Virus record (IMG/VR): IMGVR_UViG_3300017764_000025
Coordinates: 1-35,842 of that record
Reading direction: 5' to 3' (one strand)
Source of the DNA: a virus
DNA: 35,842 bases
The stretch's first letter is position 1, and each line of letters starts with the position of its first letter. This document shows, piece after piece, positions 1 to 35,842 of the stretch. The position numbers were made by a program, and so were the translations under genes. The notes beneath the pieces were generated by a model. It was not told the origin of the DNA. It saw only the letters and a list, made by a program, of their open reading frames with translations, and searched no databases.

Positions 1-33
1 AATTAGTAAGTTTATGTGATATCTATGTTTCAT
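1..33 (-). CDS. 5' end of an unidentified gene, cut by the window edge
   Basis: An ATG at 33 opens a frame (MKHRYHINLLI) that leaves the window without a stop. It directly follows a copy of the A-rich start cassette (31-50) that precedes other starts in this window, and it overlaps the stop of the next gene upstream by 11 nt, as is usual here. Only eleven residues are visible, so no function can be given. Confidence 0.5.
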   Translation of the reverse strand, partial: MKHRYHINLLI

Positions 34-199
34 CTTTGTTTTGGTTTAATCTAACATTGAAAATAACGGGTAGTTTCTTTTCAGGTGTCATTTCTATTAG
101 TTGCTGATACTTTTCATCACCAACAATACCGTCAATTGTCCATTCTGTTTTAACACCATTTTCACATATTGGTATTGAGTATGTTTCTTGTTTACTCAT
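23..199 (-). CDS. Small hypothetical protein, 58 aa, with NQNKDE-type tail
   Basis: I do not recognise this protein. It begins MSKQETYSIP and ends LNQNKDET. The start follows the A-rich leader CAAAACAAAG-ATG at 197-214. The end is encoded by another copy of the same start cassette belonging to the next gene, which explains why its tail matches those of the proteins at 2314-2574 and 2758-2976. No membrane segment or motif is visible. It is the first gene after the terminator at 251-284, yet I see no copy of the window's main promoter in front of it. Confidence 0.7.
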   Translation of the reverse strand: MSKQETYSIPICENGVKTEWTIDGIVGDEKYQQLIEMTPEKKLPVIFNVRLNQNKDET

Positions 200-250
200 C
201 TTTGTTTTGTTTTAGTCTTTATTCATCCTTATTGATTTTAAATCTTATTT

Positions 251-284
251 AAAAAAACCCTAGTGTAAATTAATACACTAGGAT
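251..284 (-). terminator. Rho-independent terminator
   Basis: Read on the minus strand there is a perfect 9-bp stem (CCTAGTGTA / TACACTAGG, 259-267 with 274-282) with a short AT loop, followed by seven T residues (251-257). It sits just past the stop of the gene at 294-773 and is the clearest classical terminator in the window. It probably ends the long transcription unit that starts at the promoter near 3860. Confidence 0.9.
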
Positions 285-293
285 TTAAATGAT

Positions 294-773
294 TTATAAA
301 CCACAAATTGATAATGCAGATTGTACATCATCATAACCTGCCTTAGGAACACTAATTACCCAATCAACACCTAATGTGTGATCTTTATAATCAGTAGAAG
401 TAGTATATAGATTAGGGAAGTGAGCTGCTTCCAAATCTTTTATAGTACCTCCTATCTGAGGATAATCAAATTCTAACATCTCTCCTTTAAAGCAGATATC
501 AGCATCATTAGATATAAGAGAACCTTCATGTTTAATCAATGCTTCTAATAACCCATGAATAGCTTCTTTGATATCAATATCATCTGAAAAATCGTCAATA
601 TAAGGATCGCTCCACCCTCTACATTCTGCTAAATTCTCCTCTTCAATTACTATTTCTACTATAGCATTAGAGTCCTCCATTTCTTTTTTAAGTTGAGTAA
701 TCTTATTCTCTAATTTGTTAATTTGACTTTGTAGATCTTTATCTACACTTGATAATTCTTTGTTGCTTCCCAT
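294..773 (-). CDS. Hypothetical protein, 159 aa, with N-terminal coiled coil
   Basis: Unrecognised acidic protein. Residues about 8-36 form a heptad-rich segment (LQSQINKLENKITQLKKEME) that looks like a coiled coil and suggests oligomerisation. The rest (about 40-159) is globular and acidic, without a motif I can name. It is the last gene of its transcription unit, with a strong terminator 10 nt past its stop. The start is the only reasonable ATG, preceded by an A/T-rich leader. Confidence 0.85.
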   Translation of the reverse strand: MGSNKELSSVDKDLQSQINKLENKITQLKKEMEDSNAIVEIVIEEENLAECRGWSDPYIDDFSDDIDIKEAIHGLLEALIKHEGSLISNDADICFKGEMLEFDYPQIGGTIKDLEAAHFPNLYTTSTDYKDHTLGVDWVISVPKAGYDDVQSALSICGL

Positions 774-816
774 AAAATTGATTTTAAAAATGTTAAAAAA
801 TTTGTTTTATTTTACT

Positions 817-2010
817 CTATCCCCATACGTTCTTCCCATCTAAAAGGTTTCCAAATACACTTAAATCTCCTCCTTTAAATATAACCTTATACCCACACTC
901 AAACCCTTCACCAACTGATTTAATAGGTGCGGCTGTCAGATATACTTCACCTTTTACTATTAGATTTTCTCCTATAGTTTCTATATTACTCATTTGAATA
1001 TTAAAATGCTTACCACAAGTGAAGTTATTAGGTATATTTTTTAATTTATGGCAATAATGTATATTAAATGAATTCTTAGCAAGAATACCATCGGGAAGTG
1101 AAACTAAATTACTTAAACCTATCTCGAATTTACCACCAATAGATAAATCTCCTAATATCTTTGTTAAATTATCACATTTAAAAATACTAAGATAACTTTT
1201 GGTTTTAATACCATCTACATATTCTAGGCTTTCACAATTTGTTATTTCTGCATTACCTTTTATTACTAGATTTTTAGGTAATCTTTTGACATTTGGTGTG
1301 TTTATCATTCTAAAATGACCATTTACAGTAAAATCTTCTTCTGGTAGTTTTGTGATTGCGGTATTATTTGATATGGTTATCTGACCACCTATTTTCCAAG
1401 AACTCTTTATTTCTGTAATACCAGAAGTTATCATATCTTCCTCAGCACATTTATGTCCTTTCTTTGAAAAATCATTAGATGGAAAATGACCACCAGCTAA
1501 GTAAAAGTGTTTTTTACAAACAAAATCATCGGGCAATTCTTTAAGGTTACCTTTATTCATAAATAGGACAGCAAAACTCCCAACCTTCTTTATCGAACCT
1601 AAACTATGTACTGATGGACTCTCAATCCGTAATGCTCCAGTAATTTCTTCTAGGTTATTTATGACTAATTTCTCACCATTCTCAATCTGCTCTTCAGTTA
1701 GTTCAATATCCCAACCAGGACCAATACATAAACTACCTTCAAATACTTTTGCTGGGTAATCCCAAACAGTTAATTTGTTATTCTTAAAGTGTCTAAGGTA
1801 TTCCGCTTGTGTCATCCCACCAATCCATTCAAAATATTCTGGTGTCCCATACTCAATCCCTTCTGATTCACTCTTTTCAATTATTTTCATAACCTTTTTA
1901 TAAAACTGACCTTTTCTATCGTATTCACTACCATATGTCACTTTCCATGCCTCAGCCATCTTTTCTTCAGTTTTGGCAATCATCTTTATTTTTTCAAATT
2001 CTTCACTCAT
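817..2010 (-). CDS. Leucine-rich-like solenoid repeat protein, 397 aa
   Basis: Residues 1-85 form a charged, mostly helical N-terminal region. From about 90 to 385 the sequence falls into units of about 20-23 residues with the pattern LPxxFxVxGxFxIxxxxxL, for example LPDDFVCKKHFYLAGG (159-174), LPEEDFTVNGHFRM (222-235), LPKNLVIKGNAEITNC (244-259) and IPNNFTCGKHFNIQ (326-339). This is the layout of a beta-solenoid of leucine-rich-repeat type, normally a protein-binding surface. There is no signal peptide, so it should act in the cell or on the virion. Partner and role are unknown; interference with a host protein is one possibility but not shown. Confidence 0.8.
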   Translation of the reverse strand: MSEEFEKIKMIAKTEEKMAEAWKVTYGSEYDRKGQFYKKVMKIIEKSESEGIEYGTPEYFEWIGGMTQAEYLRHFKNNKLTVWDYPAKVFEGSLCIGPGWDIELTEEQIENGEKLVINNLEEITGALRIESPSVHSLGSIKKVGSFAVLFMNKGNLKELPDDFVCKKHFYLAGGHFPSNDFSKKGHKCAEEDMITSGITEIKSSWKIGGQITISNNTAITKLPEEDFTVNGHFRMINTPNVKRLPKNLVIKGNAEITNCESLEYVDGIKTKSYLSIFKCDNLTKILGDLSIGGKFEIGLSNLVSLPDGILAKNSFNIHYCHKLKNIPNNFTCGKHFNIQMSNIETIGENLIVKGEVYLTAAPIKSVGEGFECGYKVIFKGGDLSVFGNLLDGKNVWG

Positions 2011-2021
2011 ATAACTTTGAT

Positions 2022-2321
2022 TTAATTTTTAATTCTATATTTAGGACTTTTCCAACTATGCTCATCATCTATAAATGATAATCTACTAACAAAGTTGGAT
2101 GTGTCACTTAATCCTTCTTTTGCTATACTATCTAAATAACTGTGTAATTCAATACTATCACTATAACCCAACATATCATCAACAGTTACATTATGACAAC
2201 CCCAATACTTATCATCAGAATTTTCTTTACAACAATAGATGTATTTGTAGTCCCTAAAACTTTCTTTACCACAACCTATTAAAATAATAATAGTACCTAT
2301 TAGAAAAAATCCTTTACTCAT
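2022..2321 (-). CDS. Small phage-encoded lipoprotein, 99 aa
   Basis: The N-terminus is a short lipoprotein signal: MSK, a hydrophobic stretch FFLIGTIIILIG and a cysteine at residue 17 in a lipobox (LIGC), followed by GKES. After cleavage by signal peptidase II the mature protein of about 83 residues would be lipid-anchored in the cell envelope. It contains a CC pair (31-32) and one further Cys. Phage lipoproteins in other systems often block superinfection or DNA entry; that role is only an analogy here. The start follows the recurrent A-rich cassette (2319-2338) and overlaps the end of the gene upstream by 8 nt. Confidence 0.8.
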   Translation of the reverse strand: MSKGFFLIGTIIILIGCGKESFRDYKYIYCCKENSDDKYWGCHNVTVDDMLGYSDSIELHSYLDSIAKEGLSDTSNFVSRLSFIDDEHSWKSPKYRIKN

Positions 2322-2574
2322 CTTTGTTTTGGTTTAATAACACTATTCTGTTTTCCATCATTTGAGCTATGTCTTTCCCTTTTGGAAAATATTTCATCAC
2401 CTCAATTGCTATATCAGTATCTAATTGAGAGATTATATCTGCAAAAAACTCTAGAACATCTGTTTCATCCATACCATTTATAGGATCTATTCTTACAGAT
2501 TCAGTTAAGAATTCCTCTATCTCTGATATAATAGTATTTGCTTTTCCTTGTCTTTCTTTATCTATTTTACTCAT
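2314..2574 (-). CDS. Hypothetical helical protein, 86 aa, NQNKDE tail
   Basis: Unrecognised acidic, probably all-helical protein. Its last codons are supplied by the start cassette of the next gene, giving the tail LLNQNKDE, the same as in the protein at 2758-2976. No motif or membrane segment is visible. It lies in a run of overlapping small genes read as one unit. Confidence 0.8.
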   Translation of the reverse strand: MSKIDKERQGKANTIISEIEEFLTESVRIDPINGMDETDVLEFFADIISQLDTDIAIEVMKYFPKGKDIAQMMENRIVLLNQNKDE

Positions 2575-2588
2575 AATTTAACACCTAC

Positions 2589-2765
2589 CTATTCCCATTT
2601 AACACTCATTTTCAAACATTGAATGATGATTTGTTTTTTAATAAAACTTACATCCTTACCATCATCATTACCTACCAAGTATTTACCTATTAGATAATCT
2701 AAATCGGTTATATCATCCTCAAATGTGTTTATATCTAATCCATCTATTCTATCTTCCTTACTCAT
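2589..2765 (-). CDS. Hypothetical protein, 58 aa
   Basis: Short acidic frame beginning MSKEDRIDGL and ending KMSVKWE. Its start follows the recurrent A-rich cassette (2763-2782) and its ATG overlaps the end of the gene upstream, as in the neighbouring genes. It fills the space between two well-supported genes almost exactly, which supports it as a gene. No function is recognisable. Confidence 0.7.
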   Translation of the reverse strand: MSKEDRIDGLDINTFEDDITDLDYLIGKYLVGNDDGKDVSFIKKQIIIQCLKMSVKWE

Positions 2766-2976
2766 CTTTGTTTTGGTTTAATATGTGATTTTTAATATCT
2801 CCAATAGTATGTATTCCTTGTGCTGAGTTATCTAATGCTTCTACTGGTGTATTATTTGGTAGTATTTCTGCTAACTCATCAGTAAACCACATTTCAGCAC
2901 CATTTTCACCACCTACTCTTCTTGCTATTGGTCTTTCATCACCACTTTTAGTTATTATTCCGAATGTTGTACTCAT
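2758..2976 (-). CDS. Hypothetical protein, 72 aa, NQNKDE tail
   Basis: Unrecognised. It begins MSTTFGIITK and ends ILNQNKDE. The tail is encoded by the start cassette of the downstream gene. The residues EMWFTDELAEILPNNTPVEA look well structured, but I cannot place them in a family. The ATG follows a variant of the cassette, CCAAAATAAAG-ATG. Confidence 0.8.
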   Translation of the reverse strand: MSTTFGIITKSGDERPIARRVGGENGAEMWFTDELAEILPNNTPVEALDNSAQGIHTIGDIKNHILNQNKDE

Positions 2977-2978
2977 CT

Positions 2979-3155
2979 TTATTTTGGTTTAAGTTCTTCC
3001 TCCATATCTAACATGATAAAAGATTGTTTCTTAATTATAGACCTGTACTTGAATATGTAAGATGTTTGAAACCCTAGTATGATTGCAAGTATTGCTATAT
3101 AAAAATACCAATGTAAGCTCTTTGCAAAGTCTATTCTTTTTAAAGTAGTTTTCAT
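2979..3155 (-). CDS. Small single-pass membrane protein, 58 aa
   Basis: Residues about 14-30 (LHWYFYIAILAIILGFQ) form one transmembrane helix, with basic residues on both sides (KRIDFAK before, KYRSIIKK after) and an acidic C-terminus. The end of the gene overlaps the A-rich cassette in a different frame, so it ends LKPK instead of NQNKDE. Unknown function; small membrane proteins of this type are common among phage early genes. Confidence 0.7.
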   Translation of the reverse strand: MKTTLKRIDFAKSLHWYFYIAILAIILGFQTSYIFKYRSIIKKQSFIMLDMEEELKPK

Positions 3156-3158
3156 GGT

Positions 3159-3401
3159 TTAGAATATTAGTTTATAACCTGTATTTGTAGATTCAATTTG
3201 CTTAACTGGTTTATTACCAGGCCATTCAGAACCTACTTGAATGAAAGGACCACCACTTGGATCTACCATAGTAATTTCCATATCATCATTCCTTGAAAAC
3301 CTACAATAACCAAAATCACCTTCCCATAATAAATTCCCTTCATTATCGGGTGTGAAAATATGTTTATCTCCGTATCTATTTTTATATTCCATCTTTTTCA
3401 T
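3159..3401 (-). CDS. Hypothetical protein, 80 aa
   Basis: Begins MKKMEYKNRYGDKHIF; rich in beta-prone segments, Gly and aromatic residues (GNLLWEGDFGYCRF). It is likely a small beta-sandwich or barrel, but I cannot assign a family. It sits 3 nt upstream of the membrane protein gene at 2979-3155 and is probably co-translated with it. Confidence 0.8.
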   Translation of the reverse strand: MKKMEYKNRYGDKHIFTPDNEGNLLWEGDFGYCRFSRNDDMEITMVDPSGGPFIQVGSEWPGNKPVKQIESTNTGYKLIF

Positions 3402-3407
3402 AACTTA

Positions 3408-3554
3408 TTAATTTACATTATTACAGTAATCTTTATATCTTTCTTCAAATTCTAACTCTGAATTAAAATCCATTTCTCTATCAGCTCCATTTTCAGCTAA
3501 TTCTATCCAAATTTCACTTTCATTTAAATCATACCACTCATCAAATGTTAACAT
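3408..3554 (-). CDS. Small acidic protein, 48 aa
   Basis: Frame MLTFDEWYDL to KDYCNNVN with a strongly acidic, aromatic composition (about a quarter D/E, several W and Y). Small acidic phage proteins sometimes mimic DNA or bind host enzymes, but nothing specific identifies this one. The start lies 6 nt past the stop of the tiny membrane protein gene upstream. Confidence 0.6.
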   Translation of the reverse strand: MLTFDEWYDLNESEIWIELAENGADREMDFNSELEFEERYKDYCNNVN

Positions 3555-3559
3555 AACAA

Positions 3560-3655
3560 TTATTTTTTATTTTTAGAATCATTATTTACAAATAAATCTA
3601 TAAAATATCCTACAATTAAAAATCCAATTATCCAGGGTATATCTTCAATTCCCAT
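3560..3655 (-). CDS. Tiny membrane protein, 31 aa
   Basis: Frame MGIEDIPWIIGFLIVGYFID... with one hydrophobic helix (about residues 7-21) and a lysine-rich C-terminus. Its ATG overlaps the stop of the preceding gene by 11 nt, the same coupling seen between real genes here. It fills a space that would otherwise be empty. The short length keeps confidence moderate. Confidence 0.5.
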   Translation of the reverse strand: MGIEDIPWIIGFLIVGYFIDLFVNNDSKNKK

Positions 3656-3836
3656 TCTCTTTTAATTTTTTATCTAAACCATCAACACATTTTTTTAGAA
3701 GATAATTTACAGCATTAATAGATTGATTTTTTCGATAATTATCTTTCATTATCATAAAGAAATATCCTATATCTTCAATAATTTCTTCTTTATTATCCGG
3801 TAGTATATAACCACCATCTACTAAGTTTTCATTCAT
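3645..3836 (-). CDS. Hypothetical protein, 63 aa, start moved
   Basis: I place the start at the ATG at 3836 (MNENLVDGGY), directly after the leader AAAAATAAAGGTT. A longer frame from a TTG at 3869 exists, but its first eleven codons would lie on top of the -7 box of the promoter at 3859-3890. The protein is mostly helical with a Lys-rich C-terminus. It is the first gene of the transcription unit that runs to the terminator at 251-284. Function unknown. Confidence 0.75.
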   Translation of the reverse strand: MNENLVDGGYILPDNKEEIIEDIGYFFMIMKDNYRKNQSINAVNYLLKKCVDGLDKKLKENGN

Positions 3837-3858
3837 AACCTTTATTTTTATTATACCC

Positions 3859-3890
3859 GGAATATACAAAGGAAGATTTGGGTCTCCACA
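3859..3890 (-). promoter_or_regulatory. Phage promoter P1 (TGTG-N20-TATATTCC)
   Basis: On the minus strand: TGTG at 3887-3890, exactly 20 nt, then TATATTCC at 3859-3866, followed by a short leader ending in AAAGGTT-ATG. This matches ten other sites in the window with the identical spacing and resembles the Bacteroidota primary sigma promoter (TTTG, about 20 nt, TAnnTTTG). It should drive the genes from 3836 down to 294. Confidence 0.8.
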
Positions 3891-3896
3891 TCTTCC
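3871..3896 (-). terminator. Hairpin embedded in promoter P1
   Basis: A 10-bp stem with one mismatch and a 4-nt loop (3871-3881 with 3886-3896), followed on the minus strand by TTTG and the -7 box. It can act as a terminator for the acetyltransferase gene just upstream while occupying the spacer and -33 element of promoter P1. The U-run is short, so termination efficiency is uncertain. Confidence 0.6.
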
Positions 3897-3925
3897 TACG
3901 AAAAAAACTAATAAAATATATTAAA

Positions 3926-4447
3926 TTAGATTTTAGGTCCAAATAATTCTTCTAAAGTCTTTTTATTAATATTACTAATAATTTTGTAGTATCTTTTCTC
4001 ATAAAAAGTTTTAGTGTAGTAAATATCATTCCAATACTCATACCCTAATTTAGTTATAGTAGTAATTGATCCTTTATTGTTTGGGTTTATTGTAGCTAAA
4101 AATAAATTTATACCATACTTACTACCAACATTATTCCTAAATTGAAGGAGATTTGTTGCTACTCCTAACTTTCTAAAATTAACATCAACAGATAATAATC
4201 CCCCAATACAATACGTTATATTTTTATGTTTTATTTTTTTCTTAGCTACCGATATCCCTATCAACTTATTATCTAAAATAGCAACTACAAAGTATTCTGA
4301 ATTTGATAAACTTTTTTTAATTGAGTTAACATCATTCCACTGCCCCCCAGATATTATTAATTTAGCTGATTCTTCTAGATATTCTCCAATTTCATCTAGA
4401 ATAAAATATTCAACATCATTTTTATCTATTAGTTTTTTCATACACAT
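3926..4447 (-). CDS. GNAT-family acetyltransferase, about 173 aa
   Basis: Has the GNAT fold pattern: strand beta4 ITYCIGGLLSVDV, then the acetyl-CoA loop region NFRKLGVATNLLQF (a weak form of the R/Q-x-x-G-x-G/A motif), then GINLFLATINPNNKGSI and a terminal TITKLGYEYW typical of GNAT C-termini. It would transfer an acetyl group from acetyl-CoA to an amine; the substrate is unknown. A longer frame begins at a TTG at 4486 but overlaps the upstream gene by 65 nt; I prefer the ATG at 4447 (or the ATG at 4441). It is the last gene before promoter P1. Confidence 0.7.
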   Translation of the reverse strand: MCMKKLIDKNDVEYFILDEIGEYLEESAKLIISGGQWNDVNSIKKSLSNSEYFVVAILDNKLIGISVAKKKIKHKNITYCIGGLLSVDVNFRKLGVATNLLQFRNNVGSKYGINLFLATINPNNKGSITTITKLGYEYWNDIYYTKTFYEKRYYKIISNINKKTLEELFGPKI

Positions 4448-5009
4448 AAAAGTTTTGCTTCTCCATCCAACTAACAGGCAATCCAATCTTCTTAATATTA
4501 AATATAGGTTCTTTAAATATCTCTCCTATACCTCTATAAGAGATAACTGCAAAATCCGATAATTTATTATTAATTCTTTGATTACATTTAATATTAAATG
4601 AACTTTCAAAACATAAATTACTCTCCCAAATTACATCACCATTTTCAAATTTAAAATCCTCAAATGATTCTTTAACTAAACTTATATTTTTTAAGTTATA
4701 TTTTTGTATTAACTTATTTCCAAAATCAATTCTATGATGGTGGATGTCAAGTCCTATAGTTTCTATATTAGGATTTAAATCATTAAGGTAAAAATTAACC
4801 CAACCAATACTACAACCCACAACAATAAATCTTTTGGGTTTTATTTTTAAATGGTTAAATAAAGTTAAAAATGTGTCATAAGGAGTTGAACCATAGATAA
4901 AACTATTATGAGAATGAATCTCTAATAATCTATCAGTTTCTAGTTTATCTTTTTCCTTATTTAGTGATTTATAATTTTCTAATTCACTTAATATTACCTT
5001 ATTTTTCAT
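4422..5009 (-). CDS. Class I SAM-dependent methyltransferase-like protein, 195 aa
   Basis: Residues 61-70 (FIVVGCSIGW) match methyltransferase motif I, 86-89 (GLDI) supply the acidic end of strand 2, and a later strand DVIWESNLCF (125-134) fits motif IV/post-IV. The upstream segment FIYGSTPYD (37-45) before motif I resembles the layout of Dot1-like methyltransferases. Substrate unknown; it may act on protein or small molecule. Its 3' end overlaps the acetyltransferase gene, so the pair may work together in covalent modification of host proteins (inference). Confidence 0.65.
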   Translation of the reverse strand: MKNKVILSELENYKSLNKEKDKLETDRLLEIHSHNSFIYGSTPYDTFLTLFNHLKIKPKRFIVVGCSIGWVNFYLNDLNPNIETIGLDIHHHRIDFGNKLIQKYNLKNISLVKESFEDFKFENGDVIWESNLCFESSFNIKCNQRINNKLSDFAVISYRGIGEIFKEPIFNIKKIGLPVSWMEKQNFYVYEKTNR

Positions 5010-5034
5010 AGTTTATTATAAATATACTACGAAA

Positions 5035-5160
5035 TCATTCCTCTTCTATCTTAAAACATTTGGTACATTGTTTATACCCTGAATTGAATCTTTTCCATTC
5101 ATGGGTACATCTTCTATATTTAAAATATCTTTTAATTGATAATATTAAATCTTTAATCAT
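5035..5160 (-). CDS. Small zinc-binding protein, 41 aa
   Basis: Frame MIKDLILSIK... with a putative zinc site: C18-T-H20 and C32-x2-C35, in the arrangement CTHxW...QCTKC that recurs in many small phage proteins. Its ATG overlaps the stop of the gene upstream (TAATG) and is preceded by GGAGG, one of the few strong Shine-Dalgarno matches here. Role unknown. Confidence 0.65.
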   Translation of the reverse strand: MIKDLILSIKRYFKYRRCTHEWKRFNSGYKQCTKCFKIEEE

Positions 5161-5384
5161 TACCTCCAAGTTATAATTCCTGTAATATCAATAATTATCC
5201 AAATAATATTCATTGATAATAAACTCCAATCTTTATCTCTTAACATAATAATAGCCATTGATAGATGGCCAACCAAAAATACAATATAACTAATTAGTAT
5301 ATCAGTTACTCTAAGTGATATAGTTAATGCAGCTAGAATTGTAATTACAACACTAACCCACTTCCAAATATTATTCACTTTCAT
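5160..5384 (-). CDS. Multi-pass membrane protein, 74 aa
   Basis: Three hydrophobic helices are visible: about 7-24 (WKWVSVVITILAALTISL), 27-48 and 53-72 (LLSMNIIWIIIDITGIITW). The end resembles the N-x-x-W-x-x-x-x-x-x-G-I-x-x-W helix of small PnuC/SWEET-like three-helix transporters, but that similarity is weak. It is followed by the zinc protein gene with a one-base stop/start overlap. Confidence 0.7.
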   Translation of the reverse strand: MKVNNIWKWVSVVITILAALTISLRVTDILISYIVFLVGHLSMAIIMLRDKDWSLLSMNIIWIIIDITGIITWR

Positions 5385-5392
5385 TTTCTAAC

Positions 5393-5578
5393 CTAATCTT
5401 CACTTTTACTTTTATTGGATTTTAAAACATTTTTATTAAAAACATTTATTTTATCTCTTAATTCATCCTCAGATGAAGCAATTAACTCTACTAAACTATC
5501 ATTTGATAAATAATAATCATCTCCATTATATCTAAAATCACTTGTTGTGTAATAAACTTTGTTTGTTTTCTTTTTCAT
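5393..5578 (-). CDS. Hypothetical protein, 61 aa
   Basis: Basic N-terminus (MKKKTNKVYYTTSDF), then YNGDDYYLSNDSLVELIASS and a Lys/Ser-rich end. No recognisable family. It lies between two small genes in the same direction with 6-8 nt gaps, in the unit driven by promoter P2. Confidence 0.75.
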   Translation of the reverse strand: MKKKTNKVYYTTSDFRYNGDDYYLSNDSLVELIASSEDELRDKINVFNKNVLKSNKSKSED

Positions 5579-5584
5579 AATATT

Positions 5585-5935
5585 TTAGTTTTTAATTTTA
5601 TTTCCAATCATTTCTATTTCTTCCCATTCATTTTCATAGCTTTGAATGATTTCTCTTTCAACTTCTTCCCAATTAATGCTCTCGTATTCACTAATTTTTT
5701 TAGTCATCTCCTCCAAAAGGTAGGCACATCTTTCATATTCTTCACTATCTTCAAATACTTGTATAAGATTTTTAGTCTTTTGAATTATAGAATTATACAT
5801 TTTCCCATTGTCCCCAGGAGAAAATACAATAGAATCAAACCAAGTAGAATAACCATACTCCATTATAATAGAATAAAAATATTCTAATTCAAATCTTTCT
5901 CTATCTATTTTACCTAAAACAAACTTATCCATCAT
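5585..5935 (-). CDS. Hypothetical helical protein with FEDSEEYERCA motif, 116 aa
   Basis: All-helical acidic protein. Residues about 60-82 contain the helix LIQVFEDSEEYERCAYLLEE, similar to helices in the proteins at 23002-23322 (FEHHEMYEDCAKVVEA) and 25028-25354 (QKDEFEKCIEIDKKL) and to the UVR-type helix at 18659-18850. This looks like a recurrent phage helical-hairpin module. Function unknown. Two start ATGs are adjacent (MM); the second may be used. Confidence 0.8.
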   Translation of the reverse strand: MMDKFVLGKIDRERFELEYFYSIIMEYGYSTWFDSIVFSPGDNGKMYNSIIQKTKNLIQVFEDSEEYERCAYLLEEMTKKISEYESINWEEVEREIIQSYENEWEEIEMIGNKIKN

Positions 5936-5951
5936 AACTCCATTGTTTTAT

Positions 5952-6125
5952 TTATATTTGATACAAATCCTCCTGTATTATTTTCTCCCCATTTTCCAAT
6001 ATATAATATACTTCATATTGTTTGTTTATGTGGATTCTTTCTACAACTGAGGATATAGTATTGAATTTATTATTGAAATACATCACCTTATCTCCTAATT
6101 GGTATGTTAGTGTAATTCTCTTCAT
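5952..6125 (-). CDS. Hypothetical protein, 57 aa
   Basis: Frame MKRITLTYQLGDKVMYF... with alternating beta strands (YQLGDKVMYFNNKFNTISSV, QYEVYYILENGEKI) that suggest a small SH3-like or KOW-like barrel. Similar beta-rich mini-proteins occur at 22047-22259. The start overlaps the stop of the tiny membrane protein gene upstream by 4 nt. No function can be assigned. Confidence 0.7.
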   Translation of the reverse strand: MKRITLTYQLGDKVMYFNNKFNTISSVVERIHINKQYEVYYILENGEKIIQEDLYQI

Positions 6126-6229
6126 TTTATATTTTTTTTAAACCAATAAACAAAAAAAACAATCCCTACAACTATAATTGTAATTAATTTTAATGGTAGG
6201 AGATTTAATATAGTTATCATTCCCTCCAT
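6122..6229 (-). CDS. Tiny single-pass membrane protein, 35 aa
   Basis: Frame MEGMITILNL... with one transmembrane helix (about residues 8-29, rich in L, I, V and F) and a KKNIK C-terminus. It ends in ATGA shared with the next gene start, a coupling typical of the window. Function unknown. Confidence 0.6.
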   Translation of the reverse strand: MEGMITILNLLPLKLITIIVVGIVFFVYWFKKNIK

Positions 6230-6230
6230 T

Positions 6231-6470
6231 TTAACTTAAACTTTCTAAAATAACTCCATCAAAATCCTGATTTTGGGCTAACTCAATAGCTTCCCACCTA
6301 AAAAACTCATCCTTAGGTTGTGAATAGACATAATAATTATGCTTATCCGCCCAATCTCTTACTAACTTACTTTCTTCCTCCCAATCCATAGCAATTAATT
6401 TATCCATTGGGATTTTTAAAATATCCTCAAATAACTCAACAATTCCTAATTCTTTAATTTCCTTTGTCAT
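6231..6470 (-). CDS. Hypothetical acidic protein, 79 aa
   Basis: First gene behind promoter P2, preceded by the leader AAAAATAAAGGTT-ATG. It is rich in Asp, Glu and Trp (MDWEEESKLVRDWADKHNYY) and likely helical. No family recognised. Its position at the head of a unit with a strong-looking promoter suggests high expression. Confidence 0.8.
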   Translation of the reverse strand: MTKEIKELGIVELFEDILKIPMDKLIAMDWEEESKLVRDWADKHNYYVYSQPKDEFFRWEAIELAQNQDFDGVILESLS

Positions 6471-6520
6471 AACCTTTATTTTTAACTCGTTTTACACCCT
6501 AACCGTGCAACGTGAATATA
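6471..6520 (-). repeat. Leader repeat copy D (diverged)
   Basis: Untranslated leader between promoter P2 and the gene at 6231-6470. On the minus strand it reads CACGTTGCACGGTTAGGGTG, then TAAAACGAG and the A-rich start region. It is a diverged copy of the leader found almost unchanged at 10639-10694, 10899-10948 and 12935-12990. Confidence 0.75.
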
Positions 6521-6544
6521 CGAAGGCTCCCTCAGGGAGCCACA
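6513..6544 (-). promoter_or_regulatory. Phage promoter P2 (TGTG-N20-TATATTCA)
   Basis: TGTG at 6541-6544, 20-nt spacer, TATATTCA at 6513-6520. The spacer holds a perfect GC hairpin (6525-6541). Expected to drive genes from 6470 down to 3926. It is one of eleven sites with identical spacing. Confidence 0.85.
6525..6541 (-). terminator. GC hairpin inside promoter P2
   Basis: GGCTCCC-TGA-GGGAGCC, a perfect 7-bp stem with a 3-nt loop, followed by TTCGTATATT. It lies directly after the stop of the gene at 6548-6760 and between the -33 and -7 elements of P2. It may terminate upstream transcripts or protect their 3' ends; the poly-U run is weak, so the role as terminator is an inference. Confidence 0.6.
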
Positions 6545-6547
6545 TTT

Positions 6548-6760
6548 TTAACGCATTTCTACATCTTTTCTTTTTAAAGTTACCCTAATTTTATTTTCAT
6601 TTAGCACTTTAATTTTCTTTTCTTCTTCTCTTAAAATAATACATTTTACTTCTTCTCCTAAAGCATTATAATAAAAGTGAGTATAAGATGGATTAGTAAT
6701 ATTATCTATATATTTTTCTCCAGTCCATATTTCATATATCAGTTTATAGATCCATTCCAT
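6548..6760 (-). CDS. Hypothetical protein, 70 aa
   Basis: N-terminal half aromatic (MEWIYKLIYEIWTGEKY), C-terminal half beta-rich and basic (VKCIILREEEKKIKVL...VTLKRKDVEMR). No family recognised. It is the last gene of the unit that starts at promoter P3; the composite hairpin/promoter P2 begins a few bases past its stop. Confidence 0.75.
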   Translation of the reverse strand: MEWIYKLIYEIWTGEKYIDNITNPSYTHFYYNALGEEVKCIILREEEKKIKVLNENKIRVTLKRKDVEMR

Positions 6761-6797
6761 TATAGTAGTTTTATTATAAATACTAAAGATAATATTG

Positions 6798-7160
6798 TTA
6801 TTTTTTTCTAAATACTTCTATTACTCCAACCCCTACAAAAATACCTATCCCAATGAGTAGTTCTTTTCTAATTATATCTATATTACCAGTTATCACCCCA
6901 TAAATTCCTCCTATAATAACAAATAATAAAAGTAATTTTAAAATTAAAGGTGATATTTTATCATCATAAACTTTTTCAATTTTTTCAATGGTTTCTTTCC
7001 TCAATACCCTCTTAAGAGCATCTTGCATATCAACTCCATATGCGGGGATTCCAGTTTTGATCTTCCCATCTTCTTCTTGAATATCTAAGATATATTTGTG
7101 GTAACCATTTTTATTATCTTCTTCTACTAGGATACAACTTATACATTTTCTTCTTACCAT
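6798..7160 (-). CDS. Membrane protein with cytosolic N-terminal domain, 120 aa
   Basis: Residues 1-65 form a soluble domain with a CxxC pair (C6, C9) and a helix DALKRVLRKETIEKIEKVYD. Two transmembrane helices follow: about 70-90 (LILKLLLLFVIIGGIYGVIT) and 100-116 (ELLIGIGIFVGVGVIEV). Ends in basic FRKK. Function unknown. Confidence 0.8.
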   Translation of the reverse strand: MVRRKCISCILVEEDNKNGYHKYILDIQEEDGKIKTGIPAYGVDMQDALKRVLRKETIEKIEKVYDDKISPLILKLLLLFVIIGGIYGVITGNIDIIRKELLIGIGIFVGVGVIEVFRKK

Positions 7161-7172
7161 AACTATGATTTT

Positions 7173-7331
7173 TTAATCTAAACCCTCAACATAATCTTTA
7201 ATTAATCTTTTTATTCTTTCAACTTGTTTATGATAATCCAGTTTTTTATTATGACTTTCAATAGTGGATTTAAAAATAGCTTGAGAATACAAATCTAATT
7301 TTTCTTCATTATGTTTAATTTCTTTACCCAT
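7173..7331 (-). CDS. Hypothetical helical protein, 52 aa
   Basis: Frame MGKEIKHNEEKLDLYSQAIF to LIKDYVEGLD, charged and predicted all-helical, possibly a coiled coil. It fills the gap between two longer genes with 10-13 nt on either side and has an ordinary A/T leader. Function unknown. Confidence 0.65.
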   Translation of the reverse strand: MGKEIKHNEEKLDLYSQAIFKSTIESHNKKLDYHKQVERIKRLIKDYVEGLD

Positions 7332-7341
7332 TTTAATTATT

Positions 7342-7590
7342 TTAAACTAATATATTCCCTCTTAGTACTGAAATGAATTGAGCTAATTCACTAAATTCAT
7401 CAATAAAAATAAATGCATTGTCCATGTTACTAATAATAAATTCTCCATCATTATTCTGAGATTCTATATTAGTATTAGATACTAAAAATATCCCATTAAC
7501 AACTTCTAACTTATAATAGTAGAAATCATTTTCAATGTCTTGAACTATAACTTTCTCAAATCCTAAATTAATTAAATCTTTTTCTAACAT
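7342..7590 (-). CDS. Hypothetical protein, 82 aa
   Basis: Alternating alpha/beta pattern: MLEKDLINLGFEKVIVQDIE, FYYYKLEVVNGIFLVSN, then GEFIISNMDNAFIFIDEFSE and a helix ending LRGNILV. Similar small alpha/beta proteins with a LGFEK...FYYYKLE opening are frequent in Bacteroidota phages and prophages; I cannot give a role. Confidence 0.8.
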   Translation of the reverse strand: MLEKDLINLGFEKVIVQDIENDFYYYKLEVVNGIFLVSNTNIESQNNDGEFIISNMDNAFIFIDEFSELAQFISVLRGNILV

Positions 7591-7602
7591 AACTTTTATT
7601 TT

Positions 7603-7818
7603 TTAATATTCTATTTTTGAATACTTCTCTATAATTGATAATTTATCTTCAGCATCAACTAACATTTGTAGAGCATCTTCAGCATTTTTATAAAAGTCTT
7701 CTGTAGAATGATCTCCAATCCCAACAGGATGATCACCTAATAATTTTAAACTTAATAATGCTTTATCTCTCTCAGCCTCAGCTTGACTTTTTAACATTTT
7801 AAATAATTCCTTTTTCAT
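7603..7818 (-). CDS. Hypothetical helical protein, 71 aa
   Basis: Two long helices separated by GDHPVGIGDHSTEDF. The helices (KKELFKMLKSQAEAERDKAL; AEDALQMLVDAEDKLSIIEK) suggest a helical hairpin. Located 4 nt from the ClpP-like protease gene upstream and possibly co-expressed with it. Function unknown. Confidence 0.8.
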   Translation of the reverse strand: MKKELFKMLKSQAEAERDKALLSLKLLGDHPVGIGDHSTEDFYKNAEDALQMLVDAEDKLSIIEKYSKIEY

Positions 7819-7822
7819 AATT

Positions 7823-8401
7823 TTATTTTATAATTTCATCAATAACCCCATATCCTAAAGCCTCACTAGCATCCATAAACCAATCATGTTTTGATTTTAA
7901 TATCTCATCTAATTTTTCTTTAGGTATTCTTGTCTTCTGTAAAGTAAGTTTTTCAAATTTCTTCTGCAATCTCTTTGTTTCTTGATAATCTTCCTCCATA
8001 TCTTTTATCTTCCCTGAGAATCCAGTTGATACTTGGTGGTACATTGGGGTTGAATGTTCATATCCAAAGCGTTTATGGCCATGAATTAATATCATAAAAC
8101 CACAAGACATAGCAGCCCCAGTAGCTATTGTATGAACTGGTACTTTAGAAGTATTCATTACACCTAATAAACCCATACAGTTATAAACTGCACCTCCATA
8201 ACTATCAATATAAATTTCAATAGGGCATGGTTTATAATTCATCCCATATACAGCATATAATTTAATTAATTCTTCATCACTATCATTTATATTAAGTATA
8301 GATTTAGATAGTTTATTCATACTTTCTTGATCCACTTGAGATGCTAGATATAATTTTCTCCCTAATGGTCTTGGTAATTCAATTGATATATTCATCCCCA
8401 T
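7823..8401 (-). CDS. clpP-like: ClpP-like serine protease, 192 aa
   Basis: Clp protease fold with all catalytic residues in place: S99 in GAAMSCGFMIL, H122 in TPMYHQVS, and D173 in KHDWFMDASEALGYGVIDEI. The glycine-rich oxyanion strand IDSYGGAV (66-73) is also present. Length is that of bacterial ClpP (about 190-200). Bacterial ClpP forms a double heptamer fed by Clp ATPases; a phage homologue could work with the host ATPase or, as in head-maturation proteases, on phage proteins. No structural genes lie nearby, so I favour a regulatory or host-takeover role (inference). A short extra segment lies between residues 40 and 58. Confidence 0.85.
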   Translation of the reverse strand: MGMNISIELPRPLGRKLYLASQVDQESMNKLSKSILNINDSDEELIKLYAVYGMNYKPCPIEIYIDSYGGAVYNCMGLLGVMNTSKVPVHTIATGAAMSCGFMILIHGHKRFGYEHSTPMYHQVSTGFSGKIKDMEEDYQETKRLQKKFEKLTLQKTRIPKEKLDEILKSKHDWFMDASEALGYGVIDEIIK

Positions 8402-8427
8402 AATTTAATTTTTATTTTTATAATTTA

Positions 8428-8781
8428 TTATCTTTTCCCCCCATCATAGTTTTTGGCATGTCCTTCTGATATTAGAAGATTATTCACACTATCAGAATTG
8501 TGATTAAGATAAATATCTCCTAATACTCTTCCAAATTTACCTACTCCATGAGATACTAAAATAAATTTACCTTCATTCTCTAATTCAATAATTTCAGCTA
8601 ATCTTTCTTTAGCAGCTAACCCTTTAACTTTTTCTACTTGATCTCTAGTTCTTGATTCCCAAGCATCTATACCATATAACCTAATACGTTTTTTTACATG
8701 AGTATCAAAACCAAGATCAATTAAAGCATCAACTGTATCTCCATCTACTACTCTTAATAGGGTTGCGTTATAAGTATACAT
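8428..8781 (-). CDS. Thermonuclease-family (SNase) nuclease, 117 aa
   Basis: Staphylococcal-nuclease fold: VVDGDTVDA (D13, D15, T16), RIRLYGIDAWESR (R34, D39, E42) and GKFGRVLGDIY (R85) give the calcium ligands and the catalytic Arg-Glu-Arg set. This fold cleaves DNA or RNA by phosphodiester hydrolysis to 3'-phosphate ends. No signal peptide, so it should act inside the cell, perhaps in degrading host nucleic acid. It is shorter than secreted family members (about 150 aa core), but the core is complete. Confidence 0.85.
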   Translation of the reverse strand: MYTYNATLLRVVDGDTVDALIDLGFDTHVKKRIRLYGIDAWESRTRDQVEKVKGLAAKERLAEIIELENEGKFILVSHGVGKFGRVLGDIYLNHNSDSVNNLLISEGHAKNYDGGKR

Positions 8782-8784
8782 AAT

Positions 8785-9063
8785 TTATTCAATTAAATCC
8801 TCTAAATTAATATTTTTATCATCAATTTCTTTTTGTATTTCTCCAAATACATATTCAATCATCACGGCATTACTAACTTCCCCCATCACTTCAGATTTTC
8901 TGTGACATTTTCTCTTTAAGTTATATCCTATCTCAAATAGAGCAGATGCTAAGTCAGATGACTTCATAGCACGTTTAAATGCTGCTTCTTCAATATAATC
9001 CCCTAAATTAAACTCTAATGTTGCCTTAGGACCAAATAACTTTTCTTTAATTCTATCTATCAT
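8785..9063 (-). CDS. Hypothetical helical protein, 92 aa
   Basis: Helical protein with KEKLFGPKATLEFNLGDYIE, then ALFEIGYNLKRKCHRKSE and an acidic end. The middle (MKSSDLASALFEIGYNLKRK) looks conserved in style but I cannot place it. It lies 2 nt from the UV endonuclease gene and 3 nt from the nuclease gene, so it belongs to a DNA-damage/nuclease cluster. Confidence 0.8.
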   Translation of the reverse strand: MIDRIKEKLFGPKATLEFNLGDYIEEAAFKRAMKSSDLASALFEIGYNLKRKCHRKSEVMGEVSNAVMIEYVFGEIQKEIDDKNINLEDLIE

Positions 9064-9065
9064 CT

Positions 9066-9968
9066 TTAATAATTTAAAATTGCTAATTCTTTATGCTTTG
9101 CTTCAATAACAATATCAGGATCTAACCCATAAGTATTAATTTTATTATAAATTAAATCTGAATGAGCTTGTGGTCTGATAGTTTCATCTAATTTCTCTTT
9201 TCTTCTACTCTCTGAGTAATGACAACATTGTTTAATATTTTTAGGCCAGGTAGTTGAAGCCATTTTTAATGCTTCTTCTTCACTTAAACCCCCAGTATTA
9301 AACTTATGGTGGAAATAATCAAATGTAATTGGAATACCAATTTTTTTATAAACCCCCTCAAATAGATCTTTAACAGAGTATTCGTTTGGACTATCATCAT
9401 TTTCGATTACTAGACGTTTTTGAGTGTTTACATTCAACAAACTAAAATTCTCCACAAAACGCGCCAACGTTGATTTCTTATCACCATAAGCACCACCTAC
9501 ATGAATATTAATTTTGTTGTAATTTGAAGGTTTATAACCCATCATATCAAATTGTTCACTGTGTCTATCTAATTCTTTGATAGTTTTAGCTATTACCTTT
9601 GGATTAGGTGAAGCCAAACAATTGAATGGGCCAGGATGCATTGTAAGTCTTTGGTCTGCTTTAAGAGCATAATCACCTATTTCTTCCATTAGTGATTTTA
9701 TCTTATCATAATCTTTTAAATCAGTAAATTCATACTCAGTCATCCAAGGGAATATATTACTAGATATTCTAAATAATTTAATATCTTTTTCTTTATTCCA
9801 TTGAACTATTTTATATAAATCTTCAACATTTTTAAGAGCTAATTCAGATACATAATCCAACCCCTTATCTTCAAATGTTTTTTTACGCATTGTACGGTTT
9901 GTCATTATTTTCTCTTTGCTAAGAGTGAAACAGATACAAGCATAGCCTAAATTTAACCTTTTTGTCAT
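9066..9968 (-). CDS. uvsE: UV damage endonuclease (UvdE/UvsE), 300 aa
   Basis: Opens with LNLGYACICFTLS, the signature N-terminus of the UvdE family, then LYKIVQWNKEKDIKLFRISS (51-70). Metal-binding residues of the TIM-barrel are visible: H111 (TMHPGPF), H156 (INIHVGGAYGDK), E189 (LVIENDD), D217 with H220/H221 (TFDYFHHKF), H250 (CCHYSESR) and H269 (AHSDLI). Length matches the family. The enzyme nicks DNA 5' to UV photoproducts and so starts excision repair without UvrABC. In a phage it protects the genome from sunlight, consistent with a surface-water host. Confidence 0.93.
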   Translation of the reverse strand: MTKRLNLGYACICFTLSKEKIMTNRTMRKKTFEDKGLDYVSELALKNVEDLYKIVQWNKEKDIKLFRISSNIFPWMTEYEFTDLKDYDKIKSLMEEIGDYALKADQRLTMHPGPFNCLASPNPKVIAKTIKELDRHSEQFDMMGYKPSNYNKINIHVGGAYGDKKSTLARFVENFSLLNVNTQKRLVIENDDSPNEYSVKDLFEGVYKKIGIPITFDYFHHKFNTGGLSEEEALKMASTTWPKNIKQCCHYSESRRKEKLDETIRPQAHSDLIYNKINTYGLDPDIVIEAKHKELAILNY

Positions 9969-9973
9969 AACTT

Positions 9974-10330
9974 TTATTTTACAGTTGAAAATTCTTTTTC
10001 AAATATACTATTAATCTCACTAATAGTATTTGTACTAGTAATGAAAATAAGTTTAGCTATTTCATCAGGCTCAACCCAACCTTTAACAATACTCTCATTT
10101 TCATCAATTCGAGCCCATTTATCATTTTCATCCCAAATAGCTACTTCAGCCGAAGTACATTTTGGTGTTGGTTTATTTACAGTTCGAGTTGAACTATAAT
10201 TACTCATACCCCATTGAATGCTAATAGTATTACCATTATTAAATGTCATTGTAATACCTGAGGAATTTTCATCTATCATCCCTAAATCCTTATTAAAAAA
10301 TGGATTTTTATTTATTTCTATCTTTGACAT
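9974..10330 (-). CDS. Hypothetical protein, 118 aa
   Basis: Beta-rich N-terminal half (SSGITMTFNNGNTISIQWGM), a Thr/Ser segment, then AEVAIWDENDKWARI and VEPDEIAKLIFITSTNTISE. The pattern resembles small phage proteins of unknown role, and I cannot name a family. Its start follows AAAAATAAAGGTT and it ends 5 nt before the UV endonuclease start. Confidence 0.8.
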   Translation of the reverse strand: MSKIEINKNPFFNKDLGMIDENSSGITMTFNNGNTISIQWGMSNYSSTRTVNKPTPKCTSAEVAIWDENDKWARIDENESIVKGWVEPDEIAKLIFITSTNTISEINSIFEKEFSTVK

Positions 10331-10341
10331 AACCTTTATTT

Positions 10342-10638
10342 TTATAATGTATAATGTTTTGGGTTAGCTCTGAACTCACCAACTTTCAAACCTAAAACTA
10401 AATCTTGATATAACTCTTTAACTGAATTGTAAATGATTTTACCATTTGGATCTTCATATCCGATACGAAAAAATGATGTAATTTCATCATTTTCAGTTAA
10501 ACAACTAACTTCATATGAATTATAAAACCCACCAAATTGATAATATCTTAACCCATCCTCAGAACGGTTAATTATTTTAACATTTTGATCTTTAATTAAC
10601 TTATTTAACCAAACTAAATTTTCTTTTAAATTTTCCAT
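10342..10638 (-). CDS. Hypothetical protein, 98 aa
   Basis: First gene behind promoter P3 and leader copy A. Helix KENLVWLNKLIKDQNVKIIN followed by beta strands (LRYYQFGGFYNSYEVSCL) and a helix. No recognised family. Its mirror-like position to the gene at 12686-12934, which also starts MENLK behind the same leader, suggests that leader and first codons spread together. Confidence 0.8.
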   Translation of the reverse strand: MENLKENLVWLNKLIKDQNVKIINRSEDGLRYYQFGGFYNSYEVSCLTENDEITSFFRIGYEDPNGKIIYNSVKELYQDLVLGLKVGEFRANPKHYTL

Positions 10639-10694
10639 AACCTTTATTTTTATTTTTAACTCGTGTTACACCTCAATCGTGCACCGTGAATATA
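10639..10694 (-). repeat. Leader repeat copy A
   Basis: Untranslated leader between promoter P3 and the gene at 10342-10638. On the minus strand it carries CACGGTGCACGATTGAGGTG, then TAACACGAG and AAAATAAAGGTT-ATG. Virtually identical to copies at 10899-10948 and 12935-12990. GTGCAC and GTGTAACAC are small palindromes within it. Confidence 0.85.
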
Positions 10695-10718
10695 CGAACC
10701 CTATCCTGGGGAGCCACA
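10687..10718 (-). promoter_or_regulatory. Phage promoter P3 (TGTG-N20-TATATTCA)
   Basis: TGTG at 10715-10718, 20 nt, TATATTCA at 10687-10694. Upstream bases TGTGGCTCCCC are shared with P2 and P4. Expected to drive genes from 10638 down to 6548. Confidence 0.85.
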
Positions 10719-10721
10719 TTT

Positions 10722-10898
10722 TTATGCTATTTTCTCTTTTCTTTCTCTAATAAAGTTTTGTATACATTTATAATTACCATCTTTAATACAAATATCTACT
10801 AATGTCTCCACATCTTTTCTTAATTCATCCTGACTGAATCCTTCAGCTGGAAAACCAATAACTTCTATTACTTCATTAACTATTTCAAACTTTGTCAT
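10722..10898 (-). CDS. Hypothetical helical protein, 58 aa, single-gene unit
   Basis: Frame MTKFEIVNEVIEVIGFPAEG to RERKEKIA, predicted as a small helical bundle (KDVETLVDICIKDGNYKCIQ). It stands alone between promoters P3 and P4, so it has its own promoter, its own leader repeat and a short transcript. That arrangement argues for a real and probably abundant product. Function unknown. Confidence 0.75.
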   Translation of the reverse strand: MTKFEIVNEVIEVIGFPAEGFSQDELRKDVETLVDICIKDGNYKCIQNFIRERKEKIA

Positions 10899-10948
10899 AA
10901 CTCTTATTTTTAACTCGTGTTACACCTCAATCGTGCACCGTGAATATA
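10899..10948 (-). repeat. Leader repeat copy B
   Basis: Untranslated leader between promoter P4 and the gene at 10722-10898. Same sequence as copy A through GTGCACGATTGAGGTGTAAC and ACGAGTT, but shorter by one AAAAAT unit and with AAGAGTT instead of AAGGTT before the ATG. Confidence 0.85.
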
Positions 10949-10972
10949 CGAAGAGATTCTCGGGGAGCCACA
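10941..10972 (-). promoter_or_regulatory. Phage promoter P4 (TGTG-N20-TATATTCA)
   Basis: TGTG at 10969-10972, 20 nt, TATATTCA at 10941-10948. It starts four bases past the stop of the acetyltransferase gene at 10976 and drives only the 58-codon gene at 10722-10898 before P3 intervenes. Confidence 0.85.
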
Positions 10973-10975
10973 TTC

Positions 10976-11416
10976 TTACAACATTTTCTTCATCTGAAGT
11001 ACTTTTCTCTCTCTTTCAGTTTTAGTATTAATTATTTCAAAACCTAATTTTTTATAAATGTAAACTGCCCTTTCATTTTCTTCTAATACATCCAGATAAA
11101 CTTCATTTATTGAATGCCATTTTAAACTATGAAATAATTCTTGATATGAAGGAACTGAATGGCCTTTTCCTCTATGGTTTCGATGGATATCCATTCCAAT
11201 TTTTACTCTTCCTTTACCCCACTCACTGGTTCTAATATAACCTATATCTTCTTCTTTAATGTTAACTACAAAAAAATGAGGGCTATCTTCCTTATACCAT
11301 TCTTGATATTCTTCTAAAGAATAATCTTTATCTTCATATAACCATTGTATGCAGTCTTTCCTTACATCTTTAAACCATTCCAGATCACTATATAACATTT
11401 TTCTTAATCTAACCAT
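10976..11416 (-). CDS. GNAT-family N-acetyltransferase, 146 aa
   Basis: Complete small GNAT domain: beta4 VKIGMDIHRN, acetyl-CoA loop HRGKGHSVPS (R82-G83-K84-G85-H86), beta5 INEVYLDVLEENERAV and the closing IYKKLGFEII. This resembles RimJ/RimL-type or WbbJ-associated GNATs that acetylate protein N-termini, aminoglycosides or sugars. It is the last gene of the unit driven by P5. Substrate unknown. Confidence 0.85.
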   Translation of the reverse strand: MVRLRKMLYSDLEWFKDVRKDCIQWLYEDKDYSLEEYQEWYKEDSPHFFVVNIKEEDIGYIRTSEWGKGRVKIGMDIHRNHRGKGHSVPSYQELFHSLKWHSINEVYLDVLEENERAVYIYKKLGFEIINTKTERERKVLQMKKML

Positions 11417-11591
11417 TTAAAACTTCAATTTTTAAATTTCTTATTATTTCTTCTTTTGATATTAATTCTAAAAATTCTTCTATTTCTAATTCTCCTTTTA
11501 TTTTCTCAAATGTCTTACTTTCAAAATCAGTAAGACCATCTCCCAATCTGGGGGGAGGGAGATCTTTTATATACTCAAATTGTATTTTCAT
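11409..11591 (-). CDS. Hypothetical protein, 60 aa
   Basis: Begins MKIQFEYIKDLPPPRLGDGL and continues with an acidic helix (KGELEIEEFLELISKEEIIR). It overlaps both neighbours by a few bases. The PPPRLGDG segment has no match I recognise. Confidence 0.75.
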   Translation of the reverse strand: MKIQFEYIKDLPPPRLGDGLTDFESKTFEKIKGELEIEEFLELISKEEIIRNLKIEVLNG

Positions 11592-11800
11592 TATTCAAAT
11601 GATAATATATTGTCTATATTGATATAAACAATTTTATATTCTTTAGTTAGTGTTTTATAATATTCTACTTCTAACATTTTTTCACCATTCTGGTAACACT
11701 CGTCAATCATAATTTTCACATCATTTAGTGGTTTATGTATTAAATATGATTTGTCGGATAATAATTTAATGGATGTTGTTGATATATTTTTTTTCCTCAT
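11591..11800 (-). CDS. Hypothetical protein, 69 aa
   Basis: Basic start MRKKNISTTSIKLL, then alternating strand/helix (YLIHKPLNDVKIMIDECYQN; KTLTKEYKIVYINIDNILSF). No recognised family. The stop overlaps the next start. An 87-nt gap lies upstream of it (11801-11887), which contains a GGAGG and a 10-bp palindrome. Confidence 0.75.
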   Translation of the reverse strand: MRKKNISTTSIKLLSDKSYLIHKPLNDVKIMIDECYQNGEKMLEVEYYKTLTKEYKIVYINIDNILSFE

Positions 11801-11887
11801 ATTGGTTTGGTTTTTTCTTTAAATTTCCATTCTTATTATTAGCGCTAACCTCCTTTTTATTTTATTAAGTAATCTTAAAAACCTATT

Positions 11888-12295
11888 TTAATTATGGGTA
11901 TAAATATCAATAAATTCATCAATATTCATTTCTAAATTTGATAAATGTTGGAGTTTGATTATAAACTCTTTACATAAAATAGGTTTATCTTTATTACCAT
12001 AGACCCAATATTCTTCATATTCATCATCTCTTAATATACCCCAATTTTTTATCAGATAGTAATCTTTTTTATGTTTAACAACCCATTCATTACTTGTTTT
12101 ACCACTTCCTTTAGTAGGGAAAGTAGGCTCATCTAAAATCTTTACTAAGTCATTATAGTTACTAGATATAGTGTCTATCAATCTTAAATCTTTAATCTTT
12201 TCTTTAGCTATACTCTTAGTTTTTATAATTTTCATTTCTTTTACTTTAAAAATCCCTATTAAAAATTTTATTATATTTTTTATAATTCTTCGCAT
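11888..12295 (-). CDS. Hypothetical protein with hydrophobic N-terminus, 135 aa
   Basis: I take the ATG at 12295 (MRRIIKNIIKFLIG) as start; a TTG two codons earlier is possible. Residues 4-17 are a hydrophobic, basic-flanked helix that may be amphipathic or membrane-associated. The rest contains KSIAKEKIKDLRLI and a segment with NEWVVKHKKDYYLIKNWGIL and YEEYWVYGNKDKPIL, which look like a small beta-domain. Unknown function. Start overlaps the upstream gene by 16 nt. Confidence 0.75.
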   Translation of the reverse strand: MRRIIKNIIKFLIGIFKVKEMKIIKTKSIAKEKIKDLRLIDTISSNYNDLVKILDEPTFPTKGSGKTSNEWVVKHKKDYYLIKNWGILRDDEYEEYWVYGNKDKPILCKEFIIKLQHLSNLEMNIDEFIDIYTHN

Positions 12296-12684
12296 AACCA
12301 AGGCTCAACATCTTCCTCAATATCTTCCTCAATCATAATAGTAGTATCAGGGAACATAATACTTATTCTATTTTGAGTAAAACAGTGTTTTAAAATTCTC
12401 CCTAAATTAATAGATTTAGTTCTAATATTTCTATCATTAACTTCAAATCTAGGATAATTAATTAATTCAACTATTGCCCCATTTTCCTCACCTTCAACGT
12501 ATATAAACGTTGTAGGTTGGATATTTACGCATAACTTAACATCATCACAGTATTCGCTGCAAATATCTTTAACGCGGTTTAAATCAATGTTTTTTTGGTT
12601 ATCATCCCCTGGATCATAACTTTCAATATATCCAGGTCTAAACCCAATATATATTCTTGCCCAAAATGTATTTGAAATTTTCAT
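12280..12684 (-). CDS. Hypothetical protein, 134 aa
   Basis: Alpha/beta protein beginning MKISNTFWARIYIGFRPGYI; contains VKLCVNIQPTTFIYVEGEEN and an acidic C-terminus EEDIEEDVEPWLCEEL. This resembles uncharacterised phage proteins with an ARIYIG opening, but I cannot name a family. It is one base from the gene upstream. Confidence 0.8.
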   Translation of the reverse strand: MKISNTFWARIYIGFRPGYIESYDPGDDNQKNIDLNRVKDICSEYCDDVKLCVNIQPTTFIYVEGEENGAIVELINYPRFEVNDRNIRTKSINLGRILKHCFTQNRISIMFPDTTIMIEEDIEEDVEPWLCEEL

Positions 12685-12685
12685 A

Positions 12686-12934
12686 TTATTGAATTTTATA
12701 AGTATTTAATTCTTCAAGCTCAACTTCAAGTTCCTTTAGAATTTTCATTTCTTTATCTAAATCCTCTTGAATTTCAGTTTTATATTTATCATTCAATTCT
12801 TGTTTAGGATCATTATAAATATCATATCCAAACCATTTATCAAGGATAAATAAACATTCTTCTAAGTCTAAAATCATTCTTTTTGTACTATCTATTGCTT
12901 GTAATACATTTTCAATTCTTTTTAAATTTTCCAT
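12686..12934 (-). CDS. Coiled-coil protein, 82 aa
   Basis: Almost entirely helical: MENLKRIENVLQAIDSTKRM, a short WFGYDIYNDP turn, then a charged coiled coil (DLDKEMKILKELEVELEELN). First gene behind promoter P5 and leader copy C, so probably well expressed. Function unknown. Confidence 0.8.
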   Translation of the reverse strand: MENLKRIENVLQAIDSTKRMILDLEECLFILDKWFGYDIYNDPKQELNDKYKTEIQEDLDKEMKILKELEVELEELNTYKIQ

Positions 12935-12990
12935 AACCTTTATTTTTATTTTTAACTCGTGTTACACCTCAATCGTGCACCGTGAATATA
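12935..12990 (-). repeat. Leader repeat copy C
   Basis: Untranslated leader between promoter P5 and the gene at 12686-12934; same length and essentially the same sequence as copy A at 10639-10694, including GTGCACGATTGAGGTGTAAC and AAAATAAAGGTT-ATG. Confidence 0.85.
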
Positions 12991-13014
12991 CAAACTTTCC
13001 CTTGCTTCTCCACT
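12983..13014 (-). promoter_or_regulatory. Phage promoter P5 (AGTG-N20-TATATTCA)
   Basis: TATATTCA at 12983-12990 with AGTG at 13011-13014, spacing 20 nt. The -33 word deviates by one base from the consensus. There is no hairpin in this spacer (AAGCAAGGGAAAGTTTG). Expected to drive genes from 12934 down to 10976. Confidence 0.75.
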
Positions 13015-13015
13015 A

Positions 13016-13246
13016 CTATCCAATTAACTCTTCATTCCCTTCTATAATTTCTTCAAATTCTAATTCTTCAACTTCTTCCAAAAATGTATAATTAATTGGG
13101 TCTTTAATTACATGGTTTGCTCCTATATAATCTCTAAATTCTTTTAATAATTCCATAGTATCAACACCTTTCCTTTCAAAATTATGTTTAGAAATTATCC
13201 TTACAATTGAATATAATTTATCGTTATGGTTTAAAATTCTTCTCAT
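13016..13246 (-). CDS. Hypothetical protein, 76 aa
   Basis: N-terminal MRRILNHNDKLYSIVRII is basic, the C-terminal half acidic (LEEVEELEFEEIIEGNEELI). Its start overlaps the stop of the secreted-protein gene (ATGA), so the two are translated from one message between promoters P6 and P5. It could be a cytosolic partner of that product, but no motif supports this. Confidence 0.7.
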   Translation of the reverse strand: MRRILNHNDKLYSIVRIISKHNFERKGVDTMELLKEFRDYIGANHVIKDPINYTFLEEVEELEFEEIIEGNEELIG

Positions 13247-14799
13247 CTATTGTATACTTTAGTTACTTGACCATTATTCCAAAGTTGAAGTACTATTCCT
13301 GGATAGTGTTTGTCTACTTCTTGACCTTGAATATTAAATAATTTTATAATTTCTTCATATTCCCCATTAATATCAACTTTAACTAATATGATCTCAAATG
13401 TTTCCCTTCTACCATCAAAATCAACTTGGGTTAATCTATAATAATTATCTCCTGATAATGGGTTAATATGTTCTAGGTTATAAATTTCTCTATCTATAGT
13501 AGTACCACTACCCTCAACTTCTCCTATTTTATTCCAGTTAACTCCATCTTGACTATGTTCAATAACAAAATAATCATTATTAATTTGTGAAGCCACTTCC
13601 CATTCTAATTCTACAACCCTCTCATTTAAAATACCTCCAAATGAAGTTAATGTTATTGGTAAAGCACCTCCACTATTACTACCAATACTAAATTGAACAT
13701 TAGGTCTAGTACTAGATCTTGAACCTGTTGAAGTTGGATAACTACCATCTTGATATTTATAAGCCGATCTTCTGGTTGATGATGTATAATCAAATTCTGG
13801 ATATGAGTATGAATAACTACCATCTCTATTTTCAACTTTAATTAATAAATTATCAGTATTATTATAATCAAATTTAGTTGCTAAAGTAATTTCCTCCCAA
13901 CCCGGTGACCAATCAATAGTCCCACTATAAACTAAAGTCCAATCACTAGAAGCATAATTACTGTTAAAATCTTCTTGCACATATGAGCTTGGGAATTGAC
14001 TATAAGTAGTATGAGCCATATAAATTTTCTGATTAGACATTGAATATGAACTTGGACTACCCGCATCAACATAAAATCTAAGCTTTTCAATTTCCCCTTC
14101 AGTTGCTATTTCACTTTGTAAGTAAATCATTCCAGACCAACTATATTCAAATAAACCATAAGATGGAACTAAACCACTTTCAGAAGTACCCGAACCAATC
14201 CCTACTTCAGTATTGCCACTTCCACCACCTCCACCACCAGAAGATGTTTCAGTTACTAATATATTGTCAAATGTAGCACCCCAATCATATTTACCATAAT
14301 AATGAAATCTTAATGAATAATTATCTGAAATAGAATTATTACCTGATAAGTTAACACTCCCACTAAAACTAGCATCTATATCTGCAGTTACATAAACTAA
14401 ATCTACACCTACTTGAACTCCATCCGTTTCATTATACAAATAAACCTCAAAATAATCGGCTGAGTAGTGATCAAATAGATAATCAAATGAAATTGAAATT
14501 GTAGTTTCAGAAGGTGAAAATTGTTTTGTAATAAAAATGTTATCTTGAGTACAACTACTACCAAAATATTCAATAGCGGCAAATCTTCCTGTACATGAAC
14601 CACATTTTTCATCATGAGAAGTAACTACCTCCCAAGTTTCACTATTACAATTATTTACAATTTGATAATTTGAAGTTGTACTGGAAGATGTTGTTACAAA
14701 TCCAGTACTTACAGAGGAAAAGTCCTCACTTAGCAGAGTTGTCTGACCTGTTAAGATACTATATAGGAACAGTCCTATTACTAACATAATTTTTCTCAT
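13243..14799 (-). CDS. Secreted T9SS-type cargo protein with adhesin-like domains, 518 aa
   Basis: Sec signal peptide at residues 1-18 (MRKIMLVIGLFLYSILTG). Residues about 22-185 form a beta-jelly-roll like the choice-of-anchor J/MAM domains, with disulfide-capable cysteines (51, 66, 69, 83) and a closing ATFDNILV. A SGGGGGGSG linker (187-195) leads to a second beta domain (197-372, YGLFEYSWSGMIYLQSEI). Residues 380-470 (PITLTSFGG, VVELEWEVASQINNDYFVIE, YYRLTQVDFDG) are the Fn3-like domain that precedes type IX sorting signals in Bacteroidota. The C-terminus (483-518; KLFNIQGQEVD, GIVLQL) resembles the T9SS sorting domain. Expected fate: export to the host surface or medium. Role may be adhesion, exclusion or release. 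It has its own promoter (P6). Confidence 0.85.
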   Translation of the reverse strand: MRKIMLVIGLFLYSILTGQTTLLSEDFSSVSTGFVTTSSSTTSNYQIVNNCNSETWEVVTSHDEKCGSCTGRFAAIEYFGSSCTQDNIFITKQFSPSETTISISFDYLFDHYSADYFEVYLYNETDGVQVGVDLVYVTADIDASFSGSVNLSGNNSISDNYSLRFHYYGKYDWGATFDNILVTETSSGGGGGGSGNTEVGIGSGTSESGLVPSYGLFEYSWSGMIYLQSEIATEGEIEKLRFYVDAGSPSSYSMSNQKIYMAHTTYSQFPSSYVQEDFNSNYASSDWTLVYSGTIDWSPGWEEITLATKFDYNNTDNLLIKVENRDGSYSYSYPEFDYTSSTRRSAYKYQDGSYPTSTGSRSSTRPNVQFSIGSNSGGALPITLTSFGGILNERVVELEWEVASQINNDYFVIEHSQDGVNWNKIGEVEGSGTTIDREIYNLEHINPLSGDNYYRLTQVDFDGRRETFEIILVKVDINGEYEEIIKLFNIQGQEVDKHYPGIVLQLWNNGQVTKVYNR

Positions 14800-14818
14800 A
14801 ACCTTTTAATTTAATACT

Positions 14819-14850
14819 GTAATATACGAAAGATATTTTACTTTTCCAAA
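14819..14850 (-). promoter_or_regulatory. Phage promoter P6 (TTTG-N20-TATATTAC)
   Basis: TTTG at 14847-14850, 20 nt, TATATTAC at 14819-14826. The -33 word lies in the last codons of the gene at 14838-15233. It drives the T9SS-type protein gene and the small gene at 13016-13246. The -7 box differs from the consensus at the seventh base. Confidence 0.8.
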
Positions 14851-15233
14851 ACTTTACTCCAAAAAATTTCAAAAGATATAGAAAAAGCCATTTTTAATAT
14901 AACATAATCAATTATTAAATTAAGTATGTATAAATCTCCAATATTAACTATCCCATCATAAGATAAAACACCTAACACAAAAAACGTTATCATAAATGAT
15001 TGAGCAAAATGCCATAAATCAGTTGTCCAAACAAAAATAGTAGATGAACCAGGAAATCTTTCCCCATCTAAACTGTTACTTTTATTTTTCCATTTATTTT
15101 TATAGCTAATTTTTGGGTTAGCCCACTGTTCAAATTTAGTTCCTTTAAATATCGATCTATCCCAATGAAATGAAATTTTATCCATTATTGCATTTGAAGC
15201 TCCCGCTAAGATAAAAAATAGTATACTCAACAT
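14838..15233 (-). CDS. Membrane protein, 131 aa
   Basis: Hydrophobic N-terminus (MLSILFFILAGASNAIMDKI), a polar loop with SIFKGTKFEQWANPKISYKN, then two hydrophobic segments (about 74-95 FAQSFMITFFVLGVLSYDG and 100-122). The first segment may be a signal anchor. The ANPKISYKNK...GERFPGSSTIFVWTTDLWHF pattern recurs in uncharacterised Bacteroidota and phage membrane proteins. Function unknown. First of three membrane genes upstream of the T9SS unit. Confidence 0.75.
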   Translation of the reverse strand: MLSILFFILAGASNAIMDKISFHWDRSIFKGTKFEQWANPKISYKNKWKNKSNSLDGERFPGSSTIFVWTTDLWHFAQSFMITFFVLGVLSYDGIVNIGDLYILNLIIDYVILKMAFSISFEIFWSKVLEK

Positions 15234-15235
15234 AA

Positions 15236-15421
15236 TTATCTTATTTTTTCTAATTCAATGATCCTATCTTCTAATTCATTGATCATTTTAATTTTTTTAT
15301 CTAATCTCTGTTCTATAGTTTCTATCTCCATTTGCATTATCTTAAATTCAGCATAAGCCATTCCCGCTAAAAATATTAGAGCAATAATGTGAACTATATT
15401 ATCTTTTAAATAACTCTGCAT
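15236..15421 (-). CDS. Single-pass membrane protein with coiled coil, 61 aa
   Basis: Transmembrane helix at about 8-24 (NIVHIIALIFLAGMAYA), followed by a coiled coil to the end (KIMQMEIETIEQRLDKKIKM, then INELEDRIIELEKIR). Such layout is found in inner-membrane spanins and in phage regulators of lysis. A spanin role is possible but no lipoprotein partner overlaps it. Confidence 0.7.
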   Translation of the reverse strand: MQSYLKDNIVHIIALIFLAGMAYAEFKIMQMEIETIEQRLDKKIKMINELEDRIIELEKIR

Positions 15422-15423
15422 AA

Positions 15424-15804
15424 TTAATTAATTTGCATTCCAGGAAATAAAAATTGAGCTAATGCTTCAAATATTTGGATGTCATGAAAGTATGAGAAAT
15501 AAAATCCACCTCCAAATATTATAAATAAAATAATGAATAATCCTCTCCAATAAGGTAAATATGAATCACCCCAACTATCAGGGCCTGAGCCATATGCAAA
15601 ATTTAATTTATTATTACATTTCTTACAATTAGTAGGTCTGTCAGGTCTAAACCAAGGCAACCAAACCCAAGGTTTTTCAATCATTCTGCCTTTCCACTGC
15701 ATGTGAGAATAATTCCACCAATCTTTATGTAAACACTTAGAGCATCTATATTTCTGTCTCGTAAATAAATTTAATGATGTTCCTAATATATCTTCCATCT
15801 TCAT
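15424..15804 (-). CDS. Zinc-ribbon membrane protein, 126 aa
   Basis: C21-x2-C24 and C60-x2-C63 form a zinc ribbon around a Trp-rich segment (WWNYSHMQW; PWVWLPWF). A transmembrane helix follows at about 85-103 (WRGLFIILFIIFGGGFYFSY). The start (15804, MKMEDILG) is preceded by GAGGAGGTG, the strongest Shine-Dalgarno in the window, although a second Met lies two codons in. Function unknown. Confidence 0.75.
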   Translation of the reverse strand: MKMEDILGTSLNLFTRQKYRCSKCLHKDWWNYSHMQWKGRMIEKPWVWLPWFRPDRPTNCKKCNNKLNFAYGSGPDSWGDSYLPYWRGLFIILFIIFGGGFYFSYFHDIQIFEALAQFLFPGMQIN

Positions 15805-15832
15805 AATACACCTCCTCGTTTTATTATAAATA

Positions 15833-16249
15833 TTACTTCCCTAACTTAAGTACTTCCCATATTAGTTTTAAATGATAAACACATAAAACCCAGGTGGCCA
15901 TTAATTCAAACCAAAATAAAGTACCTAAAAATAATAGAGGTATTGATAGTAAATAAATATAAGTAAAATATCTTAATCTCTTAATACTATATAGAGGTGG
16001 AATGCAAGCTAAGAAAAACATTAAAGCTAAAAAGTTATGAAACATAGGAGTAAAATCAACAGAAAAAGCTGTTAGCATTAATAAGAATATAGAGGCTGTC
16101 TCCCATTTTTTAATACTATATAAGAAATAACTAGTAGCAGCATTTGTAATAATAAATAAAGGCTGCAATTGGGTCTTCCAAGCAGCCGAAAAGGAAATTA
16201 TTTCCCCACACACCAATAATATAATTAAAGGATGTATAAAAGCTATCAT
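15833..16249 (-). CDS. Four-helix membrane protein, 138 aa
   Basis: Four or five hydrophobic helices: MIAFIHPLIILLVCGEIISF, LFIITNAATSYFLYS, a third ending MLTAFSVDF, LALMFFLACIPPLYS and YIYLLSIPLLFLGTLFWFEL. I start at the ATG at 16249; a GTG two codons earlier is also possible. No transporter signature is visible. Function unknown; part of a membrane-protein cluster. Confidence 0.75.
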   Translation of the reverse strand: MIAFIHPLIILLVCGEIISFSAAWKTQLQPLFIITNAATSYFLYSIKKWETASIFLLMLTAFSVDFTPMFHNFLALMFFLACIPPLYSIKRLRYFTYIYLLSIPLLFLGTLFWFELMATWVLCVYHLKLIWEVLKLGK

Positions 16250-16303
16250 TATCACTAATAGCCTTATTAATATGTCTTTTTTAATTACCCCAATTTTCTG
16301 TCA

Positions 16304-16540
16304 CTAAAATGATAGATCTAATTCTACCCTCTTTATAATATCTTGTGAACAATCATATTCTTTTAATAGCTCAATCATTTTTTCATTTGACATCATTGTA
16401 AATAATGAACTCTCATCTACAATTAAATCATCCTCCCCATCTTCTCTCCTCTTAAAATGTTGAAAGAAATAACCTTCTAAATGGTCATAGCCAAATGATA
16501 TACTTTCTTCTTCGTTTATTACTTTTGAGTATCTACTCAT
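16304..16540 (-). CDS. Hypothetical protein, 78 aa
   Basis: Acidic protein starting MSRYSKVINEEESISFGYDH, with KMIELLKEYDCSQDIIKRVE as a helical end. No family recognised. It lies 9 nt downstream of the sulfotransferase fusion gene. A 48-nt gap without visible signals separates it from the membrane protein gene downstream. Confidence 0.75.
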   Translation of the reverse strand: MSRYSKVINEEESISFGYDHLEGYFFQHFKRREDGEDDLIVDESSLFTMMSNEKMIELLKEYDCSQDIIKRVELDLSF

Positions 16541-16549
16541 ATCTTTATA

Positions 16550-18169
16550 TTAATAAATATTATAAATTTCAAAATCACTTTCTCTAGTAACTTTCCTCAT
16601 AAATAAAGCCCCAGTTTCTCTTATTTTTTCAATTTCCTTAAATGAAATAAAATCATAAGTTTTAGGATAGTTATTCTTATTTCCTTTATGAGAAATATCA
16701 ATCCAATTAGAGAATGTTAAAGTCTTATCCTCCCAATCAATCCCTAACATATTAAGCATCGTAGGATAATAAACCTCATCGGGTGCGAATACATCCTCAA
16801 ATAACTCTGTTTTATCTATCTCTAATAATTTCCCAACAGTATCTCTATTTAAAACCATCCATTGACTTCTCTTCTCAAAATTATCTTTACTTATTTGGGA
16901 TTTATCCTTAATTGTATTATATCTCCCTTCACTATCCATATCTCCCATTATACCCATCCTATTGGATTTACTGGTTAGTAATTCTCTCTTAATTATCTCA
17001 GGTGTATGGATAGGGATACATTTATCAGATAGTAAGATAAATACTTTATTAGATTCATCTTTAAATGCTTCTCTAAATAAGTTATTAGTAGCTCTAACTA
17101 AACTAATACCCCCCCATTCAGTTTCAACTCTATCTTTAATAATATGGGGGTAAAAATAATTACTAACTTCTTTACTTTCTTTAGGGTGCAGGTAAACATT
17201 ATAATTACTTCCCATTTTATTAAAGAATTTCCTCCAAGTATGAGTATTTTCTATATCACCATAAGTTAAAAAACAAAAAGCAATATTTTCATTTTCAAAA
17301 TATGGAGTTATTTTTTCTTTTCTCAAAAATGAAATTAAACTATCTTTTTTCAATGTAGATTCATCTATATTTTTCAAACCACCTTCAGGATAATTTTTAA
17401 TATCATAAATCTCTAAATAATCTTTCTCTTCATTCTCACCTTTAAAAACATAACATATAATTTTATTACCATAATCAGTATAATTATAAAATAATATATT
17501 ACCTTCATGTCCTTCGATGTTAAATAATCTTGCAGGAATGTTAAATATGAATTTATTTTCTCTCTTATATGGAGGTTCCTTGCTGTAACCAAATTTAACA
17601 AAATCCTCATGATATACTTCTTGAATTAATTGAATTAATTCTTTATCCATATGTTGTATACCAAATTCTTTTTCACTAACATTTGTTCGAGTATTTAACT
17701 TAATATCTAAATCATATTCAGACATTAGATTATCAAATTCCTCCTTCAAATTCTCCATTTTTAAAATGTGAGTAGTAGAATTATTATCTAAATATAGATG
17801 TTGAGGAGTATAATGATCACCTCTTGAAATACCATGTTTAGTTGAAGTTGGCTTATCCCAAGCTCTAATTTTTTCTTTTAAATATCTATTAAAGTAATAT
17901 ATTCCTCTTAAAAATGCTTCTTTATCTCTACCAACACCACCCCATTTACAATGAAATTCACTTAAAATCCTCTCATAAGGATTTCTAACCACCATAAACC
18001 AATCATATTTATCTTTTAATTCTTGAGGCTTATCTATAAATATTTCATGCCACCACCCATATTCTTCATGATAACGACCCCAATTTATATTATAATTCTT
18101 ACCTTCATCCTCAATTGAAGTACCACCAGTTTTAGTTATATGAATGAATTTTAATTCTTTTTTACTCAT
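16550..18169 (-). CDS. Sulfotransferase-GT14 glycosyltransferase fusion, 539 aa
   Basis: Residues 1-195 carry the PAPS-binding motifs of carbohydrate sulfotransferases: FIHITKTGGTSIE (8-20; 5'-phosphosulfate loop) and VVRNPYERILSEF (60-72; 3'-phosphate site), ending in VYHEDFVKFGY. A linker of about 100 residues follows. From about 296 to 530 the protein resembles the core-2/branching (GT14) family: FCFLTYGD, VFILLSDKCIPI (377-387), RSQWMVLNR (434-442), FAPDEVYYPTML (461-472) and a late ISHKGN. One polypeptide may thus add a sugar branch and sulfate a glycan, in the cytoplasm since there is no signal peptide. The target (virion glycan or host surface polymer) is unknown. Confidence 0.8.
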   Translation of the reverse strand: MSKKELKFIHITKTGGTSIEDEGKNYNINWGRYHEEYGWWHEIFIDKPQELKDKYDWFMVVRNPYERILSEFHCKWGGVGRDKEAFLRGIYYFNRYLKEKIRAWDKPTSTKHGISRGDHYTPQHLYLDNNSTTHILKMENLKEEFDNLMSEYDLDIKLNTRTNVSEKEFGIQHMDKELIQLIQEVYHEDFVKFGYSKEPPYKRENKFIFNIPARLFNIEGHEGNILFYNYTDYGNKIICYVFKGENEEKDYLEIYDIKNYPEGGLKNIDESTLKKDSLISFLRKEKITPYFENENIAFCFLTYGDIENTHTWRKFFNKMGSNYNVYLHPKESKEVSNYFYPHIIKDRVETEWGGISLVRATNNLFREAFKDESNKVFILLSDKCIPIHTPEIIKRELLTSKSNRMGIMGDMDSEGRYNTIKDKSQISKDNFEKRSQWMVLNRDTVGKLLEIDKTELFEDVFAPDEVYYPTMLNMLGIDWEDKTLTFSNWIDISHKGNKNNYPKTYDFISFKEIEKIRETGALFMRKVTRESDFEIYNIY

Positions 18170-18172
18170 TAT

Positions 18173-18361
18173 CTATATTTTTCTAACAGTATACTTATAT
18201 CCGCTGTCGGAATTTCTCTCAAATAACCTAGCCATATAATAGGCTTTATCATAATCATTAAATTCTAAAACCTCACTTCCCCCATCTAATAATATCACAT
18301 TTTGTATATTACCATTTGGTAGAAGTAATTCTTTAATTATGTAATACTTTTCTCCTTTCAT
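18173..18361 (-). CDS. Hypothetical protein, 62 aa, start moved
   Basis: Small beta-rich protein (KGEKYYIIKELLLPNGNIQN, VILLDGGSEVLEFND) ending KYTVRKI. A longer frame begins with a TTG at 18385, but I choose the ATG at 18361, which reduces the overlap with the gene upstream to 29 nt. Function unknown. Confidence 0.65.
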   Translation of the reverse strand: MKGEKYYIIKELLLPNGNIQNVILLDGGSEVLEFNDYDKAYYMARLFERNSDSGYKYTVRKI

Positions 18362-18557
18362 TTCCCGTGTTATTATTGGGCTCAACTACTACCCCACTAT
18401 TTGTAACTGTTACTTTAGTATTTTTAATTCCTCTTTTAATCTGAATTGGCATTTCGGTTATAATTTCTTCTAATTCCTCAATTGCATCCAAATAACTATC
18501 GCTGTTTTCCACAGTCTTAACTATCTTGTCTAAATAATCCCTCATAAAACTTGTCAT
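18333..18557 (-). CDS. Hypothetical protein, 74 aa
   Basis: Helical N-terminal half (MRDYLDKIVKTVENSDSYLD), then KRGIKNTKVTVTNSGVVVEP, a beta segment. The start at 18557 overlaps the preceding gene by 41 nt; a second ATG at 18545 would shorten the overlap. No family recognised. Confidence 0.65.
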   Translation of the reverse strand: MTSFMRDYLDKIVKTVENSDSYLDAIEELEEIITEMPIQIKRGIKNTKVTVTNSGVVVEPNNNTGNERRKVLHN

Positions 18558-18684
18558 TATTTTTATCTATTGACTTAACTAATCTTCTAACTTTTAATCC
18601 TAAATCGTAATTATTTGGATTTTCTACCTCCAAATCTTTCAACCCATCAATTAATTCTCTAAGTATTTCTTTTTGTAACCTCAT
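18517..18684 (-). CDS. Hypothetical helical protein, 55 aa
   Basis: Frame MRLQKEILRELIDGLKDLEV to EGLFRQDS, charged and helical. It overlaps both neighbours (26 nt upstream, 41 nt downstream), which is compact even for this genome, but it bridges an otherwise empty interval. Function unknown. Confidence 0.55.
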   Translation of the reverse strand: MRLQKEILRELIDGLKDLEVENPNNYDLGLKVRRLVKSIDKNNDKFYEGLFRQDS

Positions 18685-18850
18685 TTTGCTTATTATTTAT
18701 CTTTTCCAAAACCATTTCAATATCATCTAACTCAGGGTCTCCTCCCAAGTCAATAATCCATTTTTTTAACTCAGCGGCTTTCTCATATTCTTCTTCTAAA
18801 ATATACAACCGCATTCTTACTTTAAGATACTCTATGTCGGCTTGCCCCAT
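18659..18850 (-). CDS. UVR-motif-like protein, 63 aa
   Basis: Contains a helix LYILEEEYEKAAELKKWIID that fits the UVR (UvrB/UvrC interaction) pattern, L-x(3-5)-EEYE-x-AA-x-L-[KR]-x-x-I, followed by an acidic helix. In UvrB and UvrC this helical hairpin mediates binding between the two proteins. A free-standing UVR module could modulate host Uvr, McsA or Clp proteins; that is inference. It could also simply be a stable helical hairpin. Confidence 0.7.
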   Translation of the reverse strand: MGQADIEYLKVRMRLYILEEEYEKAAELKKWIIDLGGDPELDDIEMVLEKINNKQNEVTKRNT

Positions 18851-18920
18851 ATTTATTACTTTTTTATTAAACCCCCGTATATACGTATTTTAGAGTGTGG
18901 TGGGGAGTGTAAGAAGGATT

Positions 18921-19265
18921 TTACTTCCACAACACTTGAATTAATACTATAGTGGTTGCTAATACTAAAGTTAAAACTGTTTTTAACGTTAAACTTTCAT
19001 TTAATAATAAATATGTTAAAAATGCAAACGAAATAATTCCGGTTGCAAATCCTATTAGTCTAGCAGGCCATATATCTCCATCAAACCCTAAAGTTATAAA
19101 TTTTGTAGCGTAAATATAAGAATAACCTATAGGAAATCCTAATAGTAAAGCCATCCAAAAAGGGTGTTCTTTAGCCCATTTTGAAACAAATTGCCCATTT
19201 ACTTGAAACCATGCTATTATTTGACCTAAAGTAAAAATTAAAACTCCTATAAAAACATTTTTCAC
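18921..19265 (-). CDS. Four-helix membrane protein, 114 aa
   Basis: Four hydrophobic helices: 1-20 (KNVFIGVLIFTLGQIIAWF), 36-56 (FWMALLLGFPIGYSYIYAT), 66-90 (RLIGFATGIISFAFLTYLLL) and 94-113. The start is a GTG in TAGTG, overlapping the stop of the gene upstream; the only nearby ATG is out of frame. It resembles small uncharacterised membrane proteins of marine phages (NGQF...KEHPFWMALLLGFPIGYSY). Function unknown. Confidence 0.75.
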   Translation of the reverse strand: MKNVFIGVLIFTLGQIIAWFQVNGQFVSKWAKEHPFWMALLLGFPIGYSYIYATKFITLGFDGDIWPARLIGFATGIISFAFLTYLLLNESLTLKTVLTLVLATTIVLIQVLWK

Positions 19266-19699
19266 TATTCTTCAGTTTTAAATTCCTCCATAAATGATTC
19301 TTCTAATTCAGGAATTAATCCATCTATCATTTGGATGTCTTCTTCAGTTGGTCCTAATTCAACAATTTCATCTACTATTTCTTCAATGTTTTCATCTGTT
19401 AGGATTTCTTCTTTATCTTGCATATGTCTAGGAAGAGGCATTAGTAAACCAGCATTTTCAATTAGGTTCCATATTCTCTCCTTCCATAAATCCATTTTAA
19501 TGTCTTCGATTTTACAATTATAACCGAATCTTTGAGTTAGAATACCTGTTAATTCAACGAATTCATCACACAATGTATCTAATTCTCCTCCAATAGGGAA
19601 ATTTTTTCCGTATTCATCAGAACCATTAGTTCCTTTTTCATACATTGCTTTAATTTCTAACCATCTTGGAGTAACGTAATCTCTTTGAATTTTTGCCAT
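19265..19699 (-). CDS. Conserved hypothetical protein, 144 aa
   Basis: Soluble acidic protein, first behind promoter P7. It opens MAKIQRDYVTPRWLEIKAMY and has LDTLCDEFVELTGILTQRFG and an acidic C-terminal third. I do not recognise the family. Its stop codon overlaps the GTG start of the membrane protein gene downstream. Confidence 0.8.
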   Translation of the reverse strand: MAKIQRDYVTPRWLEIKAMYEKGTNGSDEYGKNFPIGGELDTLCDEFVELTGILTQRFGYNCKIEDIKMDLWKERIWNLIENAGLLMPLPRHMQDKEEILTDENIEEIVDEIVELGPTEEDIQMIDGLIPELEESFMEEFKTEE

Positions 19700-19722
19700 A
19701 ACTTTAATTTTTGTTTAATACG

Positions 19723-19754
19723 TGAATATACGAATGGCTCCTTGCGGAGCCAAA
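19723..19754 (-). promoter_or_regulatory. Phage promoter P7 (TTTG-N20-TATATTCA)
   Basis: TTTG at 19751-19754, 20 nt, TATATTCA at 19723-19730. The spacer holds a GC hairpin with a GCAA loop. Expected to drive a long unit from 19699 down to 14838. Confidence 0.85.
19736..19751 (-). terminator. GNRA-loop hairpin inside promoter P7
   Basis: GGCTCC-GCAA-GGAGCC on the minus strand, a 6-bp stem with a GCAA tetraloop, followed by ATTCG. It lies shortly after the stop of the gene at 19774-19974. There is almost no U-run, so it may stabilise a 3' end rather than terminate. Confidence 0.55.
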
Positions 19755-19773
19755 CGTTTAATTATATTTCTTA

Positions 19774-19974
19774 TTAATCTCCCATCTTAAGTCTTAAATG
19801 TTGTTCTACTTTATCTTTATATTCATTTGGGATTTTTGATATGATATCTTTTACTTCCATTCCTGATTCATAATCTTCTTCAGCTTGGTCAGTTAATCTA
19901 TCAAATTCTGGGGATGCTTCTTCTAATAAAGGGTTGTTCTTTAAGTATTTTTTGTAATCGAATTCGTTTGACAT
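19774..19974 (-). CDS. Hypothetical protein, 66 aa, single-gene unit
   Basis: Acidic helical protein (MSNEFDYKKYLKNNPLLEEA ... DKVEQHLRLKMGD). The FDYKKYLKNNPLLEE opening is widespread in small phage proteins of Bacteroidota, role unknown. It has its own promoter (P8) and is followed by hairpin/promoter P7, giving a one-gene transcript. Confidence 0.8.
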   Translation of the reverse strand: MSNEFDYKKYLKNNPLLEEASPEFDRLTDQAEEDYESGMEVKDIISKIPNEYKDKVEQHLRLKMGD

Positions 19975-19998
19975 AGTTTTATTTTTTTTTATCTGTTA

Positions 19999-20030
19999 TA
20001 AATATACAAAAGAGAATTAAGGTAGCCAAA
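19999..20030 (-). promoter_or_regulatory. Phage promoter P8 (TTTG-N20-TATATTTA)
   Basis: TTTG at 20027-20030, 20 nt, TATATTTA at 19999-20006. Upstream bases TTTGGCTACC resemble those of P7 and P2 (TTTGGCTCC). Drives the single gene at 19774-19974. Confidence 0.85.
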
Positions 20031-20033
20031 CTA

Positions 20034-20477
20034 CTACGCAGAAGTCGCATCATAGGTATAACCTATTATTTTACGTATCTTACCATTTCTTCTTAATGGG
20101 ACAAAACAACTAGAAAATATTTTATTATTTGATGCTATAAAAGTAAATTTATATGTTTTACCTTCTTCTATAGATGATTTGAGTAATTTTTCTATTCTTT
20201 TTTTATCTTGATTTGAAACATAGCTTACATAATCTTCTCCTATTATGTCTGTTTCTCTCATTAGACCTAACATTTCTACTCCAGCTTTATTCATTCTTAG
20301 TAATTTACCTTCTAGGGAAATTTCATGAATACATAGGGGGAGAGATTGTAGTATAATTTTTGATTCTTCTATTTCTTCAAATACCATACCTCCTACACTA
20401 AATGAAGGAGGACATTTACTATCAAATAATGATTGTACCATTTTTTCTAGCTCACTTAACCTACTTTCCATATTCAT
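20034..20477 (-). CDS. Stand-alone PAS-domain protein, 147 aa
   Basis: Residues 1-20 form a short coiled coil (MESRLSELEKMVQSLF). Residues about 38-145 are a PAS domain: IILQSLPLCIHEIS, GKLLRMNKAGVEMLGL, IIGEDYVSYV, a helix DKKRIEKLLKSSIEEGKTYK, FTFIASNNKIFSSCFVPLRR and KIRKIIGYTYDAT. PAS domains sense ligands, redox state or mediate dimerisation, normally as input to kinases. Here no kinase, cyclase or HTH output is attached. It may intercept a host signalling protein or work with the neighbouring coiled-coil membrane protein (20489-20845); both are inferences. Confidence 0.85.
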   Translation of the reverse strand: MNMESRLSELEKMVQSLFDSKCPPSFSVGGMVFEEIEESKIILQSLPLCIHEISLEGKLLRMNKAGVEMLGLMRETDIIGEDYVSYVSNQDKKRIEKLLKSSIEEGKTYKFTFIASNNKIFSSCFVPLRRNGKIRKIIGYTYDATSA

Positions 20478-20488
20478 ACCCTTATTTT

Positions 20489-20845
20489 TTAAAACAATTT
20501 ATCTTTAAATGCTATTATAAGGGTTAGAATAACTTGAAATACTATAATTACACCCATAGCTTTTTGTTGGAAACCTTTTTGGTTATATATTTCACCTTTG
20601 GCTGATCTCATTTGAGGTGGGGACCAAACATCACTTACTTTATTTTTCCATTCCCATAATTCTTCAACATCTTTTTCTATGCTTCTAAATTCAGTAATTT
20701 CTTTTTGTAATGATTGGAACTTTGAGTCTAAATCTTTCTTTAGATCTTCTTGACCCGAATTTAAACGTTTTAGCTCATGGAGCATTAACATACCATATTC
20801 GGCAAAGGTGTTTGAATTGTTATTTTCGGGTTTTGGAGTTTCCAT
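20489..20845 (-). CDS. Coiled-coil tail-anchored membrane protein, 118 aa
   Basis: N-terminal polar segment, coiled coil at about 28-58 (QEDLKKDLDSKFQSLQKEIT), then WEWKNKVSDVWSPPQM and a C-terminal transmembrane helix (about 97-113, GVIIVFQVILTLIIAF) with a short KDKLF tail. The layout resembles XhlA-like holin accessory proteins and other tail-anchored phage proteins. It lies 11 nt from the PAS gene and shares the unit driven by P9. Confidence 0.75.
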   Translation of the reverse strand: METPKPENNNSNTFAEYGMLMLHELKRLNSGQEDLKKDLDSKFQSLQKEITEFRSIEKDVEELWEWKNKVSDVWSPPQMRSAKGEIYNQKGFQQKAMGVIIVFQVILTLIIAFKDKLF

Positions 20846-20877
20846 AATACATATAAATTAATATCTAATTATAAATA

Positions 20878-21102
20878 TTATAAATTATATTCATCTTTAT
20901 ATAATTGGATAAAGATTTCACCTACCCCAATATCAAGTAAGATAGCGTCAGCAGGTATGCCTGTAAGTTTAATATTTGGATCTAATACCTCATCAATATT
21001 TTTATTCTTTATAACCTTTATTTTAGTTTTAGCATTAGACCTATTTGAAGTCTTCCAAACTACCACTACTGGGTGTTTTGCATATGATGATTCTCTAGCC
21101 AT
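20878..21102 (-). CDS. Conserved hypothetical protein, 74 aa
   Basis: Small alpha/beta protein (YAKHPVVVVWKTSNRSNAKT; GIPADAILLDIGVGEIFIQL). It shares a stop/start overlap with the gene at 21102-21320. The IPADAILLDIGVGE segment looks conserved, but no function is known to me. Confidence 0.8.
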   Translation of the reverse strand: MARESSYAKHPVVVVWKTSNRSNAKTKIKVIKNKNIDEVLDPNIKLTGIPADAILLDIGVGEIFIQLYKDEYNL

Positions 21103-21320
21103 TATCTTTCTAGTATTACAAAACCTCCAAATGCGTTATCAAATACTTCTAATAGATTTTCATAATCACCTGACATCATTTCTTGGGTGATTTTAGTTGA
21201 ATCTAAATCTAATTGTTTAGCTAATTTTTTAGCATATCCTATTAATGCATATGCATTTCCATCTGGTCCTGTTAAGTCTATTACCATTGGACCTAATTGT
21301 TGTTGTTTTTTTCTAATCAT
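21102..21320 (-). CDS. Conserved phage protein, 72 aa
   Basis: Contains PMVIDLTGPDGNAYALIGYA, then KLAKQLDLDS and MMSGDYENLLEVFDNAFGGF, a pattern found in uncharacterised proteins of many T4-like marine phages. Probably a small alpha/beta protein. Role unknown. Start overlaps nothing upstream; a 5-nt gap separates it from the gene at 21326. Confidence 0.8.
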   Translation of the reverse strand: MIRKKQQQLGPMVIDLTGPDGNAYALIGYAKKLAKQLDLDSTKITQEMMSGDYENLLEVFDNAFGGFVILER

Positions 21321-21325
21321 AACTT

Positions 21326-21607
21326 TTATTTATTTTGGTTTTTATATAATTTAGAAAGATTGGATTTTATTTTAAACCCAAATCCTTTTAGAATTGAATT
21401 GCATAAATATGTTTGAACTCCTAAAACATTTTTACAACTATCAACATTTTTAATAAATTCATCTAATTTGGTGTTGAAATCATATCTCTCCTTCATAAAA
21501 TCTTTAGCAATAATTTTTGCTTCTTCTAAAGAATATAATTCTCTAATCCCAAATTCACAATAAAAATTTGGAAAATTTGTAACTGCATCTTTGTCTAAAT
21601 TGTACAT
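21326..21607 (-). CDS. Hypothetical protein, 93 aa
   Basis: Mostly helical and basic at the end. It begins MYNLDKDAVTNFPNFYCEFG and contains LYSLEEAKIIAKDFMKERYD and four cysteines without a clear zinc spacing. Family not recognised. It lies between the HNH gene and the conserved 72-residue protein gene. Confidence 0.75.
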   Translation of the reverse strand: MYNLDKDAVTNFPNFYCEFGIRELYSLEEAKIIAKDFMKERYDFNTKLDEFIKNVDSCKNVLGVQTYLCNSILKGFGFKIKSNLSKLYKNQNK

Positions 21608-21611
21608 AACT

Positions 21612-21998
21612 CTAATTTTTTAATTTTTTTAAATGTTTAGGAATGAAATCTCCTTCTTCATGTGATTTAATAATATGACAGTGTTTACATAATAGTTGAT
21701 AATTTGAAGGTTGTTCTCCTTCAAGTGTTCCCTTTGTTAAAGGATTTTTATGGTCTACATCCATTAAAGAAGATGCAATCCTAATATTTAAATTAGGATA
21801 ATGTTGAGTAGGGGAAAATCCACATTTTTCACACTTTAACTCCCCCATAACAATCTTTTCAACCTTATAAAATAGCCAAGGTCTAGATGAAGCATTACTT
21901 GCTAATTTACTATATTGAGTATGAATAGAACAATAAGTTTTACTCTTACCATTCTTATATTTTTCAGCTTCATTTTTACACCAAGTAACTTTACACAT
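21612..21998 (-). CDS. HNH endonuclease, 128 aa
   Basis: HNH nuclease core: C56-E-K-C59 zinc pair, MDVDHKNPLTKG (catalytic H83), N99 in SNYQLLC, and C104-K-H-C107 followed by HIIKSHE. A second possible zinc site lies at the N-terminus (C2, C7, C23, H26). The fold cuts DNA in a metal-dependent way. Stand-alone genes of this type in T4-like phages act as homing endonucleases or in packaging; the small size and mid-operon position favour a homing-type or nicking enzyme. First gene behind promoter P9. Confidence 0.85.
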   Translation of the reverse strand: MCKVTWCKNEAEKYKNGKSKTYCSIHTQYSKLASNASSRPWLFYKVEKIVMGELKCEKCGFSPTQHYPNLNIRIASSLMDVDHKNPLTKGTLEGEQPSNYQLLCKHCHIIKSHEEGDFIPKHLKKLKN

Positions 21999-22032
21999 AA
22001 CCTTTATTTTTTAACTTAACTCATTAACATCG

Positions 22033-22064
22033 TGAATATACAAACTCTATTTCACTTTTCCACA
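22033..22064 (-). promoter_or_regulatory. Phage promoter P9 (TGTG-N20-TATATTCA)
   Basis: TGTG at 22061-22064, 20 nt, TATATTCA at 22033-22040. The -33 word lies inside the last codons of the gene at 22047-22259. Expected to drive 21998 down to 20034. No hairpin in the spacer. Confidence 0.8.
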
Positions 22065-22259
22065 TATCCATCCATAATAGTCATCATCTCCTCGTTTTTT
22101 TGGAGGTGGTGTTTGGTAATAAATTCCTGAATATAATAAGTTATTTCCTGATAGATCTCTTATTTTGAATTTTTTTCCAGGTTGTGATTCTTTTACTATT
22201 CCTATTTTTTCATTACCTAAAAAAATGAATTTTACTTTATCTCCAGTTTTATACTTCAT
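22047..22259 (-). CDS. Small beta-barrel protein, 70 aa, start moved
   Basis: Begins MKYKTGDKVKFIFLGNEKIG, then GIVKESQPGKKFKIRDLSGN and a Tyr-rich end with PPPKKRG. The GDKVKF...IGIVKE...KKFKIRD pattern is that of a small SH3-like barrel, often nucleic-acid or protein binding. A longer frame from a TTG at 22322 exists, but it would lie inside the 56-codon gene at 22262-22432, so I use the ATG at 22259. Confidence 0.75.
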   Translation of the reverse strand: MKYKTGDKVKFIFLGNEKIGIVKESQPGKKFKIRDLSGNNLLYSGIYYQTPPPKKRGDDDYYGWICGKVK

Positions 22260-22261
22260 AT

Positions 22262-22432
22262 CTACTCTATTATTTGAAAATTTTCTCGTTTTAATTGTAA
22301 TTCTAGGGAAAGAAATAAACAACTATCTTTTAAGAAATATGGATTCATTTCTAATATAGAAACTATTTCTTCATCCTTAAATGAGCCCATTAACTCATTA
22401 ATGGAAGCAGGCATTGTGTCTAAATCAATCAT
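22262..22432 (-). CDS. Hypothetical protein, 56 aa
   Basis: Frame MIDLDTMPASINELMGSFKD to NFQIIE. The start overlaps the stop of the glucosaminidase gene (GATGATTGA) and the stop falls 3 nt before the next start, so it fits the chain of coupled genes exactly. Helical, no motif recognised. Confidence 0.7.
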   Translation of the reverse strand: MIDLDTMPASINELMGSFKDEEIVSILEMNPYFLKDSCLFLSLELQLKRENFQIIE

Positions 22433-23000
22433 CGAATAACGTTTTTAAATTTTGTTTTTGTATAATTTGTTTTAACTTTTTTGTGTATTTAGGATCCTCA
22501 GCATAGTACTTATCTAAATATTGAAAGTATTCTCTATCAGATTTAATTTTATAAAGATAAGATGAGGAGAAGAAAGCATAATCGTATAAACTTTCCTCCC
22601 ATGTGTTATAATAAGCATGTCCTTTTTTAGTACCTCTGGCTGTATTAATCCTAATTCTAGCCTGTTTCATCCCAAATAAATTCATTCCATCTTGGAAGAT
22701 TACAGAAGTGAAATTACCAGTCTCTAACTGAGCCTGGGCTAATACTATATGTGGGAATTTGAAGTTAAGTTCTTTGATTTTAGTTATTAACTTGTTTTTA
22801 CTAAATTCATTTTCATCTTCTATGATGAGTATCGATTCAGTATCTGTAATATATTTAACAACCGTATTAGACGATGATAAACCAAGAATTAATACTACCC
22901 CAAATATTAAACCTAAATATTTTAAGGTTTTAGGTAAGTATTTAATTTCATAATATTGTAAATTTTCTTTGTCATAACCATAAACTTTCATAATAACCAT
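22425..23000 (-). CDS. Membrane-anchored glucosaminidase (murein hydrolase), 191 aa
   Basis: A transmembrane helix at about 28-42 (KYLGLIFGVVLILGL) follows a basic cytosolic N-terminus, so the C-terminal domain should face the periplasm. Residues about 83-185 are a glucosaminidase domain: VLAQAQLETGNF with the catalytic Glu (E93), MNLFGMKQAR (106-115), GTKKGHAYYNTWEESLYDYA (123-142) and KYYAEDPKYTKKL. The family cleaves the beta-1,4 glycan backbone of peptidoglycan. It is the best candidate for the lysis enzyme in this window, although an anchored form could also serve local wall remodelling. A second Met lies three codons in. Confidence 0.87.
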   Translation of the reverse strand: MVIMKVYGYDKENLQYYEIKYLPKTLKYLGLIFGVVLILGLSSSNTVVKYITDTESILIIEDENEFSKNKLITKIKELNFKFPHIVLAQAQLETGNFTSVIFQDGMNLFGMKQARIRINTARGTKKGHAYYNTWEESLYDYAFFSSSYLYKIKSDREYFQYLDKYYAEDPKYTKKLKQIIQKQNLKTLFDD

Positions 23001-23001
23001 T

Positions 23002-23322
23002 TTAATTTAAAGAATCATCACCAATATTGGCTTTAAGATAATCTATTGCTTCTACTACTTTAGCACAATCCTCATACATCTCATGATGTTCAAATATTTT
23101 AAGATTTTTTTCTAAAGTATCTACAAAATTATTTCTATCTACTGTTAAATCAAATACACTATAAGTACTTTTAATATACACCTCTAACACATGAATATGT
23201 CTTTTTTTTGTAGTTAAATTCTCAAGGATAGTATTTACAATAGCTTTAGCCATTTCTAAATCCTTACTAGTTGCTAGTTTTTCAAATTCTTCTATATCGT
23301 GTACATCTATTGAGTGTGCCAT
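23002..23322 (-). CDS. Helical protein with EMYEDCA motif, 106 aa
   Basis: All-helical protein; its end NLKIFEHHEMYEDCAKVVEA resembles the FEDSEEYERCA helix in 5585-5935 and the QKDEFEKCIEI helix in 25028-25354. It belongs to a small family of helical phage proteins of unknown role. Located one base before the glucosaminidase start. Confidence 0.8.
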   Translation of the reverse strand: MAHSIDVHDIEEFEKLATSKDLEMAKAIVNTILENLTTKKRHIHVLEVYIKSTYSVFDLTVDRNNFVDTLEKNLKIFEHHEMYEDCAKVVEAIDYLKANIGDDSLN

Positions 23323-23326
23323 AATC

Positions 23327-23527
23327 TTAAAATAAGTCTAAAAATTTATCATCTATCTTTTTACTCTTTAATTTTTGTTTTTTATCATCTTCTTTTAGCA
23401 TTTTTTTAGCTAATTTATCAAGATGTTTTGATTTGATTTTATCGTAATCGTTTACGATTTTATCATGTTTTTTATTTTTAATATTTTTTAATTTCTTTGC
23501 TATTTTACTTTTCTTCTTACTCATCAT
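23327..23527 (-). CDS. Lysine-rich basic protein, 66 aa
   Basis: More than a third of residues are Lys (MSKKKSKIAKKLKNIKNKKH...). It is strongly basic until the short acidic/hydrophobic end KFLDLF. Such composition suggests binding to nucleic acid or membranes. Two start ATGs are adjacent. Low-complexity DNA (poly-A) could also give such a frame by chance, but the position in the operon supports a gene. Confidence 0.65.
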   Translation of the reverse strand: MMSKKKSKIAKKLKNIKNKKHDKIVNDYDKIKSKHLDKLAKKMLKEDDKKQKLKSKKIDDKFLDLF

Positions 23528-23529
23528 TT

Positions 23530-24177
23530 CTATTTATAGCTAATAATATCAAAATCATCCCCACTGTCATCTTTTTCAGAATCACCTAAACCTAATTCTT
23601 CTAGTCTTTGTTTAGTATAGTCATCTAATTCCCAGTCAATTTTTCCACCCATTTGAGGTTTGTGATCTTCCAGATTTTCAATTTCTTTCTCAGTGAATAC
23701 ATCGGTTATAAATAGGTAATAGCAATTGTAACAAATCATTTCTAAATTGTCCTTCCTCCAATTTTGTTTGTTAGCATCTTTAAAATGCAAGAGTAGCGGC
23801 ATTTTGTAATCATGAACTCTTCTTTCATTAAACCCACATTTTCCACATTCTTCTTTTAAATGTCCCTCACTAATAAGTCTATATTTAAGTTTTTGGGGAT
23901 TAAATGAAGATGGATTCATATCACCACTTAAGATTTTATCTAAAGCAGGTTCTTTTTTAGAATTTCTTAAGAATTTTGGTATACCTTTTCCACTTTGATT
24001 CTTATGTTGATGGTATAAGGATTTATATCCAGGTTCTGTTGCTTCATATAACATTGCCCATTTTCTATAATGTTGTAAACTACAATTAAGATAACGAGCA
24101 CTAGCCATATTACTCTTTGTCTGGGACATTGCTGCTAGGATCATCTCCTTGCTTAGGGGTTTCGCTTTTCCCGCCAT
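23530..24177 (-). CDS. HNH-like protein with N-terminal helix-turn-helix, 215 aa
   Basis: Residues about 8-45 (LSKEMILAAMSQTKSNMASA, then RYLNCSLQHYRKWAMLY) form a helix-turn-helix of the Fis/homing-endonuclease-associated type. Residues 108-156 resemble an HNH zinc fold: C111-x2-C114, LLLHFKDANKQNW (H131), N144 in DNLEMICYNCYYL with C149-x2-C152. An acidic tail follows. The standard catalytic DH pair is replaced by LLLHF, so nuclease activity is uncertain; it may be a DNA-binding regulator. The start at 24177 overlaps the zinc-finger gene by 68 nt. Confidence 0.75.
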   Translation of the reverse strand: MAGKAKPLSKEMILAAMSQTKSNMASARYLNCSLQHYRKWAMLYEATEPGYKSLYHQHKNQSGKGIPKFLRNSKKEPALDKILSGDMNPSSFNPQKLKYRLISEGHLKEECGKCGFNERRVHDYKMPLLLHFKDANKQNWRKDNLEMICYNCYYLFITDVFTEKEIENLEDHKPQMGGKIDWELDDYTKQRLEELGLGDSEKDDSGDDFDIISYK

Positions 24178-24391
24178 TGTTTTCTCTATTTTTATTATAC
24201 TCTACAAATTCTTCTTCTGATACAAATTGGATATCATTCCAGGTATCATCTTTGTCTCCATTAACTGTAGTTATAGCTTTATATTGTCCTACTTGAGAAC
24301 ATTCCACACATACTTTATAGCCATACTTTTCTAATCTAAGTTTTGGCATTGGTTTATCACAAGATAAACATGGGATCATTTCTAATTCCAT
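24110..24391 (-). CDS. DksA/TraR-like zinc-finger protein, 93 aa
   Basis: N-terminal C4 zinc finger of DksA/TraR style: PCLSCDKPMPKLRLEKYGYK followed by VCVECS, with C8, C11, C28 and C31. The middle (WNDIQFVSEEEFVEYNKN) is helical, the end disordered and charged. DksA and TraR insert into the RNA polymerase secondary channel, but this protein lacks the long coiled-coil tip, so only the zinc-finger part is comparable. It may bind host polymerase or simply be a zinc ribbon. Its C-terminal 22 codons overlap the next gene. Confidence 0.7.
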   Translation of the reverse strand: MELEMIPCLSCDKPMPKLRLEKYGYKVCVECSQVGQYKAITTVNGDKDDTWNDIQFVSEEEFVEYNKNRENNGGKSETPKQGDDPSSNVPDKE

Positions 24392-24433
24392 AACATTCAG
24401 TTAATTAAATATAATAAAAATTTTTGGGGGAAC

Positions 24434-24871
24434 CTAATCTAGATCATCATCTCCTTCATCTTCCTCCTCATCATAACTATCAAAAGGATTTGTTAAAATG
24501 AAATCCCATAATTCTTCAGGAGTATGAATTAAATGGTCTTTACCATCAATTCCTCTGATAGGGGTTAATATTCCATTATTATCAAACCTTTCAAATACAT
24601 ACCAGTGAAGGTAAGAAGATGTATCTTCTCCATAGACTATTCGGATTAAGTCTAATACTACATTCCAATATTCTACTGTAATGTAAGAAATTGTAATTTT
24701 TTTATCGGCTAATAATTTTACTTCTTCTAAAAAGGAGTTTTCTAATCTATCTACTAATGATAAGAAAATGATTTTTTCAGTAAATTCAATGTTATCTTTT
24801 ATTTCAACATCTACATTTAGGATAGTTTTAAATATATCCTTTATCTCTTCTTGATCTTTGAATTTTTCCAT
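24434..24871 (-). CDS. Hypothetical acidic protein, 145 aa
   Basis: Helical protein (MEKFKDQEEIKDIFKTILNV) with a central YWNVVLDLIRIVYGEDTSSY and a very acidic end (YDEEEDEGDDDLD). The acidic tail suggests interaction with a basic protein or with nucleic-acid-binding sites. Start overlaps the preceding gene by 44 nt. Family not recognised. Confidence 0.75.
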   Translation of the reverse strand: MEKFKDQEEIKDIFKTILNVDVEIKDNIEFTEKIIFLSLVDRLENSFLEEVKLLADKKITISYITVEYWNVVLDLIRIVYGEDTSSYLHWYVFERFDNNGILTPIRGIDGKDHLIHTPEELWDFILTNPFDSYDEEEDEGDDDLD

Positions 24872-25031
24872 CTTCTAATTTTTCTAAGTCAAATATTTTT
24901 AAAAATTCAATAACACTTAAATTTTTTAAAAAACTTGCTTTCTTAATTGCTCCTTCAATACTATGTGATAATATCTTTCCTAATGATTCTTTTTTAGGAT
25001 CTACTTTTGAATAGAATTTGTATTGATTCAT
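24828..25031 (-). CDS. Hypothetical protein, 67 aa
   Basis: Begins MNQYKFYSKVDPKKESLGKI, continues with SIEGAIKKASFLKNLSVIEF and a basic end. The SIEGAIKKAS segment suggests a small ACT/ferredoxin-like or phage DUF fold, but I cannot assign it. It overlaps the gene downstream by 44 nt and the gene upstream by 4 nt. Confidence 0.65.
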   Translation of the reverse strand: MNQYKFYSKVDPKKESLGKILSHSIEGAIKKASFLKNLSVIEFLKIFDLEKLEDGKIQRSRRDKGYI

Positions 25032-25354
25032 AATTTAGATATTAGTTTTTTATCAATTTCTATACATTTTTCAAATTCATCTTTTTGAGCATAAAAATCA
25101 GAGATTTTCATTAAAGCTGATCTGAATTGGGATTTTTTTAATTCTACTATTATTGATAAATTAATTATATTAAATATTTCAACTTTTTTTAATTTATTTT
25201 TAATTGCATGTTCTATAGATTCTAAGGTCTCCTCTAATATGTAAGTTACAAATACTTCATTTTTATGAAGATTCTTTAGATTACCAACATCACTATATTC
25301 TAATTCAATATAGGGAGCTTTTCTTTCTATTTTTTGTTTCTTTTTTCTACCCAT
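25028..25354 (-). CDS. Helical protein, 108 aa, C-terminal EFEKC motif
   Basis: Basic start MGRKKKQKIERKAPYIELEY, then helices; its last helices MKISDFYAQKDEFEKCIEID resemble those of 5585-5935 and 23002-23322. Probably a paralogous family. It is two bases from the glycosyltransferase gene at 25357. Function unknown. Confidence 0.75.
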   Translation of the reverse strand: MGRKKKQKIERKAPYIELEYSDVGNLKNLHKNEVFVTYILEETLESIEHAIKNKLKKVEIFNIINLSIIVELKKSQFRSALMKISDFYAQKDEFEKCIEIDKKLISKL

Positions 25355-25356
25355 GG

Positions 25357-26559
25357 TTATAAATACACTAAATCATTCTGATATTCATTCATTTGAATTA
25401 TGTGAATTATTAGATTTCCTAACTCAAATTTACCTATTTCTCCATTATCTTTTATAATATCTGGGAGTTGTTGGATTAGTTGGTAGTCTTGTTGGGTGAA
25501 GTTTAAACTATCAATCTCAATTAATATTTCATTATTTTTCTCATTATCATATGGTTTAATTCTTTCATATAAATTAAATGATGTATCTTCCATTTCAATA
25601 TAATCAGATACTCTACCAACCATAAATTGTTCATCACAATAAAGTGTACTACACCATGGTTCAAGTAATTCTAATAGTTGTAGATTACAATTTTTAACTA
25701 TAAAACCAATATCATATTTTGATGGTACAAGTGGCTTCATTAAAGCATCATGTTTGCAAAAATGACCCCACTTACGTAAAAATTCTCTTGTTGATTTATT
25801 ATTTTGTTTTAACCATTCATCTGTTTCTCTATTTTTCATGAATACTTGACCATCAGGATTTCTTTTCGCCCCATCTGCAAATCTTGATCCTCTACAAGTC
25901 ATATGGTAAACAAATCCTTCCCATGTTTGGATAAATTTAATTCCATTTAAATGAAAACGATTAAATATATCTGTGTCTTCTTTTGATTGAGGTGCAAATA
26001 TAGGATCATGTCCTTCTATTTCTTGGAAATCTTTTTTCCAAAAAGCCCAAGGTGCAAATATACCCTCAGTTGTTGCTAGATTAGGTTGATAAAGTTTAAC
26101 ATGTTCTAATAATCCCTCTTCATCAAACTCCTCGGGTTCAATTCCAAAATCTTGTAATACTTTTTCAGGGCCTGGAGGATGTAATGGTGGTTCGATTCTA
26201 GTAAGTGATACTATTGTTTTTTCTTTAAGTTGTTTTTCAATTGCATCTAAAGCTCCAGGACAAAGGTACATATCTGCATGATAAATCATACATACATCAC
26301 TTGTAGCTACTTCATTAACCAAACGATCATATAAAATAGTATGACCTAAACGAGTTGGACCCTCATTTCTAATTGCTTTAAATAATGGGTCTTTTTCCTT
26401 TATTTCTTGACACCATTCCCAAGTATTATCTTTATCACTAAAATCATCTGCTACACAGATTTCAACTTCATGATTACCTTGGTTTTTTCTTATAGCATTA
26501 TAAGACCATTTAAGGTATTTTAGATTATTTCTTGAGGGTTGTATTAAAGATATCTTCAT
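25357..26559 (-). CDS. GT2-family glycosyltransferase, 400 aa
   Basis: GT-A fold: ISLIQPSRNNLKYLKWSYNA at the N-terminus, VEICVADDFSDKDN (32-45) with the nucleotide-binding acidic pair, and MIYHADMYLCPGALD (91-105) with H-A-D in place of DxD. A long C-terminal region (about 290-400) is not part of the core and may bind the acceptor. It transfers a sugar from a nucleotide-sugar donor to an unknown acceptor. It is the most downstream enzyme of the glycan island. Confidence 0.85.
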   Translation of the reverse strand: MKISLIQPSRNNLKYLKWSYNAIRKNQGNHEVEICVADDFSDKDNTWEWCQEIKEKDPLFKAIRNEGPTRLGHTILYDRLVNEVATSDVCMIYHADMYLCPGALDAIEKQLKEKTIVSLTRIEPPLHPPGPEKVLQDFGIEPEEFDEEGLLEHVKLYQPNLATTEGIFAPWAFWKKDFQEIEGHDPIFAPQSKEDTDIFNRFHLNGIKFIQTWEGFVYHMTCRGSRFADGAKRNPDGQVFMKNRETDEWLKQNNKSTREFLRKWGHFCKHDALMKPLVPSKYDIGFIVKNCNLQLLELLEPWCSTLYCDEQFMVGRVSDYIEMEDTSFNLYERIKPYDNEKNNEILIEIDSLNFTQQDYQLIQQLPDIIKDNGEIGKFELGNLIIHIIQMNEYQNDLVYL

Positions 26560-26569
26560 GGTTTATTAT

Positions 26570-27238
26570 TTAAATATAATTATAAGATTGATAATTTTTA
26601 CGTTTATATTTCTTTTGTAATTCTTGGTATTGAGAAGTTTTTAACTCTTTAAAAGATACTCTAGTATATATAAATTCATTTTCAGTTCCCTGTAGACCCA
26701 CTCTAGGATGCTCATCACCTGGGAGCCATCCATCTCTATTTTGTATTCCTAAAATACTACAAATAATATTTTGGATCACTCTAGGTCCAGTAATATCTAT
26801 TACATGATCTACTTTAACGGGAGTATTTCTTTCAATATTTTCTACTACTTTACAAATTACCTGATGGAATATTTTTTGATTAGGGGCTCCTCCTATAAAC
26901 ATATAACTAATATTACCAAACCCAGCATCAAATAAATGAATAGAACCCTGGTCAGGTAAGTTAAGTTGAGTAGGTTCTACATCTAGGTCAAACCAATAAC
27001 CACCATATTTGTTTATATAACATATTCTAAAGAAATCTGCTATGGCTACCCCATTCCTCATTTTAGAAAATGTGGAATAATACTCTGTATCTTTAAAAAA
27101 TGAATCTACATCATCATCTGAAAAATACTTTACTTCATATTCAGGGTTTAATTTTTCCCATTTAGTAAGTATCTTTTGTAGAATTGAATCAGATTTATCA
27201 CAAGTATAGCTGGTAAATATTACTTTTTTAATTGACAT
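26570..27238 (-). CDS. GT32-like glycosyltransferase with DXD motif, 222 aa
   Basis: Matches the sugar-binding DXD family (Gly_transf_sug): KKVIFTSYTCDKSDSILQKI, EYEVKYFSDDDVDSFF (33-48), and IADFFRICYINKYGGYWFDL then DVEP (67-88) with D84-L-D86 as metal-binding DXD. The family uses nucleotide sugars such as GDP-mannose or UDP-galactose. Overlaps the methyltransferase-like gene upstream by 11 nt. Confidence 0.85.
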   Translation of the reverse strand: MSIKKVIFTSYTCDKSDSILQKILTKWEKLNPEYEVKYFSDDDVDSFFKDTEYYSTFSKMRNGVAIADFFRICYINKYGGYWFDLDVEPTQLNLPDQGSIHLFDAGFGNISYMFIGGAPNQKIFHQVICKVVENIERNTPVKVDHVIDITGPRVIQNIICSILGIQNRDGWLPGDEHPRVGLQGTENEFIYTRVSFKELKTSQYQELQKKYKRKNYQSYNYI

Positions 27239-27767
27239 ACTGTTCCTTAGGTTTTAATACTATAAGTGTTTGAAAGCCTGGGTCTTTAATACTAGCAATC
27301 TCTTTATACCAATCAAATACAACATGGTATTGAGGTCTTTGCCAAAAATCATGGATAAAAATTAAAGAGTCTTTGTGTAAATATTTAAGAATATATTCAG
27401 CACACCATCCTCTAGCTCTCCCATCCACAAGTACTTTATCAAATTTTTCAACATCTAATTTATCAACATATTCAATATAGGTTTTAAATTGATGTTTTTG
27501 GGTAGGTAAAGTTCTTGGGGAATCCCAAGGAACTAGATTCATGTTTATATCTTTACCTACTCTAGCTTTAACTCCTTTGAACCATTCTGGGTCATGTTCT
27601 ATTGAGTAATAGTTTTTTACAAAGTTAGGGAAATATAAAGTACTACCCCCACTCCCCCATTCTAACATGGTATCTGTGTAGTATAAATGTTTTAAAATTA
27701 GTAGGATTTCACTATCGTGCATCCAAGGAGTTGATGGTATTTCTTTAGAGTTTTCCATAATATTCAT
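27228..27767 (-). CDS. Rossmann-fold methyltransferase-like protein (DUF579-like), 179 aa
   Basis: Contains MLEWGSGGSTLYFP (34-47; SAM-binding loop), YYSIEHDPEWF (53-63), a VLVDGRARGWCAEYIL segment and IFIHDFWQRPQY. This order resembles the plant glucuronoxylan methyltransferase/IRX15 group and related bacterial proteins acting on polysaccharides. In this context it may methylate a sugar added by the neighbouring enzymes (inference). Two possible starts, 27767 and 27758. Confidence 0.75.
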   Translation of the reverse strand: MNIMENSKEIPSTPWMHDSEILLILKHLYYTDTMLEWGSGGSTLYFPNFVKNYYSIEHDPEWFKGVKARVGKDINMNLVPWDSPRTLPTQKHQFKTYIEYVDKLDVEKFDKVLVDGRARGWCAEYILKYLHKDSLIFIHDFWQRPQYHVVFDWYKEIASIKDPGFQTLIVLKPKEQYVN

Positions 27768-28371
27768 TTTGTTTTACTTGTCTATCAATTGTTTTACCAT
27801 GAATTAAACAAAATACTTCATCTGTAGGTAAACTTGCTAAAGTTTTATACCCAGTTAAAACTTCATGGACTTTATTTTTCCATTTAATTTTACCATTATT
27901 ACGATAGATACGCATTTGGTTATCTGGGAAGTTGATTCTATTTTTACTATCAACTCTCCATCCCCATTTTTGAATATGTTCTTGGGTAATCCCCTCAACA
28001 GTATTAATTCTAGGGACTAAATAAACATCTACATTATTATCATCTAAAATTTGAGGTAAAATTTCAACCATTTCAGGATCAATTATTTCATCTGCATCTA
28101 TTTGATATATAAATTCTTTAGTACAAGCCTTAGTTAATCTATTCTTCCAATCTGCAAAATGATTATTAAAATTATCCTCTACTAATGTGATTTGATTAGC
28201 ACTACTCAGTTTATGTAAGTATGCTACTAATTCAGTAGTTGGTGTATTTTTAGTTAAATCTAATAATACGACAACTTCATCATCCTTACGGATATTTTGT
28301 GTTAAAAACGTTAATAAACGTTGAATCTCAATGAATTCATTACATACTGTAACTGCATAACTTATTGTCAT
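27745..28371 (-). CDS. GT2-family glycosyltransferase, 208 aa
   Basis: Compact GT-A fold: SYAVTVCNEFIEIQRLLTFL, DDEVVVLLDLTKNTPTTELV, and FIYQIDADEIIDPEMVEILP (87-106) with the metal-binding D92-A-D94. The segment KWKNKVHEVLTG matches the W-x-x-x-VHE motif of WaaE/KdtX-type enzymes that add heptose, glucose or similar to LPS cores and to phage-associated glycans. Acceptor unknown. First gene after the SSB-tip protein gene in the direction of transcription. Confidence 0.85.
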   Translation of the reverse strand: MTISYAVTVCNEFIEIQRLLTFLTQNIRKDDEVVVLLDLTKNTPTTELVAYLHKLSSANQITLVEDNFNNHFADWKNRLTKACTKEFIYQIDADEIIDPEMVEILPQILDDNNVDVYLVPRINTVEGITQEHIQKWGWRVDSKNRINFPDNQMRIYRNNGKIKWKNKVHEVLTGYKTLASLPTDEVFCLIHGKTIDRQVKQNEYYGKL

Positions 28372-28381
28372 ATAACTTTAT

Positions 28382-28630
28382 TTAGAATGGTAAATCATCA
28401 TCATCCTCTGTAGTAGTTGATGAGGTAGATTTATTAAAATTTTCATTTAAAAATTCACGTGGGAATAAATTTACTTCCCCATTATAGAATTTAGTAGAAA
28501 CATATCTCCTCTTAATTGGGATATAGTTAGAATGAGCCATAGCTGCTTTTACAACTTCCCCACCTAATTCTTGGCCTGCGGGTTTACCTAGATAATCAAA
28601 TAAACTTAACATTTCTGTATTTTCTGACAT
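28382..28630 (-). CDS. Small protein with SSB-like acidic tip, 82 aa
   Basis: No OB fold fits in 82 residues, yet the C-terminus is a Ser/Thr linker followed by EDDDDLPF, almost the same as the interaction tip of bacterial SSB (DDDIPF). In SSB this tip recruits PriA, RecO, Exo I, topoisomerase III and others. The N-terminal half (LFDYLGKPAGQELGGEVVKA, then IPIKRRYVSTKFYNGEVNLF) is basic and may bind DNA. First gene behind promoter P10. Whether it recruits or competes for host SSB partners is inference. Confidence 0.75.
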   Translation of the reverse strand: MSENTEMLSLFDYLGKPAGQELGGEVVKAAMAHSNYIPIKRRYVSTKFYNGEVNLFPREFLNENFNKSTSSTTTEDDDDLPF

Positions 28631-28661
28631 AACTTTTTTATTTTTAATTTTTATGATGATA

Positions 28662-28693
28662 TGAATATAAAAAGAGCCCTTACGGGCTCCAAA
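28662..28693 (-). promoter_or_regulatory. Phage promoter P10 (TTTG-N20-TATATTCA)
   Basis: TTTG at 28690-28693, 20 nt, TATATTCA at 28662-28669. The spacer contains a hairpin with a U-run that ends in the -7 box. Drives the SSB-tip protein and the genes down to 22047. Confidence 0.85.
28670..28690 (-). terminator. Terminator hairpin inside promoter P10
   Basis: GAGCCC-GTAA-GGGCTC followed by TTTT on the minus strand: a 6-bp GC stem, 4-nt loop and a short U-run. It directly follows the stop of the zinc-ribbon gene at 28694 and shares its bases with the promoter spacer. This is the best case in the window for a combined terminator and promoter. Confidence 0.75.
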
Positions 28694-29155
28694 TTATTCA
28701 GGTAGAACTTCTATAAAACTTAAGGCTTCCATAAAATCTCTTTCCTCAAAATGTTTTATAGTACTCATATCCATTCTCCATTTGTAAAATTTTCCTTTTT
28801 TACCTGGGATTGGAAATTTTTCTTTTTCATCTTCTGCTACAGGGACTGCTTTTACTGCTGCCCACTTCCATTCTTTGGAATTAGCTCCATCAGCAAATAC
28901 CATTCCTTTTTCTGGTAGGTTAATTGTAGTAGGCATCCATATTTTACCATTATCATCCTCACCCATAAGTTCTTTATGGAGGTTTGGTAAACGTTCAATC
29001 TGTTCTTCAAAAAATTCTTCTCCTTTTTGCATTAAAGTATTACTTTGAAAACCACACCCAAAACATTGGTAGGTTTTTACATTTTCATTAACCTCGTTAA
29101 CAAAACAAGCATCACTCCCACAACGAGAGCATACTTCTAATTTATCACTATTCAT
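28694..29155 (-). CDS. Zinc-ribbon protein, 153 aa
   Basis: N-terminal zinc ribbon: C9-S-R-C12 and C31-F-G-C34. The rest includes GKIWMPTTINLPEKGMVFAD, KEWKWAAVKAVPV and the end SFIEVLPE. Similar proteins occur in T4-like cyanophages near replication genes, with no known role. It is the last gene of the long unit that begins at promoter P11. Confidence 0.8.
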   Translation of the reverse strand: MNSDKLEVCSRCGSDACFVNEVNENVKTYQCFGCGFQSNTLMQKGEEFFEEQIERLPNLHKELMGEDDNGKIWMPTTINLPEKGMVFADGANSKEWKWAAVKAVPVAEDEKEKFPIPGKKGKFYKWRMDMSTIKHFEERDFMEALSFIEVLPE

Positions 29156-29795
29156 TTGTTTCTAATTTTTTTGTTGCTACTATTTGGTATCCTTTATAAT
29201 TTATATCATATAAATCCTTATACATCTCAAAAAACATCAATATTCCTAATTCAGGAGAATTAATAGGATTAGGTTGGTTTGGATCTTTCCACCCAAAATC
29301 ATCAAATATTAATAAACCTCCAGGATTCAACATTTTATGGGAATAATAAGCATCATTAAGAGTATCATCTGATCTATGTGAGGCATCTATATAAATAAAA
29401 TCATATTTATTTCCTTTTTCTTCTAATTGGGGTAATAAAAAACGAGAATTGCCTTTATTGATATTGAAATTAATATTAGGGTAAAAAGAAATATTATGAG
29501 TGAAATTATTATAAATAAAATTTTTATCTTCTTTTAAAATTTGGGAAGTTCTTCCCATCCCTTCTTCTTCTAGGGTACCTCCAAATGTATCTACAATATA
29601 ATAATTAGTATCTTTTTCTAAATATTTACCACATAAAAAACTTGTTGCCCTTCCTTCATAACATCCTATTTCTAAGATATTTTTAATGGATGAGGGGGGT
29701 TTGAGTTTAGTAAATACTTCATCCCATAGAGGAATCATCCCATCAAACCAATTTTCAGTAAATTTTTGGTTGGGGTTATATGTAAAATTACTCAT
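29148..29795 (-). CDS. Class I SAM methyltransferase (Methyltransf_24 type), 215 aa
   Basis: Motif I LEIGCYEGRAT (41-51), acidic end of beta2 in YIVDTFGG (66-73), YDFIYIDASHRSDDTLNDAY (131-150) and MLNPGGLLIFDDFGW (155-169) define a complete Rossmann methyltransferase of the Methyltransf_24/CmcI group, which often methylates hydroxyls of sugars and antibiotics. In the glycan island, sugar O-methylation is likely (inference). The C-terminus KKLETNE is identical to that of the neighbouring glycosyltransferase. Confidence 0.85.
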   Translation of the reverse strand: MSNFTYNPNQKFTENWFDGMIPLWDEVFTKLKPPSSIKNILEIGCYEGRATSFLCGKYLEKDTNYYIVDTFGGTLEEEGMGRTSQILKEDKNFIYNNFTHNISFYPNINFNINKGNSRFLLPQLEEKGNKYDFIYIDASHRSDDTLNDAYYSHKMLNPGGLLIFDDFGWKDPNQPNPINSPELGILMFFEMYKDLYDINYKGYQIVATKKLETNE

Positions 29796-31113
29796 TTGTC
29801 TCTAATTTTTTAAGTTTAGGTAATTCTAATTTTTTAAGTTTAGGTAACTTTAATTCTATTTGTTTAGCTACTTCAGTAAAATAATTAGTGATTATACCTT
29901 CCAATTGATCAACCATATTATCAAAGCTGAATTTAGACCTACTATGGTATCCTTGACGTTTACCTTTTATCTTATAATCTTTATATTTTTCTTTTACTTC
30001 AATTAAAGAATGACCTATATGATTTAAATCAGGACTAAACCACTGAGAACCTTCAATTAATATATCTTTTACTTGGGCTGAAGGGTGGATATCTTTTAAT
30101 TCTCCCCTTAATAAAGTAGTAAAGTTTGGTGATAAGAAATCCATATGACCTGACCATCCTGTAGTAATAATTGGTTTATTTGTTAAACTAAATTCTAATA
30201 ATGGTCTGCCAAATCCTTCCCCTTTAGTTAAGCTAACCATAGCTTTAACTTTTGGATGGTTGTATATTTCATTTACTTCATTATCTGTAAAATCTCCATG
30301 TAATAGATATACTTTAGGTAATTTACTAGATGGGCAAGATTTTTTAATTGAATCTATTTTTCTTTGAATCTCTCTTCTATCCATATAACAACTTCCAGCT
30401 CCACTTGTTTTTAAGATTAATGCTGGTTGGTTAGATTTATTTTTAAAGGTTTCATAGAATGCTTTAACTAATAGACCTACATTCTTTCTATCCTCACCTA
30501 AATCACCTTGCATCCAGTGACCTAAATATAGATAAGCAAAACTTTCATTAATAGAGTCTAATGAATTAAATAATTCAGTATTTTCAAATTCAGATTTTGT
30601 TTCTAGAACTTTATAAGTATCTAAATCAACTCCTTCCATCAATACGTGGATTGGCTTTTCTAATTTTAAAGCCCCAACAATATTTCCTTGTTGATCTTGC
30701 TTATTATATTGAACATCTTGGAATATTTTTTTAGAATGTTCAGATGAAACTAATACTAAATCCATTCTATTACATCCTTCAATCCATTGAGGGGCACAGG
30801 CAGTTGTTTCAATTCCTGCTGTTAAAATAATATTAAATTTTCCTACAGCTTGTGATTCATTTGGAACTGTAATTTGCATCCAATAATCAGGTTGTTCTGT
30901 TAATTGTCCTAAATGGAGATATTCTTTTAAGAACCCCCATTCTTCTTTATGGTCATCAATGAATCCTTGAGGTGTAGCACCCCAACGCTGTGGGATGATT
31001 TTTACATCATATTTATCCATTTGGATAAGGGCTTTAACAACATCTCTACTACGACTTCCATAACCTGCATAACAGTCTATAGGGCAACTTATATAAAATG
31101 TATTTTTACTCAT
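29788..31113 (-). CDS. GT4-family glycosyltransferase, 441 aa
   Basis: GT-B fold. N-terminal domain with SCPIDCYAGYGSRSRDVVKA (9-28); C-terminal donor domain with YLYLGHW, EDRKNVGLLVKAF (207-219), VYLLHGDFTDNEVNEIY and KGEGFGRPLLEFS (297-309), the E-x7-E nucleotide-sugar motif. A retaining transferase that probably extends a surface or virion glycan. The last residues are a tandem repeat of LPKLKKLE (about 424-438), which may be recent and is encoded by a directly repeated DNA segment. Confidence 0.88.
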   Translation of the reverse strand: MSKNTFYISCPIDCYAGYGSRSRDVVKALIQMDKYDVKIIPQRWGATPQGFIDDHKEEWGFLKEYLHLGQLTEQPDYWMQITVPNESQAVGKFNIILTAGIETTACAPQWIEGCNRMDLVLVSSEHSKKIFQDVQYNKQDQQGNIVGALKLEKPIHVLMEGVDLDTYKVLETKSEFENTELFNSLDSINESFAYLYLGHWMQGDLGEDRKNVGLLVKAFYETFKNKSNQPALILKTSGAGSCYMDRREIQRKIDSIKKSCPSSKLPKVYLLHGDFTDNEVNEIYNHPKVKAMVSLTKGEGFGRPLLEFSLTNKPIITTGWSGHMDFLSPNFTTLLRGELKDIHPSAQVKDILIEGSQWFSPDLNHIGHSLIEVKEKYKDYKIKGKRQGYHSRSKFSFDNMVDQLEGIITNYFTEVAKQIELKLPKLKKLELPKLKKLETNE

Positions 31114-31122
31114 ATTTTTATT

Positions 31123-32547
31123 TTAATATTTTAAACTATGTTCTAATTTTCTAGGTTGGAAATCATCATCGGATAAAAATTCAAACTTTTCTCTAGGTTG
31201 CCAAGTTGAAAATAACTCTTCCATACCTTCAATTATATTTTCTCCCATTTTTTCTGCTGTAAATCCAGCTTCATCACTTGTAGCCCATTTATGACCTTCT
31301 AAACCAATTTCTTTTCTTTCTTCAGAAGACATTTTGTATAGGTTATAAATTTGTTCTGCTGCATCCTCAGCACTACATCTATCATCAAAAATATATGGAG
31401 TTGGAACTGATCCTTGGATTGAGATATTTGTTGGGAATACTGGTAGAGCCCACCTTCCATGTTTTTTAAATGTACCTCTATGATTTGATGGTATTTCAGG
31501 AGAGGGTGTAAACCATTTTCCTTCATTGTCTACAAATCTCATTTGATCTTGCATTCCACCTGTTGTGTTGGCTATGATTGGAGTACCGGTAAGTAGAGAT
31601 TCGGTTAGAGCTAATCCCCACCCTTCATTTGAAGTTAATAATATAGTACCATCTGCACTATTATACAAATAACTCATTTGTTCCGTAGATAATTTATTAT
31701 TTGAAAAAACTATACTATCTTCATCTTCCCCAAATAGGTATTCTGTAATAGCAGTCAAATCAGTACCATTTTCATCTATAGGTTGAGTATGTAAAACAAA
31801 TCTAACTTCGTTTCTTTTATTCTTAGGTAATTTATCTAAGAATAACTTCCAAGCAAGTAATGTATCTGGGATTTGTTTTCTTCTAATATTTCTAGAGTTA
31901 AATAATAATACGAAATCTTTATCTTCTCTAATATATTTCTTAAACTTAGTGAATTCTTCTACTTCATCTTTAATAGGTTTAAAGATTGAAGTATCTAACC
32001 CATGAGGGACATATTTAATGACTTTGGACTTAACTTTATCACCCAAAACAATTTTATTAATATTAACTGTTTGTTTTGAAATACCAAATAAAGCATCACA
32101 AGACTCATAATATTCTCTATTATATGCAGGTGCTGGATAATCATCCCATATGTTTAAATAAGCTATTGGGATATCTTTTCTAATTTCATTTTCCATTTGA
32201 AATAACCAAGTAAAATATCTTGGATCTGTAATTAAGAAAATAGCATCGATATTTTCACTCTTAACTACTTGTCTAAGTAAATCAGGATTCCCATAACCAT
32301 CTGTTGGGTATAACATAACACTAGCATCTTCAACCCCTGCTTTATCTGCAGTGTCTTTTGATAAATCTAATCTCTTTCCTTTTTCAGGATGTTTTATTGC
32401 ACCTGCTAATTGAACCCAATTGAATTTATGGCATGTATTTAAAACCATCTCACGTCCAATTTGAGCTACCCCACTATGAACTCTAATATCGTCTGTTAGA
32501 AGAAGAATATTTTTTCTATCTTCTTTTTTGATATAACCTTCCTTCAT
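31123..32547 (-). CDS. GT4-family glycosyltransferase, 474 aa
   Basis: GT-B fold. N-terminal NILLLTDDIRVHSGVAQIGR (13-32), IAYLNIWDDYPAP, YVPHGLDTSIFKPI (179-192), LLFNSRNIRRKQIPDTLLAW (214-233) and the donor motif NEGWGLALTESL (307-318), followed by GTPIIANTTGGMQDQ. These are the hallmarks of family 4 retaining glycosyltransferases. It is the first enzyme of the glycan island, directly downstream of the ribbon-helix-helix gene. Confidence 0.9.
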   Translation of the reverse strand: MKEGYIKKEDRKNILLLTDDIRVHSGVAQIGREMVLNTCHKFNWVQLAGAIKHPEKGKRLDLSKDTADKAGVEDASVMLYPTDGYGNPDLLRQVVKSENIDAIFLITDPRYFTWLFQMENEIRKDIPIAYLNIWDDYPAPAYNREYYESCDALFGISKQTVNINKIVLGDKVKSKVIKYVPHGLDTSIFKPIKDEVEEFTKFKKYIREDKDFVLLFNSRNIRRKQIPDTLLAWKLFLDKLPKNKRNEVRFVLHTQPIDENGTDLTAITEYLFGEDEDSIVFSNNKLSTEQMSYLYNSADGTILLTSNEGWGLALTESLLTGTPIIANTTGGMQDQMRFVDNEGKWFTPSPEIPSNHRGTFKKHGRWALPVFPTNISIQGSVPTPYIFDDRCSAEDAAEQIYNLYKMSSEERKEIGLEGHKWATSDEAGFTAEKMGENIIEGMEELFSTWQPREKFEFLSDDDFQPRKLEHSLKY

Positions 32548-32551
32548 TTAT

Positions 32552-32731
32552 TTAACTATTTATTTCAACATTTACATTGTGAATCATTTTTCTAAATTCA
32601 GGGTCTGTATTGTACAGATGTACTGCCCTCTCAGATAACTTTTGGAAGGTAAATTTATGTTTGATTGTGTTTATTCTAAACTCATCCCACATCCCTTCAT
32701 CGATCTTTACGCTTGTTAGTTTTTTGGCCAT
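32552..32731 (-). CDS. Ribbon-helix-helix DNA-binding protein, 59 aa
   Basis: Short frame MAKKLTSVKIDEGMWDEFRI and further FTFQKLSERAVHLYNTDPEF. A basic beta strand (KLTSVKID) followed by two helices is the ribbon-helix-helix pattern of Arc/ParG-type dimeric regulators. It may regulate the genes next to it. The start follows an AT-rich leader and the stop lies 4 nt before the next start. Confidence 0.75.
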   Translation of the reverse strand: MAKKLTSVKIDEGMWDEFRINTIKHKFTFQKLSERAVHLYNTDPEFRKMIHNVNVEINS

Positions 32732-32761
32732 AATTTATTTAATTTGATATATTTATATAAT

Positions 32762-33718
32762 TTAAGAAAAAGATTTACCCAAGCCACATAATTTTTCATC
32801 CTTAGCATAAGGACAGAAAGAACAGTTCCATTTTCCTGGATTAGATATCATCTCATGTGATTTATATCCTTCTTTATTGAATACTTCTTCAATAAATTCT
32901 TTTAATGATTTGTTAGCTTTACCTAATTTAATCTTCCCTGAAGGGGGAGTAAATGTTTGGATTCTAGATAAGGCTGCAGGAAAATCACTTTCTTTAGGTA
33001 CTTTTCTTTTTACAATGAAGAATTCGATTTCAATATCTTCTAATGGGATATTAAACTGCTCACCAAAAAATCTTTTATATAGTATAAGTTGGGCTTGTTT
33101 GTTTTCATCCTTTTTCTGTTTATCACCCCACGATCTAGTACTTGTTTTAATATCAATAATCTTAAATTTGTTTGTAGGTTCATGATACATTACAACATCT
33201 AAAAATCCTTGATATATAACATTATTATAAAATGGGTGAGGTTTAGCCATTACAGGTATTTCACACCCTACTAAATGCCATCCTCGTTTTGAAAAATACT
33301 TTCCTCTTTTCTTTTTAAAGAAATTAATAATTTCAACCCCATCTTCAAAAAATTCTCTTAATTCTTCAGATGAACTAAAATGTTCATTGTTATTCTTTTT
33401 GTATTGATTTTGATATTCTTTTCTCAACTCATCTTCAAATAATCCTACTGTATCTTCATTATCAGCTGCTACTCCACTTTGATCATACATTACATCTAGA
33501 TAATGTTGAAGTGTTTCATGAAGTGCAGTCCCAAATACCGTATGGATTGTTGATGTAAATTTCTTATGGCCATCTCTATATTGTAAAGACCATCTTTTAT
33601 TACACCCTCTATACATTGAGAGTTGAGAGAAAGAAATACCTTTTTGGAAACTATAATTAATAGGTTCTGGTTGGTAAGACTTTATTTCCTTTACTATTTT
33701 AGGTATTTTCTTAGCCAT
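32762..33718 (-). CDS. PD-(D/E)XK nuclease, RecB/Cas4-like with Fe-S cysteines, 318 aa
   Basis: ISFSQLSMYRGCNKRWSLQY (28-47) and FGTALHETLQHYLD (62-75; H67) open the RecB-type nuclease domain; D174 (YQGFLDVVMY), D189-I-K191 (IIDIKTSTRSW) and the QAQLILYK motif (208-215) complete the active site. C39 together with C299, C302 and C311 (WNCSFCPYAKDEKLC) could bind a 4Fe-4S cluster, as in Cas4 and AddB. It probably processes DNA ends during recombination-dependent replication. No CRISPR repeats are present. I use the ATG at 33718, which overlaps the upstream stop (TAATGGCTAA); a TTG start at 33769 is less likely. Confidence 0.88.
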   Translation of the reverse strand: MAKKIPKIVKEIKSYQPEPINYSFQKGISFSQLSMYRGCNKRWSLQYRDGHKKFTSTIHTVFGTALHETLQHYLDVMYDQSGVAADNEDTVGLFEDELRKEYQNQYKKNNNEHFSSSEELREFFEDGVEIINFFKKKRGKYFSKRGWHLVGCEIPVMAKPHPFYNNVIYQGFLDVVMYHEPTNKFKIIDIKTSTRSWGDKQKKDENKQAQLILYKRFFGEQFNIPLEDIEIEFFIVKRKVPKESDFPAALSRIQTFTPPSGKIKLGKANKSLKEFIEEVFNKEGYKSHEMISNPGKWNCSFCPYAKDEKLCGLGKSFS

Positions 33719-33938
33719 TAATCTGGACTTTAGTTTCTGATTGAGTAGTTTCAAACAAATAGATATCAATCAAATCTTTTGTTTTAGTTAAATCCTCATC
33801 GAAATTGCCTTTATGTCTACATCTAACAATTCTTTTTATAATATCAAATTCATAAGAATTTAAATCCCATTCTTCAGCGAATTTATATAAACTACCATTT
33901 CCTTTATAGTGAGATTGAGTGTTAATTGTCTTACCCAT
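33711..33938 (-). CDS. DUF3310-like protein, 75 aa
   Basis: QSHYKGNGSLYKFAEEW followed by FDIIKRIVRCRHKGNFDEDL and KTKDLIDIYL matches the DUF3310 pattern (HY...W..., then K-R-x-x-R-x-x-x-KG-x-x-x-EDL-x-K). The family is common in phage replication clusters and is sometimes annotated as nucleotide kinase without proof. Start/stop overlap with the gp62-like gene supports a link with replication. Confidence 0.75.
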   Translation of the reverse strand: MGKTINTQSHYKGNGSLYKFAEEWDLNSYEFDIIKRIVRCRHKGNFDEDLTKTKDLIDIYLFETTQSETKVQING

Positions 33939-34366
33939 TATTTTAGCATTTTTTTAATTTCTTTATCATTATATCCCATATTAGATAATATTGATGTTTT
34001 TGATTCTTTACCCAACATTTTGGAATAATCTTTTGCTTCGGATAAACTACATTCAAAGTAATTTGAAAGAGATTCTATCAATTCTTTATTTGATTTATCT
34101 GATTTACCTTTAACATATTTTAACCACAATTTCTTTTTTGGGATAAATTCTTTATAAAAAGAATAGATTTGTTTTTGTTCTGTATAATGAAACTTTTGAG
34201 CCATATTTGCTATTTCAACATAACCATGATATTGAGAAACATATCTGTGAATCATATATGCATTAAAATCTTTCCATGAATCTTCAGAAATATCTGGAAT
34301 GGAAGTTTTATGGGTGGTTATTTCTTCTAACCACCCAAATAAACCTTTTATAGCTTTCTTATCCAT
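33938..34366 (-). CDS. 62: Clamp-loader small subunit, gp62-like, 142 aa
   Basis: Short helical protein with FNAYMIHRYVSQYHGYVEIA, then QIYSFYKEFIPKKKLWLKYV and a C-terminal UBA-like helical segment (LSNMGYNDKEIKKML). The YxxxxxxS...Y...N...YxFYxxxxPKxKxxxKYxK pattern fits the T4 gp62 clamp-loader subunit family, as in cyanophages. It would join the gp44-like ATPase (34832-35743) to load the sliding clamp. Shorter than T4 gp62 (187 aa). Order gp44 then gp62 matches T4, but two small genes lie between. Confidence 0.7.
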   Translation of the reverse strand: MDKKAIKGLFGWLEEITTHKTSIPDISEDSWKDFNAYMIHRYVSQYHGYVEIANMAQKFHYTEQKQIYSFYKEFIPKKKLWLKYVKGKSDKSNKELIESLSNYFECSLSEAKDYSKMLGKESKTSILSNMGYNDKEIKKMLK

Positions 34367-34511
34367 TAATTGGTGTATATGTTAAAATTTGAATTCCAGA
34401 ATATCTAGATTCTAATTTTAGTTTAGCATATTGCCAAGATGAACCTTCAACGGTTTCGGTTAATGGATAGCTTGATGAATCTGTTTTGAATGTAACTTTG
34501 TACTTTTGCAT
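34359..34511 (-). CDS. Hypothetical protein, 50 aa
   Basis: Frame MQKYKVTFKTDSSSYPLTET to TYTPING; beta-rich with a helix SSWQYAKLKLESRYSGIQIL. Its stop codon overlaps the start of the gp62-like gene (ATGGATAA), so it is translated in the same chain. A small dsRBD-like or ferredoxin-like half fold is conceivable; no family recognised. Confidence 0.75.
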   Translation of the reverse strand: MQKYKVTFKTDSSSYPLTETVEGSSWQYAKLKLESRYSGIQILTYTPING

Positions 34512-34527
34512 AACTACTTTGTTTAAA

Positions 34528-34776
34528 TTACTTAATTAAAAAATCTTTATATTCTTCTCTCAATTCCTTAGGAATTGTTCCTTCTAGAATCTTACCAGTT
34601 TGAGGATCGTAAAATACTGGAATAGGTAAAATACTATTCTCTTCACTACCTACTACAAACTTTGAAACTTCCCTCAAGAGCATTCCTTGTTGGAATATTA
34701 CATTTCCTTCTTCTGTTTCTACACCTGTTGTAGCTTTTAAATCAATGTTTAAATTCATTTGTTGTTGATCTTGCAT
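34528..34776 (-). CDS. Hypothetical protein, 82 aa
   Basis: Begins MQDQQQMNLNIDLKATTGVE, then FQQGMLLREVSKFVVGSEEN and PIPVFYDPQTGKILEGTIPK. First gene after promoter P11, between the two clamp-loader genes. It resembles conserved phage proteins of unknown role found near replication genes. Function unknown. Confidence 0.8.
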   Translation of the reverse strand: MQDQQQMNLNIDLKATTGVETEEGNVIFQQGMLLREVSKFVVGSEENSILPIPVFYDPQTGKILEGTIPKELREEYKDFLIK

Positions 34777-34798
34777 AATTTTAATTTTGTTTTATATC

Positions 34799-34830
34799 CG
34801 AATATACAAAAGGATTTTAAGATATCCAAA
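34799..34830 (-). promoter_or_regulatory. Phage promoter P11 (TTTG-N20-TATATTCG)
   Basis: TTTG at 34827-34830, 20 nt, TATATTCG at 34799-34806. A weak hairpin (GGAT...ATCC followed by TTTT) lies in the spacer. Starts the replication/glycan transcription unit that runs to the P10 hairpin at 28670. Confidence 0.85.
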
Positions 34831-34831
34831 T

Positions 34832-35743
34832 TTACTTTGAAGTAATTAATTTTGCTATTAAACTCATTGCATTAATTTCTTTATCTATTGCAAATTGAGC
34901 TTGGTATTGATGTTCATTAATATGGATAGCTACTGACCCTTCATTCCCATCAGCAAATTTAGAACTATTTTCAAATAAGAATTTAAATAACTCCTCAAAT
35001 TGGTTTTGACCCGAATCAGCTATGATTTGTCTTACAGTTCTAAAATTAGGTTTTGATTTAGATAATTCCTTCAATACTTCAACAGTATAATTGGAAGATA
35101 CCAGTATTTCCTTGTCTATAGTCAATTTACTCTCATGAGTCGATACCTGTACTGAGTTTAAACATTTCCTCAAGTCAGGATAACATTTATTAACTATAAC
35201 AGCTAAATCTCCCATTTCAAATTCAATCTCTTCTTGCTCTAAAATACCAGCTACATGAATAGCACATTCCTTCTTAGATGGGGGAACTATTTTTAGTACT
35301 TGACATCTGGATTGGATTGGATCAATTATCCTCTCAACATAATTACAAGTTAAAATAAATCTTGTAGTTCTAGAAAATTGCTCAATCACATTTCTAAGTG
35401 ATGCTTGAGCTTGAATTGTTAAGAAATCAGCTTCATCTAATATTACTACTTTAAGGGGTGTAAACGAAGCTGCACTAGCAAACCCCTTTACTTTATCTCT
35501 AATAGTATCAATACCATTTTCATCTGAAGCATTTATTAGGATATATTCACAATCTAAATTCTTAACAATTAATTTTGCTAAGGTAGTTTTCCCTGAGCCT
35601 GCGGGACCTGCAAATAGCATATTTGCTAGATCATTTTGCTTTAGGAACTTAGCAATAGTTTTTTTAATATTTTCGTTACCTACATAATTTTCTAATGTGG
35701 ATGGACGATAACGTTCCACCATTAAACCATGATCTTTATTCAT
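34832..35743 (-). CDS. 44: Clamp-loader ATPase, gp44-like, 303 aa
   Basis: AAA+ clamp-loader ATPase: RYRPSTLENYVGNE (11-24), Walker A GPAGSGKTT (46-54), Walker B VVILDEADFLT (99-109), sensor 1 LTCNY (131-135) and the arginine-finger motif QSRCQ (144-148, SRC). Length is close to T4 gp44 (319 aa). Four copies with one gp62 open and load the sliding clamp at primer ends. It ends one base before promoter P11, so it belongs to an upstream unit that begins outside the window or at its edge. Confidence 0.92.
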   Translation of the reverse strand: MNKDHGLMVERYRPSTLENYVGNENIKKTIAKFLKQNDLANMLFAGPAGSGKTTLAKLIVKNLDCEYILINASDENGIDTIRDKVKGFASAASFTPLKVVILDEADFLTIQAQASLRNVIEQFSRTTRFILTCNYVERIIDPIQSRCQVLKIVPPSKKECAIHVAGILEQEEIEFEMGDLAVIVNKCYPDLRKCLNSVQVSTHESKLTIDKEILVSSNYTVEVLKELSKSKPNFRTVRQIIADSGQNQFEELFKFLFENSSKFADGNEGSVAIHINEHQYQAQFAIDKEINAMSLIAKLITSK

Positions 35744-35771
35744 AACTTTTTTATTTTAATAGAGGTGAAAA

Positions 35772-35842
35772 TTAATCAACTAATTCGGGCCAATCATGAT
35801 CTTCATTGACTTTATCCCTAACTAATTCAAATTCAACTTCAT
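35772..35842 (-). CDS. 3' end of an unidentified gene, cut by the window edge
   Basis: The last 23 codons of a frame ending KVNEDHDWPELVD are visible on the minus strand, with a stop at 35772 and 28 nt to the clamp-loader start. The C-terminus is acidic. In T4 the gene before gp44 is the sliding clamp gp45, but these residues do not allow that identification. Confidence 0.6.
   Translation of the reverse strand, partial: EVEFELVRDKVNEDHDWPELVD

Follow-up and report, generated by a model that had tools for sequence, protein, structure and literature searches.

A fused sulfotransferase and GT14 glycosyltransferase encoded by a T4-like phage fragment, with a probable role in glycan modification

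The window, i.e. the whole stretch of DNA analyzed here, is a 35842-base virus record with about 28% GC. It contains T4-type clamp-loader genes, a head maturation protease and an exonuclease, and we infer that it is a fragment of a T4-like phage, presumably marine, as judged from its relatives and from the nearest named marine and cyanobacterial phage records. The clamp loader is approximately 68-74% identical to those of at least 80 IMG/VR records and, among the matches listed, at most about 38% identical to those of isolate phages. Annotation and synteny delimit an island of glycosyltransferase and methyltransferase genes (25357..32547, minus strand), which adjoins the exonuclease and clamp-loader genes and codes for two GT4-type and two GT2 enzymes, a DXD-sugar glycosyltransferase and methyltransferases. 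The island is partly syntenic with those of two related loci, L161 and L162, two large glycosyltransferases being 56-64% identical. The L161 and L162 islands each carry a stand-alone sulfotransferase of the phrog_3347 family, located in L162 near a nucleotide-sugar epimerase. The island of the window has no stand-alone sulfotransferase, and the fusion gene described below lies about 7 kb away. Two other genes of the window, both on the minus strand, deserve mention in their own right: one (20034-20477) encodes a PAS-fold protein of 147 aa (PF08448, E 4e-8), which is unusual in a phage, the other (9066-9968) a protein that resembles UV-damage endonucleases (phrog_8420) and has 42% identity to its counterpart in a 642-kb uncultured phage.

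The fusion gene, P0001, occupies positions 16550..18169 of the minus strand, starts with ATG and encodes 539 amino acids with no internal stop. The original prediction, which gave no strand, had described a single polypeptide joining a sulfotransferase to a GT14 glycosyltransferase, and the ORF call, Pfam and PHROGs bear this out: both halves are assigned by Pfam within one uninterrupted frame. All motifs quoted in the prediction are present, namely KTGGTSIE (residues 13-20), VVRNPYERILSEF (60-72), LLSDKCIPI (379-387), RSQWMVLNR (434-442) and PDE (463-465). In the Pfam search, Sulfotransfer_2 and Branch were matched, each far over its curated Pfam cut-off, so that chance is not the explanation of the family matches. 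Neither Pfam nor PHROGs placed either half in an unrelated family, and the predicted catalytic and cofactor residues are retained in the alignments of both. The whole protein found no match in NCBIfam or in the phage collection; as a sole query it found none among PDB sequences either, where profiles were required. The halves are connected by a linker of about 95 residues (198-292; 17294..17578, minus strand), for which Pfam indicated no family and the IMG/VR scan no relative. The sequence shows neither an evident signal nor a membrane anchor, and its first residues already belong to the first sulfotransferase strand. GC and GC3 values are 0.27/0.16 and 0.28/0.21 for the two halves, low as in the rest of the window, and the neighbours of P0001 are phage genes on the same strand; thus no compositional sign of chimeric assembly was seen.

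The sulfotransferase domain comprises residues 1-197 (17579..18169, minus strand) and was delimited by Pfam, PHROG, alignment and fold comparison. Sulfotransfer_2 (PF03567) is matched over residues 33-196 with 39.7 bits (E 7.8e-10; gathering cut-off 22 bits), and phrog_3347, "Galactose-3-O-sulfotransferase", over residues 3-197 with E 3.4e-14, covering profile positions 8-217 of 219. Its nearest relatives are the sulfotransferase genes of the L161 and L162 islands (30% and 27% identity, E 1e-10). When 16 sulfotransferases are aligned, three residues are invariant: K13, in the predicted 5'-phosphosulfate-binding loop TKTGGTS (residues 12-18; 18116..18136, minus strand), and R62 and S70, in the predicted 3'-phosphate-binding motif VVRNPYERILS (residues 60-70; 17960..17992, minus strand). 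By family and by these retained cofactor residues, this half is classified as a PAPS sulfotransferase. A profile search of PDB sequences ranks 6-O and 2-O heparan sulfate sulfotransferases first.

The GT14 "Branch" domain, delimited by Pfam, Foldseek and Z scores, comprises residues 293-539 (16553..17293, minus strand). Branch (PF02485) is matched over residues 296-513 with 114.4 bits (E 8.3e-33; gathering cut-off 23.4 bits). A joint alignment had apparently mixed GT14 with sulfotransferase rows and was replaced by separate ones. Against 15 bacterial GT14 proteins the invariant residues are W352, S381, S435, W437, P463-D464-E465, T470, R525 and K526. S381 lies in the LLSDKCIPI motif (residues 379-387; 17009..17035, minus strand), and the PDE motif (residues 463-465; 16775..16783, minus strand) supplies the putative catalytic Glu465. 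Arg525-Lys526 (16592..16597, minus strand) are putative diphosphate contacts replacing a metal; this role and that of Glu465 are predicted by analogy with the core 2 beta-1,6-GlcNAc transferase C2GnT-L.

Two AlphaFold2 models were computed, each with relatives of one half, so that they carry no information on domain arrangement; their mean pLDDT values of 51 and 56 indicate modest confidence. The outcome of this structure prediction, also proposed originally, differs between the halves. The GT14 half strongly resembles C2GnT-L (Z 20.1, rmsd 5.4, 241 aligned residues; Foldseek E 7e-9) and xylosyltransferase 1 (XT1; Z 19.3, rmsd 3.4, 231 aligned), the next family following at Z 15.9, and is thus modelled as a GT-A fold like these two enzymes. 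For the sulfotransferase half the resemblance is middling: heparan sulfate 3-O, 2-O and 6-O sulfotransferases are among the best fold matches of a low-confidence model (Z 6-7.7), the 3-O enzyme giving Z 7.7 and rmsd 5.0 over 156 aligned residues.

The prediction had also held that no phage enzyme with this pair of domains was known, and our searches agree with it. Annotated phages gave no GT14 match of significance. For the sulfotransferase they gave weak matches, in phages of Synechococcus and Pelagibacter, to genes annotated there as sulfotransferases. Among 50 virus records (49 related through their clamp loaders, plus the L001 virus), Sulfotransfer_2 is present in six and GT14 in none, the latter being weak evidence of absence as most records are fragments. 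The L001 record itself has many sulfotransferases interspersed with glycosyltransferase genes. Scans of IMG/VR with the single protein, the alignments, the linker and a PDE-x-YYPT DNA pattern returned no second fusion, only sulfotransferases from one virus record, and none of the nine loci fitting the DNA pattern had GT14; such scans depend on short conserved peptides, which distant copies can escape. The fusion is likewise absent from 395 Bacteroidota genomes, and literature searches found no described sulfotransferase-GT14 fusion.

The same two families are found side by side in Rhodobacterales. On a Pseudorhodobacter plasmid (L097:1351-3892) a sulfotransferase gene and a GT14 gene are adjacent and point away from each other, and 38 of 48 loci fetched by GT14 alone show this divergent Sulfotransfer_2/GT14 arrangement. 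In an evenly drawn sample of 61 Rhodobacterales genomes GT14 is present in 60, and in all 60 one GT14 gene has a strong Sulfotransfer_2 gene as its divergent neighbour, no more than a few hundred bases away, as scored by matching coordinates by eye. The order may descend from a single event and then represents one long conservation, not 60 independent observations. The pair GT14 proteins that were examined (L097, L103, L128) bear a C-terminal DUF5928 domain, of which no mention was found in the literature searched. One of these loci, L128, belongs to a contig whose title reads Oceanobacillus sp. HTM 045 and has the Rhodobacterales-type sulfotransferase/GT14-DUF5928 pair; the assembly is perhaps mislabelled or contaminated. 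The adjacency supports functional coupling of sulfotransferase and GT14 activities. The Branch score of the phage GT14 half (114 bits) is higher than that of any sampled Rhodobacterales match (at most 92 bits), a hint that this half may come from another source.

We propose that P0001 is probably a soluble bifunctional phage enzyme that adds both a sugar and a sulfate group, the latter from host PAPS, to a phage-directed glycan of the surface or virion. Made during infection, it would reside in the cytoplasm, as suggested by a chain that begins with the first sulfotransferase strand and shows neither signal nor anchor. Its GT14 module, with a predicted metal-independent GT-A fold, would take a sugar from a nucleotide-sugar and attach it to an acceptor, either glycan or protein; the sulfotransferase at the N-terminus would add sulfate from PAPS to the same glycan. 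No PAPS-making gene was recognised within the window, so the supply of PAPS would depend on the host or on another part of the phage genome. P0001 may cooperate with the glycosyltransferase island in assembling or capping a sulfated glycan at the surface of the virion or the infected cell; the order of the steps, the identity of the sugar and the final target are likewise conjectural. Alignments and models indicate both domain families with the predicted cofactor and catalytic residues kept, and gene context supports the coupling of the two activities and a glycan as their substrate. Given that the two families adjoin each other across Rhodobacterales and share one chain in the phage, gene-fusion reasoning makes it very likely that they act on one product. 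Both GT14 enzymes and carbohydrate sulfotransferases contribute to the synthesis of sulfated or charged glycans in animals, plants and, as proposed in a paper on Chondrus, red algae (PMC7359372), and hence we read P0001 as adding a sugar and sulfate to a glycan. The prediction that the fusion couples glycan branching to sulfation is thus supported as regards the coupling; branching itself gains no support. "Branch" is only a family name, and we rejected the view that branching by the GT14 half is proven, since the family also includes xylosyl- and glucuronosyltransferases (PMC7359372). The further suggestions of the prediction, a sulfated glycan carried by the virion and mimicry of algal polysaccharides, likewise gain no support from our evidence.

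Several other explanations of P0001 have to be considered. It is unlikely, though it deserves serious thought, that only one module is active, P0001 being a GT14 enzyme whose sulfotransferase has worn down to a binding module, or the reverse. The sulfotransferase half has no close kin and scores 39.7 bits with Sulfotransfer_2 against 98-136 bits for the Rhodobacterales pair members, and such segments do decay, as in a fused sulfotransferase of another marine virus that has lost the 5' PAPS loop; however, P0001 retains K13, R62 and S70, and its PHROG match spans almost the full length of the sulfotransferase profile (8-217 of 219). That the fusion is an artefact of assembly or frame which brought two separate genes together in one contig seems very improbable: it is known from one copy only, but 539 codons without a stop, the similar composition of halves and window, and an in-frame linker of 95 residues instead of an abrupt junction all speak against it.

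Another explanation, which we regard as improbable, concerns the target: P0001 might act on phage DNA, giving hypermodified bases with sugar and sulfate, and not on a surface glycan. According to one paper, nucleotide modification based on glycosyltransferases and sulfotransferases has been reported for phages (PMC10829341), and the island adjoins exonuclease and clamp-loader genes. Yet none of approximately 40 scanned proteins of the window, itself a fragment outside which such genes could lie, was recognised as a base hydroxylase, a thymidylate-synthase-like enzyme or another base modifier, and the matching L162 island has a nucleotide-sugar epimerase. GT14 enzymes and sulfotransferases of the type found in P0001 have glycans and proteins as their known substrates. 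DNA is thus a less likely site of the glycan than the virion or the infected cell.

The preferred reading, a bifunctional enzyme acting on a glycan, can be extended. A single-chain enzyme might extend or branch and also sulfate one glycan, giving a sulfated coat on the virion or infected cell, with a GT14 half derived from outside the sampled bacteria and with the pairing revealing the function of the Rhodobacterales genes; this wider picture is speculative, and we would put it forward only tentatively. The fusion and the Rhodobacterales pair do lead to a testable substrate hypothesis, a glycan receiving both a GT14-linked sugar and sulfate. If correct, it would identify some marine phages as producers of sulfated glycans and suggest what a near-universal, unnamed gene pair does in Rhodobacterales.

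Each half of P0001 has relatives in known systems. C2GnT-L and XT1 share fold and family with the GT14 half; they are eukaryotic, with 17-20% identity to P0001 over the structural alignment, and we know of no sulfotransferase fusion of either. The nearest solved structures to the sulfotransferase half, heparan sulfate 6-O-, 2-O- and 3-O-sulfotransferases, are also eukaryotic, with approximately 13-16% identity. The stand-alone phrog_3347 sulfotransferases of cyanophage ACG-2014f, Pelagibacter phage Mosig and the L161/L162 relatives belong to the same family and to glycosyltransferase islands of marine T4-like phages but, unlike P0001, are unfused proteins of about 200 aa. The Rhodobacterales pair tightly links the same two Pfam families, yet as two separate divergent genes and not as one fused ORF; its GT14 proteins bear DUF5928, for which P0001 has no Pfam match, and are approximately 22-27% identical to the phage GT14 half. 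A protein of 954 aa in virus record G048, the record to which L001 belongs (L160:13370-16234, minus strand), resembles P0001 in that a sulfotransferase-like segment is fused to glycosyltransferases; it differs in that its sulfotransferase is partial, without the 5' PAPS loop, and in its domain order of GT2, sulfotransferase, DXD sugar transferase and GT2, with no GT14. The record, 167 kb long, has several more sulfotransferases. In view of this protein, viral fusions of sulfotransferase and glycosyltransferase are not unique as a kind, and the novelty of P0001, of which one copy has been seen, lies in how it combines two known enzyme families.
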